A stretch of 64,000 bases of DNA, taken from contig JAUXPP010000149.1 in NCBI GenBank assembly GCA_030683705.1, positions 1 through 64,000 of the forward strand, given 5' to 3'. Source of the DNA: Polaromonas sp. (GTDB taxonomy: Bacteria; Pseudomonadota; Gammaproteobacteria; Burkholderiales; Burkholderiaceae_C). The notes under the pieces are model-generated. The model was not told the origin of the DNA. It saw nothing but the letters and a program-made list of their open reading frames with translations, and did not search any database. Each line of letters starts with the position of its first letter. Within the stretch, counting starts at the first letter, position 1. The position numbers and the translations under genes were made by a program. This document shows positions 1 through 64,000 of this stretch, piece after piece.

Positions 1-1
1 G

Positions 2-88
2 GGACAGCAACGTACCGTGGAACTGGTGGATTTCGCGGGCGAGCGAAAAATTTACGGCTTTCGCGGCCTCATTCAAGGGAAACTTTAA
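2..88 (+). CDS. ureB: Urease subunit beta, C-terminal fragment (5' end outside window)
   Basis: Frame 2 reads [28 protein letters not shown], stop overlaps the ureC ATG (TAATG). Confidence 0.85.
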
Positions 89-1806
89 TGGCCACGATAG
101 GCAGACGCGCTTACGCAGAAATGTTCGGCCCCACCGTGGGCGACCGCCTGCGCCTGTCCGACACCGAGCTGGTGGTCGAGGTCGAGGCCGACTACACCCT
201 GCGCGCCGGCAGTTACGGCGAAGAGGTGAAGTTCGGCGGCGGCAAGACCATCCGTGACGGCATGGCGCAGTCGCAAAAGACGCGGGCCGAGGGTGCGATG
301 GACTGCGTGATGACCAATGCGCTCATCATCGACCACTGGGGCATCGTCAAGGCCGACATCGGCCTCAAGGGCGGGCGCATCGCGGCCATCGGCAAGGCCG
401 GCAACCCCGACACCCAGCCCGGCGTCGAGATGATCATCGGCCCCGGCACCGAGATCATCAGTTGCGAAGGCATGATCGTCAGCGCCGGCGGCATCGACTC
501 CCACATCCACTTCATCTGCCCGCAGCAGATCGAGGAAGCGCTGACCTCGGGCGTCACCACCATGCTGGGCGGCGGCACCGGCCCGGCCACCGGCACCTTT
601 GCCACCACCTGCACGCCGGGGCCATGGAACATAGAGCGCATGCTTCAATCGGCCGATGCCTTCCCCATGAACCTGGGCTTTCTGGGCAAGGGCAACGCCA
701 GCCTGCCGGCCGCGCTGCACGAGCAGATCGATGCCGGCGTGATCGGCCTGAAGCTGCATGAGGACTGGGGCACAACACCGGCGGCCATCAGCAACTGCCT
801 GGACGTTGCCGAAGAAACCGATACACAGGTGGCGATTCACAGCGACACGCTCAATGAGTCGGGCTTCGTCGAAAACACCATCGCCGCGACCAAGGGCCGC
901 ACCCTGTGCGCCTTTCACACCGAAGGCGCGGGCGGCGGTCATGCACCCGACATCCTGAAGGTGGTCGGTGAGCAGAACTTCCTGCCGTCATCGACCAACC
1001 CGACCATGCCCTATACCGTCAACACGCTGGACGAACATGAGGACATGCTGATGGTCTGCCACCACCTGGACCCGGCGATTGCGGAAGACCTGGCCTTTGC
1101 CGAAAGCCGCATCCGCAAGGAAACCATTGCCGCAGAGGACGTGCTGCACGACCTGGGCGCGATCAGCATGATGAGCAGCGACAGCCAGGCCATGGGCCGT
1201 GTCGGCGAGGTCATCATCCGCACCTGGCAGACGGCGCACAAGATGAAGGTGCAGCGCGGCAAGCTGCCCGGCGACACCGAGCGCAACGACAACTTCCGCG
1301 TCAAACGCTACATCAGCAAATACACCATCAACCCGGCGATTGCGCACGGCATCGCCCATGAGGTGGGTTCGATCGAAGTCCGCAAGTGGGCCGATCTGGT
1401 GGTGTGGAAGCCGGCCTTCTTCGGCATCAAGCCCGCGCTGATCCTCAAAGGCGGCTTTATCGCCATGGCCGCCATGGGCGACCCGAACGCCTCCATCCCG
1501 ACGCCGCAACCGGTGCACTACCGCCCGATGTTCGGCGGCTTCGGTGGTGCGATTGCCAAGGGCTCGCTGACCTTTGTGTCGCAGGCGGGCCTCGCCGGCG
1601 GTATCAAGGAACGTTTCGGCCTGGCCAAGAATCTCGCCGCCGTGAAAAACATTCGCGGCGTGCAGAAGCGCCACATGATCCACAATGATTACGCGCCGAC
1701 GATGGAAGTCGATGCGCAAACCTACTCGGTGCGTGCCGACGGCCAGTTGCTGACCTGCGAAGCGGCAACGAGTTTGCCGATGACGCAGCGCTACTTTCTT
1801 TTTTAG
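88..1806 (+). CDS. ureC: Urease subunit alpha
   Basis: 572 aa, [31 protein letters not shown], and MVCHHLD motifs typical of UreC. Confidence 0.98.
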
Positions 1807-1812
1807 GCGCAC

Positions 1813-2271
1813 ATGGAAATCCGTGTCGACGATTTGCGCGGGCCGGCGATTGCCGCCTTGCTGCAAGTGCACCTCGACGCGATGTACCAGCACTCTCCGC
1901 CCGAAAGCGTCCATGCGCTCGATCTTGAAGCCTTGCGCCATCCGTCCATCACATTCTGGTCGGCGCACGACGGCAATGACCTGATGGGTTGCGGCGCCCT
2001 GAAGCAACTGACGCCCACACATGCCGAGATCAAATCGATGCGCACGGCGCAAGCCCATGTGCGCAAAGGCGTGGCACGCGCACTGCTGCGTCACATCGAG
2101 GCGGCAGCGCGCGCCAGGGGCATACGGCAGCTCAGCCTGGAAACCGGCCCTCACGCTCCTTTTGCCGCAGCCCGGCAGCTGTATCGCAGCGAGGGTTTTC
2201 AGGAGTGCGGGCCTTTTGCCGACTATGCGCTGGATCCCTACAGCCTGTTCATGACCAAAACTCTTTCCTGA
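1813..2271 (+). CDS. GNAT family N-acetyltransferase
   Basis: 152 aa, 'MRTAQAHVRKGVARALLRHIEAAARARGIRQLSLETG' acetyl-CoA binding motif A style. Confidence 0.85.
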   Translation: MEIRVDDLRGPAIAALLQVHLDAMYQHSPPESVHALDLEALRHPSITFWSAHDGNDLMGCGALKQLTPTHAEIKSMRTAQAHVRKGVARALLRHIEAAARARGIRQLSLETGPHAPFAAARQLYRSEGFQECGPFADYALDPYSLFMTKTLS

Positions 2272-2325
2272 TGAACGCGGACGCCCTGCGCCACAATGCA
2301 GACACTTCGCTGAACACCTGAATTT

Positions 2326-2958
2326 ATGCTCCAAGTCTCCAAATCAATTTCCCAGGGCACCGGACTGGCGCCGGTGCTGCTCAAACGCGCGGCCACGGTC
2401 GAACTCGACTGGGACATCCGCCAGAAAAGCCGCTTCGAGGCCACCGACTCGCTGGGCCGCCAGCTCGGCATCTTCTTGCCGCGCGGCACCCTGGTGCGCG
2501 GTGGGGATGTGCTGGTGGCCGAAGACGGCTCCATGGTCCGGGTGATCGCCGCGCCGCAGGCCGTGTTGCGCATCACGGCCTGCACCTCGCATGGCAGCCC
2601 GTTTGACCTGACGCGTGCCGCCTACCACCTGGGCAACCGGCATGTGCCCATCGAGCTCAAGCCGGATCACCTGAAAATTGAGCCTGACCATGTGCTGGCG
2701 GAAATGTTGCGGTCCATGCATTTGATCGTCAACGAAGTCAGCGAATCCTTCGAGCCCGAAGGCGGCGCCTACAGCGCGGGCGGCCACGGCCATGCGCATG
2801 AGGGCGGACATGGTCACGCGCACGCACCCGCTGCGGCGACTGCGCCTCACGTGCACGGGCCCGGCTGCGCGCATGACCACGACCACGGCCATGCGCACAC
2901 GCATGAGGCGCAGCCAGCCGCGATCCAGATCCACGCCCACAAGCCGCACAGCCATTGA
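2326..2958 (+). CDS. ureE: Urease accessory protein UreE with His-rich C-terminus
   Basis: Between ureC and ureF, His-rich tail ([13 protein letters not shown]...[11 protein letters not shown]). Confidence 0.93.
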
Positions 2959-3653
2959 GCGCCACGGCCCAGCCCCTGCCGGCCGCCAGCCTGCTGCAAC
3001 TGATCTGGCTGGCCTCCCCGGCCCTGCCGGTCGGCGGTTTTTCCTACTCCGAAGGGCTGGAAGCCGGCGTGGACCGTGCGGGAGTAGCTACTGAAAGCAT
3101 AGCAGCCGACTGGCTCAGCGACCAGTTGCACCTGAGCCTGGCGCGCGGCGACCTGGCCGTGATCGCGCAGGCCATCCCGGCCTGGCGCGACAATCAGCTC
3201 GAGCGGGTGAAAGCCCTCAACGACTGGGTGCTGCAGACCCGCGAAACCAGCGAGCTGCGCCTGCAGGCCGAACAGATGGGCCGTTCGCTGCTCGAGTGGC
3301 TGCGCAACCACCAGAGCATCAGCGACGCCCATCTGCAGGCCTGCGCGCAACTGCCACCGACCTACCCCGTCACCTTTGCCCTGGCCGCTTCGCCGCTGGC
3401 CGCCGGCGTGCCCGACTGCCTGACGGCCTACGCTTTCGGCTGGGCCGAAAACATGATGCAGGCCGCGCTCAAATCCGTGCCACTCGGCCAGAGCGCCGGC
3501 CAGCGTATCCTGGCGCGGCTGGCCGCTGAAATCCCGGCCGCCATCGCCACCGCCATGGCACTCGAGGACCATGATCGCCAGGCCTTCTCGCCCATGCTGG
3601 CGATTCTTTCATCGCAACACGAAACCCAATACTCACGACTCTTCCGCTCCTGA
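2955..3653 (+). CDS. ureF: Urease accessory protein UreF
   Basis: [21 protein letters not shown] motif; TTG start overlapping the ureE stop. Confidence 0.93.
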
Positions 3654-3685
3654 GCGCGAAGTCATATATCTAAAAGACACTCCTG

Positions 3686-4339
<654 letters not shown>

Positions 4340-4655
4340 CTGGCGATGCGGCGCTACACACGCTTAGTCGAGCACGACATCATTTAGGGAGCGCTCTATT
4401 GCAGGGTAGGCCGCTGCGATGATGTGCAGCATCCATTGCGGGAGGCCGAGATCTAGCTCGCCGGAAGACGCGAAGGAAATCGTGCGACTGTGAGAGTCGA
4501 ATTAATACACCATTGATTCCCTGGCAGTGGTTTTCAATGTGCACCCGTCGATTGTGAAGCGCTCAAGTTGTCTCGTTCTCAAACTTGGCCATTCGAGCCT
4601 ACGACAATGACTGACATGAAATCTTTCGCAGCTAGGCGAAATTTTTGGACAAGAA

Positions 4656-5339
4656 TCAGGTCTTATCGCCTAGGAGACGCCGCAGTTCATCCTCCAAGCC
4701 AGCAAGAGCCTGTCTGACGCTTCCATTAAACTTTTCTGTGATTTTCATCCACTGCTGAACGTCAGGGGTGTGCGCTAGTTCTATGGCATAAATAAAGGTG
4801 TTGGTGATGCTAACCAACTCTTGATTCATTTGCCGAACTGCGTTGCAAACATCTTTGGACAAAAATAGCTCATTTTGAGAAAAGTAGGGCGTGAAATCGG
4901 CAGATGCCATTGCTACGTCGCCCCGCCGCTCTTCGTTCGTTCGCTCTCCTGTTGCTACAAATGGCTTTACGTAGTTTGCTACGCAGTCGTGAAGCTTCTT
5001 AAGACGGGCGTAAGTGTTGGCAATTACGTCCACGCGGCGTGTGTGGAGTTGCAAGAAGGTGGTGTTTTTCTCAGCAGCCGCTACGCTGAGTGTCGATTTC
5101 AATCGCTCTACTTCAACGTCCGACTGGGCCTTAAGCTGGGCCTTGTGCGTCTCCAGCCTTTGATCGTACTCCGCCTTGAGCTGGGCCTTGTGACTCTCTA
5201 GCTTAACGTCGTATTCAGCCTTGATTGCATTCTTTAGCCGTTCGCCTATCCATGCCTTAGTCATCCAGAGTACTAAGCTGCAGAGAGCCACGCTAACCGC
5301 TGTAGAAGTAATTATTGTAAGAAAAAAGTCCGTAAGCAT
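4656..5339 (-). CDS. Hypothetical protein with N-terminal TM segment and coiled-coil
   Basis: 227 aa ORF; hydrophobic N-terminus then repeated 'KAEYDxxLExHKAQLKA' heptad-like stretch; lower-GC patch. Confidence 0.6.
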   Translation of the reverse strand: MLTDFFLTIITSTAVSVALCSLVLWMTKAWIGERLKNAIKAEYDVKLESHKAQLKAEYDQRLETHKAQLKAQSDVEVERLKSTLSVAAAEKNTTFLQLHTRRVDVIANTYARLKKLHDCVANYVKPFVATGERTNEERRGDVAMASADFTPYFSQNELFLSKDVCNAVRQMNQELVSITNTFIYAIELAHTPDVQQWMKITEKFNGSVRQALAGLEDELRRLLGDKT

Positions 5340-5654
5340 TTAAGTGTGCGCTCCATGAGAATTAGACTGCAAGATTGGGGTCGAACTTGGCTCCCGTTGG
5401 GAATGTGAGTATCAATTCCGAAACGACCTGCTCGAGGCAAATCATGTTGGTGCGTCTGAAATTTTTCAGACCGAAAGAGTCTTCGGCTACTTCCCGTAGC
5501 GCACTCTAGGGCAAAGCGCGTGAGCTTGCATCCCTCAAATGGAGTAGGCGCACCGAGCAACAGGTACACGCCTGCCGCGCCTACGAATCCGGTCAAGCTA
5601 CACGCTTTGGTGCCAGTTGCTGCGCTTTGTAGCACTCGGCTGGAAACGCCCAGT

Positions 5655-6425
5655 CTAAATGCGAGGCTTGGTGAGCCGCTGCATGAGTGCGCGCACGGCC
5701 TTCAAGACCTCTTCTGCTTCATCGACCGTGTACCTGCGCCCTATGTGCATAGTGGGGTTCCGCCATGCTTGTTTGACCGTCAGCAAATCACCTGATATGT
5801 CTCTGAAGTACTTTTCATCTCGACGCCACTGCACACCTTTTGTCTTGTGCTTGGTATCTATCTTTGCTTGGATCTGCTTGAGATACGCTTCCCAACTTGG
5901 GGCGTAGGAAATCTTCAGGCTTTGTGCGAGCGTCTTCAGGCCGACTTCCATAACGCGCATTAGATGCATCACGCAGGAAGTGCCCAACCCGAGCGCCAGC
6001 GCTTTACCCGCATCCTCAATGTCGCTAATGGCATCAGGAAACTTGTCATTCACATCGGATCCGAACACTGCTGGGTCCTGATAGTAGGAGAGGCGACCAG
6101 GACTTACGAACAGGAAGAAGCGCGCGCGCAGCTGATCTTCGATTCTCGACCTCAAGTCAGCAACATCGCGATATAGCGCGGTGTTCTTGTATTCCCCATT
6201 GAGCTTGTCCCACATCCGGTCAGCAAGCGGGACCACCGCATCCAGCCCTAGTTCATGCGACATGTTCGTAGCAATAGTCAGGTGATGTGTGATAGCTTTT
6301 TTGTCGCCTTCGTCGATCAATCGATCTTTTCGCTGAGCGTCAGTAGATCGCCGAAGGAGCTCCATCTCCCAGTCAAAAAGGCTGACCATCAAGCTACCGA
6401 AGATAGTGGAATATTTTTTGAGCAT
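5655..6425 (-). CDS. Hypothetical protein with C-terminal HEPN-like motif
   Basis: 256 aa; 'VKQAWRNPTMHIGRRYTVDEAEEVLKAVRALMQRL' resembles the HEPN RNxxxH helix. Confidence 0.65.
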   Translation of the reverse strand: MLKKYSTIFGSLMVSLFDWEMELLRRSTDAQRKDRLIDEGDKKAITHHLTIATNMSHELGLDAVVPLADRMWDKLNGEYKNTALYRDVADLRSRIEDQLRARFFLFVSPGRLSYYQDPAVFGSDVNDKFPDAISDIEDAGKALALGLGTSCVMHLMRVMEVGLKTLAQSLKISYAPSWEAYLKQIQAKIDTKHKTKGVQWRRDEKYFRDISGDLLTVKQAWRNPTMHIGRRYTVDEAEEVLKAVRALMQRLTKPRI

Positions 6426-6834
6426 TTGACGGGCTAGTAGTTCGAGGAAAACTCGATTGTGCGCTCCTCACCTACACGCAGCGCCCTCCATATGGAGGAG
6501 TTCTGCCCAGAGCACGTGTACGTATAGTCCAAGCAAATTTGAGCTCGCCCAGGCTGCATCCTTTGGTGCAAGTCGCTGCGCTTTGTGGCACGTCGCTGCG
6601 GGCGCCTGGCCTGCCGCCTGAAAAAATCGGCCTGTCCCGGCGGTCGCTGGATCCGCCCACAAGACCCCGTCCCGGCGTGAGGGGCGCTTGTGAGGGGTTC
6701 TTGATACAGCGACACCGCGCCAGCCCGTTTTTCTTGTGGCACCAACAGCACCCCGCCGCGCCCTGCTCGGAGAACGAGGAAGCCCGGCGTGGCAGTCCAT
6801 TCACCGGCCCGCCAACGGTTAAACTACGAACCTT

Positions 6835-6923
6835 GGAAGCGTGGCAGAGTGGTCGATTGCACCGGTCTTGAAAACCGGCGACGGGAAACCGTCCGTGAGT
6901 TCGAATCTCACCGCTTCCGCCAG
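6835..6923 (+). tRNA. tRNA-Ser(TGA)
   Basis: GGAAGCGTGGCAGAGTGGTCGATTGCACCGGTCTTGAAAACCGG...GTTCGAATCTCACCGCTTCCGCCA, long variable arm, encoded CCA. Confidence 0.95.
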
Positions 6924-6930
6924 ACAGCAG

Positions 6931-6967
6931 CCACCGACAGCCTTTTTTGCTCTCGGTGGCTTTTTTG
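6931..6967 (+). terminator. Intrinsic terminator downstream of tRNA-Ser
   Basis: CCACCGA...TCGGTGG stem followed by CTTTTTTG. Confidence 0.7.
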
Positions 6968-7078
6968 TCCCTGTCCGCAGCGTTCCCGTGAGGAAACCCT
7001 TGATTTACCTGCAGCACTGAACGCAGTACGATTTGTGGGCCTCCCGAACCGTCCCCTTTCCCAACAGGAGTTCCGGCC

Positions 7079-7549
7079 ATGAAACACTTCACACGACTTT
7101 GGGTCAGCATCTGCCTGTCAGCGTCTGCTGCCGCGTTTGCGGCCGGCGACGTCAGCGAGTACGGCGGACCCTCGGGCGATCCGGTGTTGGCGTCAGCCCA
7201 GGCGGCCATCGCGAAGAAGGACTGGCCTGCCGCCCAGAGCGGCTTGCAGAAAGCCTTGGTGGGCTCGCCGCAGAACGCTGACTATCACAACCTTTATGCG
7301 TACTCGATCCGCAAGGGCGCGAACCCGGACATGGCGCTGGTGTTCAAACACTATGGCGAGGCGCTGCGGATCAACCCCAAACATCGCGGCGCGCATGAGT
7401 ACGTGGGTGAGGCCTACCTGATGGTCAATGACCTGCCCAAGGCGAAACAGCACCTGGCGGCGCTGGACAAGCTGTGTTTCCTGCCGTGCGAGGAACACAG
7501 CGACCTGAAAAAGGCGATTGCGGCCTACGAAGCCAGGCGCAAGCCCTGA
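7079..7549 (+). CDS. Secreted TPR-like protein
   Basis: 156 aa with signal peptide and TPR-like repeats (HYGEALRINPKHRGAHEYVGEAYL). Confidence 0.75.
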   Translation: MKHFTRLWVSICLSASAAAFAAGDVSEYGGPSGDPVLASAQAAIAKKDWPAAQSGLQKALVGSPQNADYHNLYAYSIRKGANPDMALVFKHYGEALRINPKHRGAHEYVGEAYLMVNDLPKAKQHLAALDKLCFLPCEEHSDLKKAIAAYEARRKP

Positions 7550-7582
7550 GGATCGCGACGCCCTGCCAGGCAGGTCTGCGGA

Positions 7583-8455
7583 CTACCTGGCGGCGGGGCC
7601 GGCTGCCGGAGCGACGCGTGCCGAGGCCTGTGCGCGCGAAGCATCCTGAACATCGTAGGAGCCGAACACCTCATGGGCCGAGCGGGTCTCCGGCAAGATG
7701 TAGACGATGCCATTGGTCCCGGTGAAGGACGGGCTCACCACGCTTTCATAGAACTTGACCGGTACATTGATGCAGCCGAAGGATATGCGGTTGTCCAGCG
7801 GACTGGGTGAGGCCAGGCGCTCGGCGCGGCGTTCCCTGGGATGGCCCTTCACGACGCGGTGCAGCGAAAGGGCCGTGTCGTAGTCCACCCAGAGCACCTC
7901 GTGGCCGTGGATATCACGGTCCAGTGAGGCCACGAAGCGACCGGCGGGTGTGGTGCGCTCGTCCGGCCGAATGCTCGACAGCTTGCGCTCACCAATCCCG
8001 GGAACAGAGTGATCCCCGACGGCAAGCCCCAGCAGCGCGGCAGTCGCGCCTCGAAGCTGACCCTGTGCGTCGAACATGAACACACGGGCCTCGCGCTTGT
8101 CGATCACCATGAAGGGCAAATTGCCGTTGTTGCCTGAGTCGACGACCCAGTCGGCCAATTTCCGGGATTCCGTCGATGGCACTTCCTGGCCAAAGTTCGC
8201 CAGCCTGAGGGCGGGAGCGGGTGCGGGCTGCGCCACGACGGCGGCGGACGCACTGGCGTTGTCACGCGGGCCGGTGGCGGCGTCTGACGTGCTCAAGGCT
8301 GGCGTGTTCTGTGAAGCAGCGGCTGGAAGCACGCCTGCGTTGAGCGCAATTGCGCCCAGCAAGAGGCCCCGGGCCAGAACGACGGCCGCCGGGTGTGCCA
8401 AGCGGGCCAGCGAGGGCCCAGCCCAAAACCTGTGTTGATGTGTCTGCGTTGGCAT
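7583..8455 (-). CDS. L,D-transpeptidase (YkuD domain)
   Basis: Signal-peptide-like N-terminus and catalytic 'RISFGCINVPVKFYE' motif. Start moved from 8518 to MPTQTHQ. Confidence 0.8.
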   Translation of the reverse strand: MPTQTHQHRFWAGPSLARLAHPAAVVLARGLLLGAIALNAGVLPAAASQNTPALSTSDAATGPRDNASASAAVVAQPAPAPALRLANFGQEVPSTESRKLADWVVDSGNNGNLPFMVIDKREARVFMFDAQGQLRGATAALLGLAVGDHSVPGIGERKLSSIRPDERTTPAGRFVASLDRDIHGHEVLWVDYDTALSLHRVVKGHPRERRAERLASPSPLDNRISFGCINVPVKFYESVVSPSFTGTNGIVYILPETRSAHEVFGSYDVQDASRAQASARVAPAAGPAAR

Positions 8456-8576
8456 CGTGGTGTTCCTGTGTGCCAGATGGTAACCCGGCAAGGCGGGCCG
8501 AAACAGCGGATTAGGCAAGCTTTACCCTGACTTTAAGGCGCTTCTCCAGGGCTTGCGCTTATCGAGCGAGGGACAA

Positions 8577-8622
8577 TAAAAAGGGCCAGCGCCACCGCGC
8601 AAACCGCGTTGGTTCTGACCCT
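8577..8622 (-). terminator. Intrinsic terminator after OMP gene
   Basis: On minus strand: AGGGTCAGAACCAACGCG-GTTT-GCGCGGTGGCGCTGGCCCT then TTTTTAT. Confidence 0.65.
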
Positions 8623-8719
8623 CTGCATTGCAGAATGAGCAACTCACTCCGCTTTGCCGGTCCAGCAGGGGCCGGAAGTTTTCACTCACCCAGGCACCCT
8701 GCTTTTCAGGCAGCTGACT

Positions 8720-9559
8720 TTAGTTGCGGCCTTCGCGTGCCGCACGGGCTGGTGGCTCGTAGGCGGGCGCTGGCGCGACATACACCGGGGCTGGTGGCGG
8801 CGGCGGAGCGACGTACACCGGAGCCGGTGGCGGCGGTGGAGCCACATAGGCGGGCGGCACGTAGGCTTGCGCAACCGGCGTCTGGGCTTTCGGGCCAAAA
8901 CGGTAGATCAGGCCGACGGACGCCATATCGATGTGGCCGCGGTTCCGGATCGGGTCATTGATGCGGTAACGTTCGAGTTCGGCACGCACAGCCAGCGCTT
9001 CCGTGATCGCGTACTGCATGCCCAGGCCCACCTTGAGGTTGGTGTCATTGCGACGCGGGTTGGTGGTGTTCACGGGCACGTTGCCGGTACTGTTGAAGCT
9101 GGCCCGGCTTTGCGCATAAGCGGCACCAATGCGGCCGAGCACCGAGAAGCGATCGGTCACAGGCAGCATGCCGACCAGATCCAGGTTCAGGCCGCGGACG
9201 CGGGTTTGACCGTTGAAGGTGCCGACCGGGGTGGTGTTGAATGTATAGCTTGACTTGCCCAGATCGAAATAACCACCTTCAACCGCAAAGTTGCGGTTGA
9301 GCTGGTAGCCGCCGAACAGCTTGTAGCCGGTGCCGCTGTTGTCTTCGGTCGTGGACTGGACAGTCAGACCCTGGCCCGCAAGCGTCCGGTTGATGGAACC
9401 GTTGTCAAAGTCGGCACGGGTGCGGCCCACGTTGCCGCCGATATACGGGCCGGTGGTTTCGTCTTGAGCAATGGCCCAGGAACTGGAAACAGTTCCCAGT
9501 ACCGCCAGAGCAATAAGACCCAGCCCGCGCCTGGCTGCTGGAAATTTTGATGCCGTCAT
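8720..9559 (-). CDS. Outer membrane beta-barrel protein with Pro-rich tail
   Basis: Signal peptide, 'GPYIGGNVGRTRADFD', barrel-like alternating strands, C-terminal (PPPPPAPVYVA)2 repeat. Confidence 0.8.
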   Translation of the reverse strand: MTASKFPAARRGLGLIALAVLGTVSSSWAIAQDETTGPYIGGNVGRTRADFDNGSINRTLAGQGLTVQSTTEDNSGTGYKLFGGYQLNRNFAVEGGYFDLGKSSYTFNTTPVGTFNGQTRVRGLNLDLVGMLPVTDRFSVLGRIGAAYAQSRASFNSTGNVPVNTTNPRRNDTNLKVGLGMQYAITEALAVRAELERYRINDPIRNRGHIDMASVGLIYRFGPKAQTPVAQAYVPPAYVAPPPPPAPVYVAPPPPPAPVYVAPAPAYEPPARAAREGRN

Positions 9560-9834
9560 GATGTCGTCCTAAGGGTTGAGACAGGTTATAAAAAGGATCC
9601 GATGATTCACTGCCGGCCTGACCCGTACGAACAATTCGATGTCAGGCAAAGAGTGAAATCAAAATCCAGTCTCAGTAGTCACTGGCCCGCGACTTGTAGG
9701 AAGATGACTACAGCCTGCGTCATTTCCCCATAAAACAACAGCACACCACTGCACAGAAATCCTTGGTCGTGTTTCGTCGTCAGGGACAGCGCTTGCGCCG
9801 GACAGGCGCGTGGCAACAGCGGCGACAGCGGTGT

Positions 9835-11082
9835 TTACTGTCGGGAATCGAGAAACAGCAGTTGCAGGTCGTTGAGGAAATCGAAGCCGCGCTCGGTCGG
9901 CTTGACCTGCACAAAATCGCGCGTGATCAGGCCCTTGCGTTCCGCTTCCTCCAGGCCGGCCTCGATGGCGGTCAAGGGCAGGCCGGTTTTTTCCGCAAAG
10001 TCCTGCAGCATGAAGCCTTCGCGCAGGCGCAGCGCATTGAGCATGAACTCAAACGGCAAGTCGGCGCGCGCCACCTCGGTGTCCTGCGCTGCCGGCGCGC
10101 CGGCCAGCGCCTTGTTCATGTACAGCGCCGGTTCACGAAAACGCACCTGGCGCACCACGCGGTGCGCAAAGCTGAGCTTGCTGTGGGCGCCGGCGCCTAT
10201 GCCGAGGTAGTCGCCGAATTGCCAGTAGTTGAGGTTGTGCACACAACGGTGGCCGGGCCGGGCATAGGCCGAAACCTCGTAACGCTCCATGCCCGCGGCG
10301 GCCGTCATCTCGGTGATGCGGTCCAGCATGGCGTAGGCGTCGTCGTCTTCCGGCAGCACCGGCGGGTGTTTGGCGAAGAAGGTGTTGGGCTCGACCGTCA
10401 GGTGGTAAATCGAGATGTGCGGCGGCGCAAACACCAGCGCCTGCCGCATGTCGCGCTCCAGCCCGGCCAGCGTCTGCCCGGGCAAGGCATACATGATGTC
10501 GAGGTTGAAGGTATCGAAAGCCTGCGCGGCTTCCTCGACCGCGGCGATGGCCTGCGCGCGGTCGTGCACCCGGCCCAGCGCCTGCAGGTGCCGGTCGTCA
10601 AAACTCTGCACGCCGATGGACAGCCGCGTCACGCCGGCGCTGCGGAAGGCCTTGAAACGGTCTTTCTCGAAGGTACCGGGATTCGCCTCCAGCGTGATTT
10701 CGCAATCGGGTTCGAGCCGCAGGCGGGCGCGGATGTCGCCGATCAGCCGGTCGATGGCCTGCGGTGAAAACAGGCTGGGCGTGCCGCCGCCGATAAAAAT
10801 GCTGTGCACCGTGCGGCCCCAGACCAGCGGCAGCGACGCCTCCAGGTCGGCCATCAACGCGTCGAGGTAACGCTGCTCGGGCAGCTCTCCGCGGCTTTCG
10901 TGTGAATTGAAGTCGCAATACGGGCACTTCTTCAGGCACCAGGGCAGGTGCACATACAGCGACAGCGGCGGCAAGGCGGCCAGCCGCAGGGTGCCGCCCC
11001 GCATATAGTGCTGGATGTCTTTCAGCGCGCCGCCACTTTCCGCGGCAGCTTCTGCACTGACGACCGGAATCGGAAACGCCAT
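9835..11082 (-). CDS. hemW: Radical SAM heme chaperone HemW (coproporphyrinogen III oxidase-like)
   Basis: LYVHLPWCLKKCPYCDFNSH CxxxCxxC motif, IFIGGGTPSLFS, and NYWQFGDYLGIGAGAHSK. Confidence 0.92.
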   Translation of the reverse strand: MAFPIPVVSAEAAAESGGALKDIQHYMRGGTLRLAALPPLSLYVHLPWCLKKCPYCDFNSHESRGELPEQRYLDALMADLEASLPLVWGRTVHSIFIGGGTPSLFSPQAIDRLIGDIRARLRLEPDCEITLEANPGTFEKDRFKAFRSAGVTRLSIGVQSFDDRHLQALGRVHDRAQAIAAVEEAAQAFDTFNLDIMYALPGQTLAGLERDMRQALVFAPPHISIYHLTVEPNTFFAKHPPVLPEDDDAYAMLDRITEMTAAAGMERYEVSAYARPGHRCVHNLNYWQFGDYLGIGAGAHSKLSFAHRVVRQVRFREPALYMNKALAGAPAAQDTEVARADLPFEFMLNALRLREGFMLQDFAEKTGLPLTAIEAGLEEAERKGLITRDFVQVKPTERGFDFLNDLQLLFLDSRQ

Positions 11083-11087
11083 GATGG

Positions 11088-11687
11088 CTACAGCCAGCGC
11101 TCGCGCATCAGGGCCATCATCTGGCGTGCCGCCATGCCGCGATGGCTGTTGGCGTTTTTCACCTCGACCGGCAGTTCGGCAAAGGTCTTGCCGAAGGACG
11201 GAAGAAACATCACCGGGTCAAAGCCGAAGCCGTTGCTGCCGCGCGGCTCGGTGCTGATCTCGCCGCTGACGCGGCCCACCGCAATCAGCGGCTCCGGGTC
11301 GTCGGCAGAACGCAGCGCCACCAGCGTGCTGACCATCGCCGCCCGCCGCGCCGTGATGCCCGCCATCTGCTCGAGCAGGGCGCGCACATTGTTGTCGTCG
11401 CCTTTGGCGTAGCCGAACTGCGTGGCATAAAACGCCGTGTCCACGCCCGGCAGGCCGCCGAAGGCATCGACGCACAGGCCGGCGTCATCGGCCAGCGCGG
11501 GGAGTCCGCTGGCCAGTGAGGCGTGGCGCGCCTTGGCCAGCGCGTTTTCGACAAAGGTCCGGAAAGGCTCCTCGGCCTCGCCGATGCCGAGGTCGGCCTG
11601 TTTGACCAGCGTGACGCCCAGCGGTGCCAGCATGGCCTGCAGTTCGGTCAGTTTGCCGGCGTTGTTCGATGCAAGTACGATTTTCAT
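11088..11687 (-). CDS. rdgB: dITP/XTP pyrophosphatase
   Basis: MKIVLASNNAGKLTELQ, GLPALADDAGLCVDAFGG, and GFGFDPVMF. Confidence 0.95.
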   Translation of the reverse strand: MKIVLASNNAGKLTELQAMLAPLGVTLVKQADLGIGEAEEPFRTFVENALAKARHASLASGLPALADDAGLCVDAFGGLPGVDTAFYATQFGYAKGDDNNVRALLEQMAGITARRAAMVSTLVALRSADDPEPLIAVGRVSGEISTEPRGSNGFGFDPVMFLPSFGKTFAELPVEVKNANSHRGMAARQMMALMRERWL

Positions 11688-11733
11688 AAGCAAAAAGTGG
11701 CCACAGCCCTTTATTGACCAGCGTAAGCCGCTA

Positions 11734-12462
11734 TCAATTCAGGAGCGATTGCTGCTGCAGGGTAACCAGCTCGCTGATGCCTTTTTCGGCCAGCAACAGC
11801 AGCGCGTCCATTTCCTTGCGTGAAAACGCAGCGCCTTCGGCCGTGCCCTGCACCTCGACATAGTGGCCGGCGCCGGTCATCACCACGTTCATGTCGGTGT
11901 CGCAACCCACGTCCTCGATGTATTCGAGGTCCAGCAGCGGCGTGCCCTGGACGATGCCGACGGAGATCGCGGCCACATGGCCGAGGATGGGCGTTTCCTT
12001 GAGCTTGCCGTCGGCCAGCAGCTTGTTGACCGCGTCCTGCGCCGCCACAAAAGCCCCGGTGATGCTGGCGGTGCGGGTGCCGCCGTCGGCCTGGATCACG
12101 TCGCAGTCGAGGTGGATGGTGCGTTCGCCCAATTTTTTCAGGTCGAACACCGCACGCATGGAGCGGCCGATCAGGCGCTGGATTTCCTGGGTGCGGCCGC
12201 TTTGCTTGCCGCGCGCGGCTTCGCGGTCGCTGCGCGTGTGGGTGGCGCGCGGCAGCATGCCGTATTCGGCCGTGACCCAGCCTTCGCCGCTGCCCTTCTT
12301 GTGGCCCGGGACTTTTTCTTCCACCGAGGCGGTGCACAGCACCTTGGTGTTGCCGAACTCGATCAGCACCGACCCTTCGGCGTAGGCGGTGTAGGCGCGG
12401 GTGATGCGCACGGGACGGAGCTGGTCGGCCGCGCGGGCACTGCTTCTTTCAAATGAACTCAT
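11734..12462 (-). CDS. rph: Ribonuclease PH
   Basis: [62 protein letters not shown]. Confidence 0.97.
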
Positions 12463-12556
12463 GGCAAGGGCTTTCTGGCGCGGCAGGCCGGGGCAGGGGA
12501 ACTATCAACATCAGGAGGAGTGGCGCCGGCAGCCACCGGCGCCGGGGGACGGGCTG

Positions 12557-13459
12557 TCAGACCTTTTTGGCGGCAGAGCGGCGTATCGCCTCGTTGATCT
12601 CGGCAATCGAGCGCTCGATGGCCGCGTCGTCGAGGTCTTCCACGCCGGTATCGAGCACGCCGGCCTGGATGGTCGAGGCAAACACGCCGTCCATGATGCT
12701 GTCGGTGGAAACACCGCGCGTCGATTCGAAGGCGTCGGGGGTTTCCCATTCCATGGCCAGCACGGTCACGTTGTCGCCGTGCTCGCCGCCATTGCGCAGC
12801 GCATGCTCGACCATGTCGGGCACCGCGTCGGACACGCCGTTGGACGCCATGTGGCGCACGATCTCGGCGTCGGTCAGGCTGCCCCACAGGCCGTCGGAAC
12901 ACAGCATCAGCTTGTCGCCCTGCTGGAGCACGACCGGGCCGGCAATGTCGAACACCGGCTTGGAAGGCGACCCCAGGCAGGTGAACAGGATGTTGCGGTT
13001 GACGCGTTCGAGCTTGATGACGCCGGCGTTTTGCTGCTCCAGGTAGGAGTGGTCGCGCGTGCGGGTCAGCAACTCGCCATCACGCACCACATACAGCCGC
13101 GAGTCGCCGCAGTGCACCCAGGTCGCGCCCGTGCCCTGCAGGATGGCGGCAACGACCGTGGTGCGGGGCGTGTCCAGCATGCCTTTTTCACTGGCATAAC
13201 GGATGATCTGGTGATGCGCCGCCATCAGGGCGGAGGACAGGAATTCGGTGGTGTCCCGCACCAGCGGCCGGGCTTCCTTCTGGTACAGCGCCGAGATGGT
13301 CTGCAGCGCGAGTTGCGCCGCGACTTCACCTTCGGGATGGCCGCCCATGCCGTCGGCCAGCACAAACAGGCCGGACTCACGGGTGTAGCAATACCCCATG
13401 CGGTCTTCGTTTTTTTCGCGGCCGCCCTTGCGGCTGACCTGGAAGACGGAAAATTTCAT
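12557..13459 (-). CDS. PP2C-family Ser/Thr phosphatase
   Basis: RKGGREKNEDRMG, FVLADGMGGHPEGE, and LCSDGLWGSL motifs. Confidence 0.93.
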   Translation of the reverse strand: MKFSVFQVSRKGGREKNEDRMGYCYTRESGLFVLADGMGGHPEGEVAAQLALQTISALYQKEARPLVRDTTEFLSSALMAAHHQIIRYASEKGMLDTPRTTVVAAILQGTGATWVHCGDSRLYVVRDGELLTRTRDHSYLEQQNAGVIKLERVNRNILFTCLGSPSKPVFDIAGPVVLQQGDKLMLCSDGLWGSLTDAEIVRHMASNGVSDAVPDMVEHALRNGGEHGDNVTVLAMEWETPDAFESTRGVSTDSIMDGVFASTIQAGVLDTGVEDLDDAAIERSIAEINEAIRRSAAKKV

Positions 13460-14463
13460 TTGAACCTTGTCGCGAAGCCGGTGGCCTTGCGCGCGCTTTT
13501 CTTGGTGTCCGACACCATGTTGTCAAACTGCAGGCGCATCTTTTCGCCAACGGTCAGCTTGGTGTAGCGCCGTTCACCCTCGCGGCTGAGCTCCTTCTGC
13601 AGGGCAAACACCGACTGCGGCCGCGACAGGGGATCGAGAGACATGCACCATTCAACCACCTCGATCAGGTTGTCCGAATACACGCCGCGCAAGCGGGACA
13701 GTGCGAGCGACAGACGGTCTTTCTCCAGCCGCTGCGGCGCGTCATTCGGCGGATAACCCTGCATGGTGGCGTAAATACAGGCGCCGATCGCGTAGATGTC
13801 GGTCCAGGGACCCATCGAGGAGTCGCGGCGGTACATCTCCGGCGCGGCGAAGCCGGGCGTGTACATCGGTCGGATGAAATTGCCTTCCTTGCTCAGCACC
13901 TCGCGCGCAGCGCCGAAATCGATCATCACCGCCTTGTTGTCGTCGGTGATGAAGATGTTGGCCGGCTTGATGTCCAGGTGCAGCATCTTGTGCTGGTGCA
14001 CGATGCGCAGCCCGCGCAGGATCTCGTCGAACAGCGAGCGGATGGTCGATTCGCGGAAGACCTTCTGCTTCTTGAGCTCGCGCGCCGTGATGATGAAGTC
14101 CTGCAGGGTGCCCCCCTCCAGGTAATTCATCACCATGTACACGGTTTCGTTTTCGCGGAAGAAATTGAGCACGCTCACCACCGAAGCGTGGGAGATCTGG
14201 GCCAGCGAGCGCCCTTCCTCGAAGAAGCTCTTCAGGCCCAGCCGATACAGCGAGAGTTTTTCAGGCTGCACCTGCGGCAACAACTCACCGGGCGGACGGC
14301 TGGCCAGCGAGGAAGGCAGGTACTCCTTGATCGCGACCTGCTGCCCTTCGTTGTCCACAGCCAAGTAAACTACCCCAAACCCGCCGGCCGACAGCTTGCG
14401 CACAACGCGATAGCCTCCAATGACGGTATCGGGTGGGAGTGGCGCTGGCTTGACCTTTGACAT
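13456..14463 (-). CDS. Ser/Thr protein kinase
   Basis: GGFGVVYLAVD, HLDIKPANIFI, and MIDFGAAREV kinase motifs. Confidence 0.95.
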   Translation of the reverse strand: MSKVKPAPLPPDTVIGGYRVVRKLSAGGFGVVYLAVDNEGQQVAIKEYLPSSLASRPPGELLPQVQPEKLSLYRLGLKSFFEEGRSLAQISHASVVSVLNFFRENETVYMVMNYLEGGTLQDFIITARELKKQKVFRESTIRSLFDEILRGLRIVHQHKMLHLDIKPANIFITDDNKAVMIDFGAAREVLSKEGNFIRPMYTPGFAAPEMYRRDSSMGPWTDIYAIGACIYATMQGYPPNDAPQRLEKDRLSLALSRLRGVYSDNLIEVVEWCMSLDPLSRPQSVFALQKELSREGERRYTKLTVGEKMRLQFDNMVSDTKKSARKATGFATRFK

Positions 14464-14528
14464 AATTCGGGATTAAAGCAAGGTGACGGGATCACCCCTC
14501 CTGTTGACTCTAGAAAAGCGTATTACGA

Positions 14529-15446
14529 ATGTCAGTTTACAGTATGACAGGCTATGCAGCCGTCCAGTCCACACCCGCACGCAGCGCCCCGGAAGCCGAT
14601 ACCGGCGCCGGCAGTCATGCGCGCCTGGGTGTGGAAATACGCTCGGTCAACAGCCGTTTTCTGGACCTGGCCTTCCGGCTGCCCGATGAACTCCGGCAGG
14701 CCGAGCCGGCATTGCGTGAACTGCTGACCGGCAAACTCAAGCGCGGCAAGGTCGAAATACGCGTTTCCCTGGAGGGAAATTCAGGCGGGGGGCTCAAGGC
14801 GCCGGCCAGCACCACCCTGCAGCGCCTGGGCTCCATGGAAGACACCGTGCGCGCCTGGCTGCCCGGCGCGGCGGCGCTCAGCGTGGCCGATGTCCTGCGC
14901 ATGGCCGCGGGCGAAGACAAATCCACCCACGACTACAGCGACGACTTGCTCAAACTCGCCAAAAAGGCCCTGAAAGACCTGCTGGCCGCACGCGAGCGCG
15001 AGGGCGCGCGGCTGGCGCAGATGCTGCTGGAGCGCACCGCGCAGTTGCGTGCGCTGGCCGCCTCGGCCACCCCCATGGTCCCCAAGCTGGTCGAGCAGCA
15101 AAAAAGCCGCTTCATGGAGCGCTGGAAGGAAGCCATGGCCCTGACCGACGGCAGCACCCTGCCCGAAGCGGCCCAGGACCGGGCCCTGCTGGAGGCCACC
15201 TCGTTCGCCATCCGCATCGACGTGGCCGAGGAAATCATGCGCCTGTCCTCCCACCTCGAGGAAATCGACCGCCTGCTGACGGCCGGTGGTGAAGTCGGCA
15301 AGCGCCTGGACTTCCTGATCCAGGAACTGCACCGCGAGGCCAATACCCTGGGCTCCAAATCGGGTTCGCTGGAGCTGACCCATGTCTCGGTCGACATGAA
15401 GGTGCTGATCGAGCAGATCCGCGAGCAGGTCCAGAACATCGAATGA
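14529..15446 (+). CDS. yicC: YicC family endoribonuclease-like protein
   Basis: [10 protein letters not shown]..., C-terminal [22 protein letters not shown]. Confidence 0.95.
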
Positions 15447-15449
15447 AAC

Positions 15450-15538
15450 AGGGCCCCCACGCTCCCCCACTTCGTGTGGGTCGCTGCCCCCCGAGGGGGC
15501 TGGCCTTGCTCGGGGCGGCCCTTCGCGGCGGCCGAGTG
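15450..15538. repeat. GC-rich intergenic multi-hairpin repeat
   Basis: Successive palindromes CCCCCACTTCGTGTGGG, GCCCCCCGAGGGGGC, and CGGCCCTTCGCGGCGGCCG. Confidence 0.7.
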
Positions 15539-15558
15539 CTCAAAAACAAGGATCGTTG

Positions 15559-16179
15559 ATGGATTACCCCGGAAACCTGTTTGTCGTCGCCGCCCCCAGT
15601 GGCGCCGGAAAGTCCAGCCTGGTCAAGGCGCTGATGGAACTGGACGCCCGGGTGCAGCCCGCGGTGTCGCACACCACCCGGGCACCCCGAGGCCAGGAAA
15701 AACACGGCCGCGAGTATTTCTTCATTTCCCCGGAAGAGTTCGACGGCATGGTGCTGCGCGACTCTTTCCTCGAATGGGCCCATGTGCATGGCCAGCGTTA
15801 CGGCACTTCGCGGCAGACCATCGAGGAGCGGGTGGCCACCGGCGCCGACGTCATCCTGGAAATCGACTTCCAGGGCGCCATCAACATCAAGCGGATCTTC
15901 GCCAATGCCGTGCTGATCTTCATCCTGCCGCCTAGCTGGGATGAACTGCGTTCGCGGCTGGAGCGGCGCGGCGAGGATGCGCCCGACGTGATCGAGTTGC
16001 GCCTGCAAAATGCCGCCGTGGAGATGGCCCAGGCCCGGGAATTCGACTTCGTTATAATCAACGAGTTATTTGAACGAGCCGTTTTCGACCTGAAAACCAT
16101 TGTTCATGCCCAACGGCTCAAGTTTGCAGCGCAGCGACGCGCCCGTGCCGAGACCTTCAAGGCCCTGCACATCTCCTGA
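15559..16179 (+). CDS. gmk: Guanylate kinase
   Basis: [39 protein letters not shown]. Confidence 0.97.
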
Positions 16180-16224
16180 TCCGTTGCCCCCGTTTCGACT
16201 GTTCCCATTACCCGGAGATCCCCC

Positions 16225-16428
16225 ATGGCCCGCATTACCGTTGAAGACTGCCTGGAAAAAATCCCGAACCGCTTCCAGCTGGTTCTGGCCGCGACCTACC
16301 GCGCCCGCATGCTCAGCCAGGGCCATGCGCCCAAGATCGAGAGCAAGAACAAGCCCGGCGTGACCGCGCTGCGCGAAATCGCCGAAGGCAAAATCGGCCT
16401 GGAAATGCTGAAAAAAGTCCCGAGCTGA
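16225..16428 (+). CDS. rpoZ: RNA polymerase omega subunit
   Basis: [28 protein letters not shown], downstream of gmk. Confidence 0.97.
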
Positions 16429-16537
16429 ACACCTCCGCTCCCCGAAAAGCACCGCCGCGCGGTGCTTTTTTGTTTCCGGGTGTTGTGCCAAAGACCGTGT
16501 TTGGCGTGTTTTGCCCCCGTCGCGATACATTTGAGGC

Positions 16538-18778
16538 ATGAGCGCCCTGGTTTCCCCCCCTGCCAACAGCAAGTCGACCCCGGCCGCCGCCAACGCGGCC
16601 GCGGCGAGTTTTGCCGCGCTCACCGCCAAACTCGACTACCTGAGCCCGGCCGACATCGACAGTGTTCGCCAGGCTTACCGTTTTGCCGACGAAGCCCACC
16701 TCGGGCAGATCCGCAACGGCGGCCTGCCCTACATCACCCACCCGATTGCCGTCGCCCAGCAGTGCGCCGAATGGAAACTCGACGCGCAGGCCCTGATGGC
16801 GGCGCTGCTGCATGACGCGATCGAGGATTGCGGCGTCACCAAACCCGAGCTGATCGAGCGTTTCGGCGCGCCCGTGGCCGAACTGGTGGATGGCCTGACC
16901 AAGCTGGAAAAGCTGGAATTCAACACCCGCGAGGAAAACCAGGCCGAGTCCTTCCGCAAGATGCTACTGGCCATGGCGCGTGATGTGCGGGTCATCCTGA
17001 TCAAGCTGGCCGACCGCAGCCACAACATGCGCACGCTGGGCGATGTGCCGCGCAGCAAATGGGGCCGGATCTCGCGCGAAACCCTGGACATCTACGCACC
17101 GATTGCGCACCGCCTCGGCCTGAATACCACCTACCGCGAGCTGCAGGACCTGGCCTTCCAGCACCTCTACCCCTGGCGCTACGCCACCTTGACCAAGGCG
17201 CTGGCGCGCGCGCGCGGGCGCCGGCGCGATGTCATCAAGCGGGTGCAGGCCGAAGTGGACACCGCCTTTGCCAACGCAGGCATCCCGGTCCACATCTACG
17301 GCCGTGAAAAGGCGCTGTATTCGATCTACCGCAAGATGGACGAAAAACACCTGTCCTTTGCGCAGGTGACCGACATTTACGGCTTTCGCATCATCGTCGG
17401 CGGCGTCACCGCCTGCTACACCGCGCTGGGTGTGCTGCACCAGCTCTACAAGCCGCTGCCCGGCAAGTTCAAGGACTACATCGCGATTCCCAAGGTCAAC
17501 GGCTACCAGTCGCTGCACACCACGCTGGTCGGCCCCTTCGGCACCAGCATCGAGTTCCAGATGCGCACCGACGCCATGCACATCGTGGCCGAATCGGGCG
17601 TCGCCGCGCACTGGCTGTACAAGGCCACTGATCCCGAGAGCGATGCATCGCAACGCCTGGGCACGCAGTGGCTGCAGTCCCTGCTGGACATCCAGCACGA
17701 AACCCGGGACGCCGCGGAGTTCTGGGACCACGTCAAGATCGACCTGTTTCCCGACGCGGTGTACGTCTTCACGCCCAAAAGCCAGATCATGGCGATGCCG
17801 CGCGGCGCCACGATCGTGGATTTTGCCTATGCCATCCACAGCGACGTGGGCCACCGCGCCGTCGCCGCCAAGGTCAACGGCGAGCAGGTGCCGCTGCGCT
17901 CGGAGCTGCGCAACGGCGACGTGATCGAAATCATCACCGCATCGGTGTCCAGCCCGAACCCGGCCTGGCTGGGGTTTGTGCGCACCGGCAAGGCCCGGTC
18001 GAAAATCCGCCATCACCTCAAGACCATGGCGCTGACCGAGTCGCAGGACCTGGGTGAAAAGATGCTGGCCCAGGCGCTTCGCGCCGAAGGCATAGAACGC
18101 CTGCCCGACGACGACGACCTGAACCACGCCACCTGGGAAAAGATCCTGCGTTTTTCCGGCAACCGCTCGCGCGCCGACCTGCTCACCGACATCGGCCTCG
18201 GAAAACGCATCGCCAGCATGGTGGCCAAGCGCATCGTTACCCTGCTGGGAGAAACCGGCGAAAAACCCGACCCACTGCTGATGAGCCGTGAGCGCTACAC
18301 CGCCCACGAATCAATCTCCCAGGGCGCGCTGGTTCTGGACGGCAGCGAAGGCGCCTCGGTCAAGTTCGCAAGCTGCTGCCGCCCCATTCCCGGAGACGAC
18401 ATCGTCGGCTACCTGGGCCGCGGCGAGGGTCTGGTGGTCCACACCGAGGACTGCTCGGTGGCCAAAAAACTCCAGCACCGCGACAGCGAGCGTTTTATTG
18501 CGGTGGACTGGTCTGACGAGCCGGCACGCGCGTTTGAAACCGGCCTGCTGGTGACCGTCACCAACGGCAAGGGTGTGCTGGCCCGGGTCGCCTCGGCGCT
18601 GGCCAGCGCGGAAGCCGATATCACCCATGTGGACATGGCGCAGGAGGCGGCGCAGGACGCGACCGACCTGCGTTTTGGCGTGCAGGTGCGCGACCGTGTT
18701 CACCTCGCATCCGTGATGCGCGCTGTCAAGCGCACGCCCTCGGTCTTGCGCGTCCAGCGCGCCAAGCCGGGCGTCTGA
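16538..18778 (+). CDS. spoT: Bifunctional (p)ppGpp synthetase/hydrolase
   Basis: HD motif (LLHDAIEDCG), synthetase (YSIYRKMDEK...DIYGFRIIV), TGS and ACT domains; 746 aa. Confidence 0.95.
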   Translation: MSALVSPPANSKSTPAAANAAAASFAALTAKLDYLSPADIDSVRQAYRFADEAHLGQIRNGGLPYITHPIAVAQQCAEWKLDAQALMAALLHDAIEDCGVTKPELIERFGAPVAELVDGLTKLEKLEFNTREENQAESFRKMLLAMARDVRVILIKLADRSHNMRTLGDVPRSKWGRISRETLDIYAPIAHRLGLNTTYRELQDLAFQHLYPWRYATLTKALARARGRRRDVIKRVQAEVDTAFANAGIPVHIYGREKALYSIYRKMDEKHLSFAQVTDIYGFRIIVGGVTACYTALGVLHQLYKPLPGKFKDYIAIPKVNGYQSLHTTLVGPFGTSIEFQMRTDAMHIVAESGVAAHWLYKATDPESDASQRLGTQWLQSLLDIQHETRDAAEFWDHVKIDLFPDAVYVFTPKSQIMAMPRGATIVDFAYAIHSDVGHRAVAAKVNGEQVPLRSELRNGDVIEIITASVSSPNPAWLGFVRTGKARSKIRHHLKTMALTESQDLGEKMLAQALRAEGIERLPDDDDLNHATWEKILRFSGNRSRADLLTDIGLGKRIASMVAKRIVTLLGETGEKPDPLLMSRERYTAHESISQGALVLDGSEGASVKFASCCRPIPGDDIVGYLGRGEGLVVHTEDCSVAKKLQHRDSERFIAVDWSDEPARAFETGLLVTVTNGKGVLARVASALASAEADITHVDMAQEAAQDATDLRFGVQVRDRVHLASVMRAVKRTPSVLRVQRAKPGV

Positions 18779-18787
18779 CAACAGGCT

Positions 18788-19351
18788 TCAGGCGCCTGCC
18801 AGCGGCGCCGGGTACCGGACCTCGACCACCTCGATGTCCTTGATGCCGGCCGGCGTCGCGAGCTTCACCTCATCACCCACCCGTGCCTTGAGCAGCGCGC
18901 GCGCAATCGGCGAAATCCAGCTCACCTGGTTCTGCGCGCTGTCGGCCTCGTCGATGCCCAGGATGGTGACGGTCTGTTCGGCGCCGCTGTTTTCGGCATA
19001 CGTCACGGTGGCGCCAAAAAACACCTGGTCGTTGCCGTAGTGGACGGCCGGGTCTGACACCTCGGCGATCTCCAGGCGTTTGGTCAAGAACCGGATGCGC
19101 CTGTCGATTTCCCGCAGGCGTTTCTTGCCATAGTGGTAGTCGCCGTTTTCCGAGCGGTCACCATTGCTGGCGGCCCAGTGCACCACCTCGACGATCTTGG
19201 GCCGTTCGTTGTCGATCAGGTCCAGCAACTCGTCCCGCAGGCGCGCGTAGCCCTGTGGCGTGATGTAGTTCTTGCCGCCCGCAGGCAAAGGCGGCAGCGA
19301 CAGGTCCTCATCGTCGTCGGTATCGGTTTCTTTGGTGAAGGCTTTGCTCAT
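18788..19351 (-). CDS. greB: Transcription elongation factor GreB
   Basis: NYITPQGYARLRDELLDL...ENGDYHYGKKRLREIDRRIRFLTKRLE; true start MSKAFTK, not the ORF-track start. Confidence 0.95.
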   Translation of the reverse strand: MSKAFTKETDTDDDEDLSLPPLPAGGKNYITPQGYARLRDELLDLIDNERPKIVEVVHWAASNGDRSENGDYHYGKKRLREIDRRIRFLTKRLEIAEVSDPAVHYGNDQVFFGATVTYAENSGAEQTVTILGIDEADSAQNQVSWISPIARALLKARVGDEVKLATPAGIKDIEVVEVRYPAPLAGA

Positions 19352-19396
19352 GGGCGCCGGGAGCTTGGGGAAACGTGTCCGGAAAAGACATCGTAA

Positions 19397-19431
19397 CGAA
19401 AAAGCCCTGGAACCTTTCGGCTCCAGGGCTT
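19397..19431 (-). terminator. Intrinsic terminator, probably the original tRNA-Arg terminator
   Basis: Minus strand AGCCCTGGAGCCGAAAGGTTCCAGGGCTTTTTC directly downstream of the displaced tRNA 3' fragment. Confidence 0.75.
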
Positions 19432-19437
19432 CACGTT

Positions 19438-19483
19438 TGGTGCGGCTGGCAGGAATTGAACCCACGACCCCTTGGTTCGTAGC
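19438..19483 (-). repeat. Island attachment repeat, left copy (tRNA-Arg 3' fragment incl. CCA)
   Basis: 46 bp identical to 44582-44627, TGGTGCGGCTGGCAGGAATTGAACCCACGACCCCTTGGTTCGTAGC. Confidence 0.95.
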
Positions 19484-19600
19484 ATACTTCTTAGTTGCCC
19501 ATGAAAATCCAACAACGTTCATATACTCAACAAAATCAACACTTTACAAAAATACAGCGTCCAATCAAATCCAGCATAATCTAAGGAATGCCACCGTTTT

Positions 19601-19620
19601 TTCGGACACCGTTCGGACAC
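19601..19620 (+). promoter_or_regulatory. Candidate integrase arm-type sites (left)
   Basis: TTCGGACACC-GTTCGGACAC, tandem TTCGGACAC; matches right end 44479-44498 at 18/20. Confidence 0.65.
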
Positions 19621-19653
19621 GGAAGGGAAACTTACTACCACTTGGATGATGCG

Positions 19654-20952
19654 ATGGGTAACCTAACCGTAAAGCAGATTGACAGCGCCAAACCAAAAGA
19701 CAAGCCGTACAAACTGATGGACGGCGATGGGCTGCAACTGCGAATAGCCGTCGATGGCATCAAGACTTGGCTGGTGCGCTACATGTTGGACGGCAAAGAG
19801 CGGCAATACCGTCTGCCAGAACTGTATGGAGATGGTGACGGACGGCTTGGCCTCAAAGAAGCGCGTGAAAAAGCCACTCACGTTCGCGCTCTGGCACGCA
19901 ATGGCATCGACATCCAGATCAAATTGAATAACGAACGACAAGCCGAAGTCGAACGTCTGGAAGTTGAAGTTGCGCAATCCAAGACGCTGACCGACTTATT
20001 CGATGAGTGGGTCAAAACCGTTGATCGAAAAGACAACGGAAAAGAATTACGCCGCTCATTCACACGCGATGTATTTCCTGTCGCTGGCGACCTGAAATTG
20101 AGCAGCGTGCATCCTAAGCACATTGAGAAAATTCTGAGAGGCGTGGTTGATCGTGGTTCGCACCGTATCTCGGTCACCCTCTTCGCCGACCTCAAGCAGA
20201 TGTTCCGCTGGGCTGCTCGCAAGCGCGCTTGGAAACACCTCTTTGAAAATCCGACAGAAGAAATTGATCTCAAAAAGGACAAAATCCTGCCACGGGAGTA
20301 TGAAGGCGCTGAACGCACCCGCGCATTGAGCGATGACGAGGTACGGGAACTGGCCGAAAAGCTGCCTAAATCCGGCTTAATGCCAAGAACTCAGATTGCC
20401 ATGTGGCTGATGTTGTCCTGCTGTAGCCGCATCGGCGAAGTCATTCAAGCGCGCTGGGAACACGTTGACCTTAATGCTGGCACCTGGGTGATTCCGAAAG
20501 AGAACGCTAAAAACCGCAAAACGCACACGATATTTTTATCCCCTGTTGCGCTCAAGAAATTCCAAGAACTGAAGCAGATTTCGACGAACGACAAATGGTG
20601 TTTTCCGGACACCAGCGGCACTACCCACGTCTGCATGAAGTCAACGACCAAGCAAGTTCGTGATCGGCAAATGGCCGCAATTGGTCGAAAGCCCATGAGC
20701 AACCGTACTAAAAATTCAGATGCCCTACTGCTGGTCAATGGTGACTGGGTGCCGCACGATTTACCGCGAACTGGCGCAACAATAATGCAATCGTTACATG
20801 TTGCACCCGCCATCATTGAGCGCGTGCTGAATCACGTTGAACCCAGCAAGCTTGTACGGACATACCAGACATACGACTATGCCGAAGAGAAGAGAGATGC
20901 ATGGAACCGACTGGGAAAAAGACTGTCGGAGCTAGTGCCTCAGCTTGCATAG
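19654..20952 (+). CDS. P4-type tyrosine integrase with N-terminal DUF4102-like arm-binding domain
   Basis: MGNLTVKQIDSAKPKDKPYKLMDGDGLQLRI..., catalytic R (CCSRIGEVIQARWEHVD), and VPHDLPRTGATIM...VLNHV. Start MGNL preferred over 19588. Confidence 0.93.
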   Translation: MGNLTVKQIDSAKPKDKPYKLMDGDGLQLRIAVDGIKTWLVRYMLDGKERQYRLPELYGDGDGRLGLKEAREKATHVRALARNGIDIQIKLNNERQAEVERLEVEVAQSKTLTDLFDEWVKTVDRKDNGKELRRSFTRDVFPVAGDLKLSSVHPKHIEKILRGVVDRGSHRISVTLFADLKQMFRWAARKRAWKHLFENPTEEIDLKKDKILPREYEGAERTRALSDDEVRELAEKLPKSGLMPRTQIAMWLMLSCCSRIGEVIQARWEHVDLNAGTWVIPKENAKNRKTHTIFLSPVALKKFQELKQISTNDKWCFPDTSGTTHVCMKSTTKQVRDRQMAAIGRKPMSNRTKNSDALLLVNGDWVPHDLPRTGATIMQSLHVAPAIIERVLNHVEPSKLVRTYQTYDYAEEKRDAWNRLGKRLSELVPQLA

Positions 20953-21000
20953 CCATCGCTACCCGGCTTTGTTACTTACTTGCTCGAACGATCTCTGCAG

Positions 21001-21864
21001 TCAGGGGACATCGCCGCTCGCGAACACCTGCATCGCAACGGCCGCGCTACTGTGATCGGCTGGGTCCCGTAGGACCGTGGTGTTTCCGCTGTATTCAAAT
21101 GCGTGCAGGTAGGCTTCTCTACCGTCAATGCGAAACAAGAACCCAACGGCAGGACGTCCGGGGACTTTGATGGCAATCCCCGGATTACCAGCCCGCGACA
21201 GGCCATCTACACCTGAAATCTTTTTATTATCCAAAAGCTTTGAGAGAAATTGACTGCAGTGCATCAATGGCTGCCATTGGCCAAGATAGTTGATGTACAG
21301 GGTGGAGTCGAGGAAGTTCGCGGGAAGCCCAAGTGCCTTGATTTTTTGAGCGTTGCTTGAAACCGCTGGCGCGGGCTGTGCAGCAGGAGCTTTCTGTGCC
21401 TCAGGCGGCGCAGACTGGGTCTTGAATTCAGCGTCTACCTCAGCCGACGACGTACAGCTAGGAAACACGCCGCTGAGTACGGGGTATTCGCACACTGCAT
21501 CAATGCGTTCCTGGTATCGCTTGCCGATGCAATTCACGTCAGCGCATTGATTCCGGATTGCGAGCCAGGACCGTTGGGTTGATCTGAGGTTGCTGAGTGC
21601 ACCACCACCAATATTGGCTGCACTCATGGCCCGGTAGTTCTGTGCGAGTACTTCGTCCAGCCTTCCAAGCCGCTTGTCAGCGCAGATTGCTTTCTCGACT
21701 GCCGTCCCTGCTTTCGCGCAATCAAATGAAGCTGCTTGACCAAGGCCAGCAGTCTGGGACAACACGATGAGAAGCGCGGTTTTGAGAGTCGCAAGTAGAT
21801 GTCCTTTCCGACTGCAGAGAGGTGACGTGGTTGGTTTCAAGCTATCGACACATGCATTGGACAT
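21001..21864 (-). CDS. Secreted LprI/DUF1311-like protein
   Basis: Signal peptide (LLATLKTALLIVLSQTAGLGQA) then FDCAKAGTAVEKAICADKRLGRLDEVLAQNYRAM...QRSWLAIRNQCAD. Start at MSNAC with AGGAG RBS. Confidence 0.8.
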   Translation of the reverse strand: MSNACVDSLKPTTSPLCSRKGHLLATLKTALLIVLSQTAGLGQAASFDCAKAGTAVEKAICADKRLGRLDEVLAQNYRAMSAANIGGGALSNLRSTQRSWLAIRNQCADVNCIGKRYQERIDAVCEYPVLSGVFPSCTSSAEVDAEFKTQSAPPEAQKAPAAQPAPAVSSNAQKIKALGLPANFLDSTLYINYLGQWQPLMHCSQFLSKLLDNKKISGVDGLSRAGNPGIAIKVPGRPAVGFLFRIDGREAYLHAFEYSGNTTVLRDPADHSSAAVAMQVFASGDVP

Positions 21865-22012
21865 AACTGCTCCTAGTTTGCTGGATTTGATTGTTGAGGA
21901 ATAACTGCAAGCTCCTCGCTTGCCCGATTTGCATAGACGTATAACGACTGGGCACACATCTCCGCATTCATGTCTGGCAACCCGGACAACCCGGACCATC
22001 AAACATTGCGTT

Positions 22013-22069
22013 GACTATGAGTCACGTTTATATCAAAGAAAGTGACTCATAGTCCGTAGTCTCTTAGTC
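22013..22069. promoter_or_regulatory. C-box-like operator array (GACTNNNAGTC x2 plus one near-match)
   Basis: GACTATGAGTC 22013-22023, GACTCATAGTC 22044-22054, GTCTCTTAGTC 22059-22069; 22013-22025 and 22042-22054 form a perfect 13-bp inverted repeat. Confidence 0.7.
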
Positions 22070-22074
22070 GTCGA

Positions 22075-22458
22075 ATGTTGAACATCGACGCTGTGACAAC
22101 CACCAAAGAAAAGCCAAAATCGCCGTCCCGACGTGGCGTCAAAGAGCCGCTAAGTGCAAGAGGCCGTGGATCAGTGAAAAATCCTCCTCCCGATGGCAGA
22201 CTGCTCGAAATTTTTGCGTCGAATGTGCGGCTCGTCCGAGGGATCAAAGGCTTATCCCAAGAAGGACTAGCCGATTTGAGCGATTTAGACCGCACGTATA
22301 TCAGCGGGATTGAGCGAAAGCTCAGGAATGTGTCCATCCGCAATATCCAGCGAATTGCTGACGCGCTGCAAGTCGATGCACGAATCCTGCTCGATCCGGA
22401 TTTGTCGAGCCGCGACGCTGTGCCAACTGGCAAGTTACTGCTCCCATTAGCTCCGTAA
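22075..22458 (+). CDS. XRE-family regulator resembling R-M controller (C) proteins
   Basis: NVRLVRGIKGLSQEGLADLSDLDRTYISGIERKLRNVSIRNIQRIADALQV HTH. Confidence 0.85.
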   Translation: MLNIDAVTTTKEKPKSPSRRGVKEPLSARGRGSVKNPPPDGRLLEIFASNVRLVRGIKGLSQEGLADLSDLDRTYISGIERKLRNVSIRNIQRIADALQVDARILLDPDLSSRDAVPTGKLLLPLAP

Positions 22459-22611
22459 CCGGCTGCGAAAGCACTTTTAATTGCGAACCACCACTGGTGG
22501 CGCTCCATCGCATTCAAACGACTCCTGGCGCTTTCTGGTCACGGAAACAGAAGTTTGCAGCTTCAGTCACGGAAACGGCTTGTCCAGGATCAATGCTGAT
22601 CGTGCGGTAGA

Positions 22612-23511
22612 TCAGCGGCGCCGTGGGGATTTTTTTTCTAAATCATGGCCGCGCCGCAAGCTTTCGCCGCTGTAAAGCGAGACATCGTCCACACCGGCAT
22701 CGAGCAGCCGCTTTTTGACGAGGGCAGCGATGTATCCGGAGTCAAGCCGTTCGCCGAACACAGGCTCCCCTGACCGTGTAAATCGCGGGAACAGCGGTCC
22801 CTGTTGTCCCTCCAGTCCATTGTGCGCAATCCATTCTTGGCAGGCAGTCGCCGCACACAGTGGACCTCGCGTCATCGGTATTGCTACGATCCGGCTATCT
22901 GGGGCAGGCATGTGTCCATTACTGTCGGTATAGACGCTCCCTGCCGCAGGTCGCAATCGCAAGAGCAAAACATCCTGCGTAAATGTCATATCCTCCAGAT
23001 TCAGTGCACAGATTGCCCCTCGCTTGAGTCGGCCAACAAAGCCCAAAAGGAAAATCGCTTTGTCCCTGCGGTCCAGACTCCGTTGTCCAGATCCCATAGA
23101 GTCCAGCATCCGAGTCAGCAGGGCCCTTGTGATCGGCGCCGCAACTTTGGGAGTCTTGCGTTGCACAAAGCTTGGGTTCCCTTTACCCTGCTTCGCGTCG
23201 AGCAGATTGATGGGTAGATCGCCGCTAGACAAATGCCTGAGTGCGGTGCGGATACGAATGTCGGCGGTTGGCGAAGGAAGTCCTCGTTTGATGTGGGCAT
23301 CTTGAATCGCCATGATGCGGCGGACAACCGTGGGCGGCGCTACACGCCTGGACAGCAGTCGAATGTATGAAACGATTTCGTCTGCACTCGCCGGGATTTT
23401 TCCACCGTATGTGTCGGTGAACTGCCGCACATCTTTGGCATAGGCGTTCGCGGTTGATGTGCGATGCTTTGCGGGCGTGCGGGGACGCTCCCGCTGTAAA
23501 GCGTGATTCAT
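22612..23511 (-). pseudogene. Tyrosine recombinase, apparently C-terminally truncated
   Basis: N-terminal SAM-like and catalytic region recognisable (KAIFLLGFVGRLKRGAICALNLEDM ... YSGESLRRGH), but the ORF ends at LEKKSPRRR* without the GH...Y tail. Confidence 0.7.
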
Positions 23512-23552
23512 CTTTATACCTCTGTGAAACTGGATAGGAACTGGTTGCTGCG

Positions 23553-24242
23553 TTAAACGACAGCGGAAAGGCCGCGGGTCACGATGACCAGGCCATGCAG
23601 ACGTACGTGATGTAGTCCGCCATCTGCGCTGGAATAGCGCAGACTGTATTTCTTTGGTTTGCGGTTCTTGCCGTACTCAGATGGCTGAATCCCACACCTG
23701 GCGTTGTAAATGACGCCCCACGGAGGACGTGAATTCGACGCGTCGAGGCACAGCAGGGCGAGAGGCTTGTTTTTACCGGACTCCTTCTCCACGCCTAAAA
23801 CTGTCACCCAGTGATTCCACCCTCGGGACTCCAACGCCAGAATTGGCACGTGGCCAGCGTCAATTGCCTCAAGAATTTCCTGGGATATGTCCTTGGTGTT
23901 CCGGTTAGTCGAGACCTTGCAATTTAGTTTAGGCTCAAACGCGCCAACAAACGATTCGATTTGACGGTCTGTTGTACCTTCAAAATATGTCTTCTTTGCC
24001 AACGCCCAAAGGGTATGTAGCGGACCGGATTTGGCGCTCGACATTTCTTCCACATCTTCCCGTCGTATGCCGGCAAGTACCATTGCCGCCTGTGCGACGA
24101 CGACGATCCCGCATGCACCATCTAATTCACTCTGTGTGATGTGAAGATCATTCCAACGCAACCTGCGCTTGCCTTGAATGGCGTACTCAACGTTGGTATC
24201 AGCTCGCACACCGGCAACGAATTTATGTTGTAACTTGAGCAT
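23553..24242 (-). CDS. Papain/C39-like cysteine peptidase fold protein
   Basis: 'ELDGACGIVVVAQAAMVLAG' (Cys), 'GWNHWVTVLGVE' (His), and 'ALLCLDASN' (Asp) in the expected order. Confidence 0.6.
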   Translation of the reverse strand: MLKLQHKFVAGVRADTNVEYAIQGKRRLRWNDLHITQSELDGACGIVVVAQAAMVLAGIRREDVEEMSSAKSGPLHTLWALAKKTYFEGTTDRQIESFVGAFEPKLNCKVSTNRNTKDISQEILEAIDAGHVPILALESRGWNHWVTVLGVEKESGKNKPLALLCLDASNSRPPWGVIYNARCGIQPSEYGKNRKPKKYSLRYSSADGGLHHVRLHGLVIVTRGLSAVV

Positions 24243-24243
24243 T

Positions 24244-24618
24244 TCAATAATCCTCCGGACGCAAAATTGTTGTCACAGACCGATCCCATTCGGTGATGAC
24301 CCAAACTCTCGGACCGTCTGGATCTTGGCGCTTCTCGCCATCGAGCGCGTAACTTGACAAGAGCCGCTCACCGTTGACCAGCGCAAGGTTGTTGGTGTGT
24401 CGATCTTGCAAGCCCAAGTCACCCCAATCCCCGCTAATGTGTCGTTTTAAAAGATCGACAGGGGAAACACCGAACTTTGCAAGTAGTCGTAGCGCACCAG
24501 GCGTGGCGACTGTCTGACCAAGAGCAAACATGGGAGCAGTTGGTGCGGACCGCTGCGCATGGGAAAGCTGGGGAACGTGTTCGCTTGCTTTGGGAACAGG
24601 GTGTGATCTATCTATCAT
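24244..24618 (-). CDS. Hypothetical protein paired with the C39-like gene
   Basis: 124 aa ORF ending 1 nt before the next start; 'DLLKRHISGDWGDLGLQDRHTNNLALVNGERLLSSYAL...WVITEWDRSVTTILRPEDY'. Confidence 0.7.
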   Translation of the reverse strand: MIDRSHPVPKASEHVPQLSHAQRSAPTAPMFALGQTVATPGALRLLAKFGVSPVDLLKRHISGDWGDLGLQDRHTNNLALVNGERLLSSYALDGEKRQDPDGPRVWVITEWDRSVTTILRPEDY

Positions 24619-25214
24619 GATGAACTCCGGAAGTTAAGGAATCCCCCTCGGCTTCCAGGCATGGCTTCGCCTCGCGCTTATGCAGTGAAGCAAAAAGCAG
24701 CAAACAAAACGCGCGAGTGCATCCGTCCCGGAGTTGGGCGGACTGGCTGGAATACGAAGGGGAGTTTAGATTTCTAGATGATGAGAACCATCATCTACCG
24801 CGCATCATTCGGAACGAAAGATGCCGGACTTCTGGCAAGGAGGACGGGAGGAATTTACGAGCGTTGAGCGTTGGTAGTCAACGGCATCAGTCTTGAAAAC
24901 GGTCCCGCAATAGCTGTCTGAAGTGTCACTCAAGTTTACCAAAACCAGCGGTTTTTTGGTCATCAAAAGTCACGGAAAAACACTCAAATTTCTGGCCATT
25001 CTCGCGCTGGTCACGGAAACACACGTTTTGACTCACTGAAATTGCGTTCTTTCCAGAACTTGAACGCTGCCAGAGCGCATCCAGCGAGGACTGATGTACG
25101 AACACATCAGACTAAATTGCCAAAGTTACGGAAAATCTTGCGGCCCGGCCAATCGCGTATTTCCGAGAGGAACAACTTTCGCATTCACGCTGATCGAAAA
25201 AGACATAAAAGTGA

Positions 25215-25514
25215 TCAAGCACCGGAGTTTGCGGCGGTGTTGTGCGCGGCTGTGGAGCCGGCGAGGATGCTTGGTATGAGTCCATTTTTCCAGTCGGCGG
25301 AAAATTGTTCGACCCAGCTGGTGGGCTCTGATGCGCTGTACTCAGCTTCCAAAATATCCGTCCAGGAAATCTTGATGGTCTTCACTCGTGGACCAAATGT
25401 CGCGGCACGATGCTCAGTGAGTTTCAATGTGAACTGCGAGCGATCAAGAGCGAGTGCGGAAAGCAATGATCTGAATTTAATCTCTTCGCCTTCAGGAACC
25501 GAAACAAATGGCAC
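25215..25514 (-). CDS. Hypothetical protein
   Basis: 99 aa ORF downstream of and co-oriented with the res gene; ends in an intergenic area. Confidence 0.45.
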   Translation of the reverse strand: MPFVSVPEGEEIKFRSLLSALALDRSQFTLKLTEHRAATFGPRVKTIKISWTDILEAEYSASEPTSWVEQFSADWKNGLIPSILAGSTAAHNTAANSGA

Positions 25515-25610
25515 GGCTGTCTCCGTATGAATGAAAGTTTAATGTTATGCGAGGATCGGTGATTCTCCAACTAGCGTCCACCGACCAAGGACATAAATCT
25601 GCGTCTTCAG

Positions 25611-28427
25611 TCAAACGCCATAGCGCAGAATGAGATTCTCTAGTGTGATGTTGGCAGCTACCGCATCATGCGGAACCAACAAATATCTCCAAGGTTTACC
25701 GCCGACACCTTGTGAATAGTCAGATGCATTTTTGCACCATAGCGCAGCCTGGTCCGCTTTAGCCCTTACATCTGTTTCTGACTCTTGCGATGCTGTGACT
25801 TCTTGAGCCTTTTTAGTTTCAATCATAAGGATCACGTCATCCATGGCCGCAACAAAATCGGGAATGTACTCAGGTTGATTGGCACCCGAACGGTAATAGA
25901 TGTTGAACTGACCGGAGGCTGGGCGGAACCAACGTATTGCCTGCCGCTCCAGGACTGTCGCAAGAATGCGTTCTGTATCTGAGTGGAATTTCTGGTATGG
26001 GTAGGCGCAACGTGCAAAGCCACCATACAGGTACTGGCCAATAGTGCGTTTGTCCTCAGGAGCCCAATGCAGCGGCTTCAAATCGTCTTTAGCTGTAAAC
26101 GCGCAGGCCTTGAGCGGGACGAAGCCCTGACTCACGACGACATTAGAGCCACCCGATTCTTCAACATAGTTCTTGGCCAACTGCGTGTGAATGATTTCCG
26201 CGATGGGTTTGCCATAGTTGGCCAACACGTTATGCAGGGCATCATCATCGGTCAGATAGCTTTTAAAGTGCGTGACCGCTTGATTTGCCAACTGATAGAT
26301 GAAATCGGCATGGTCATCATAGGAAACGTCGTCAAAGTTGATCAGTTCCCGAACGATGTAGTCCTCAAAACGTGACTCTTCAACTATGGCCGATTCACCA
26401 TACGTCAATACCTTGTTGGATTGAAGACCATGAGACTCCAGCGTATTCGCCAGTGGTTGATAGTTCAGGCGCGACATGTCCAGGTTAAAAGCCGTATAGC
26501 CACTCCGAACAGGACCAACCGGCACTACCGAAATGCGGGGTATGTCAATCGTGTGTTCTACAAACACATCCACCGCTTGTTTGACAACTGCTGCCACCGC
26601 CTCAGCGTTGGTGAATTTGGACTCAAGCAATTCACTCTGTTGAGGGACTAAACGTTGTTGCACCAATCTCGCAATGTGTTCCTGCACACTTGGGTTGGAC
26701 AACGATGCGCTGGTCGGCGCAATTGACTTATCCCGCCCTACCTCTGCAATTACATCCATTGCAGTCAATGCAATTTGCCGCTCTTCTCCTGTGTGCAGGA
26801 TGGTTGTAATGTGACTGATTGTCTGCGGTGCGTGTCCCGGCTTTTGAGTGCTATCCGGAGTACTGCCAGGAACAAAGCTTTTCCCACTTACCCCTGTACC
26901 CTTGACATCGGCTAGTCCAAGCACTACAGCCATCGTGGACGGCACGGCATAGCTGGTCAGTCTATTGCCTTCGGAATCAGTTGGATCAAGTTTGAGTTGT
27001 TTTAGCCGAATTGGTGAATCGCCCTTATTGGCTTCGGCAATGACTTCTTGAAATTTGTCGTGCGCAATAATATTTAGGCGGTCTACAACTTCCACCCCAG
27101 TCTTGCGGCCATAAGGCAAGCGCAAGCCACGCCCTATGGACTGTTCAATCAGCGTGCGGGCGTTGGCTGCACGTAGTGGCACGATTGTGTACAGATTGGT
27201 GACGTCCCAGCCTTCCTTAAGCATATTGACGTGGATCACAATCTCGGTAGCTTCGTCGTAGCTTTCCACTGCCAGTAGGCGGCGGATCATTTCCTCTTCT
27301 TCCACACCTGTACGGCTTGAATCGACCTGAATGACTTTGCCCTTGTAGTTGCCACCAAAGAAGCTATCGCTCTCGATCTGTGCCAGGAGTTGCGCAGCAT
27401 GTGTGGTATCTCGGGCGATCACCAGCACGAACGGCTTTACAGGATTTAGTCCAGTCTGTGCAGCATAAGTCAGCAAATGAACCTTGGTCTCTTCGTGCAC
27501 TCGCACGCCATCTTTAAGCTTGATGACCTCAATCTGTTCAGAACTGTGATCAGCGGGATTGAAATTCTGTTGGGTGACAACCGCTGGCTCTTTAACAAAC
27601 CCATCTTCAATAGCGCGCGCTAATGGATAGTCCATCACCACATTCCTAAATGGAACGGTTTTCCCTCCGGTGCCTTCAGTAAACGGTGTGGCTGTTACTT
27701 CAAGACCCAACAGTGGTTTGAGTTCATTAAGCGCCCGGATACCAGCTCCTGCCCGGTAACGGTGCGACTCGTCCATGATGAGAACTAAGTCGGGCAAGCC
27801 TGCAAGGTATTCAAAATAGCTCTGCCCCAAGTATTCCGAAAGGCGTTTGATCTTTGGCGCTTTGCCGCCCCGCACTTCGGAATTGATCTTGGAAATATTG
27901 AAGATGTTGACCTGGACGGGCGCATCAATCGCTTGGCTTACCAAGTCGCCGCGCTGCTCATAGGTTTCGCCTGAAATAACTTCCGGCACGGCAGTCGCAA
28001 ATTCTGCTATTCCCTTAAACACGTACTTGGGAGTGTTGGGTGTGAAGTCCCGTATCAGCTTGTCGTAGATGGTGAGGTTGGGGGCGAGAACAAAGAAGTG
28101 CTTGTACCCATACGCGGCGTACAGATAGCTGATGAATGCGCCCATCAAGCGCGTCTTGCCTACGCCCGTTGCGAGCGAAAAGCACATTGACGGAAACTCA
28201 CGCTCGAAGTCCGTCAGCGTAGGGAACTGGCTTGCCAGTGCGGTCTGCATTGCCTTCAGTTCATCAGGAGACCGTGCGTGCGAGTCCCGCAAGGCAGGGA
28301 CAGACTCCAGCGCGTTGTGCAGAATATCGAGACTATCGGTCTGCGGCCGACGCAAGCTGAGGCGGCCAGAAACCGAACGCGCTACTTTCTCACGTCCGCT
28401 GTCTCTTTGGATAGAGTGCTGGCTCAT
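25611..28427 (-). CDS. Type III restriction-like Res subunit: DEAD/DEAH helicase plus PD-(D/E)XK nuclease
   Basis: TGVGKTRLMGAFISYLY (Walker A), LIMDESHRYRAGAG, QSIGRGLRLPYG, C-terminal YIPDFVAAMDDVILMIETKKAQE. Confidence 0.9.
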   Translation of the reverse strand: MSQHSIQRDSGREKVARSVSGRLSLRRPQTDSLDILHNALESVPALRDSHARSPDELKAMQTALASQFPTLTDFEREFPSMCFSLATGVGKTRLMGAFISYLYAAYGYKHFFVLAPNLTIYDKLIRDFTPNTPKYVFKGIAEFATAVPEVISGETYEQRGDLVSQAIDAPVQVNIFNISKINSEVRGGKAPKIKRLSEYLGQSYFEYLAGLPDLVLIMDESHRYRAGAGIRALNELKPLLGLEVTATPFTEGTGGKTVPFRNVVMDYPLARAIEDGFVKEPAVVTQQNFNPADHSSEQIEVIKLKDGVRVHEETKVHLLTYAAQTGLNPVKPFVLVIARDTTHAAQLLAQIESDSFFGGNYKGKVIQVDSSRTGVEEEEMIRRLLAVESYDEATEIVIHVNMLKEGWDVTNLYTIVPLRAANARTLIEQSIGRGLRLPYGRKTGVEVVDRLNIIAHDKFQEVIAEANKGDSPIRLKQLKLDPTDSEGNRLTSYAVPSTMAVVLGLADVKGTGVSGKSFVPGSTPDSTQKPGHAPQTISHITTILHTGEERQIALTAMDVIAEVGRDKSIAPTSASLSNPSVQEHIARLVQQRLVPQQSELLESKFTNAEAVAAVVKQAVDVFVEHTIDIPRISVVPVGPVRSGYTAFNLDMSRLNYQPLANTLESHGLQSNKVLTYGESAIVEESRFEDYIVRELINFDDVSYDDHADFIYQLANQAVTHFKSYLTDDDALHNVLANYGKPIAEIIHTQLAKNYVEESGGSNVVVSQGFVPLKACAFTAKDDLKPLHWAPEDKRTIGQYLYGGFARCAYPYQKFHSDTERILATVLERQAIRWFRPASGQFNIYYRSGANQPEYIPDFVAAMDDVILMIETKKAQEVTASQESETDVRAKADQAALWCKNASDYSQGVGGKPWRYLLVPHDAVAANITLENLILRYGV

Positions 28428-30262
28428 GGCTTCACCTCCGCATTGGCAGGTGTGGCAGCGGTGCTAGTGTCAAACAAACTAACTTGCGCGGTCTGATTTG
28501 CTATAGCGGAAGCCGCGCGTTTAGATTGCGCTAGCTCGGTGACTGGCTGTTGCTGCATCGGCAGGTTTTCGACGTTCAAGCTGTAGTCGTCATGCCCCCA
28601 TTCGCACTTGGTCAATACCATCTTGGGAATCTTCTTGAGTGTGAGGTTGCGGTAACGGGCGGCGGCGTCCTTGAACGCGCTACAACACACTAGCAGACTT
28701 TTATCTTCGCCGACCTCATCACTCAGTGCGTGCAATTGATCGGCGTTCAGTGTCTGCGTAGTAACGTAGATAAAGTCGGTTTCGGTACTGTGACCGTGCT
28801 GCCAGTACCGCGTTTCAGACGGTTCGTAGGTGAAGCCCTCTAGCTTGCAGATTGCCGCTGCCAACATCGTAGCGTTATAGGTTTTGTTGACCACCCAGTT
28901 ACCCCAGCGGTCTTTTTCCAAAAGGCTGGGGGCCAGCGAGAAGTAGCGGAAACCACCGCCACCCTGCCAACCTGTAGCGGCAGTTACGCCCGCTGCATCC
29001 TCACCATTAATGACGTTCTTTAGCCGTGGAATGATGTGCGTGTGACAGTGCTCCCCTAACTCAATCATGATCCAGCGGCGCCCCATTTTGTGAGCAACAG
29101 CACCAGTAGTTCCCGATCCACCAAAAGAGTCAAGAACTATGTCGCCCCTTTTATCTGAAATCATTTGAATAACACGGCGAATAAGAGCCTCTGGTTTTTT
29201 CCCTGCAGGAAAATCAAAACCACCCTCGTTCTGAAGATTATTAGTTGGTATGTCCGTCCAAATATTGGAAATAGGTTGCGTTACAACGTCTTCGCCATCC
29301 AGAGATTTCACGGATTTCCCGAGGAAGTAAACCTGCCGACCTCGATACAGGTACAAGTTATCCAGGCCTTGACGATTCAATTCAATTACGCTGTCAGTTT
29401 CAAGAGATGCCTTAATATGATCATGCAGCCACTTAGATGGTTTTTGTAGCGTCTTTGTTTCAAATACCCTGGATGCATTTGCCAGTGCAAATTCAAGCGC
29501 GAGTCTTCTAACCTCCTCTTGAGCTTGCGTAACCCCCAACTTTTTCTTGGCTGCTGCCCATTTTGCAAGTGTCGTTCCCGTATTAAATCCAAGAGTATCA
29601 AGAATATGATCATTAATGCTCTTGAACTTCCATTCGCTTGCGGGCTCTTCAATATTCTCTATGAAGCGTGAGAAGTGTTGAAGGTCAATTTCATAAATAG
29701 GAACATATTGCTGTTGATACCTAAATTTTGATTTGTCTTTGGCGTATAACAACAAAAACTGGGTTGTTTGAGTTGGACCCACATTCACGGTTTTGAAACT
29801 GGAAGGGGTTGCAGCTTCAACCACAATAGTTGTGATGTAGTTGCTCCTACCAAAGATTTGGTCCATTAAGACCTTGCAATATGCCGCCTCAGTATCATCA
29901 AGGTTAACTACTATTGCCCCTTCAGGTGAGAGTAAACGATTAAGAATCTCAAGACGATCACGCATTAAGCCAAGCCATATGGAGTGCTCAACGTTGTCGT
30001 CATAGTGTTCAAAAGCTCCTCCCGTGTTGAACGGCGGGTCAATATAGATGCACTTAATTTGACCTGTGAACTCTTGTTCTAGCGCCTTCAGGGCGAGCAA
30101 GTTGTCACCAAATATAAGCCTGTTATCAAAGAGGTCGGCTTCGCTCACGCGATGAGTGGCGTGATAGCTCTTGCTCGAATTTTCAAGCAGAATGCGCGGC
30201 TCCAACTTTGGTCGGGAATCCTTACCCACCCAAGTGAGTTCTAGTTTTTGTTTTTTTGTCAT
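28424..30262 (-). CDS. Type III-like adenine-specific DNA methyltransferase (Mod)
   Basis: IYIDPPFNTGGAFEHYDDNVEHSIWLGLM (DPPF) and DSFGGSGTTGAVAHKM (FxGxG). ATGA overlap with res; start MTKKQ preferred. Confidence 0.92.
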   Translation of the reverse strand: MTKKQKLELTWVGKDSRPKLEPRILLENSSKSYHATHRVSEADLFDNRLIFGDNLLALKALEQEFTGQIKCIYIDPPFNTGGAFEHYDDNVEHSIWLGLMRDRLEILNRLLSPEGAIVVNLDDTEAAYCKVLMDQIFGRSNYITTIVVEAATPSSFKTVNVGPTQTTQFLLLYAKDKSKFRYQQQYVPIYEIDLQHFSRFIENIEEPASEWKFKSINDHILDTLGFNTGTTLAKWAAAKKKLGVTQAQEEVRRLALEFALANASRVFETKTLQKPSKWLHDHIKASLETDSVIELNRQGLDNLYLYRGRQVYFLGKSVKSLDGEDVVTQPISNIWTDIPTNNLQNEGGFDFPAGKKPEALIRRVIQMISDKRGDIVLDSFGGSGTTGAVAHKMGRRWIMIELGEHCHTHIIPRLKNVINGEDAAGVTAATGWQGGGGFRYFSLAPSLLEKDRWGNWVVNKTYNATMLAAAICKLEGFTYEPSETRYWQHGHSTETDFIYVTTQTLNADQLHALSDEVGEDKSLLVCCSAFKDAAARYRNLTLKKIPKMVLTKCEWGHDDYSLNVENLPMQQQPVTELAQSKRAASAIANQTAQVSLFDTSTAATPANAEVKP

Positions 30263-30273
30263 TGGCAATAGAG

Positions 30274-32628
30274 TCAAATTTGTAGGGGCAGCATGCGCAC
30301 CCCAGGTTGGGTTTTGCAACTGCATTGGTAGTGAGTCGCTGTTTTCTTGCTTGGAATTTGGCCGCAGGTTCCACAGCTAACTGCTTCTGTAAGTTGCACT
30401 GCCAAGGCTGCGAAATCGGACACGTCGTTGTCTGAAATTGCGCTTCCTGCGATGTTGTAGTGAGCCCCCGCCTGATTTCTCACGAAAGAACTTGCACGAA
30501 GGCTTGCAACGATTGTGGAAACGCTGCACTTATCGTAGTCCGTAGGTACGATGACTTGACCCGTCGCGTCGATCTTCGGGCGATGAATTTCTAGCGACTT
30601 AAACAGCGTTGCAGTGCCGTCCAACAATTCCCCGAGGGTATAACTATTGTCGGGGGATCGAGGTACACGGCAGCGGAAATGCAAGGCCAAATAGTCAAGA
30701 ATCGCCTCAAGCAGAACGCCTGCTTTGGAAGCTGCAGCTTGCCTGTCAAAAGGCATATTCTTGATGGTATCGGAGAGTTCAGTAACGGCAAGTTTCGTCT
30801 TGTAATCGGATATGCCTTTCGCAAGTGTCCAACGTTGCAACTCAACCAACTGGGCAGTCTTTCCGGGACCTTGCGCGTATCTGTAGATGTCACGCCACAA
30901 ACGTTGGTGAGTAGTGATGATGACGTGAGCAAAATTCTGACTCTCATCGGTGATGAGTTGAGCAATGCGATTGATGTGCGGGGCATCAACTGAGGTAAAC
31001 ACGTCATCAAGCACAACCACTGAATCCTTATTGGGACTCTCCAGTTTTGCGATTGCAAGCCAAAAACAAAAGCCCAAGGTATCCAAGTGTGATTCACTGA
31101 AATATGCTTGTGGTGCTACGTCCGCGTGACCTTCAAAGGTGGCAGCTTGGTTCAGTGAGGCGCGTCGCGCTTGGTCTAGCTCCAGCTTTGACAGCGCAAT
31201 CAATTCGCCCGGATGCACTTGGCTGTATAGCCGATTACATTCGTTGGCTACGGTGTCAAGTATTTTCTGAGTGAACTCAATTCGGGTGAGCCGCACAATT
31301 TCATATGCACCCTTCAACGAAATTTGCAATTGCTCAAGTTGTTCAGTATCGGAGATACTGGTCGATAGTTGCCCGCTGAGTGCCCGAACTGAATTCACTT
31401 GACCGCTCAACTTGGTACAAGCTACCGCAGCATCTTCGAGTGACTGCGTTAGCGGCGATAACAAGGCTATAAGTTGTTCAGCCTGTGCGCTTTTGGTATT
31501 TGCGTCTTCTGGGCTATTTTCCTTTAACGCCCCGAAATTTTTCGTGTCAACGTTCGCGTCCACCAACACTTTCATCGTTCCAGTCTCAATAAGTGAAATC
31601 AGACCTTGAGCCGCAGCAACCAATTCATTGCATTTGGGTTCTACGGAATTGCGAGCAACTTGAACCCGGTGAACAGCGTTATCCAGTTTAATCTTTGCTT
31701 CTTCAAACTGTCTCAAATCCTGCAAACGAGTCTGAAGGGCTATCTTCAACTGTTCAATCGGAATGCCTTGCATACATACGGGGCATTCATCAGAGTGAGT
31801 TCCATTCTGCAGGTGGTTGCTGACTTGTCGTAAAACTCCTGACAAACTGATTGCCTGTTGCGCATCAATACCGGGTAAAGCTGCGACTTCCGTCTCTACA
31901 GCCCGCACCTCCCCTTCAATTTGAGTCGTACTACTCAGCGCAGACTTGTAATTGATCAGCGCAGATTCCGCACTGCGAATTCCTTCAAGTGTTTTTTGAT
32001 TTGCCCGAGCCTCTTCATCCAACTTGGCTATGTCTTGCGCCGCAACATTTTTTGCCCACACCATCGCGTCACCACTGGGCTTTCCTTCGGACTCCCAAAC
32101 GCTTTGAAGTTGCGCCTCTGCTTCGGTTCGTCGTTTTACTGCTGAATCAAATTCCACTTTGACGTTGGATGTCGCATCTCTAAGAGCATTTTCAGATTGC
32201 TCAACTTTCCCAACATCAATGAAGTGACTTAGAGCCGCATATCTCTTCGCAGGTTCGGCCTCGATCAATTCTTGTAAATGCTTGCGTCTCAAAACCCGTA
32301 TTTTGGGGTTGGGTTGTGGAACTGTAGATAAGGTATCGTTGGTCAGCGTCGTTTTCCAAACTTTGCCAGCGATGCAAACCTCAATGCGCACGTCACTAGG
32401 TTTCTTCCCTATTGTCGGTAAGTGTTGACGAGCCTTTGTGGAGCTTTTTTCCCCAAGCGAACCCTTAGAGTTATTGCCAATCGCATCTAATGCATCCGCA
32501 ATCGTTGTCTTGCCAGTCCCATTCTCACCAAACAAAAGGGCCACAGATTTTGTCTGATCAAATTCAAGTTGAAGGCGGCTAGAGGCACCTCGATAATTCT
32601 CTATAACGAGACGCTCAATTTTTGCCAT
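30274..32628 (-). CDS. SMC/Rad50-like ATPase with zinc-hook, HEPN-like and C-terminal zinc-ribbon motifs
   Basis: FGENGTGKTTIADAL (Walker A), DECPVCMQG (CxxC hook), DSVVVLDDVFTSVDAPH (Walker B), RNQAGAHYN (HEPN-like), CGTCGQ...YQCSCK. Confidence 0.85.
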   Translation of the reverse strand: MAKIERLVIENYRGASSRLQLEFDQTKSVALLFGENGTGKTTIADALDAIGNNSKGSLGEKSSTKARQHLPTIGKKPSDVRIEVCIAGKVWKTTLTNDTLSTVPQPNPKIRVLRRKHLQELIEAEPAKRYAALSHFIDVGKVEQSENALRDATSNVKVEFDSAVKRRTEAEAQLQSVWESEGKPSGDAMVWAKNVAAQDIAKLDEEARANQKTLEGIRSAESALINYKSALSSTTQIEGEVRAVETEVAALPGIDAQQAISLSGVLRQVSNHLQNGTHSDECPVCMQGIPIEQLKIALQTRLQDLRQFEEAKIKLDNAVHRVQVARNSVEPKCNELVAAAQGLISLIETGTMKVLVDANVDTKNFGALKENSPEDANTKSAQAEQLIALLSPLTQSLEDAAVACTKLSGQVNSVRALSGQLSTSISDTEQLEQLQISLKGAYEIVRLTRIEFTQKILDTVANECNRLYSQVHPGELIALSKLELDQARRASLNQAATFEGHADVAPQAYFSESHLDTLGFCFWLAIAKLESPNKDSVVVLDDVFTSVDAPHINRIAQLITDESQNFAHVIITTHQRLWRDIYRYAQGPGKTAQLVELQRWTLAKGISDYKTKLAVTELSDTIKNMPFDRQAAASKAGVLLEAILDYLALHFRCRVPRSPDNSYTLGELLDGTATLFKSLEIHRPKIDATGQVIVPTDYDKCSVSTIVASLRASSFVRNQAGAHYNIAGSAISDNDVSDFAALAVQLTEAVSCGTCGQIPSKKTATHYQCSCKTQPGVRMLPLQI

Positions 32629-32842
32629 CGCTGCCTCCGTCCTTTTTGCTTTGAATCAAAAGTTCTATCCAAAGCCGCCAATCTTGCGACGTTGCAGTAC
32701 CTGCCTTTAATTTGTTCAATACCTCGGCGACCTTTTCAGTCGTAATGCACGCTTCCTCATTGAGCTTATTCGCCACTAGCGAAGCAAGCGCATCATTTGG
32801 AGGAACTGATTGTTGAGTATCTGATGTCATCGAAGCTCCCAT
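32615..32842 (-). CDS. Small 75-aa protein in the operon
   Basis: ORF overlaps SNF2 by 16 bp and the ATPase by 14 bp, co-oriented; compact helical sequence. Confidence 0.65.
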   Translation of the reverse strand: MGASMTSDTQQSVPPNDALASLVANKLNEEACITTEKVAEVLNKLKAGTATSQDWRLWIELLIQSKKDGGSDGKN

Positions 32843-35763
32843 TCACATGTCAGTACAGTGCTGACTGAAATTTCTTGTTTCAACTGCCGTTCAAGCTCGT
32901 CAATTAGGCCATCACGGTTACGTTGAATTTCGTCCTGGCGGTCGAACAATTCGCGCCTCTTTTTGTCGCGTTGACCTTCAAGATCACGTTGTTCCTTTTG
33001 TGCCGCCAGCTTGTCAGCAAGGGTTGCAGCACCTTTGCTCTTGGTGCGTGATTCTTTGATGCGACGGTCTAGCTCCTTGATGTCGCGCTCCAAGCCAACT
33101 TTCAAGTCATCAGCCCAAGCATCCAGTTTTTCAGTCTCTTGCGTGAACGCACCCAAGTTGCGCGTTTCAAGGTCTGCTACTACGAGTAGCTTCTGCCGCT
33201 CAATTTCAGCCTCAAGCGGTGGGCGATGTTCCACCGAACTGGTCTCAACCTGCACGTTGGATGCACATGGCAGATTGAGCAGTCTTTCGGTCACTTGCTC
33301 ATCAAAGGCATTGCCATTGGCATCGACCGCCGCGACCAGCAAATGTTCTTCGACTGCGCCTAACGAGCGAATTTGAAGAGACTGCACTTCCAGCCAACCG
33401 TGCTGTCCACGCAAGGGTTCTACAACTGAAACCTTTGCACCGTAAGCGGCATAGTCGAGGATGATTTTTGTCGCAGGCGATGCAGTGGTCAAGCCGGGTT
33501 GCAGCTTGGCATGTTGCAACAGAGCTTGCGCCAGCGGATGCCCCAATCTGTAGATATGTGCATCTTCTGATCGACGCGGCAATTCGTAGCGCCCGGCATC
33601 TAGCTCCGCTTGACCTGCCATATTTGCCAAGAACGAAGGCGTAGCTTTGAGAACAAAGCTGGTTTCGTCATCCGTAAATTCAGCATGACCATTCAGCGCC
33701 CCACTCGTAAAGCGCATCAGCAGACGTTCAAGTTTGCCCAGCGAGGCTTTCGCATCCTGACTGCGCAGCCGTAACCGTTCTTGCACATCTTCGTCAAAGT
33801 TCTCCAGCAGAGACTTTCGCGCCTTGAGCATGGCATCGCTGATTTCGCCAGCCATATCAAGTTGTAACTGCTCGAAGGCGGTGTGAATCGCCGCAGGCTG
33901 TCTACAGGTTTGGTAAATCTCGGCAATACGGCGCTCAAAGTCAACGCCAGATTCCACCGCACCCAGCACTTCATCACTGGCACCAAACACGCCGTCAAAT
34001 AGCTTGAATTTCTGGTCTAGCAGTTCGTACACCCGCTTGTCGGCTTCGTTCTCGCGGTTAAGGAAGTTGACCACCACCACATCGTGCTTTTGTCCATAGC
34101 GGTGGCAACGGCCTATGCGTTGCTCAATACGCTGCGGATTCCACGGCAAGTCGTAGTTGATGACCATCGAACAGAACTGAAGGTTGATACCCTCAGCGCC
34201 TGCTTCTGTGGCAATCATGATCGAACCATTGGGGCCGTTGAACTTACGGAAATGCTCAACCAACGCAGCACGTGTGTCCGCAGTACGGGAGCCAGTAACG
34301 CGGTCTGTGCCAGTGTGTTGCTTCATCCAGTCCGCATAGATGCGCTTAGACGCCGCGTCGTTGTTGGTTCCGTTGAACAATACGACACCATCGTTGTACG
34401 GGGTTGATGCCAGCAAGCCCATCAAATAGTCTTGCGTGCGACGCGACTCGGTGAAGATGATTGCCTTCTTGGCGGCACCCAGCTCATCGAGCTTGGAAAA
34501 GGCAACTTTCAAAGCTTGCAGCAATGCCGTGCCTTTGGCGTTTTCCGTAATAGACACTGCGAGCTTCCGAAAGCCCTCTAAGTCTTCTATTTCCTGGGCA
34601 ATGGCTTGTACTTGCTCTTTTGTCCGGGCTTGAGCCTCATCCACTGGCAAGTCGTCAATTTCCTCGGCGATTTCATCCAGTGTTTCAAAGTCTTCATCCA
34701 ACTCGTCAATCAACCCTCGACCATTATCTGAACCCTTATCCAGAGCGGACGCTTTTTCTGCCAGCGTTTTCTTGAGTCGGCTGGTCAGTGTTTCCAGCGC
34801 ACCCGCTATCGCAAAGGTACTCGATGCCAACAGCTTGCGCAGCACCAGTGTGATAAGTTGACGCTGACTATTGGGTAGCGCGTGAAGTGCTTCGCGCTCC
34901 AGGTATTCCGTCACATGGTTGTACAGCGCGGTTTCGTCTGAACTAGGGGTGAACTCACGCAGCAATGGAATACGCTTGGTGTACTTCACATACGCTTCCA
35001 CTTGACGACGCAAGGTACGCTTGCAAACGGGCGCTATGCGGTTCTTTAAGGCATCAAAGCTCTCGGCATTTTTGAGTGCTCCGAATTGGCTTTTGAAGCT
35101 ATCCAGATCACCAAACACGCGCTCGTCGATAAAGCTCACGAGCCCGTATAACTCCAGCAAAGAGTTTTGTAGCGGGGTCGCGGTAAGCAGCACCTTTTGC
35201 GGTTGGGACAAAGCTTCTTGCAGAGCGCGTGCCGTTTTATTCTCAGGCTTATAGACGTTGCGCAGCCGGTGCGCTTCGTCGATCACAACCAAGTCCCAAG
35301 CAACGGCTTTGACCTCTACCGCTTTACGTGCTGCGAACTGGTACGAGCAAATGATGATGCCCGACCGATTGAACGGGTTTACCGCACCTTCTTTAACCAA
35401 CTGCCGAAACGACTTGGCTTCAAATATCGTGGCGGGCAAACCAAATTTGTCTGCCAACTCTTGGTGCCATTGCTTGCGTAAATTGGCTGGGGTAATCACC
35501 AAAATACGGCGCTTGCGTTCAGCCCAGCGTTGAGCAATCAGCAAGCCAGCTTCAATGGTCTTACCCAAGCCAACCTCGTCCGCAAGAATCACGCCTTTGG
35601 ACAGTGGGTTGCTGGTGGCAAACATCGCGGCATCAATTTGATGCGGGTTCAAATCAACTTGTGCATCCAGTAGCGCCCCAGCCATTGCTTCCATTGAACT
35701 GGATGCGGCGCGGCGCGTGAGTTGATGTGCAAAAAAAGCGAGTTGATGGGGGCTGTAGTTCAC
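32827..35763 (-). CDS. SNF2-family helicase (HepA/DrmD-like)
   Basis: GVILADEVGLGKTIEAGLLIAQRW, LVVIDEAHRLRN, LTATPLQNSLLEL, ATEAGAEGINLQFCSMVINYDLPWNPQRIEQRIGRCHRYGQ; GTG start. Confidence 0.93.
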   Translation of the reverse strand: MNYSPHQLAFFAHQLTRRAASSSMEAMAGALLDAQVDLNPHQIDAAMFATSNPLSKGVILADEVGLGKTIEAGLLIAQRWAERKRRILVITPANLRKQWHQELADKFGLPATIFEAKSFRQLVKEGAVNPFNRSGIIICSYQFAARKAVEVKAVAWDLVVIDEAHRLRNVYKPENKTARALQEALSQPQKVLLTATPLQNSLLELYGLVSFIDERVFGDLDSFKSQFGALKNAESFDALKNRIAPVCKRTLRRQVEAYVKYTKRIPLLREFTPSSDETALYNHVTEYLEREALHALPNSQRQLITLVLRKLLASSTFAIAGALETLTSRLKKTLAEKASALDKGSDNGRGLIDELDEDFETLDEIAEEIDDLPVDEAQARTKEQVQAIAQEIEDLEGFRKLAVSITENAKGTALLQALKVAFSKLDELGAAKKAIIFTESRRTQDYLMGLLASTPYNDGVVLFNGTNNDAASKRIYADWMKQHTGTDRVTGSRTADTRAALVEHFRKFNGPNGSIMIATEAGAEGINLQFCSMVINYDLPWNPQRIEQRIGRCHRYGQKHDVVVVNFLNRENEADKRVYELLDQKFKLFDGVFGASDEVLGAVESGVDFERRIAEIYQTCRQPAAIHTAFEQLQLDMAGEISDAMLKARKSLLENFDEDVQERLRLRSQDAKASLGKLERLLMRFTSGALNGHAEFTDDETSFVLKATPSFLANMAGQAELDAGRYELPRRSEDAHIYRLGHPLAQALLQHAKLQPGLTTASPATKIILDYAAYGAKVSVVEPLRGQHGWLEVQSLQIRSLGAVEEHLLVAAVDANGNAFDEQVTERLLNLPCASNVQVETSSVEHRPPLEAEIERQKLLVVADLETRNLGAFTQETEKLDAWADDLKVGLERDIKELDRRIKESRTKSKGAATLADKLAAQKEQRDLEGQRDKKRRELFDRQDEIQRNRDGLIDELERQLKQEISVSTVLTCEWELR

Positions 35764-36349
35764 AAGCCAGCCCCCGGAAATGCCATCGCGATAAAAATAC
35801 GCGCCCTACGAAATTGTTGGTTACACACTATCGCCCCCCATTTTTCATTTGTTATCTGCATCGCCCACTCGTATGCGCTAAAAACATTGTGACTGATTCC
35901 GTGCTTGGAAGGGATGGCTTGAAGCACTGCGGGGCAACAGCATTCTCTGCAAAACGACTCCACGGCATCAAGCAATCACTCGTGGTGTGTTGGAAAAATT
36001 GCTCCAAATGGTCTGCGGCTGGAATACGCTTGTTGAGTAGATGTAGCGATACTTTTGGCGACACACAACGCCGACCAGCCGGACGGACCAAGCCAGAACC
36101 ACGACCGATGCTGCTGCTGCCAAACTTCCCACTGCCAGCATTGTTATAGCGGCTTTAGAGCGGCTTTCTTGACTGCCGACTGGCAAAACCATTCGCAAGA
36201 GAGAACTCCATCTGGAGTACACGCTAAATGGACAGATTCGGCATGATTAAATAGTGTCCAGTTAGACTCCATTTATCAATTTATTGACATATTCCACAAA
36301 GTCTCTTAGACTTCAAATAGACGCCAACTATTTGAATATGGAGTTCTAA

Positions 36350-36946
36350 ATGAGTGCAGCGAAGACCGGCAGCAACGGCAAGCGTATTGGCTATGTTCGC
36401 GTCAGCAGTGCTGATCAGAACGACGCACGCCAACTTGAAAGCTTGGTCCTGGATAAAACCTTTACCGATAAGGCCAGCGGCAAAGACACCAATCGGCCTC
36501 AACTTCAAGCAATGTTCGAGTTTGTGCGCGAAGGCGACCACATCTATGTGCACAGCATGGACAGGCTTTCACGCTCACTGCGCGACTTGCAAGAAGTGGT
36601 GGAATTGATGACTGGCAAAGGGATCAGCGTTACCTTCACGAAGGAAAACTTGACTTTTGAGCCCCCTGCAACCGGGGCGGATGCTCACAAAACGGCGTAC
36701 TCCACACTAATGCTGCAATTGCTAGGCGCCGTCAGTCAATTTGAGCGCGCACTAATCAAGGAGCGGCAGCGCGAGGGCATAGCGATTGCGAAAAGCAAGA
36801 AGCTCTACAAGGGAAGAAAACCAGCCCTGGACAAGGCCGCGGTCGCGAAACTGCGGCAAATGGCAGCTGACGGGGTGTCCAAAGTTGAAATCGCCGAAAC
36901 GCTTGGAATTTCGCGAGCTAGCGTTTACGTCTATTTGAATGCTTGA
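36350..36946 (+). CDS. Serine recombinase (resolvase family)
   Basis: KRIGYVRVSSADQNDARQLE, HSMDRLSRSLRDL, C-terminal HTH. Confidence 0.93.
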   Translation: MSAAKTGSNGKRIGYVRVSSADQNDARQLESLVLDKTFTDKASGKDTNRPQLQAMFEFVREGDHIYVHSMDRLSRSLRDLQEVVELMTGKGISVTFTKENLTFEPPATGADAHKTAYSTLMLQLLGAVSQFERALIKERQREGIAIAKSKKLYKGRKPALDKAAVAKLRQMAADGVSKVEIAETLGISRASVYVYLNA

Positions 36947-37339
36947 ATCGCCCCGGGTTTGAGCTGGCCCGCAGAAATTGGACGGTTACGATCCCGCCGA
37001 TCAAGCGGAGCTTGCCAGCCTGGATCGCACCGTCACAAGGTCATCCCTGCCAACAAATATTGATGATGGGGATGTACCGTTTTAGGTCAGGATAGGACTG
37101 AATGCTGTCCTTCATCCGTCGTCAGGCACCGACTGGTTTCGACCCGAAGCAGACATGACGACGAGCTTCGCGACCAGGGCGAGTGCCTTGAGGACATAGG
37201 CGCCCTGGCGGATGTCTCGATCCACCATGACCCTTCCGGCTAAGGGTCTTTGTACAGCGGGCGGAACAATCTGCTGGCTGGTACGCTTGCACAGCAATGC
37301 ACGAGTCTTGTGCCATTATCCGGTAATCAAGGAGGGGAT

Positions 37340-39397
37340 ATGGATGGAGTACTTGACGCTGTTGGCTTGACCAACGGAATCAAACATTGCTTTGCTAGCG
37401 TCTTTGCCGAGTTTAACGTTGCGACAGAGGTATGGGCTAGGAAAAACATGCTGCTCACAACGGGAAGGGACAACTACGCTCGCTATATAGCCGTGACGGT
37501 AGGGTCCATACCGCTTTTCGCCACAAGCCGAGTTGTGGCTGTGGAAGACGCCTACGTCCTAGTTGGGCTGTCTCAAGAATTCGAGCGAGAGAGGTACCGA
37601 TCTGTAGGACAGATCGAAAGAGCGCTTCGGATGCAACGCCGAGGCGTCAATGCTCGCGAAGGTAAGTCTCAAACATCGGTGTCACCTGAGGAGGCGCTGG
37701 AACTCAGCTCAGGTGTATTTGCGTTGCTTGGGGCACCAGGCTCCGGGAAAACAACCGCACTTCGTCACCTTGTGGTTTCGGCGGCCAGCGGGTCGGCAAT
37801 TCGAGGCGCGGTCCGCATTCCCATCTTCCTGGCTGCCAGGGACATGGCTGCCGGGCAAACAGGTATCGAGACTGCCGCAGTTGGACAGTTCCGCTCGCAT
37901 GAGATGCCCGAACCTGCAAAGGTTTTGGTAGCCCTGGCCAAAGCCGGAAAACTGCTCCTGTGCTTAGATGGCATTGATGAAACTTCGCTAGCGCATCAGC
38001 GCATCTTGATATCGGAACTCTTGCAACTTCAAGCTCGGTATCCCAACGCGCTTTTCTGTGTGTCCGCGCGCCCACACAGCTTGGACGTGGGTCTTCCGAA
38101 CTCATCCAAGTGGGAGACCTTCCCCCTTCCGTTTTATCGGCGGCTTGAGTTCGTTAGGCGATGGTTTGCTGGGGTCGACGCTGCGAAAGGGGAGCGTTTA
38201 GTTGGCGAGTGCAAGCAACGGCCGGAGCTGCTCGATATAGGCTCAAGTCCGCTATTGCTTTCCATCATATGCGCCCTGTTTCACAATGATCTCGAAATCC
38301 CGCGCGATGTAGACGAACTATTTTCCCGCACAGCAGATGGGCTTCTTGGCCAGTGGGATGCTTTTAGGAACGTCGCCAGAGAAACGAGCATTGGTAGGCT
38401 CTCGCTTACTAAGCGCTTCTCGCTGGTTGCAGAACTCGCAGCGTCAATGTTCGAGAACAAGAAGATCGTTTTCTCCGTAGCTGACGTTGAGAATTCTGGC
38501 TGCTTGGAGCGGATATCAGAAGTGCTCCGCTTTCAAGGTTTGGATGCGCGGGAGACCCTTGAAACTCTTACCAATGACTATGGCGTACTCCTTCAGCGCT
38601 CCCCTGGTCTGTACTCGTTCAGTCACTTGACGCTGCACGAGTACTTTGTTGCTCGGCATGCAGTCGCCCATCGAACTGAATTGAACCTCATCTCTGAGTA
38701 TCGCCGTGACGAGAGGTGGGGCGAGGTGGTGAAGTTTGTTGCGCGGCTTCTTCTAAACGGAGATAGCTTTCTCCGCGCGTTGCACGCCGCGGTTGATTTT
38801 TCGCAAGATAAGCCTGTTCGAATGTTGATTGCGATCTGGGGCAGCCAGCCGATTTGCTCAGAAGCCATTCGAAAGCAGTTGATGGCAGATCTTGCTCGGC
38901 GGGTGGTGGCTGTATTCAAGCATTGTGTGGACGACTTCGCCCTTTTGGAAGACGAACTGGTGATGCAAACGCGGCTGCTAGGGCGCATTCGTCACGCCCG
39001 AGCTACTATTAAAGCTCGGAGGCTGGAGGAGGCTGCAGAGAGCGATGACGGAAGCGAAGAGCATTCCCCCGCACTGGAAGACCCAGTAGAGATTGAGCAA
39101 TCTAAAGAAGATAAGGAGCCTGTAAAGGGTGGATCAAATGAGCAACGACTGGCGAAGCACAGTAGCATCCTCGTTGCAGCGGTGACACTGCCAGGACTTC
39201 TAGAAATTTTGAACAAACACAAGTTCGATCCGAGTGATATCGGGGTGGGGCGAAACGCCTTTTTTAAGCAATGGTTTGAGGCCGGATTTCCAGAAATACG
39301 GAAGATTTCCTTTAGAGACGCGGTGCCTCAGGATAGGGGAAAAGCTCTGAGCCGTTGGAAGCGCAATCCTCGGCCCGACTGGGATGAAGTGAGCTAG
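37340..39397 (+). CDS. NACHT-domain NTPase
   Basis: ALLGAPGSGKTTALRHLV (Walker A), LLLCLDGIDETS (NACHT Walker B), FSHLTLHEYFVARHAV. Start moved from 37250 to ATG 37340 behind AAGGAGGGG. Confidence 0.88.
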   Translation: MDGVLDAVGLTNGIKHCFASVFAEFNVATEVWARKNMLLTTGRDNYARYIAVTVGSIPLFATSRVVAVEDAYVLVGLSQEFERERYRSVGQIERALRMQRRGVNAREGKSQTSVSPEEALELSSGVFALLGAPGSGKTTALRHLVVSAASGSAIRGAVRIPIFLAARDMAAGQTGIETAAVGQFRSHEMPEPAKVLVALAKAGKLLLCLDGIDETSLAHQRILISELLQLQARYPNALFCVSARPHSLDVGLPNSSKWETFPLPFYRRLEFVRRWFAGVDAAKGERLVGECKQRPELLDIGSSPLLLSIICALFHNDLEIPRDVDELFSRTADGLLGQWDAFRNVARETSIGRLSLTKRFSLVAELAASMFENKKIVFSVADVENSGCLERISEVLRFQGLDARETLETLTNDYGVLLQRSPGLYSFSHLTLHEYFVARHAVAHRTELNLISEYRRDERWGEVVKFVARLLLNGDSFLRALHAAVDFSQDKPVRMLIAIWGSQPICSEAIRKQLMADLARRVVAVFKHCVDDFALLEDELVMQTRLLGRIRHARATIKARRLEEAAESDDGSEEHSPALEDPVEIEQSKEDKEPVKGGSNEQRLAKHSSILVAAVTLPGLLEILNKHKFDPSDIGVGRNAFFKQWFEAGFPEIRKISFRDAVPQDRGKALSRWKRNPRPDWDEVS

Positions 39398-39667
39398 TGG
39401 TCGTCACACCTTGGAGTTAACCCGCAGGATTGCTGCCCACGCCCAGCCGTTCTGGAAGCTTCCTTAAGAGCGTTCGGACCGGCTGGTTGACGTTGGGCAC
39501 CGTTCTTTTCTCGCGCGCACGATCCGCTTCGCTACTACAGACTAAGGTGCAGGGATGTCCGCTTTTGGCCCGAAGGCGCCCTTTACCTGCCGGATGTCCT
39601 GCGGCCAAGCCAGGATGTCGTCTCGGCCGGGGGCGGGCACAGCTTGCCTAAGCTGTTATCCACTCTT

Positions 39668-40024
39668 CTAGCTTCGAACCAAGTAGATCAAACGCTTCTG
39701 CTGGCTGACCCAGTCTGCGATTGTGGATGTAGACCTTTGCCACTTACTCGCAATCACGTGATTCAGGCATTCGTCAATTACATCTGTGCTGATACCAAGA
39801 ATAGCCATCGTAATTGCAGTTGTGCGTCTGAGATCGTGTGCAGTCCAGTGTCCCTCCGGTAACATTAGTGCTTCTGTGCTGCTGGTTCGATTTGCCACTT
39901 GCTTTTCGGGAGGGCGCTGACGGTCGCTTAACTGCTTCCCGAAACTTTTGATACAGACAGGCCCCTTTTTTCGTTTATTCAGAGGTTGAAAGAAATGAAC
40001 ATTTGGCGACTTGTTGCACACCAT
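39668..40024 (-). pseudogene. C-terminal fragment of a P4-type tyrosine integrase
   Basis: 'WTAHDLRRTTAITMAILGISTDVIDECLNHV' catalytic HxxR region with no upstream domains. Confidence 0.75.
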
Positions 40025-40786
40025 GAGGATTCAGAGAAGGCGATGCGTATCTCGATTGAGAAGGGTGTCGTTGCAATCGGCTGGTCAGAAGTGGGCGATT
40101 TGGATCTTGCCAGCCCCGAATCGCAAACCGACATTACGCACATGATCAGGCAGGCTCATCCAAGCCTGAGTAACTCTCATCTTGGGGGCCCGAGCCTGTG
40201 GAACTTCTACAAAAGAGTCTCCATCGGGGACCTTGTCATCCTTAGTGCATCTGGTGCACGTAAAAAAGTCTTTGAGGTCATTGGTGATTACTTCTTCACC
40301 GATGACAGTGAGTCTGTTGAAGGCTACTGTCATCAGCGGGCAGCACAACTAACCAACCTAGGTGCTAGCCAGGTATGGCAAGACTGCGGTGGATCGTATG
40401 CGCAGGGACAAAATCAACGGTGGACATTTGCCCAGTGCCGTGACACTCCCCAAGCATTAGATACAGTCTATATAGAAGGGGGTCGATACGAGGTTAGATC
40501 CACTGCAATAGAGCGGAATCCTGACGCTCGTGCGAAATGTCTCGATCATTACGGCTACTCATGCAGGGTGTGCTCCTTCAATTTCGAAGAGGAGTTTGGG
40601 ATTGAAGGGCGAGCATTCATTCACGTACATCACCGAGTTGATATCGCGCAATCAACGGGTGCATACAAAGTTGACCCTATTCGGGATTTGATACCACTAT
40701 GTCCCAATTGCCACGCTATGGCGCATCGAAAAAGGCCTGCCTTCGATATTGAAGTGTTGACAACTATGCGAAGGACAAGCACGTGA
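39995..40786 (+). CDS. EVE-like plus HNH nuclease, putative type IV restriction enzyme
   Basis: MNIWRLVAHHEDSEKAMRISIEKGVVAIGWSEVGDL (EVE-like reader), C-terminal CRVC...FIHVHHRVD...DLIPLCPNCHAMAH (HNH). TTG 39986 is an alternative start. Confidence 0.8.
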   Translation: MNIWRLVAHHEDSEKAMRISIEKGVVAIGWSEVGDLDLASPESQTDITHMIRQAHPSLSNSHLGGPSLWNFYKRVSIGDLVILSASGARKKVFEVIGDYFFTDDSESVEGYCHQRAAQLTNLGASQVWQDCGGSYAQGQNQRWTFAQCRDTPQALDTVYIEGGRYEVRSTAIERNPDARAKCLDHYGYSCRVCSFNFEEEFGIEGRAFIHVHHRVDIAQSTGAYKVDPIRDLIPLCPNCHAMAHRKRPAFDIEVLTTMRRTST

Positions 40787-40800
40787 AGATTTCAGTTCGA

Positions 40801-43059
40801 TTAGGGTCGCAAACCTAGACCTAGATATACGTTGCATTTATTTGTTGAGCGACGGTGGTAGCCGCTCTTTTCCATTCGTTCGCGAAATGCCTTTCGAGTG
40901 AGAGGATTCCGGCCACCGGGCTTGGCATATTGAAAATAGCTGTCATAGCCTTTGCTAGCTTGCAGCCTGCCGCCACTGTTTACGACGCAGCAATCAATAA
41001 TCCATCCACTGAACGTATCGGCCTCTTTGCGCATCATGCGCTTGTGTTCCTCAACCGCATCACACGAAACCAAACAGCCGTCTTTATGATATCGTCGAGC
41101 CCCTGCTAGGGCCCAGTTCAGAATGCCAGGCAACTCAGCCAACAGTTTTTCCTCAAGGTCATCATCACGGTTTTCGCCCGAAAATGTGGCTTTAAACGGT
41201 ATGGGAAATATACGTCGCCACATTGCTTTGTCCGTAACGGCTATTTCCGGCATGTCATTGGTTGAGATGACAAGTTTTCCCTCCGGTTTAAACGTAATCT
41301 GATCGCCGTAGTTGGCGCGGGCGGTGATCGAATCCCCCCCGGAAAATTGCTTCACAAACGCGGTATCAAAGCCCCTCGAATTTGGTAGCTCCGTCACAAT
41401 CCCCAGTCGAATGCCCTTGAGTACCATTAGCGCTGGGGTCGAATCGTTCGCGCTACCAGCATAGGCGGATGTAATCAAATTTGGGGCAAGCTCTCTGGCG
41501 TACGCGCCAAGTAATTTGACCAAAGTCCTCATGAAAACTCCTTTGCCGTTCTCACCAGTACCTTCGAGAACGAAGAACGCTTGAGCCTTGGTATGACCGT
41601 ACAGTATGTAGCCGACGGCGCGGCGGAGGAATGCTGCCAATTCCCTGTCCTCACAAGTGATCTGTCGAAGGAACTTCCGCCACTGCGGACATTTAGCATT
41701 TATGTCATATTCAACACTTGCACAGCGGCGTAAATAGTCTTTAGGGGTCGCCATTCGTATTGCGCTCGTACGGAGATCAATAACACCATTCTTGACCGCC
41801 AGATCGTGAGTGTTTTTGTCGAAATCGAGTTCGCTGATGTGGAGCCTTGTTTCGTACTCGGCCTGACTAACAATGGCTTTCATCCCTGCCGTGCTGCGGT
41901 AACGTTTTATTGCTGGGTCTTTCTTGCCCTCTCCCTCACTTAGATCTGCAACCATTCGACGCACCGCACGTATGTGTGCCTGTTTGTCTGAATGCCAAAC
42001 TACGCCATCGAATGCGTACCAAATACCCATCTGTGGGTCATATCGCAACTCCCATTTGAAAGTCTTGGCGTACAGCGCGGCAACCTCCATATCATCTAAT
42101 CCCCCTCCCCCTCTTTCCGCGTGCGCTGCTAACCAATAGAGAGACTGGAGTGTGATGCCACCGGTTGATTTGAAGCTGCTCCACGCTACCTGTTGGTCTG
42201 CGTCATCAAACTTGCTGCTGCGCTTTGACCAGGAAGTCCATTCTTCGTATCCGTCCGACCCTGGCATAGCGCTATGGATTGCCATCCCTACTCGACGCCA
42301 TTGCAATCGGTCATCAGCACTTAGTGCGGAAAGCGCACGGTGGACTTTTTTCAGTTCTCTTGCACTCACTTTCTTTTCGGTGCTGGCTCCCGTGATTGAA
42401 GGCTCGTGTATCGGGGTCGTACGCTTTAGCTTGGGTAACTGCAATTTGAGCGTCTTAACCAACCGGGCAACAGTTACGGGTCGATGGTTAGACGTATGAA
42501 TCACATGGGTCAAAAACGGAGTGCGGTGGTTTAAATTGATGCTGCCGGGTAATCGCATCACACGCGCGGGATCGCAGATGCTAGGGTCGGTTTTGAAGTG
42601 GTTTGCTAGCGCTATCTGCAGTGGTTTGAACAGCTTTACGTCGCAGTCACTTAGCAGCCAGTACGCGTGAAGGCGCGTGGGTGATGACTCAATTACATAT
42701 TGAGGCGCTAAACGTAGGGACAGCAAGGTTTGCAGGTCCAGATTTCCGTCGTCGCTGTCAATAAAAGCTGCATTGATGGATCGCACATTACTGTTACTAC
42801 GCTTGTCTCCTTCGATATTGTTGACTGCTATAGACACGTTCGAACCGCCCCTATTTGCGGCTTCCAGTTGGGCTAGAAGATTCGGGGTGAGTTTGGCTTT
42901 AAAACTTTGAATTGGCGTACTTCTTGGCACGTTGTACTTACCTGGATACGTCTGAAACCAAATAGACTTACCTTTGCCATGCAGTTGTTCTATAAATTGA
43001 CCCATAGCTTTGGTATCTGGCTTGAGAGGCGAATGTTCATTCTTGCTGTTGTTTGTCAT
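40801..43059 (-). CDS. Phage/plasmid primase-helicase (RepB-like primase, D5-like helicase)
   Basis: NAAFIDSDDGN primase-like region, FFVLEGTGENGKGVFMRTLVKLLGAYA helicase Walker A. Confidence 0.88.
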   Translation of the reverse strand: MTNNSKNEHSPLKPDTKAMGQFIEQLHGKGKSIWFQTYPGKYNVPRSTPIQSFKAKLTPNLLAQLEAANRGGSNVSIAVNNIEGDKRSNSNVRSINAAFIDSDDGNLDLQTLLSLRLAPQYVIESSPTRLHAYWLLSDCDVKLFKPLQIALANHFKTDPSICDPARVMRLPGSINLNHRTPFLTHVIHTSNHRPVTVARLVKTLKLQLPKLKRTTPIHEPSITGASTEKKVSARELKKVHRALSALSADDRLQWRRVGMAIHSAMPGSDGYEEWTSWSKRSSKFDDADQQVAWSSFKSTGGITLQSLYWLAAHAERGGGGLDDMEVAALYAKTFKWELRYDPQMGIWYAFDGVVWHSDKQAHIRAVRRMVADLSEGEGKKDPAIKRYRSTAGMKAIVSQAEYETRLHISELDFDKNTHDLAVKNGVIDLRTSAIRMATPKDYLRRCASVEYDINAKCPQWRKFLRQITCEDRELAAFLRRAVGYILYGHTKAQAFFVLEGTGENGKGVFMRTLVKLLGAYARELAPNLITSAYAGSANDSTPALMVLKGIRLGIVTELPNSRGFDTAFVKQFSGGDSITARANYGDQITFKPEGKLVISTNDMPEIAVTDKAMWRRIFPIPFKATFSGENRDDDLEEKLLAELPGILNWALAGARRYHKDGCLVSCDAVEEHKRMMRKEADTFSGWIIDCCVVNSGGRLQASKGYDSYFQYAKPGGRNPLTRKAFRERMEKSGYHRRSTNKCNVYLGLGLRP

Positions 43060-43322
43060 AGATTGCTTTTCAGTATTTTTTTCGTAGGTGTGGTGTCAGG
43101 TGCGACGGCCTTAACAAAAGTTGAAATGTGGGTGGAGGGAGTGGAGGAAGAACGGAGCTCGGCTGGTTCCCAGCATCTCTTTTTCCTTTAGAAAACTTTA
43201 GAGAAATACGCTCCACTTGCTCCACCTGTGCTTTTTTCTCTTTTCGGGTAAGGGCGCAGCACAGCCCGTACGAAGAACCCGCAAAACGATGAATGGTCGT
43301 GTCCGTAGGAAGAACGCTGCTT

Positions 43323-43574
43323 TCATACCGCGCCATCGAACTTCCGGTCGCGAGAAGCTATGCATGACTGGATGTATGCCTCAATTTCGCTGGCCGGCCA
43401 GCCTTTCATGCGTGGGCCAATGGGCACGCCGGGTTTCAGTACGCCAGCCTTGATGTAGTTGTAAAGCGAACTGTTCGACAGTCCTGTGAGTTTGAGAACT
43501 TCCCGCTTGCGTAGCAGCGCCTCTTGTTTGCGGTAAAGCGCTTCTTTGATAATTTCTGCCATTTCGGCCTCCAT
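43323..43574 (-). CDS. AlpA-family regulator
   Basis: 83 aa, 'KREVLKLTGLSNSSLYNYIKAGVLKPGVPIGPRMKGWPASEIEAYIQ'. Confidence 0.85.
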   Translation of the reverse strand: MEAEMAEIIKEALYRKQEALLRKREVLKLTGLSNSSLYNYIKAGVLKPGVPIGPRMKGWPASEIEAYIQSCIASRDRKFDGAV

Positions 43575-43664
43575 CTGAACCTGCTTAGGATTTGCGATGG
43601 ATGCCAGGCGTCCCTGCTTGCATCCATCTACATCGCGATGGATGAATTTGAAATCTTGCGGACA

Positions 43665-43692
43665 TAAAAAAACACCGCAATTGCGGTGTTCT
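43665..43692. terminator. Palindromic (likely bidirectional) terminator
   Basis: AAAAAAACACCGCAATTGCGGTGTTCTTG; perfect 20-bp palindrome AACACCGCAATTGCGGTGTT at 43671-43690. Confidence 0.65.
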
Positions 43693-43740
43693 TGGGCTCA
43701 ATTACGGTTGACTAGCTACCGGCAGTCTTCACCAAAGTTT

Positions 43741-44409
43741 TTACTTCTTTCGCTTCTTTTCAAGCCCAGACATTTCATTCAGCCACGCCCGAAGTGTCGG
43801 CTCTTCAATTGGGCAGTCCGCCTCTTTTTCCGAGAGCCATTTCATAACCGCAGTCGGACTTCGTTTTCCCTTGGCATTGAAATAATCCCCTACCCAGTTC
43901 TGAAAAATGGTATCCAGCATCAGAAGGTAGTTGTTTACTTTTCGCTGGCTGATATTGAGGGTAGGCGGCGCGTCGTCGATCTTCAAGCCTGAACGCATAT
44001 TCTCCAGACCGGGCCATCCCAACTTGGTGGCGTATTCGCAGTAAGCGACAAGTTCAAGGTACTTCCTGCTAGCTCCCTCACCTTCCCTCAAGTGATCTTT
44101 GAGATAGGGAATTTCGTAACCGATTAGGGTGTTGACAATGTCCATCCTGTCTTCGTAAACACGATAGCGATCTGGGTCAAGCGATTGAAGGGCACTACGG
44201 GCTGACTTGGTCGGCTCGATGTTCATGCCAAGGAGGGTTGCCTGCCAGGGCCTAGCCAGCTTTCGCTGATACCAATGGCTCCAACGCGGCTTTGTAATGT
44301 CGGACTCTAAAGAGGCTTTGATTTTCGGCTTCTTCGGCGCAGCGTTTGACGTGACAACTTGAGGTCCAGGTGCAGCCACTTGCTGGGGGAGGATTTTGTC
44401 GTCAGGCAT
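43741..44409 (-). CDS. Hypothetical protein at island terminus
   Basis: 222 aa ORF, coherent composition, last gene before tRNA-Arg. Confidence 0.65.
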   Translation of the reverse strand: MPDDKILPQQVAAPGPQVVTSNAAPKKPKIKASLESDITKPRWSHWYQRKLARPWQATLLGMNIEPTKSARSALQSLDPDRYRVYEDRMDIVNTLIGYEIPYLKDHLREGEGASRKYLELVAYCEYATKLGWPGLENMRSGLKIDDAPPTLNISQRKVNNYLLMLDTIFQNWVGDYFNAKGKRSPTAVMKWLSEKEADCPIEEPTLRAWLNEMSGLEKKRKK

Positions 44410-44478
44410 GTGTCCGAATCTTTCAAAAGATTAATTGTCCAGCATCACTCACTGCCAGCCAACGGAAAACGCAGCACT

Positions 44479-44498
44479 TTCGGACACCACTCGGACAC
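44479..44498 (+). promoter_or_regulatory. Candidate integrase arm-type sites (right)
   Basis: TTCGGACACC-ACTCGGACAC; an inverted single copy (GTGTCCGAA) at 44410-44418. Confidence 0.65.
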
Positions 44499-44520
44499 AG
44501 GGGCAAGAAACAGAACGCGC

Positions 44521-44560
44521 AAAGAAAAACAGCCTAGAGACTTTTGATCTCTAAGCTGTT
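44521..44560 (-). terminator. Island-encoded terminator downstream of reconstituted tRNA-Arg
   Basis: Minus strand ACAGCTTAGAGA-TCAAAAG-TCTCTAGGCTGT followed by TTTTTCTTT. Confidence 0.75.
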
Positions 44561-44581
44561 GTTCTATAACGATTTTTGTTA

Positions 44582-44627
44582 TGGTGCGGCTGGCAGGAAT
44601 TGAACCCACGACCCCTTGGTTCGTAGC
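44582..44627 (-). repeat. Island attachment repeat, right copy (within intact tRNA-Arg)
   Basis: 46 bp identical to 19438-19483. Confidence 0.95.
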
Positions 44628-44658
44628 CAAGTACTCTATCCAACTGAGCTACAGCCGC
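44582..44658 (-). tRNA. tRNA-Arg(ACG)
   Basis: GCGGCTGTAGCTCAGTTGGATAGAGTACTTGGCTACGAACCAAGGGGTCGTGGGTTCAATTCCTGCCAGCCGCACCA. Confidence 0.95.
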
Positions 44659-44691
44659 TAAGCCTCGAATTATAGCGTATTTGGTGCGGGC

Positions 44692-44913
44692 TCAATGACC
44701 CAGGCCCGCAACCAGCTTGTCCACCGCCTGAACCGCCTCATCACGCGTGGGCCAGGTCGCCTCGCCGCCATGCAAAGGCGGCAGCGACTCAATGTGAATG
44801 AGGTCTATGGACCAGGGACCGTCGGGCAAGTGGCACAACCTGGCCATGTAGTTCCGGCCGCCTGCGACGCCGGGCACATACTCCTCCATCGGCTCTGGTT
44901 CTTCTGCGTCCAT
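44692..44913 (-). CDS. Hypothetical protein
   Basis: Start at MDAEEPEPMEEYVPG; coherent small ORF between tRNAs. Confidence 0.5.
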   Translation of the reverse strand: MDAEEPEPMEEYVPGVAGGRNYMARLCHLPDGPWSIDLIHIESLPPLHGGEATWPTRDEAVQAVDKLVAGLGH

Positions 44914-44971
44914 GAAATATGCTTTCCAAATCCCGATTATGGATGGCAAGGGCCTGCTGTCCGGGCTCGGA

Positions 44972-45214
44972 TCACTCCTGGAGGCTCAAGCCCAGTTCGG
45001 CAGCCTTTCGCGCATAGGCATCCCTGCGTTTGGCTGCCTTGGCGGCTGTTTCGACGGCTGCCTTGATCGCCCTGGGCCCCTTGCCTGCAACAGCTTTGAT
45101 CAAACCGGCCTTGTGAGCCGCGTCGGCCTCCGCCCTTCGGTAAGTGGCCATGAGTTGGGCATGGGCGACAGGTTGATTCACGGGGACCTCTTCATCTGCA
45201 GCCAGAAACAACAA
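44972..45214 (-). CDS. Hypothetical Ala/Lys-rich small protein
   Basis: 80 aa ORF, KAAVETAAKAAKRRDAYARKAAELG. Confidence 0.5.
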   Translation of the reverse strand: MLFLAADEEVPVNQPVAHAQLMATYRRAEADAAHKAGLIKAVAGKGPRAIKAAVETAAKAAKRRDAYARKAAELGLSLQE

Positions 45215-45265
45215 CGCCCCAATGTCCGGGGCCAGACAACGAGGCGAAATCAGGATGGAAGTGGG

Positions 45266-45342
45266 TGGTAGGGCGTCACAGACTTGAACTGTGGACCAAA
45301 GGATTATGAGTCCTCTGCTCTAACCAACTGAGCTAACGCCCC
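45266..45342 (-). tRNA. tRNA-Met(CAT), elongator type
   Basis: GGGGCGTTAGCTCAGTTGGTTAGAGCAGAGGACTCATAATCCTTTGGTCCACAGTTCAAGTCTGTGACGCCCTACCA. Confidence 0.9.
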
Positions 45343-45371
45343 ACGTCGCCAGCCCAGATTGTAAGGTCTCG

Positions 45372-46391
45372 CTACTTGCTGTGGCTGAGCGCGCTGCTGA
45401 CCATCTTGGCGGTGATGTCCACGATCTGGATCATTTTTTCGTAAGGCATGCGCATGGGCCCGATCACCCCCAGCGTGCCGACCACCTGGCCGTCCACCTC
45501 GTAGGGGGCGGTCACCACCGAGAGTTCCTGGTAGGGCACGACCTGGCTTTCGCCACCGATGTAGATGCGCACGCCCTCGGCGCGGCTGGACACGTCGAGC
45601 AGGCGCATCAGCTGGGCTTTCTGCTCGAACAGGTCGAACAGCTTGCGCAGGTTGCCCATGTCGCCGGAGAAGTCGCTGACGGTGAGCAGGTTGCGCTCAC
45701 CCGAGATCACCACCTCATCGCGCGACTCGATGGCTTCGGAGCTGACCTGCACCGCCGCCTGCATCAGGCTGGCGATCTCGCCGCGCAGGGCTTCGACCTC
45801 GCGCTGCAGGCGTTCTCGCACCTCCTCGATGGCCATGCCGGCGTAATGCGAGTTGAGGAAGTTGGAGGCCTCGATCAGCTGGGTCTGGGTGTAGTCGGTC
45901 TCGGTGAAGATCACCCGGTTCTGCACATCCCCGTCGGGCGACACGATGATCACCAGGAAGCGTTTTTCGGACAGGCGCAGGAATTCGATGTGGCGGAACA
46001 CCGAGGTCCTGCGCGGCGCCATCACCACGCCGACGAACTGCGACAGGCTGGACAGGATGTTGGCGGCGTTGCTGAACACCTTTTGCGGCTGATCCGGCGC
46101 CAGCCGCGGCGGGGTCAGGGCACCGGCGGCAGAAAACTGGTCGCGCTGCATGGTCAGCATGGTGTCGACAAACAGGCGGTAGCCGCGCGCGGTGGGTATC
46201 CGGCCGGCCGAGGTGTGCGGGCTGACGATCAGGCCCAGGTCCTCCAGATCGCTCATGACGTTGCGTATCGTCGCTGGCGACAGGTCCATGCCGGAGGCCT
46301 TGGACAGCGTTCGCGAACCGACCGGCTGGCCGTCGGCGATATAGCGCTCTACCAGCGCCTTGAGCAGGAGTCGGGCACGTTCGTCAAGCAT
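45372..46391 (-). CDS. hrcA: Heat-inducible transcription repressor HrcA
   Basis: [47 protein letters not shown]. Confidence 0.97.
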
Positions 46392-46439
46392 GGGGTCATT
46401 CTACGAAGCTTGTCATGGATGTTGTGATGTAATTTGACG

Positions 46440-47315
46440 ATGAAGTCGCAATTTCGTCACGTCGCCCTGATCGGGAAGTACCACGCCCAGGGCTCGCGCT
46501 CGGCGCTGGAGGAAATTGCGCACTTCCTGCATGCGCAGGGCTGCGAGGTCACGCTGGAGCGCGACACCGCCAGCAACACCGGCCTGTCCCAGTACCCGGT
46601 GCTGGATGTGGCCGGCATAGGCGCGCATTGCGACCTGGCACTGGTGGTCGGCGGCGACGGCACCATGCTGGGCATTGGCCGCCAACTGGCGCAGTTCGGT
46701 GTGCCCATGGTCGGCATCAACCAGGGGCGGCTGGGTTTCATCACCGACATCGCCTTCGAGGACTTCCAGACCGCGCTCGAGCCCATGCTGCGCGGCGAGT
46801 TCGAGGAAGACCGGCGCTGGATGATGCAGGCCAAGGTGGTGCGCGATGGCCGCTGCGTGTTCAACGCCACCGCGATGAACGATGTGGTGGTCAACCGCGG
46901 CGCCACCGCCGGCATGGTCGAACTGCGTGTCGAGGTCGATGGCCGCTTCGTGGCCAACCAGCGCGCCGATGGACTGATCATCGCCTCCCCCACCGGTTCC
47001 ACCGCCTACGCGCTGTCGGCCGGTGGCCCGCTGATCCATCCCTCGATTGCCGGCTGGGTGATGGTGCCGATTGCGCCACACACCTTGTCGAACCGGCCCA
47101 TCGTCCTGTCCGACGCGGGCGAGATCACGGTTGAAATCGTCGCGGGCCGGGACGCCAGCGCCAACTTCGACATGCAGTCGCTGGCCAGCCTGCTGCACGG
47201 CGACCGCATCAGCGTGCGGCGTTCGGAGTTCCAGATGTGTTTTCTGCATCCCAAGGGCTGGAGCTACTTCGACACCCTGCGCAAAAAACTCCACTGGAAT
47301 GAAGGTGTGGCATGA
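46440..47315 (+). CDS. nadK: NAD kinase
   Basis: [28 protein letters not shown], and [15 protein letters not shown]. Confidence 0.97.
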
Positions 47316-48955
47316 GCTTGAAGAACATCTCCCTGCGCGACTTTGTCATCGTGCACGAACTCACGCTGGACCTGGACCGCGGCTTCACCGTGCTGACCGG
47401 CGAAACCGGCGCCGGCAAGTCCATCCTGATTGATGCGCTGCAACTGGCCCTGGGCGCGCGTGCCGACGCCGGCGTGGTGCGTGAAGGCGCCCAGCGCTGC
47501 GAGATCAGCGCCACCTTCGATGCGCCCGCGTCGCTGGCCGGCTGGCTCGACGAGGCCGGCTTTGCGGCTGACGACGAACTGCTGCTGCGCCGCACCGTGG
47601 ATGCGCAGGGCAAAAGCCGCGCCTGGATCAATGGCAGCCCGGCCACCGCCACGCAATTGCGCGAAATCGCCGACCTGCTGGTCGATATCCACGGCCAGCA
47701 TGCCTGGCAGAGCCTGACCCGTCCGGATGCGGTGCGCGGCCTGCTCGACGCCTATGCCGGCCTGTCCACGCAGGCACTGGTGCTGGCCTGGCAGGGCTGG
47801 CGCGGCGCACACAAGGCGCTGATCGATGCGCGCGACGCGCAGGACAGCCTGCAGCGCGAGCGCGAACGGCTGGCCTGGCAAATCGGCGAAGTCGACAAGC
47901 TGGCGCCCGGCGCCGACGAGTGGGACGAACTCAACACCCAGCACAGTCGCCTGTCGAATGTGCAGGCGCTGCGCGACGCGGTGCAGACCGCGGTGGATGC
48001 GCTGCAGGAAGCCGACGACAACGCCGCCGCCCTGTTGGGACGTGCCCTCACAGCGCTGCAGGGTCAGGAACACATCGAGCCCGAATTCAAGGGACTGACC
48101 GAGGTGTTGGGCAGCGCACTGGCGCAGGTCGAGGACGCGGTGCACTCGCTCCATGGTTATGCCCGCCACGCCGAGCTCGAGCCGCAGCGCCTGGCCGAAC
48201 TCGACGAGCGCCTGGCGCTGTGGGTCAGCCTGGCGCGGCGCTACAAACGCACGCCGGCCGAACTGCCGGAGCTGCTGGCCGCCTGGCGTGCCGAACTGCA
48301 CAAGCTCGACGCCGCAGCCGACCTGGCTGGGCTGGAAAAAACCGAGCAGGCTGCCAAAGCGGTTTACATGGACGAGGCCCGCGCGGTTTCAAAGGCGCGG
48401 ACCAAGGCCGCGCCGTTGCTGGCCAAGGCCATCACCCAGGCGATGCAGGGCCTGGGCATGCAGGGCGGCAAGTTCGAGGTCGCCCTGGCCAAACTGGAGC
48501 AACCCGCCCAGTACGGGCTGGAGCAGGCCGAGTTCCTCGTGGCCGGCCACAGCGGCAGCACGCCGCGGGCGGTCGGCAAGGTCGCCTCCGGCGGCGAGCT
48601 CTCGCGCATCGCGCTGGCAATCGCCGTGACCACCAGCCAGCTCGGCCAGGCGCAGACCCTGATCTTCGACGAGGTCGATTCCGGGGTCGGCGGCGCGGTG
48701 GCCGAAACCGTAGGCCGGCTGATGAAGCAGCTTGGCAAAGACCGCCAGGTCATGGCCGTCACCCACCTGCCCCAGGTCGCGGCCTGCGCCGACCAGCATT
48801 TGATGGTGGCCAAACGCAGCGACAAGGGCCAGACCGCCAGCACCGTCGAAGCGGTCCATGGCGAGCAGCGCGTCGCCGAGGTGGCGCGCATGCTGGGCGG
48901 TGAAAAACTCTCGGGCACCACACTGGCCCACGCCAAGGAAATGTTGGGCCAATGA
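47312..48955 (+). CDS. recN: DNA repair protein RecN
   Basis: [38 protein letters not shown], and [10 protein letters not shown]. Confidence 0.97.
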
Positions 48956-49875
48956 ACGCTGCTGCCGATGCGTCCACGATGCTCGACATGGTGCTGATCA
49001 CCGGCATGTCGGGTTCCGGCAAGTCCGTGGCCCTGCACGCCCTCGAAGACGCCGGTTACTACTGCGTGGACAACCTGCCACCCGAGCTGCTGCTGTCTTT
49101 TGTCGCGCTCGAAAAGCAGCATGGCGCCAGCAAGGTGGCGATTGCGATGGATGTGCGCAGCGCCGTTTCACTGCCGCTGGTGCCGCAGCAACTCAGGCAA
49201 ATGCGCGCGCAGGGCGTGGCGGTGCAGTCGGTGTTTCTCGATGCCAGCACCGACACGCTGGTGCGGCGTTTTTCGGAAACCCGCCGCCTGCACCCGCTGT
49301 CGCGCCGCGATGCCTCGGACCAGCATCGCGCACTGGTCGATGCCATCGACGAAGAGCGCGAGTTGCTGGGTGAACTTCGCGAACATGCGCATGTGATCGA
49401 CACCAGCATGATCCGTTCGTCGCAACTGCAGGGTTATGTGAAGGCCTTGATCTCGTCGCCGGCGGCCCAGCTGACCCTGGTGTTCCAGTCCTTTGCCTTC
49501 AAGCGCGGCGTGCCGGTGGATGCCGACTATGTGTTCGACGTGCGCATGCTGCCGAATCCGCACTATGAATCGGGCCTGCGCGCGCTGACCGGCAAGGATG
49601 CCGAGGTGGTCAGCTACCTGCAGGCGCATGCCGAGGTGGACGACATGTTCCGGCACATCGAACAGTTCATCGCCCACTGGCTGCAGGCGCTGGTGCGCGA
49701 CCACCGCAGTTATGTGACGGTGGCGATCGGCTGCACCGGCGGACAACATCGCTCGGTGTACCTGGTCGAGCGCCTGGCAGCGGCCTTCAGCGCCAACTGG
49801 GTCACCCTCAAGCGACACCGCGAGCTCGACGCCGCGCCGCCCTCAGCCGCCGGGGTCACGCCGAACAAGCCCTGA
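48952..49875 (+). CDS. rapZ: RNase adapter protein RapZ
   Basis: [47 protein letters not shown]. Confidence 0.97.
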
Positions 49876-49949
49876 TGCTCCTGATTTGATAGCTTTCTAC
49901 GCTTGCCGTATAAGGGCTGGCGCACGATTTGGCATGGAATAGGGAGCTG

Positions 49950-51068
49950 TCAGGCCAGCAGCTTGCGAATCGGTGCCGGCAGGCCCAAGCCGGCCCAGTC
50001 ACCGCGCCCGAACCAGGCGCCGTCGCCCGACAGGCGCAGCGTCCTGGCCTGGCGTGCCGGCAGAAAAAGCCGCATCGGCGACAAACGCAAATCCTTGTGC
50101 GTCAGCACATGCACAAACGGCGGGACGGCCTGCAGCTTGCCCTGCAGCGCCGCGGGCAAGGCGGCGAGCAACTCGTCCTCGCTGTCAAACACCGGGAAAC
50201 AGTACAGCCCGCCCCAGATGCCGGTCGCGGGACGGCGCTCCAGCCAGACCGCGCCATCGCTGCGTTCGGCCCACAGCAGACTCAGTGACTGGGCGCTGCG
50301 CTTGAGCTTGCGGGTCTTCACCGGGAAGCGTTCGGGCGCGCCGCTGGCCCGTCCGAGGCACAGGTCCTGCACCGGGCACAGCAGGCAGGACGGCTGGCGG
50401 CTGGTGCAAATGGTCGCGCCCAGATCCATGATGCCCTGGGTATAACGCGGCATCTCCTCGCGCAGCCTGCGGCGCGGCAGCAGCTCGGTGGCCATGCCCT
50501 GCAGGATGCGCTCCTGCGCGCTTGACGCGAGGTCACCGGAAAACGCGGTCAGCCGCGTCAGCACCCGTTTGACGTTGCCGTCGAGGATGGCCACACGTTC
50601 GGAAAAGCAGAAAGACGCGATCGCCGCCGCCGTCGAGGGGCCTATGCCCGGCAGGGTCTGCAGCGTTTCGGCCGTCCCTGGAAACTGCCCGCCATGCAGC
50701 CGCACCACGTCCTGTGCGCAGCGGTGCAGGTTGCGGGCACGGCTGTAATAACCAAGCCCGCTCCACAGGCCCAGCACCTGGTCGGGCGTTGCCGCAGCCA
50801 GGTCGGCCACCGTGGGAAAGTGTTGCAGGAAGCGGGTGTAGTAGTCCAGCACGGTGCTCACCTGGGTCTGCTGCAGCATGATCTCGGACAGCCAGACGCG
50901 GTAGGGATCACGCGTGTTCTGCCAGGGCAGGCTGTGCCGGCCGTGGCTTTTTTGCCAGCGCACCAGCTGGTCGGCAAAAGCCGGCGCCGGCACCGCTGCG
51001 CCGGCGTCCGCCGGGCTGTCAGGAGAAATACGGGACGCGGCAGCGCCGCGTGTGCGAGCCAGCGCCAT
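49950..51068 (-). CDS. mutY: A/G-specific adenine glycosylase
   Basis: RHSLPWQNTRDPYRVWLSEIMLQQTQV, MDLGATICTSRQPSCLLCPV. Confidence 0.97.
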   Translation of the reverse strand: MALARTRGAAASRISPDSPADAGAAVPAPAFADQLVRWQKSHGRHSLPWQNTRDPYRVWLSEIMLQQTQVSTVLDYYTRFLQHFPTVADLAAATPDQVLGLWSGLGYYSRARNLHRCAQDVVRLHGGQFPGTAETLQTLPGIGPSTAAAIASFCFSERVAILDGNVKRVLTRLTAFSGDLASSAQERILQGMATELLPRRRLREEMPRYTQGIMDLGATICTSRQPSCLLCPVQDLCLGRASGAPERFPVKTRKLKRSAQSLSLLWAERSDGAVWLERRPATGIWGGLYCFPVFDSEDELLAALPAALQGKLQAVPPFVHVLTHKDLRLSPMRLFLPARQARTLRLSGDGAWFGRGDWAGLGLPAPIRKLLA

Positions 51069-51075
51069 CGCCGGT

Positions 51076-53046
51076 TCAGGCGGCGTGGGTCAGGGCAGCC
51101 GCTTGCGGGTCTGGCGCCTGGCCGGGCCGGTCAGGCGGCGCATCGGTCAGCTGTGCCGTGAGTTCGTCGAGCTTGCCGTCCAGCGCGGTGATGGCGTTTT
51201 CGTGGCGTTCGATTTCGTCGATGCGTTCGTCGAGGCCGGTGGCCGCCTGCTGGATGCGTTCGATCGCCTCGATGCGGCGGCCGAAATTCTTGCGGCGCTC
51301 CTTGAGCTGGGCATCGAGCTGTGAGGCGGCCGACTTGTTCCAGAGCTCGACCTCGCCGAGCGCGGTTTCGTACACCACACGCAGGCGCGTCGCCAGGGCG
51401 CGCACCAGCCGGTCAGAGAAGTCCGGCTGCGCGAGCTTGAGGATGTTGGTCACGCCCAGGTACTGCAGGTGGCTGCGTTCGATCTGCTCCAGGTCGGTCA
51501 GGAAGCGCGACATCTCCGGCTCCTTGGGCGCCTGCAGCGAAAAACCGAACTCCGAATTGAGCTGTTTGAAGGACCCGGCCAGCATGCTCTGGATCTCCGC
51601 GCTGGTTTTCCGGGCTTTTTCCAGGCTGTCGCGCAAGCGGTCAAAAGTCTCGCCGTAAGCCTTCTTGACGCCGAGCTTGATGCCCGGCTGCTTGAGCATC
51701 TTCGTCAGTTCGGCCAGTTCGGACTTCAGCGTGGGTGTGCCCAGCAGGTTGAACACTTCGCGCAACAGCTTCAGGTGAATCGAACGCACGGCCTGGATCT
51801 TGGCGCCGCTGGTATTGAACTCCGTGTGCTCCTGCTCGATGCGCGAGCGCATGTGTTTGATCACCGAGGTGTTTTTGCCGCGCAGGCCGCGCAGCTCGAT
51901 CATCTGCTCGGCCAGGTCGCGCCGGCGGATGTGGATGACCCGGCCGGCCTCTGCGCGCAGCTCGACAATGCCGGCGGCCACCGCGGAACGCAGGATCTTC
52001 TGGCGCTGCCCCATCACGCCCTGGGCCAGGGCCAGCTCGAGCGCGGGCAGGCAACTGGCCTGCAGCAGCTTGTCGTCGGCGGTCACCTTGGCCACCAGGC
52101 CCTTTTGCGCGGACACCGGGATCACCTGGGCCACCGGCAGGCCGAGAATGTCGGCCGAGCTGGCGCGCTGGCGGTCGATCTGCGCCTGGATCTGCGCGGG
52201 GGTGCTCAGCGCATCCCACAAGGTATCGATCTTGTTGAGCACCACCAGCCGGGCATCCTTGTCGTTGCCGTCGGTGACCAGGTGTTCGCGCCAGATCGCG
52301 AGGTCGGACTTGGTCACGCCGGTATCTGCCGCCAGGATGAACACCACGGCGTGGGCCTGCGGAATCAGGCTGACGGTCAGCTCGGGCTCGGCGCCGATGG
52401 CGTTGAGGCCGGGCGTATCGAGGATGACCAGGCCCTGCTTGAGCAGCGGATGGGCAATGTTGATCAGGGCGTGGCGCCAGCGCGGCACTTCCACCCTCCC
52501 TTCTGCGTCGGTACGCGGGTTGTCCTGCGGCGCATCGTCGTGCCAGAAGCCCAGCGCACGCGCCTCGTCCTGCGTCACATGGCGAACTTCGGCAACCTTC
52601 TCCAGGGCCTTGGCCAGCTGGACCGGGTCATTGACGTCGAGGTCGACACGTGTCCATTTCTCGGGGACCGCGCGCCACTCCATCAGCGCCTGCGGCTTGA
52701 GCCGGGTTTCGATCGGCAGCAGGCGCAGGCAGGGCGGCACCTCGGCGTCGTAGCCGAGCTCGGTCGGGCACATGGTGGTGCGGCCGGCGCTGGCCGGCAT
52801 GATGCGCCGGCCGTAACCCGCGAAAAAAATCGCATTGATCAGCTCGGACTTGCCGCGCGAAAACTCGGCGACAAACGCCACCATGACCTTGTCGGAGCGC
52901 ACCTGCGTTTCGAGCCGCAGCAGACGCTCTTCGACGGCAGCATTGAGCAGGTCGTGGTCTTTCAGCCATTCGGACAGCAGCTTGAGCCGCAGCGCGAATT
53001 CGCGCCGCCAGGCGCCGTGCTGGTCGAATTGTTCGTTAAAAGACAT
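51076..53046 (-). CDS. Dynamin-like GTPase family protein
   Basis: FVAEFSRGKSELINAIFF (P-loop), VILDTPGLNAIGAEPELT, VVLNKIDTLWD. Start MSFNEQ. Confidence 0.85.
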   Translation of the reverse strand: MSFNEQFDQHGAWRREFALRLKLLSEWLKDHDLLNAAVEERLLRLETQVRSDKVMVAFVAEFSRGKSELINAIFFAGYGRRIMPASAGRTTMCPTELGYDAEVPPCLRLLPIETRLKPQALMEWRAVPEKWTRVDLDVNDPVQLAKALEKVAEVRHVTQDEARALGFWHDDAPQDNPRTDAEGRVEVPRWRHALINIAHPLLKQGLVILDTPGLNAIGAEPELTVSLIPQAHAVVFILAADTGVTKSDLAIWREHLVTDGNDKDARLVVLNKIDTLWDALSTPAQIQAQIDRQRASSADILGLPVAQVIPVSAQKGLVAKVTADDKLLQASCLPALELALAQGVMGQRQKILRSAVAAGIVELRAEAGRVIHIRRRDLAEQMIELRGLRGKNTSVIKHMRSRIEQEHTEFNTSGAKIQAVRSIHLKLLREVFNLLGTPTLKSELAELTKMLKQPGIKLGVKKAYGETFDRLRDSLEKARKTSAEIQSMLAGSFKQLNSEFGFSLQAPKEPEMSRFLTDLEQIERSHLQYLGVTNILKLAQPDFSDRLVRALATRLRVVYETALGEVELWNKSAASQLDAQLKERRKNFGRRIEAIERIQQAATGLDERIDEIERHENAITALDGKLDELTAQLTDAPPDRPGQAPDPQAAALTHAA

Positions 53047-53120
53047 GGTGGGGATCAGGCATAGGTCAAACAATATAGCATCGCTCACCCGAATCGGCCA
53101 TCGGCGGCTTTGTGCGGTTT

Positions 53121-53936
53121 TCAGGGTTTCTGGCAGTTGACACAGAAAAACGTGGAACGCTGCCCCTGCCGCATGCTGCGTATCGGAGCCCCGCATACCT
53201 TGCACGGAAGACCCGCACGGTCGTACACCCGGGCTTCAAGCTGAAAATAGCCGCTTTCGCCCTGGGCGTTGGAAAAATCCTTCAGGGTGCTGCCGCCCTT
53301 GGCCACGGCCTGCGCCAGCACCTCGCGGATCGCGGCGTGCAGGCGCGCGGCGCGCGGTTTGCTGAGGCGGGCGGCCCGCACCGTGGGCCGGATGCCGGCC
53401 ATGAACAGGGCTTCCGACGCATAAATATTGCCCACGCCCACCACCACCTCGCCAGCCAGCAGCACCTGCTTGATCGCCGTCTGCCGCAGCTGCAGGGCGG
53501 CATGGAAGGCCAGCGCATCGAAGTCCGGGCCCAGCGGCTCCACCCCCAGCCGTCCCAGCAGCTTGCGCGCGCCGGCATCGTCCTCGCCGGGCGCATACAC
53601 AACAGCACCAAAACGGCGCGGGTCGTGCAGGCGCAGGCAGCCTGCGCTGGTGCGCATGTCGAAATGGTCATGTTTGCCCGGCGCCGGCAGGTCGGCGGCA
53701 AAAACCAGGCTGCCCGACATGCCCAGGTGGATCAGCAGCAGGCCGCCGGTGGTGTCCAGCAACAGGTATTTGCCGCGCCGCCGCACCTGCAGCACGGTGT
53801 GGCCCAGCAGCTGTGCTGGATCACAGCCCAGCGGCCAGCGCAGCGGCTTGCCCATCTGCAGGCCCAGAATGGTGGCGCCTGCAATGCGGCCGGCAAAACT
53901 CAGGCGGGTGACTTCGACTTCGGGCAGTTCAGGCAT
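53121..53936 (-). CDS. mutM: Formamidopyrimidine-DNA glycosylase
   Basis: [43 protein letters not shown] zinc finger. Confidence 0.97.
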
Positions 53937-53996
53937 GGCGTGCGGCAATCATGGGCATGCCCTGCGGGGGCACATTGCTTGAATTATCATGGTTCG

Positions 53997-55784
53997 ATGA
54001 AACAACTGATCTGCGCCCTGACCGCGTTTTCCACACTTTGCCTGGCTGTGCCGGCAGTGCTGGCCCAGCCCGGCCAGACCGCCCCGCCCGCCCTGCCCCA
54101 GGCCGCGCGTCCCGATGCGCCGGCTGCGGCCCAGGCAGCGCCGGTGCCGTCCAGCTTGGACGGCGAATTGTTTTACCAGTTGCTGATTGGCGAAATCAAC
54201 ACGCGCGCGGGAGAACCGTCGACGGGTTTCGCGCTGATCCTCGACGCCGCGCGCAAGACCAACGACGCCCAGTTGTACCAGCGGGCCGCCGACATCGCCC
54301 TGCAATCGCGATCCGGCGATGCTGCTTTGCAGGCGGCGCAAGCCTGGCGCCAGGCGCAGCCGGCCTCGCGCGAGGCCAACCGTTATGTCCTGCAGATCCT
54401 GATCGCGCTGAACCGCCTCACCGAAACGGTGGAGCCACTGCGCGGTGAACTGCGGCTGGCGCCACTGCCCGAGCACGCACGGGTGATCGGAACGCTGCCG
54501 CGCCTGTATGCGCGGGCGGCAGACAAAAAACTCGCCGCCAGTGTCATGGAGCAGGCGCTGGCAGAGCAACTGGCCTCTCCTGCGACCGCCGCCGCCGCCT
54601 GGACGGCGGTGGGCCGTATGCGGATGGCCGCCGGCGAGCTGCCCGGCGCCCTGGTCGCCGTGGAGCGCGCGCAGGCCCTGGAGCCGGCCGCCGAAGGCCC
54701 GGCCCTGCTGGCGCTCGAAATGATGGATCCCAAGCTGCCCAGCGCCGAGCCGCTGGTGCGCAAATACCTCGAAGGCAACCCCCGGGCCCTGCCGGAAATC
54801 CGCATGGCTTACGCACGCAACCTGCTCGATACCCAGCGTTACGCGGAAGCCAGCGCGCAATTGCAGGTGGTCACTCGTGAAAAGCCGGATTACCCTGAAG
54901 GCTGGCTGGTGCTGGGTTCGCTGCAGTTGCAGGACAACCAGCTCGCCGCGTCGCAGACCTCGCTGCTGCGCTACGTCGAGCTGGTCCAGCAAGGCGAGCA
55001 AAACGAACAAGCCACGCGCGGCCTGTCCCAGGCCTACCTGTCGCTGGCGCAACTGGCCGAAAAGCGCAAGGACTTCGCCGGCGCCGAAAGCTGGCTGGCA
55101 AAAATCTCCAACTCCCAGGAACTGGTCCAGGCACAGACGCGGCGCGCCTCGCTGCTGGCCAAACAGGGCAAGCTGGGCGAAGCGCGCCAGCTGATCCGGG
55201 CCTTGCCCGAGCGAAAACCGGAAGATGCGCGTATCAAGCTGATGGCCGAAATCACCCTGCTTCGCGACCAGAAGGAATACAAAAGCGCCTACGAGCTGCT
55301 GAGCAAGGCGGTGGCGCAATTTCCGGCCGAAACCGACCTGCTTTACGACCAGGCCATGATGGCTGAAAAACTCGGCTCCCTGGGCGAAATGGAGCGCCTG
55401 TTGCGGCAGTTGCTGGTGCTCAAGCCCGACTACCACCATGCCTACAACGCGCTGGGCTACTCGCTGGCCGAACGCAATGTGCGCCTGCCCGAGGCCAAAC
55501 AACTGATCCAGAAAGCGCTGGAATTCGCGCCGGCCGACCCCTTCATCCAGGACAGCCTGGGCTGGGTGGAATTCCGCCTGGGCAACAAGGCCGAGGCGGC
55601 CCGGATTTTCGAGATCGCCTACAAGGCCAAGCCCGATGCAGAAATTGCCGCGCATTATGGCGAAGTCATGTGGAGCCTGGGCCAGCGCGACAAGGCCATT
55701 GCCGTGTGGAAGGAAGGCATGCTGCTCAACCCCGAAAACGAGACCCTGCTTGAAACCCTCAAACGCCTGCGCGTCCGGCTGTGA
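53997..55784 (+). CDS. Tetratricopeptide repeat secreted protein
   Basis: MKQLICALTAFSTLCLAVPAVLAQ signal, TPR repeats; true start is well inside the ORF-track ORF. Confidence 0.9.
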   Translation: MKQLICALTAFSTLCLAVPAVLAQPGQTAPPALPQAARPDAPAAAQAAPVPSSLDGELFYQLLIGEINTRAGEPSTGFALILDAARKTNDAQLYQRAADIALQSRSGDAALQAAQAWRQAQPASREANRYVLQILIALNRLTETVEPLRGELRLAPLPEHARVIGTLPRLYARAADKKLAASVMEQALAEQLASPATAAAAWTAVGRMRMAAGELPGALVAVERAQALEPAAEGPALLALEMMDPKLPSAEPLVRKYLEGNPRALPEIRMAYARNLLDTQRYAEASAQLQVVTREKPDYPEGWLVLGSLQLQDNQLAASQTSLLRYVELVQQGEQNEQATRGLSQAYLSLAQLAEKRKDFAGAESWLAKISNSQELVQAQTRRASLLAKQGKLGEARQLIRALPERKPEDARIKLMAEITLLRDQKEYKSAYELLSKAVAQFPAETDLLYDQAMMAEKLGSLGEMERLLRQLLVLKPDYHHAYNALGYSLAERNVRLPEAKQLIQKALEFAPADPFIQDSLGWVEFRLGNKAEAARIFEIAYKAKPDAEIAAHYGEVMWSLGQRDKAIAVWKEGMLLNPENETLLETLKRLRVRL

Positions 55785-56320
55785 TTCACCTTCAGACCGG
55801 AGCCTTCTCCTTGCCCACTTTGCCGCGCCTGCGACACGTCCTCGCATCCAGCCTTGTTTTTGCTCTATTTTTGATAGCTGGCTGCGCACAACTGCCGCGG
55901 GCTGAAGCCCCGAATGACTCAAAAGTCCAGATATGGTCGGGACGGATCAGCCTGCAGGTGCAAAGCGAACCGGTGCAGGCTTTTTTTGCGGGCTTCGAGT
56001 TGCGCGGCAACCCCGACCAGGGCGAACTGGCGCTGAACAGCCCGCTGGGCACCAGCCTGGCCGTGCTGCGCTGGTCGCCCGGCGAAGCGGTGCTGGACTC
56101 CGGCGGCCAGGTCCAGCGTTTCGACTCGGTCGATGCGCTGATCGAAAAAGCCACCGGCGCGGCGGTGCCGCTACCGGCATTGTTCGACTGGCTGGCCGGC
56201 AAGAACACCGCGCTGGCCGGCTGGAGCGCCGACCTGACGCAACATGCCGGCGGCCGGATTTCCGCCAGCCGGACCGCTCCGCAACCGCGCACCGACCTGC
56301 GTATCGTGCTGGCGCAATGA
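55781..56320 (+). CDS. lolB: Outer membrane lipoprotein LolB
   Basis: Lipobox LIAGCAQ; immediately upstream of and overlapping ispE. Confidence 0.88.
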   Translation: MIHLQTGAFSLPTLPRLRHVLASSLVFALFLIAGCAQLPRAEAPNDSKVQIWSGRISLQVQSEPVQAFFAGFELRGNPDQGELALNSPLGTSLAVLRWSPGEAVLDSGGQVQRFDSVDALIEKATGAAVPLPALFDWLAGKNTALAGWSADLTQHAGGRISASRTAPQPRTDLRIVLAQ

Positions 56321-57180
56321 GTTCCCCGCTGAAGGCGATCTACGAGGTCGCGGCGCCCGCCAAACTCAACCTGTTCCTGCATATCAACGGGCGGCGCGCC
56401 GACGGTTACCACCTGCTGCAATCGGTCTTCATGCTGATCGACTGGTGCGACACCCTGCACTTCGAACTGCGCAGCGACGGCCGCATCCAGCGCCACGACA
56501 CCGGCACGCCGGACGGGACCCTGCCAGCCGAGGACCTGACGGTGCGCGCGGCGCGGGCACTGCAACTCGCCAGCGGCACCGCACTGGGGGCCGACATCTG
56601 GCTGGAAAAACGCATCCCGTCCCAGGCCGGCATGGGCGGTGGCTCCTCGGACGCGGCCAGTTGCCTGCTGGCGCTGCAGCGGCTCTGGGGCGTGCGCCTG
56701 GCGCCTGGCAGGCTGCAGGAAATCGCGCTCGGCCTGGGTGCAGATGTGCCGTTTTTCCTGAGCGGCGGCCATGCCTGGGTCGAGGGTATCGGTGAACAAC
56801 TGACGCCGCTGGCGCTGCCTGAGGCGCGTTTTGTGGTCGTGAAACCACCGGCCGGACTGCCGACCGACGCGATTTTCCGCGCGCCTGAACTCAAACGCGA
56901 CACAGAAACTGCTACAATCCAAGGCTTTGCTGCAAACTCAAGCGGCCGTCTTTACGGATTCGGCCACAACGACTTGCAGCCAGTCGCGCAGACCCTGTGT
57001 CCGCAGGTTGGCCAGTCACTCGACTGGCTGTCCATGCAAGGCCTCCAGGGACGCATGACTGGCTCGGGAAGTGCGGTTTTTGCGCATTTGCCGCATGACA
57101 TGGAACTCGCGGCCGCTCCGGGCGGCTGGCAAGTCCGCAAGTGCAGCAACCTGGAGGCGCATCCTCTGGCCGGTTGGTAA
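56317..57180 (+). CDS. ispE: 4-diphosphocytidyl-2-C-methyl-D-erythritol kinase
   Basis: VAAPAKLNLFLHINGRRADGYHLLQSVF, KRIPSQAGMGGGSSDAAS. Start ATGA overlap with lolB. Confidence 0.96.
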   Translation: MSSPLKAIYEVAAPAKLNLFLHINGRRADGYHLLQSVFMLIDWCDTLHFELRSDGRIQRHDTGTPDGTLPAEDLTVRAARALQLASGTALGADIWLEKRIPSQAGMGGGSSDAASCLLALQRLWGVRLAPGRLQEIALGLGADVPFFLSGGHAWVEGIGEQLTPLALPEARFVVVKPPAGLPTDAIFRAPELKRDTETATIQGFAANSSGRLYGFGHNDLQPVAQTLCPQVGQSLDWLSMQGLQGRMTGSGSAVFAHLPHDMELAAAPGGWQVRKCSNLEAHPLAGW

Positions 57181-57255
57181 AATAACGGCCATGGAATGTG
57201 TCTCCATGAACAACAGTTAAAGGGTTGATGGCGGTTTTCTGCCGTTGACCTGTGT

Positions 57256-57332
57256 AGGGGTGTCGCCAAGTTGGTTAAGGCACCGGATTTTGATTCCGGC
57301 ATTCGCAGGTTCGACTCCTTCCACCCCTGCCA
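57256..57332 (+). tRNA. tRNA-Gln(TTG)
   Basis: AGGGGTGTCGCCAAGTTGGTTAAGGCACCGGATTTTGATTCCGG...GTTCGACTCCTTCCACCCCTGCCA. Confidence 0.93.
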
Positions 57333-57339
57333 AAATTTT

Positions 57340-57368
57340 CGGGTCCCTGAGTGGGACCCGTGTTTTTA
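57340..57368 (+). terminator. Intrinsic terminator after tRNA-Gln
   Basis: GGGTCCCTGAGTGGGACCC followed by GTGTTTTTA. Confidence 0.75.
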
Positions 57369-57580
57369 AGACCCGACGAAAAGGGTTTGTGCTCGCTGAC
57401 TGTTGAGTGTCTCCGGTCCGACGGTTTCGGTCACGCCCACGACGGGCCGGATCGCAGCCCGGATCCTGCGGATAAGCCGCCGTGACATGGAATGGGCACA
57501 GGGCGTCCGTGTTTTGATGCTTTTATTGCCGACCTGATTTCAGCCACGATTTCCCACCTAGACATCCGCTGGGCCCCCAC

Positions 57581-58555
57581 ATGCAAACGCACAATCCCGA
57601 CTTCATGCTTTTCACCGGCAATGCCAATCCCGGCATGGCCTCTGAAATCGCCCAGCACCTGGGTATTTCGCTGGGCGCGGCCCATGTCGGGCGCTTTTCG
57701 GATGGTGAAGTGACGGTCGAGATCCAGCAGAACGTTCGCGCACGCGATGTGTTCGTGGTCCAGTCCACCTGCGCGCCGACCAATGAAAACATCATGGAAC
57801 TGCTGATCATGGTCGACGCGCTCAAGCGCGCTTCGGCCGAGCGCATTTCCGCGGTCATCCCCTACTTCGGTTACGCCCGCCAGGACCGTCGCCCGCGTTC
57901 GGCGCGTGTGCCCATCAGCGCCAAGGTGGTGGCCAACATGCTGCAGGCCGTCGGTGTCTCGCGCGTGCTGACCATGGACCTGCACGCCGACCAGATCCAG
58001 GGCTTTTTCGACATCCCGGTGGACAACATCTATGCCTCGCCGGTACTGCTGGGCGACCTGCGCCAGAAGAACTACAACGACCTGATGGTGGTTTCGCCCG
58101 ACGTCGGCGGTGTGGTGCGCGCGCGCGCGCTGGCCAAGCAGCTCGGCTGCGACATGGCCATCATCGACAAGCGCCGCCCCAAGGCCAATGTGTCGGAAGT
58201 GATGCACGTGATCGGCGACATCGACGGGCGCAACTGCGTGATCATGGACGACATGATCGACACCGCCGGCACGCTGGTCAAGGCCGCCGAGGTGCTCAAG
58301 GAGCGCGGCGCCAAAAAGGTTTACGCGTATTGCACGCACCCGATTTTTTCGGGTCCGGCGATTGAACGCATTGCGCAGGGCGACGCCCTCGACGAAGTGG
58401 TGATCACCAACACCATTCCCCTCAGCCAGAGCGCGCAGGACTGCAAGAAAATTCGCCAGCTCTCCGTGGCACCGCTGATTGCCGAAACAATCCAGCGCAT
58501 CGCCAGGGGTGAGTCGGTCATGAGTTTGTTCTCGGATCAGGACAACCTGTTCTGA
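57581..58555 (+). CDS. prs: Ribose-phosphate pyrophosphokinase
   Basis: [41 protein letters not shown]. Confidence 0.97.
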
Positions 58556-58667
58556 TCTGAAACGAAAAGCGGCTGCTGTGCCCGCGAGGTCCAGGGACTT
58601 CATCGGGCTGGCAGCCTTTTAAACCAGAACGAGACTGGTCGCGGTCCGTTCTTTATTGGAGTTGATT

Positions 58668-59363
58668 ATGAAATTCGTCGCTTTTGAGCGCGCAAAGCAG
58701 GGCACGGGTGCGAGCCGCCGTCTCCGCATCACCGGCCGCACGCCCGGTATTGTTTACGGTGGCACCGGTGAACCGTCGCTGATCGAACTCGATCACAACG
58801 CACTGTTCCACGCCATCAAGAAGGAAGCGTTCCACGCGTCCGTGCTCGAGATGGAACTCGGCGGCAAGACTGAAAAAGTCCTGCTGCGCGACCTGCAGAT
58901 GCACCCCTACAAGCAGATGATCCAGCACGTGGATTTCCAGCGCGTGGATGCCCGCACCCGCCTGACCATGAAAGTGCCACTGCACTACAGCGGCGAGGAA
59001 GAGTCCCCCGCCGTCAAGGCCGAGAACTGCCTGGTCAACCACGTGATGACCGAGCTGAGCATCTCCTGCATGCCCAAGGACCTGCCTGAATTCATCGCCA
59101 TTGACCTGAGCGGCCTGAAAAAAGGCGCGCCGTTGCACCTGAAGGACATCACCCTGCCCAAAGGCGTGAAGTTCGTGGCCAAGGGCCAGGAAAACCCGGT
59201 GCTGGTGTCGGTGTCGTCCGTCTCGGAAGAAGCCGAAGCCGATGCAGCAGCAGCCGCTGCTGCCGCCGCGCCGGTGGATCCAAAAGCTGCCAAGGCCGCT
59301 GCCGCCAAGGAAGCCAAAGCCGGCGCCAAGGCCGACGCTGCGAAGCCTGCTGCCAAGAAGTAA
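58668..59363 (+). CDS. rplY: 50S ribosomal protein L25/general stress protein Ctc
   Basis: [32 protein letters not shown]; Ala-rich C-terminus. Confidence 0.96.
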
Positions 59364-59502
59364 TTCAAGGCACCCGGTGGCCTGACCAGGCCTGCGGCCC
59401 CTGACCTCATCGAGGCAGGGGCCGTTTTCTTGGGGGCAGGTGCCTGCTGCGCCGATAATCCGGTGGCGGCGTCAGAGCCGCTCCCCTTTTTTGAGCTGAC
59501 GC

Positions 59503-60129
59503 ATGATCAAACTTTTTGTGGGCCTGGGCAACCCCGGCCCTGAATACGAAGCCACCCGCCACAACGCCGGCTTCTGGTGGACCGAGGCGCTCGCACGCGA
59601 GCTCAAGCTGATGCCCGTCCTCGACAAGAGTTACCATGGGCGTGTGGCCCGCACCACCATCGCCGGGCAAACCGTCTGGCTGCTGGAGCCGCTGACCTTC
59701 ATGAACGTATCCGGCAAGTCGGTGGCTGCGCTGGCGCGCTTTTTCAAGATCGCGCCTGAAGAGATCCTGGTGGCCCATGACGAGCTCGACATCGTCCCCG
59801 GCCAGGCCAAACTCAAGTTCGGCGGCAGCCACGCCGGCCACAACGGGCTGCGCGACATCCACGCCCAGCTCGGCACTGGCGACTACTGGCGCCTGCGCAT
59901 AGGCGTCGGCCACCCCGGTGTGAAGTCCGAGGTCATCAACTGGGTGCTCAAGAAACCTTCACAGGAACACCGCATGGCGATCGAGGACAGCATCGCGCGT
60001 TCGCTCAAGGCCGTGCCTGCCCTGCTGGCCGGGGAAATGGAAAAAGCCACGATGCTGATCCACACCAGCGCGCCGCCACGGCCCAAACCGCCGCGCAAGG
60101 TGGAAGCTGAGGACTCGGAGAACGACTAG
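59503..60129 (+). CDS. pth: Peptidyl-tRNA hydrolase
   Basis: [37 protein letters not shown]. Confidence 0.97.
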
Positions 60130-60302
60130 TCCGGCCCCGACGCCGTCAGCGGCATCACGCCGCAATCGGGAGATGCCGAGCCAGCGCGTTGACGGCGAGT
60201 GCCGCCGCTTGACCCGCAGCGCGGTGCACGGGAAGTCGCTATCAATTCAATAGCTGCTTACGCCCACCACGCTTGGGCCAGAGCCCGAAAAGGCCGGAAA
60301 AA

Positions 60303-61019
60303 TCACTCGCCGAGATACGCCGCCCGGACCCGCGGATCATTCAGCAACTGCTTTGCGTCGCCGTTCATCGTGACGATGCCGGACTCCATCACATACCCGC
60401 GGTCGGCGATGCCCAGTGCCCGGCTGGCGTTTTGCTCGACCAGCAGCACGGTGACACCACGTGCCGATACTTCCTTGACCACCTCGAAGATCTTGTCGAC
60501 CATGATCGGGGAGAGGCCCATGGACGGCTCGTCGAGCAGCAACACGCGCGGGCGGCTCATCAGCGCGCGGCCCATGGCCAGCATCTGCTGCTCGCCGCCG
60601 CTCATGGTGCCGGCCAGCTGGTCCTTGCGTTCGCGCAGGCGCGGAAAAATCGTGAACATCTTCTCGATGTCCTCGGCGATACCGGCCTTGTCGTCGCGGA
60701 TGTAGGCACCCATCTGCAGGTTCTCGGTGATGGTCATGCGGGTGAACACGCCGCGGCCTTCGGGCACCATGGCCAGGCCGTCCCTGACCAGATCCCAGGC
60801 ACCCTTGCCCCTGATGCTTTTGCCGAGGTATTCGATGTCGCCGTCGACCAGCGGCAAGGTGCCGGTGATGGCTTTCATGGTGGTGGTTTTGCCGGCGCCG
60901 TTGGAGCCGATCAGGGTGACCAGTTCGCCCTCGTGGACTTCGAAATCAACACCCTTGACGGCCTGGATGCCGCCATAGGCGACTTTCAGGCCGCTCACCT
61001 TCAACATCGCTTGTGTCAT
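60303..61019 (-). CDS. livF: Branched-chain amino acid ABC transporter ATP-binding protein
   Basis: GSNGAGKTTTMKAITG, LAGTMSGGEQQMLAMGRALM. Confidence 0.93.
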   Translation of the reverse strand: MTQAMLKVSGLKVAYGGIQAVKGVDFEVHEGELVTLIGSNGAGKTTTMKAITGTLPLVDGDIEYLGKSIRGKGAWDLVRDGLAMVPEGRGVFTRMTITENLQMGAYIRDDKAGIAEDIEKMFTIFPRLRERKDQLAGTMSGGEQQMLAMGRALMSRPRVLLLDEPSMGLSPIMVDKIFEVVKEVSARGVTVLLVEQNASRALGIADRGYVMESGIVTMNGDAKQLLNDPRVRAAYLGE

Positions 61020-61032
61020 GCGGCTGTGCCCT

Positions 61033-61803
61033 TCAATGGGTGCTCGCGCCCAGGTAGGCCTCGATCACCTTCTCGTTCTTCTGCACCGAGGCCGGCGTGC
61101 CTTCGGCGATCTGCTTGCCGTAGTCGAGCACGGTGACGCGGTCGCACAGCCCCATCACCAGCTTCACGTCGTGCTCGATCAGCAGGATGGTGCGGCCGTC
61201 CTTGCGGATGCGGTCGATCAGCTCGCGCAGCACCACCTTCTCGGTGGCGTTCATGCCGGCGGCGGGCTCGTCCAGCGCGATGAGCTTGGGGTCGGTGGCC
61301 AGCGCGCGTGCAATCTCGAGCCGGCGCTGGTCGCCGTAGCTCAGCGTGCGCGCCTTGAAGTCGGCGTACTTGCCGATGCCCACGTAGTCCAGCAGTTCCT
61401 GCGAACGCTGCACGATGGCGGCCTCTTCGGCCTTGAAGCTGGCGGTGCGGAAGATGGCGCCGCCCAGGCCCGAATGGGTGCGCACGTGGCGGCCGACCAT
61501 CACGTTTTCCAGCGCCGTCATCTCGGCGAAGAGGCGGATGTTCTGGAAGGTGCGCGCGATGCCGGCCTTGGCCACCTCGTGCACGGCGCTGGGCTTGTAG
61601 GGCGCGCCGCCCAGCTCGAAGCTGCCCGAGTCGGGAATGTAGAGCCCGGTGATGACGTTGAAGAAGGTGGTCTTGCCGGCGCCGTTGGGGCCGATCAGGC
61701 CATAGACCTGGCCGGCCTCGATGGTGATGCCGACGTCGGAAAGCGCCTGCAGCCCGCCGAAGCGCTTGCTGACGCCCTGGACCTTGAGTACGGTTGATGC
61801 CAT
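61033..61803 (-). CDS. livG: Branched-chain amino acid ABC transporter ATP-binding protein
   Basis: GPNGAGKTTFFNVITGLY, LSYGDQRRLEIARALATDPKLIALDEPAAGMN. Confidence 0.93.
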   Translation of the reverse strand: MASTVLKVQGVSKRFGGLQALSDVGITIEAGQVYGLIGPNGAGKTTFFNVITGLYIPDSGSFELGGAPYKPSAVHEVAKAGIARTFQNIRLFAEMTALENVMVGRHVRTHSGLGGAIFRTASFKAEEAAIVQRSQELLDYVGIGKYADFKARTLSYGDQRRLEIARALATDPKLIALDEPAAGMNATEKVVLRELIDRIRKDGRTILLIEHDVKLVMGLCDRVTVLDYGKQIAEGTPASVQKNEKVIEAYLGASTH

Positions 61804-61816
61804 GGCGGGGCCCCTT

Positions 61817-62896
61817 TCAGCGCACCGCGCGTGGCACGGCCTTGCCGTGTTCGCGCGCCGGCCACAGCCCTCTTGGGCGCGACAGCATGATGGCGATCAT
61901 CGCCACCGCGATCAGCAGCTGGCGCAGGATGGAGGCATCGAGCCTGCCGCCGGACATCTGCTGCAGCGGCCCGGCGACGTAGCGCAGCACCTCGGGCAAG
62001 GCGGCCAACATCACGGCGCCCAGGATGACACCTGGCAGGTGGCCCATGCCGCCCAGCACGACCATGGCCACGATGAGCACACTTTCCTGCAGGCTGAAGC
62101 TTTCGGGCGAGACGAAGCCCTGGAAGGCCGCGAACATCGAGCCCGAGACGCCGCCGAAGGTGGCGCCCATACCGAAGGCCAGCAGCTTCATGTTGCGCGT
62201 GTTGATGCCCATGGCCTTGGCGGCGATCTCGTCTTCGCGGATGGCCATCCAGGCGCGGCCGATGCGGCTGGTTTCCAGCCGGTGGCAGATGACGACGCTG
62301 ATCACCACCAGCAGCAGGAAAAGGTAGTAGTACAGCACCACCGAACTGATGCGGTAGCTGCCGATCTCTATGGCCTGGCCGAAGCTGAAGCCGAAGAGGT
62401 TCATGGAGTCGATGCGGTCCAGACCCCGCGGCCCGTTGGTGATGTTCACCGGGTGCTCGAGGTTGTTCATGAAGACGCGGATGATCTCGCCGAAGCCCAG
62501 CGTGACGATGGCCAGGTAGTCGCCCCGCAGCTTCAGCACCGGCATGCCCAGCAGCACGCCGGCCAGCGCCGCCAGGCCGGCCGCCAGGGGGATCACCGCC
62601 CACACCGGCGTGTGCATGCCGTTGGGCAGCAGGTTCGCGATCCACTCGAAGTTCTCGACCAGGTGCGGGCTGGCGAGCAGCGCGTACATGTAGGCGCCCA
62701 CCGCGTAGAACGCGACATAGCCCAGGTCGAGCAGGCCGGCGTAGCCGACCACGATGTTCAGCCCCAGCGCCAGCAGCACGTACAGCAGCGACAGCGACAG
62801 GATGCGCACCCAGCCCTGGCCGAAGTACTGCGCCACCAGCGGCAACGCCAGCAGCGCCAGCGCGGCGATGAAAAAAACGAGGATCTTCTTGTTCAT
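61817..62896 (-). CDS. livM: Branched-chain amino acid ABC transporter permease
   Basis: Multi-TM; LNIVVGYAGLLDLGYVAFYAVGAYMYAL. Confidence 0.92.
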   Translation of the reverse strand: MNKKILVFFIAALALLALPLVAQYFGQGWVRILSLSLLYVLLALGLNIVVGYAGLLDLGYVAFYAVGAYMYALLASPHLVENFEWIANLLPNGMHTPVWAVIPLAAGLAALAGVLLGMPVLKLRGDYLAIVTLGFGEIIRVFMNNLEHPVNITNGPRGLDRIDSMNLFGFSFGQAIEIGSYRISSVVLYYYLFLLLVVISVVICHRLETSRIGRAWMAIREDEIAAKAMGINTRNMKLLAFGMGATFGGVSGSMFAAFQGFVSPESFSLQESVLIVAMVVLGGMGHLPGVILGAVMLAALPEVLRYVAGPLQQMSGGRLDASILRQLLIAVAMIAIMLSRPRGLWPAREHGKAVPRAVR

Positions 62897-62909
62897 CGGC
62901 GCCGCCTCC

Positions 62910-63833
62910 TCAAGCCCGGTCCGCGACACGTTCGCCGAGCAGGCCCGAAGGCCTGAGCGTCAGCACGAGGATGAGCGCGACGAAGGCGAAGATGTCGGCG
63001 TAATGGCTGCCCAGCACGCCGCCGGTGAGCGCGCCGAGGTAGCCCGCGCCCAGCGCCTCCACCAGCCCCAGCAGCAGCCCGCCGACGACGGCGCCGGCCA
63101 GGTTGCCGATGCCACCCAGCACCGCGGCCGTGAAGGCCTTCAGCCCCGGCAGGAAACCCATGCTGTGCTGCACGGTGCCGTAGTTCGCGGCCCACATCAC
63201 GCCGGCCACGGCGGCCAGCGCGGCGCCGATGATGAAGGTGGCGCTGATCACCATGTCCGGCTTCACGCCCATCAGCGCGGCCACGCGCGGGTTCTCGGCC
63301 GTGGCGCGCATCGCGCGGCCCAGCTTGGTGCGGTTCACCAGGTACATCAGGCCGGCCAGCATCACCGCCGTGACGCCAAGGATCAGGCATTGGGTGACGG
63401 TGATCACCGGGCCGCCCAGGTCGATAGGTTCGTTGGGCAGCAGCAGCGGATAAGGCTTGGGGTTGGGCTTCCAGATGATCATCGCCAGCGTCTGCAGCAG
63501 CAGGCTCACACCCATCGCGGTGATCAAAGGCGCCAGCCTGGGCGCACTTCGAAGTGGCCGGTAGGCCAGCTTCTCTATCGTGAAGTTCAGCGTCGCGCAG
63601 ACGATGATGGCGCAGACCAGCGAGAACAGCATGATCAGCCAGCCCGGCATGCCGGAATCGGCCAGCGCCGAGACGATGCTCCAGCTCGTGAGCGCGCCCA
63701 CCATCAGCACCTCGCCGTGCGCGAAGTTGATGAGGTTGATGATGCCGTAGACCATCGTGTAGCCCAGCGCCACCAGCGCGTACATCGCGCCGAGCACCAG
63801 GCCGTTGATGATCTGCTGGAAAAAGGTTTCCAT
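62910..63833 (-). CDS. livH: Branched-chain amino acid ABC transporter permease
   Basis: QIINGLVLGAMYALVALGYTMVYGIINLINFAHGEVLMVGA. Confidence 0.94.
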   Translation of the reverse strand: METFFQQIINGLVLGAMYALVALGYTMVYGIINLINFAHGEVLMVGALTSWSIVSALADSGMPGWLIMLFSLVCAIIVCATLNFTIEKLAYRPLRSAPRLAPLITAMGVSLLLQTLAMIIWKPNPKPYPLLLPNEPIDLGGPVITVTQCLILGVTAVMLAGLMYLVNRTKLGRAMRATAENPRVAALMGVKPDMVISATFIIGAALAAVAGVMWAANYGTVQHSMGFLPGLKAFTAAVLGGIGNLAGAVVGGLLLGLVEALGAGYLGALTGGVLGSHYADIFAFVALILVLTLRPSGLLGERVADRA

Positions 63834-64000
63834 CGAGGAGGGACTCCGGTTGCCGCGGCCGCCGCGGGCTGACGGGACACATGCAAGAAGCCGGCCGCGT
63901 CAGCCCCGACAGACCCGGGGTGCGGCGGCATTCTAGGTGTCGTGCCACAGCGCATTGAGAGGGAGTTACCCCCTCGACAGGCGCAGGATCCGCCGCTGCA

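Follow-up and report, generated by a model that had tools for sequence, protein, structure and literature searches.

Thanks to C proteins, the textbook timing switches, restriction enzymes can be introduced safely into new cells. What does such a controller regulate when no type II restriction-modification (R-M) gene stands beside it? The question arises in a 64,000-nucleotide stretch of Polaromonas sp. (contig JAUXPP010000149.1, positions 1 to 64,000; hereafter the window), where a preliminary description, made from the letters alone, proposed an orphan C-type timing switch at 22013-22458, possibly recruited to control an LprI-like gene or the defence genes of a genomic island. Our answer, which we consider probable without holding it firmly, is that the locus encodes a functional C-type autoregulator of an integrative element, with an envelope gene in the slot of the methyltransferase that is expressed on entry and then repressed.

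The regulator is a small XRE/HTH_3 protein related to known C proteins (Pfam HTH_3, 1.6e-11; PADLOC Control_protein, E 3.4e-20). Its PDB matches include C.AhdI (4e-12), NHTF (1e-11, the second-best), C.BclI (3e-10) and C.Esp1396I (1e-9). Residues T36, Y37 and R46 of C.Esp1396I contribute to DNA binding (PMC4041747); their counterparts T74, Y75 and R84 (127-aa numbering) are invariant in all seven aligned proteins, and the contact residue S52 is replaced by N90 in the window protein, leaving three of these four identical. The C-type assignment of the preliminary description is thus well founded. In addition, the protein has a basic N-terminal extension of roughly 40 aa with a conserved LSxxGRG motif, absent from standard C proteins.

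The start codon has to be revised. The gene had been read from ATG 22075 as 127 aa, but this ATG is not conserved, and all eight loci compared below have an in-frame GTG at almost equal distance past the operator. We therefore place the probable start at GTG 22093, which gives a 121-aa protein (22093-22458, plus strand). The conserved GTG sits 6-7 nt past a weak -10-like stretch.

Three C-boxes precede the gene. O1 (22013-22023, minus strand; GACTATGAGTC as written) is, from its sequence, a single box facing the divergent LprI-like gene; its minus-strand reading, extended by 22024-22025, is GTGACTCATAGTC. The controller gene itself has a tandem operator, made of the upstream box OL (22044-22054, plus strand; GACTCATAGTC) and, 15 bp from it, the downstream box OR (22059-22069, plus strand; GTCTCTTAGTC). 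By analogy with C.Esp1396I (PMC3758141), OR is expected to overlap the -35 region. Together, O1 and OL form a perfect 13-bp inverted repeat across 22013-22054, with arms at 22013-22025 and 22042-22054. The boxes, their spacing and the repeat had all been described correctly; only the distance needs amending, as the boxes do lie upstream of the ATG, but the first begins 62 bp before ATG 22075 and not within 57 bp.

Taken by itself, the pattern GACTNNNAGTC is not rare enough to convince: it occurs twice in the window against 0.48 expected, and 7 of 100 shuffles reach two. Shuffled windows contain the tandem layout 0.01 times on average; the real one contains it once. A scan of the whole 4.1-Mb genome, as had been suggested, found the 13-mer GTGACTCATAGTC exactly twice, in O1 and OL, and the tandem pattern once, all at this locus; there are no one-mismatch copies of the 13-mer in the genome, and two-mismatch sites are merely scattered. 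Among 399 Burkholderiales genomes scanned, the exact tandem operator pattern was found in this genome only. The controller family is therefore rare, and its relatives had to be found by protein.

As noted before, no type II R or M gene adjoins the controller in the window, so the linked endonuclease and methyltransferase typical of C proteins are missing. The Mod and Res genes of a type III system, 3-8 kb away, are on the opposite strand and have no operator. The idea of a genuine type II partner at another place in the genome, under the same operator, was rejected: in the 92% complete genome no second operator copy was found, GTGACTCATAGTC does not recur with one mismatch or none, and a search for a second C homologue (E 0.001) gave nothing. 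The controller is an orphan in this genome, as had been claimed. With no R or M gene near it, it could be a vestige: controller and boxes would be left from a type II R-M system broken by the insertion of a mobile element, and would serve self-control only. Sorokin, Severinov and Gelfand reportedly described in 2009 orphan C genes, off R-M systems and beside mobile-element genes, and interpreted them in this way.

The locus does lie on a mobile element, an island of 25.1 kb in tRNA-Arg bounded by a 46-bp direct repeat. The left attachment repeat is at 19438-19483 and the right one, the 3' end of the tRNA gene, at 44582-44627. A tyrosine-type integrase (19588-20952, plus strand) stands 1.1 kb from the controller. 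On the minus strand follow three conserved neighbours, of 299 aa (22612-23511), 229 aa (23553-24242) and 124 aa (24244-24618). The first is weakly Cre-recombinase-like (E 0.006) and stops soon after GESLRRGH; the GESLR motif is conserved near the end in four of four loci (the window, L046, L047 and L050), and the protein may be without the usual recombinase C-terminus. The second matches nothing in Pfam or PDB, for which reason a papain-like identity seen by eye was dropped, and the third has no Pfam match.

The cargo of the island also includes a resolvase, a NACHT protein, an HNH protein and a D5-type primase; no conjugation genes were seen among the island proteins examined. Between 25611 and 35763, genes for a type III Res, a Mod, an AAA protein (best PADLOC match LmuB) and a DrmD-like SNF2 helicase stand in a row on one strand, and no single named defence system spanning this set was found in the libraries searched. 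A NACHT-domain NTPase (PF05729; 37250-39397) and an HNH endonuclease-domain protein (39986-40786), possibly further defence genes by their domains, come next. The D5-type primase/helicase (40801-43059) is of a type known from phage satellites and other integrative elements, and suggests a hint at how the island replicates.

The controller could act as the master repressor of such an element, silencing integration, excision or defence cargo like a phage repressor. The integrase is only 1.1 kb away, and some relatives of the controller adjoin a recombination-directionality-factor-like gene (PF18897). The boxes speak otherwise. There is no exact C-box elsewhere on the island, whose only other extended-consensus site lies inside the res coding sequence. 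One-mismatch boxes fall within coding sequence, of type III and AAA genes (26813, 28331 and 32226) and of the HNH gene (40304), and a scan of the island found none preceding the integrase or any defence gene. The mark of a master repressor, operators at genes for integration, excision or early functions, is thus missing on the island, and we regard this role as quite improbable. Control of the type III R-M/DrmD defence genes, one half of the recruitment proposed earlier, was rejected since no exact box precedes them.

Comparison with relatives bears more directly on the functional autoregulator. Our set comprises seven Burkholderiales homologues: six on genome contigs (L046-L051), and L208, added later from a family survey. 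The tandem operator with 15-bp spacing is present in all seven and in the window, hence in eight of eight loci, as well as in the C.PvuII control. In 7/8 loci 15 bp is the best or tied-best repeat distance; in L208 the tandem boxes are there, but this distance does not stand out. In a small tree, the window protein and its homologues make one clade (98/95), apart from C.PvuII and another R-M-linked C protein. The dN/dS ratio is 0.12 for the window against L046, 0.14 against L047 and 0.10 for L048 against L049, rough values as dS is above 1. By this measure (about 0.12, with the same reserve on dS > 1) the controller protein is under purifying selection. The contig of L046, labelled Anaerolineales, carries the same integrase (98%) at the same attachment sequence, and the controller occupies a slot beside the same neighbours in different hosts. 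Judged by these comparisons, the locus belongs to a conserved family carried by integrative elements and is not peculiar to this genome. Strong selection on the protein, a tandem operator kept in eight loci, an O1 facing the divergent gene in six and one slot kept beside the same neighbours in different hosts are hardly what a broken R-M system would leave behind, and we think a vestige unlikely.

The divergent gene remains to be considered. In the window it spans 21001-21864 (minus strand) and encodes about 287 aa with a signal peptide-like N-terminus and an LprI domain (PF07007). A separate box with at most one mismatch faces the divergent gene in five of the six divergent intergenic regions first examined (P about 3e-6 by shuffling). 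Counterparts of O1 within this limit are found in L046, L047, L049 and L051, and also in L208; L050 has no separate O1, and L048 was left out as its contig ends there. The single box is thus kept in six of the seven loci that show this side, the window included. This points to the LprI-like gene as a likely target of the controller, the half of the earlier proposal that stands.

The divergent genes are of several types. An LprI domain occurs in the window, in L047 and in L046, where it falls just below the Pfam cut-off; the others are zinc-ribbon/TM, GYF_2, and secreted or lipoprotein-like. By a simple hydropathy criterion all seven look membrane-bound or secreted, compared with 4 of 19 neighbouring genes in the window; the cut-off (1.55) was fixed after the window protein had been seen, which passes narrowly at 1.56. 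As these envelope genes vary from locus to locus, they serve no single function.

Is the divergent gene repressed or activated? An upstream box is where C proteins act to switch on their own promoters (PMC12707154), and O1 and the divergent start codon are over 100 bp apart in the window (154 bp to the probable ATG), L046 and L047, so that O1 might be an upstream activator site of the envelope gene. Activation does not suit L049, L051 and L208, where O1 is about 29-49 bp from the start codon. Since this leaves no room downstream for a full promoter, repression is favoured, and an activating role appears doubtful. Of the six loci that have O1, five carry a hairpin and a T-run immediately preceding it on the divergent strand, which would insulate the divergent gene from read-through. 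The window lacks them, and its O1 and OL are correspondingly close. With O1 154 bp away and the hairpin missing, repression by promoter occlusion is less clear in the window than in its relatives.

Among known systems, the closest in design is that of C.Esp1396I, with one tandem operator (OL and OR) for C and R and a lone operator, set apart, for M (PMC3758141, PMC4041747). The two share an HTH with the same base-reading residues (T36, R46), a nearly identical tandem OL/OR at the controller's own gene (ATGTGACTTATAGTC... there, GTGACTCATAGTC... here) and a separate single operator at another gene (PMC3758141, PMC4041747). In Esp1396I, however, this single operator serves the methyltransferase, C is co-transcribed with the endonuclease, and M is convergent. 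In the window, the lone box is turned towards a divergent envelope gene, the controller gene is not followed by an endonuclease gene, and the protein bears its roughly 40-aa basic extension.

C.PvuII (L165, Proteus vulgaris pPvu1) is 55% identical over the HTH, and its operator, read as a control, is TACTCATAGTC-tgta-GATTCAAAGTC with the same spacing; unlike the window controller, it has a gene that overlaps the endonuclease gene of PvuII, with the methyltransferase gene divergent to it. Neisserial NHTF (PDB 3vk0) is an XRE autorepressor not tied to R-M genes (PMC5722371), but its targets are its own gene and glnD, and by inspection its sequence is nearer the second orphan group described below than the window protein. 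Small regulators beyond type II R-M also include a C-type regulator of a type I R-M locus in Mollicutes (PMC5282649) and RptR (PMC12255303). Both, however, still govern restriction genes, and the RptR site is TAGCTA.

We now propose a circuit for the functional autoregulator. At low concentration C proteins are activators, at high concentration repressors (PMC12707154). By this precedent, a controller dimer would bind OL and turn on its own near-leaderless gene; as the controller accumulates, cooperative binding to OR, 15 bp downstream, would turn it off again. The controller would also bind the separate O1 and block the promoter of the divergent envelope gene. In a naive cell that the element has just entered, expression of the envelope gene would then come first, presumably to the element's benefit, and its repression would follow when enough controller is present. 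The circuit would be that of C.Esp1396I, with the envelope gene replacing the methyltransferase.

Similar arrangements occur beyond the family. In another Burkholderiales genome (L209), which served as a further control, a C gene lies, by inspection, beside a divergent methyltransferase-like gene in the same layout, and orphan genes of C-like type, with boxes resembling those of PvuII, are found on plasmids of Methylibium and Sulfuricella. C-like orphans of two further groups (loci L017, L020, L021, L210, L212, L214-L217, L219 and L220) have other half-sites, GATGCAAA and TTCAAACAC, mostly 15 bp apart, several single cases not being significant alone. They often adjoin a PF18897/YqaJ/DUF932 module, as L048, L049 and L208 do. 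By inspection, L216 has a cytosine methyltransferase-like gene nearby, so freedom from R-M genes does not extend to every group member. A third, divergent operator copy was dropped as a general trait of these two groups, being found in L020 and L021 only (at most one mismatch).

A protein search of IMG/VR found no relatives of the controller, and phage records gave a distant match only. An operator-pattern search of IMG/VR yielded L126, where at 4200-4600 a C-like gene and a divergent DUF2510 gene flank a tandem GACTCATAGTC-cgtg-GACTCATTGTC. Its high-GC, DUF2510-bearing gene content makes the host probably actinobacterial, so that the same layout apparently recurs in a seemingly distant host.

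Among Burkholderiales integrative elements, C-type controllers may even be a fixed component that comes in three or more operator classes, all with the 15-bp tandem geometry, every switch being coupled to an interchangeable divergent envelope gene; this wider claim we offer tentatively, as somewhat less probable than its contrary. If true, it would describe a general device for brief surface-protein expression on the entry of an element, with restriction-modification just one of its users. At the locus itself, conservation of the tandem operator pair and of the second operator, together with the envelope partner, speaks for the C-type switch having been put to a new working use. The same switch seems to time another gene when the element arrives, and the proposal makes a testable prediction of what a newly arrived element expresses first.
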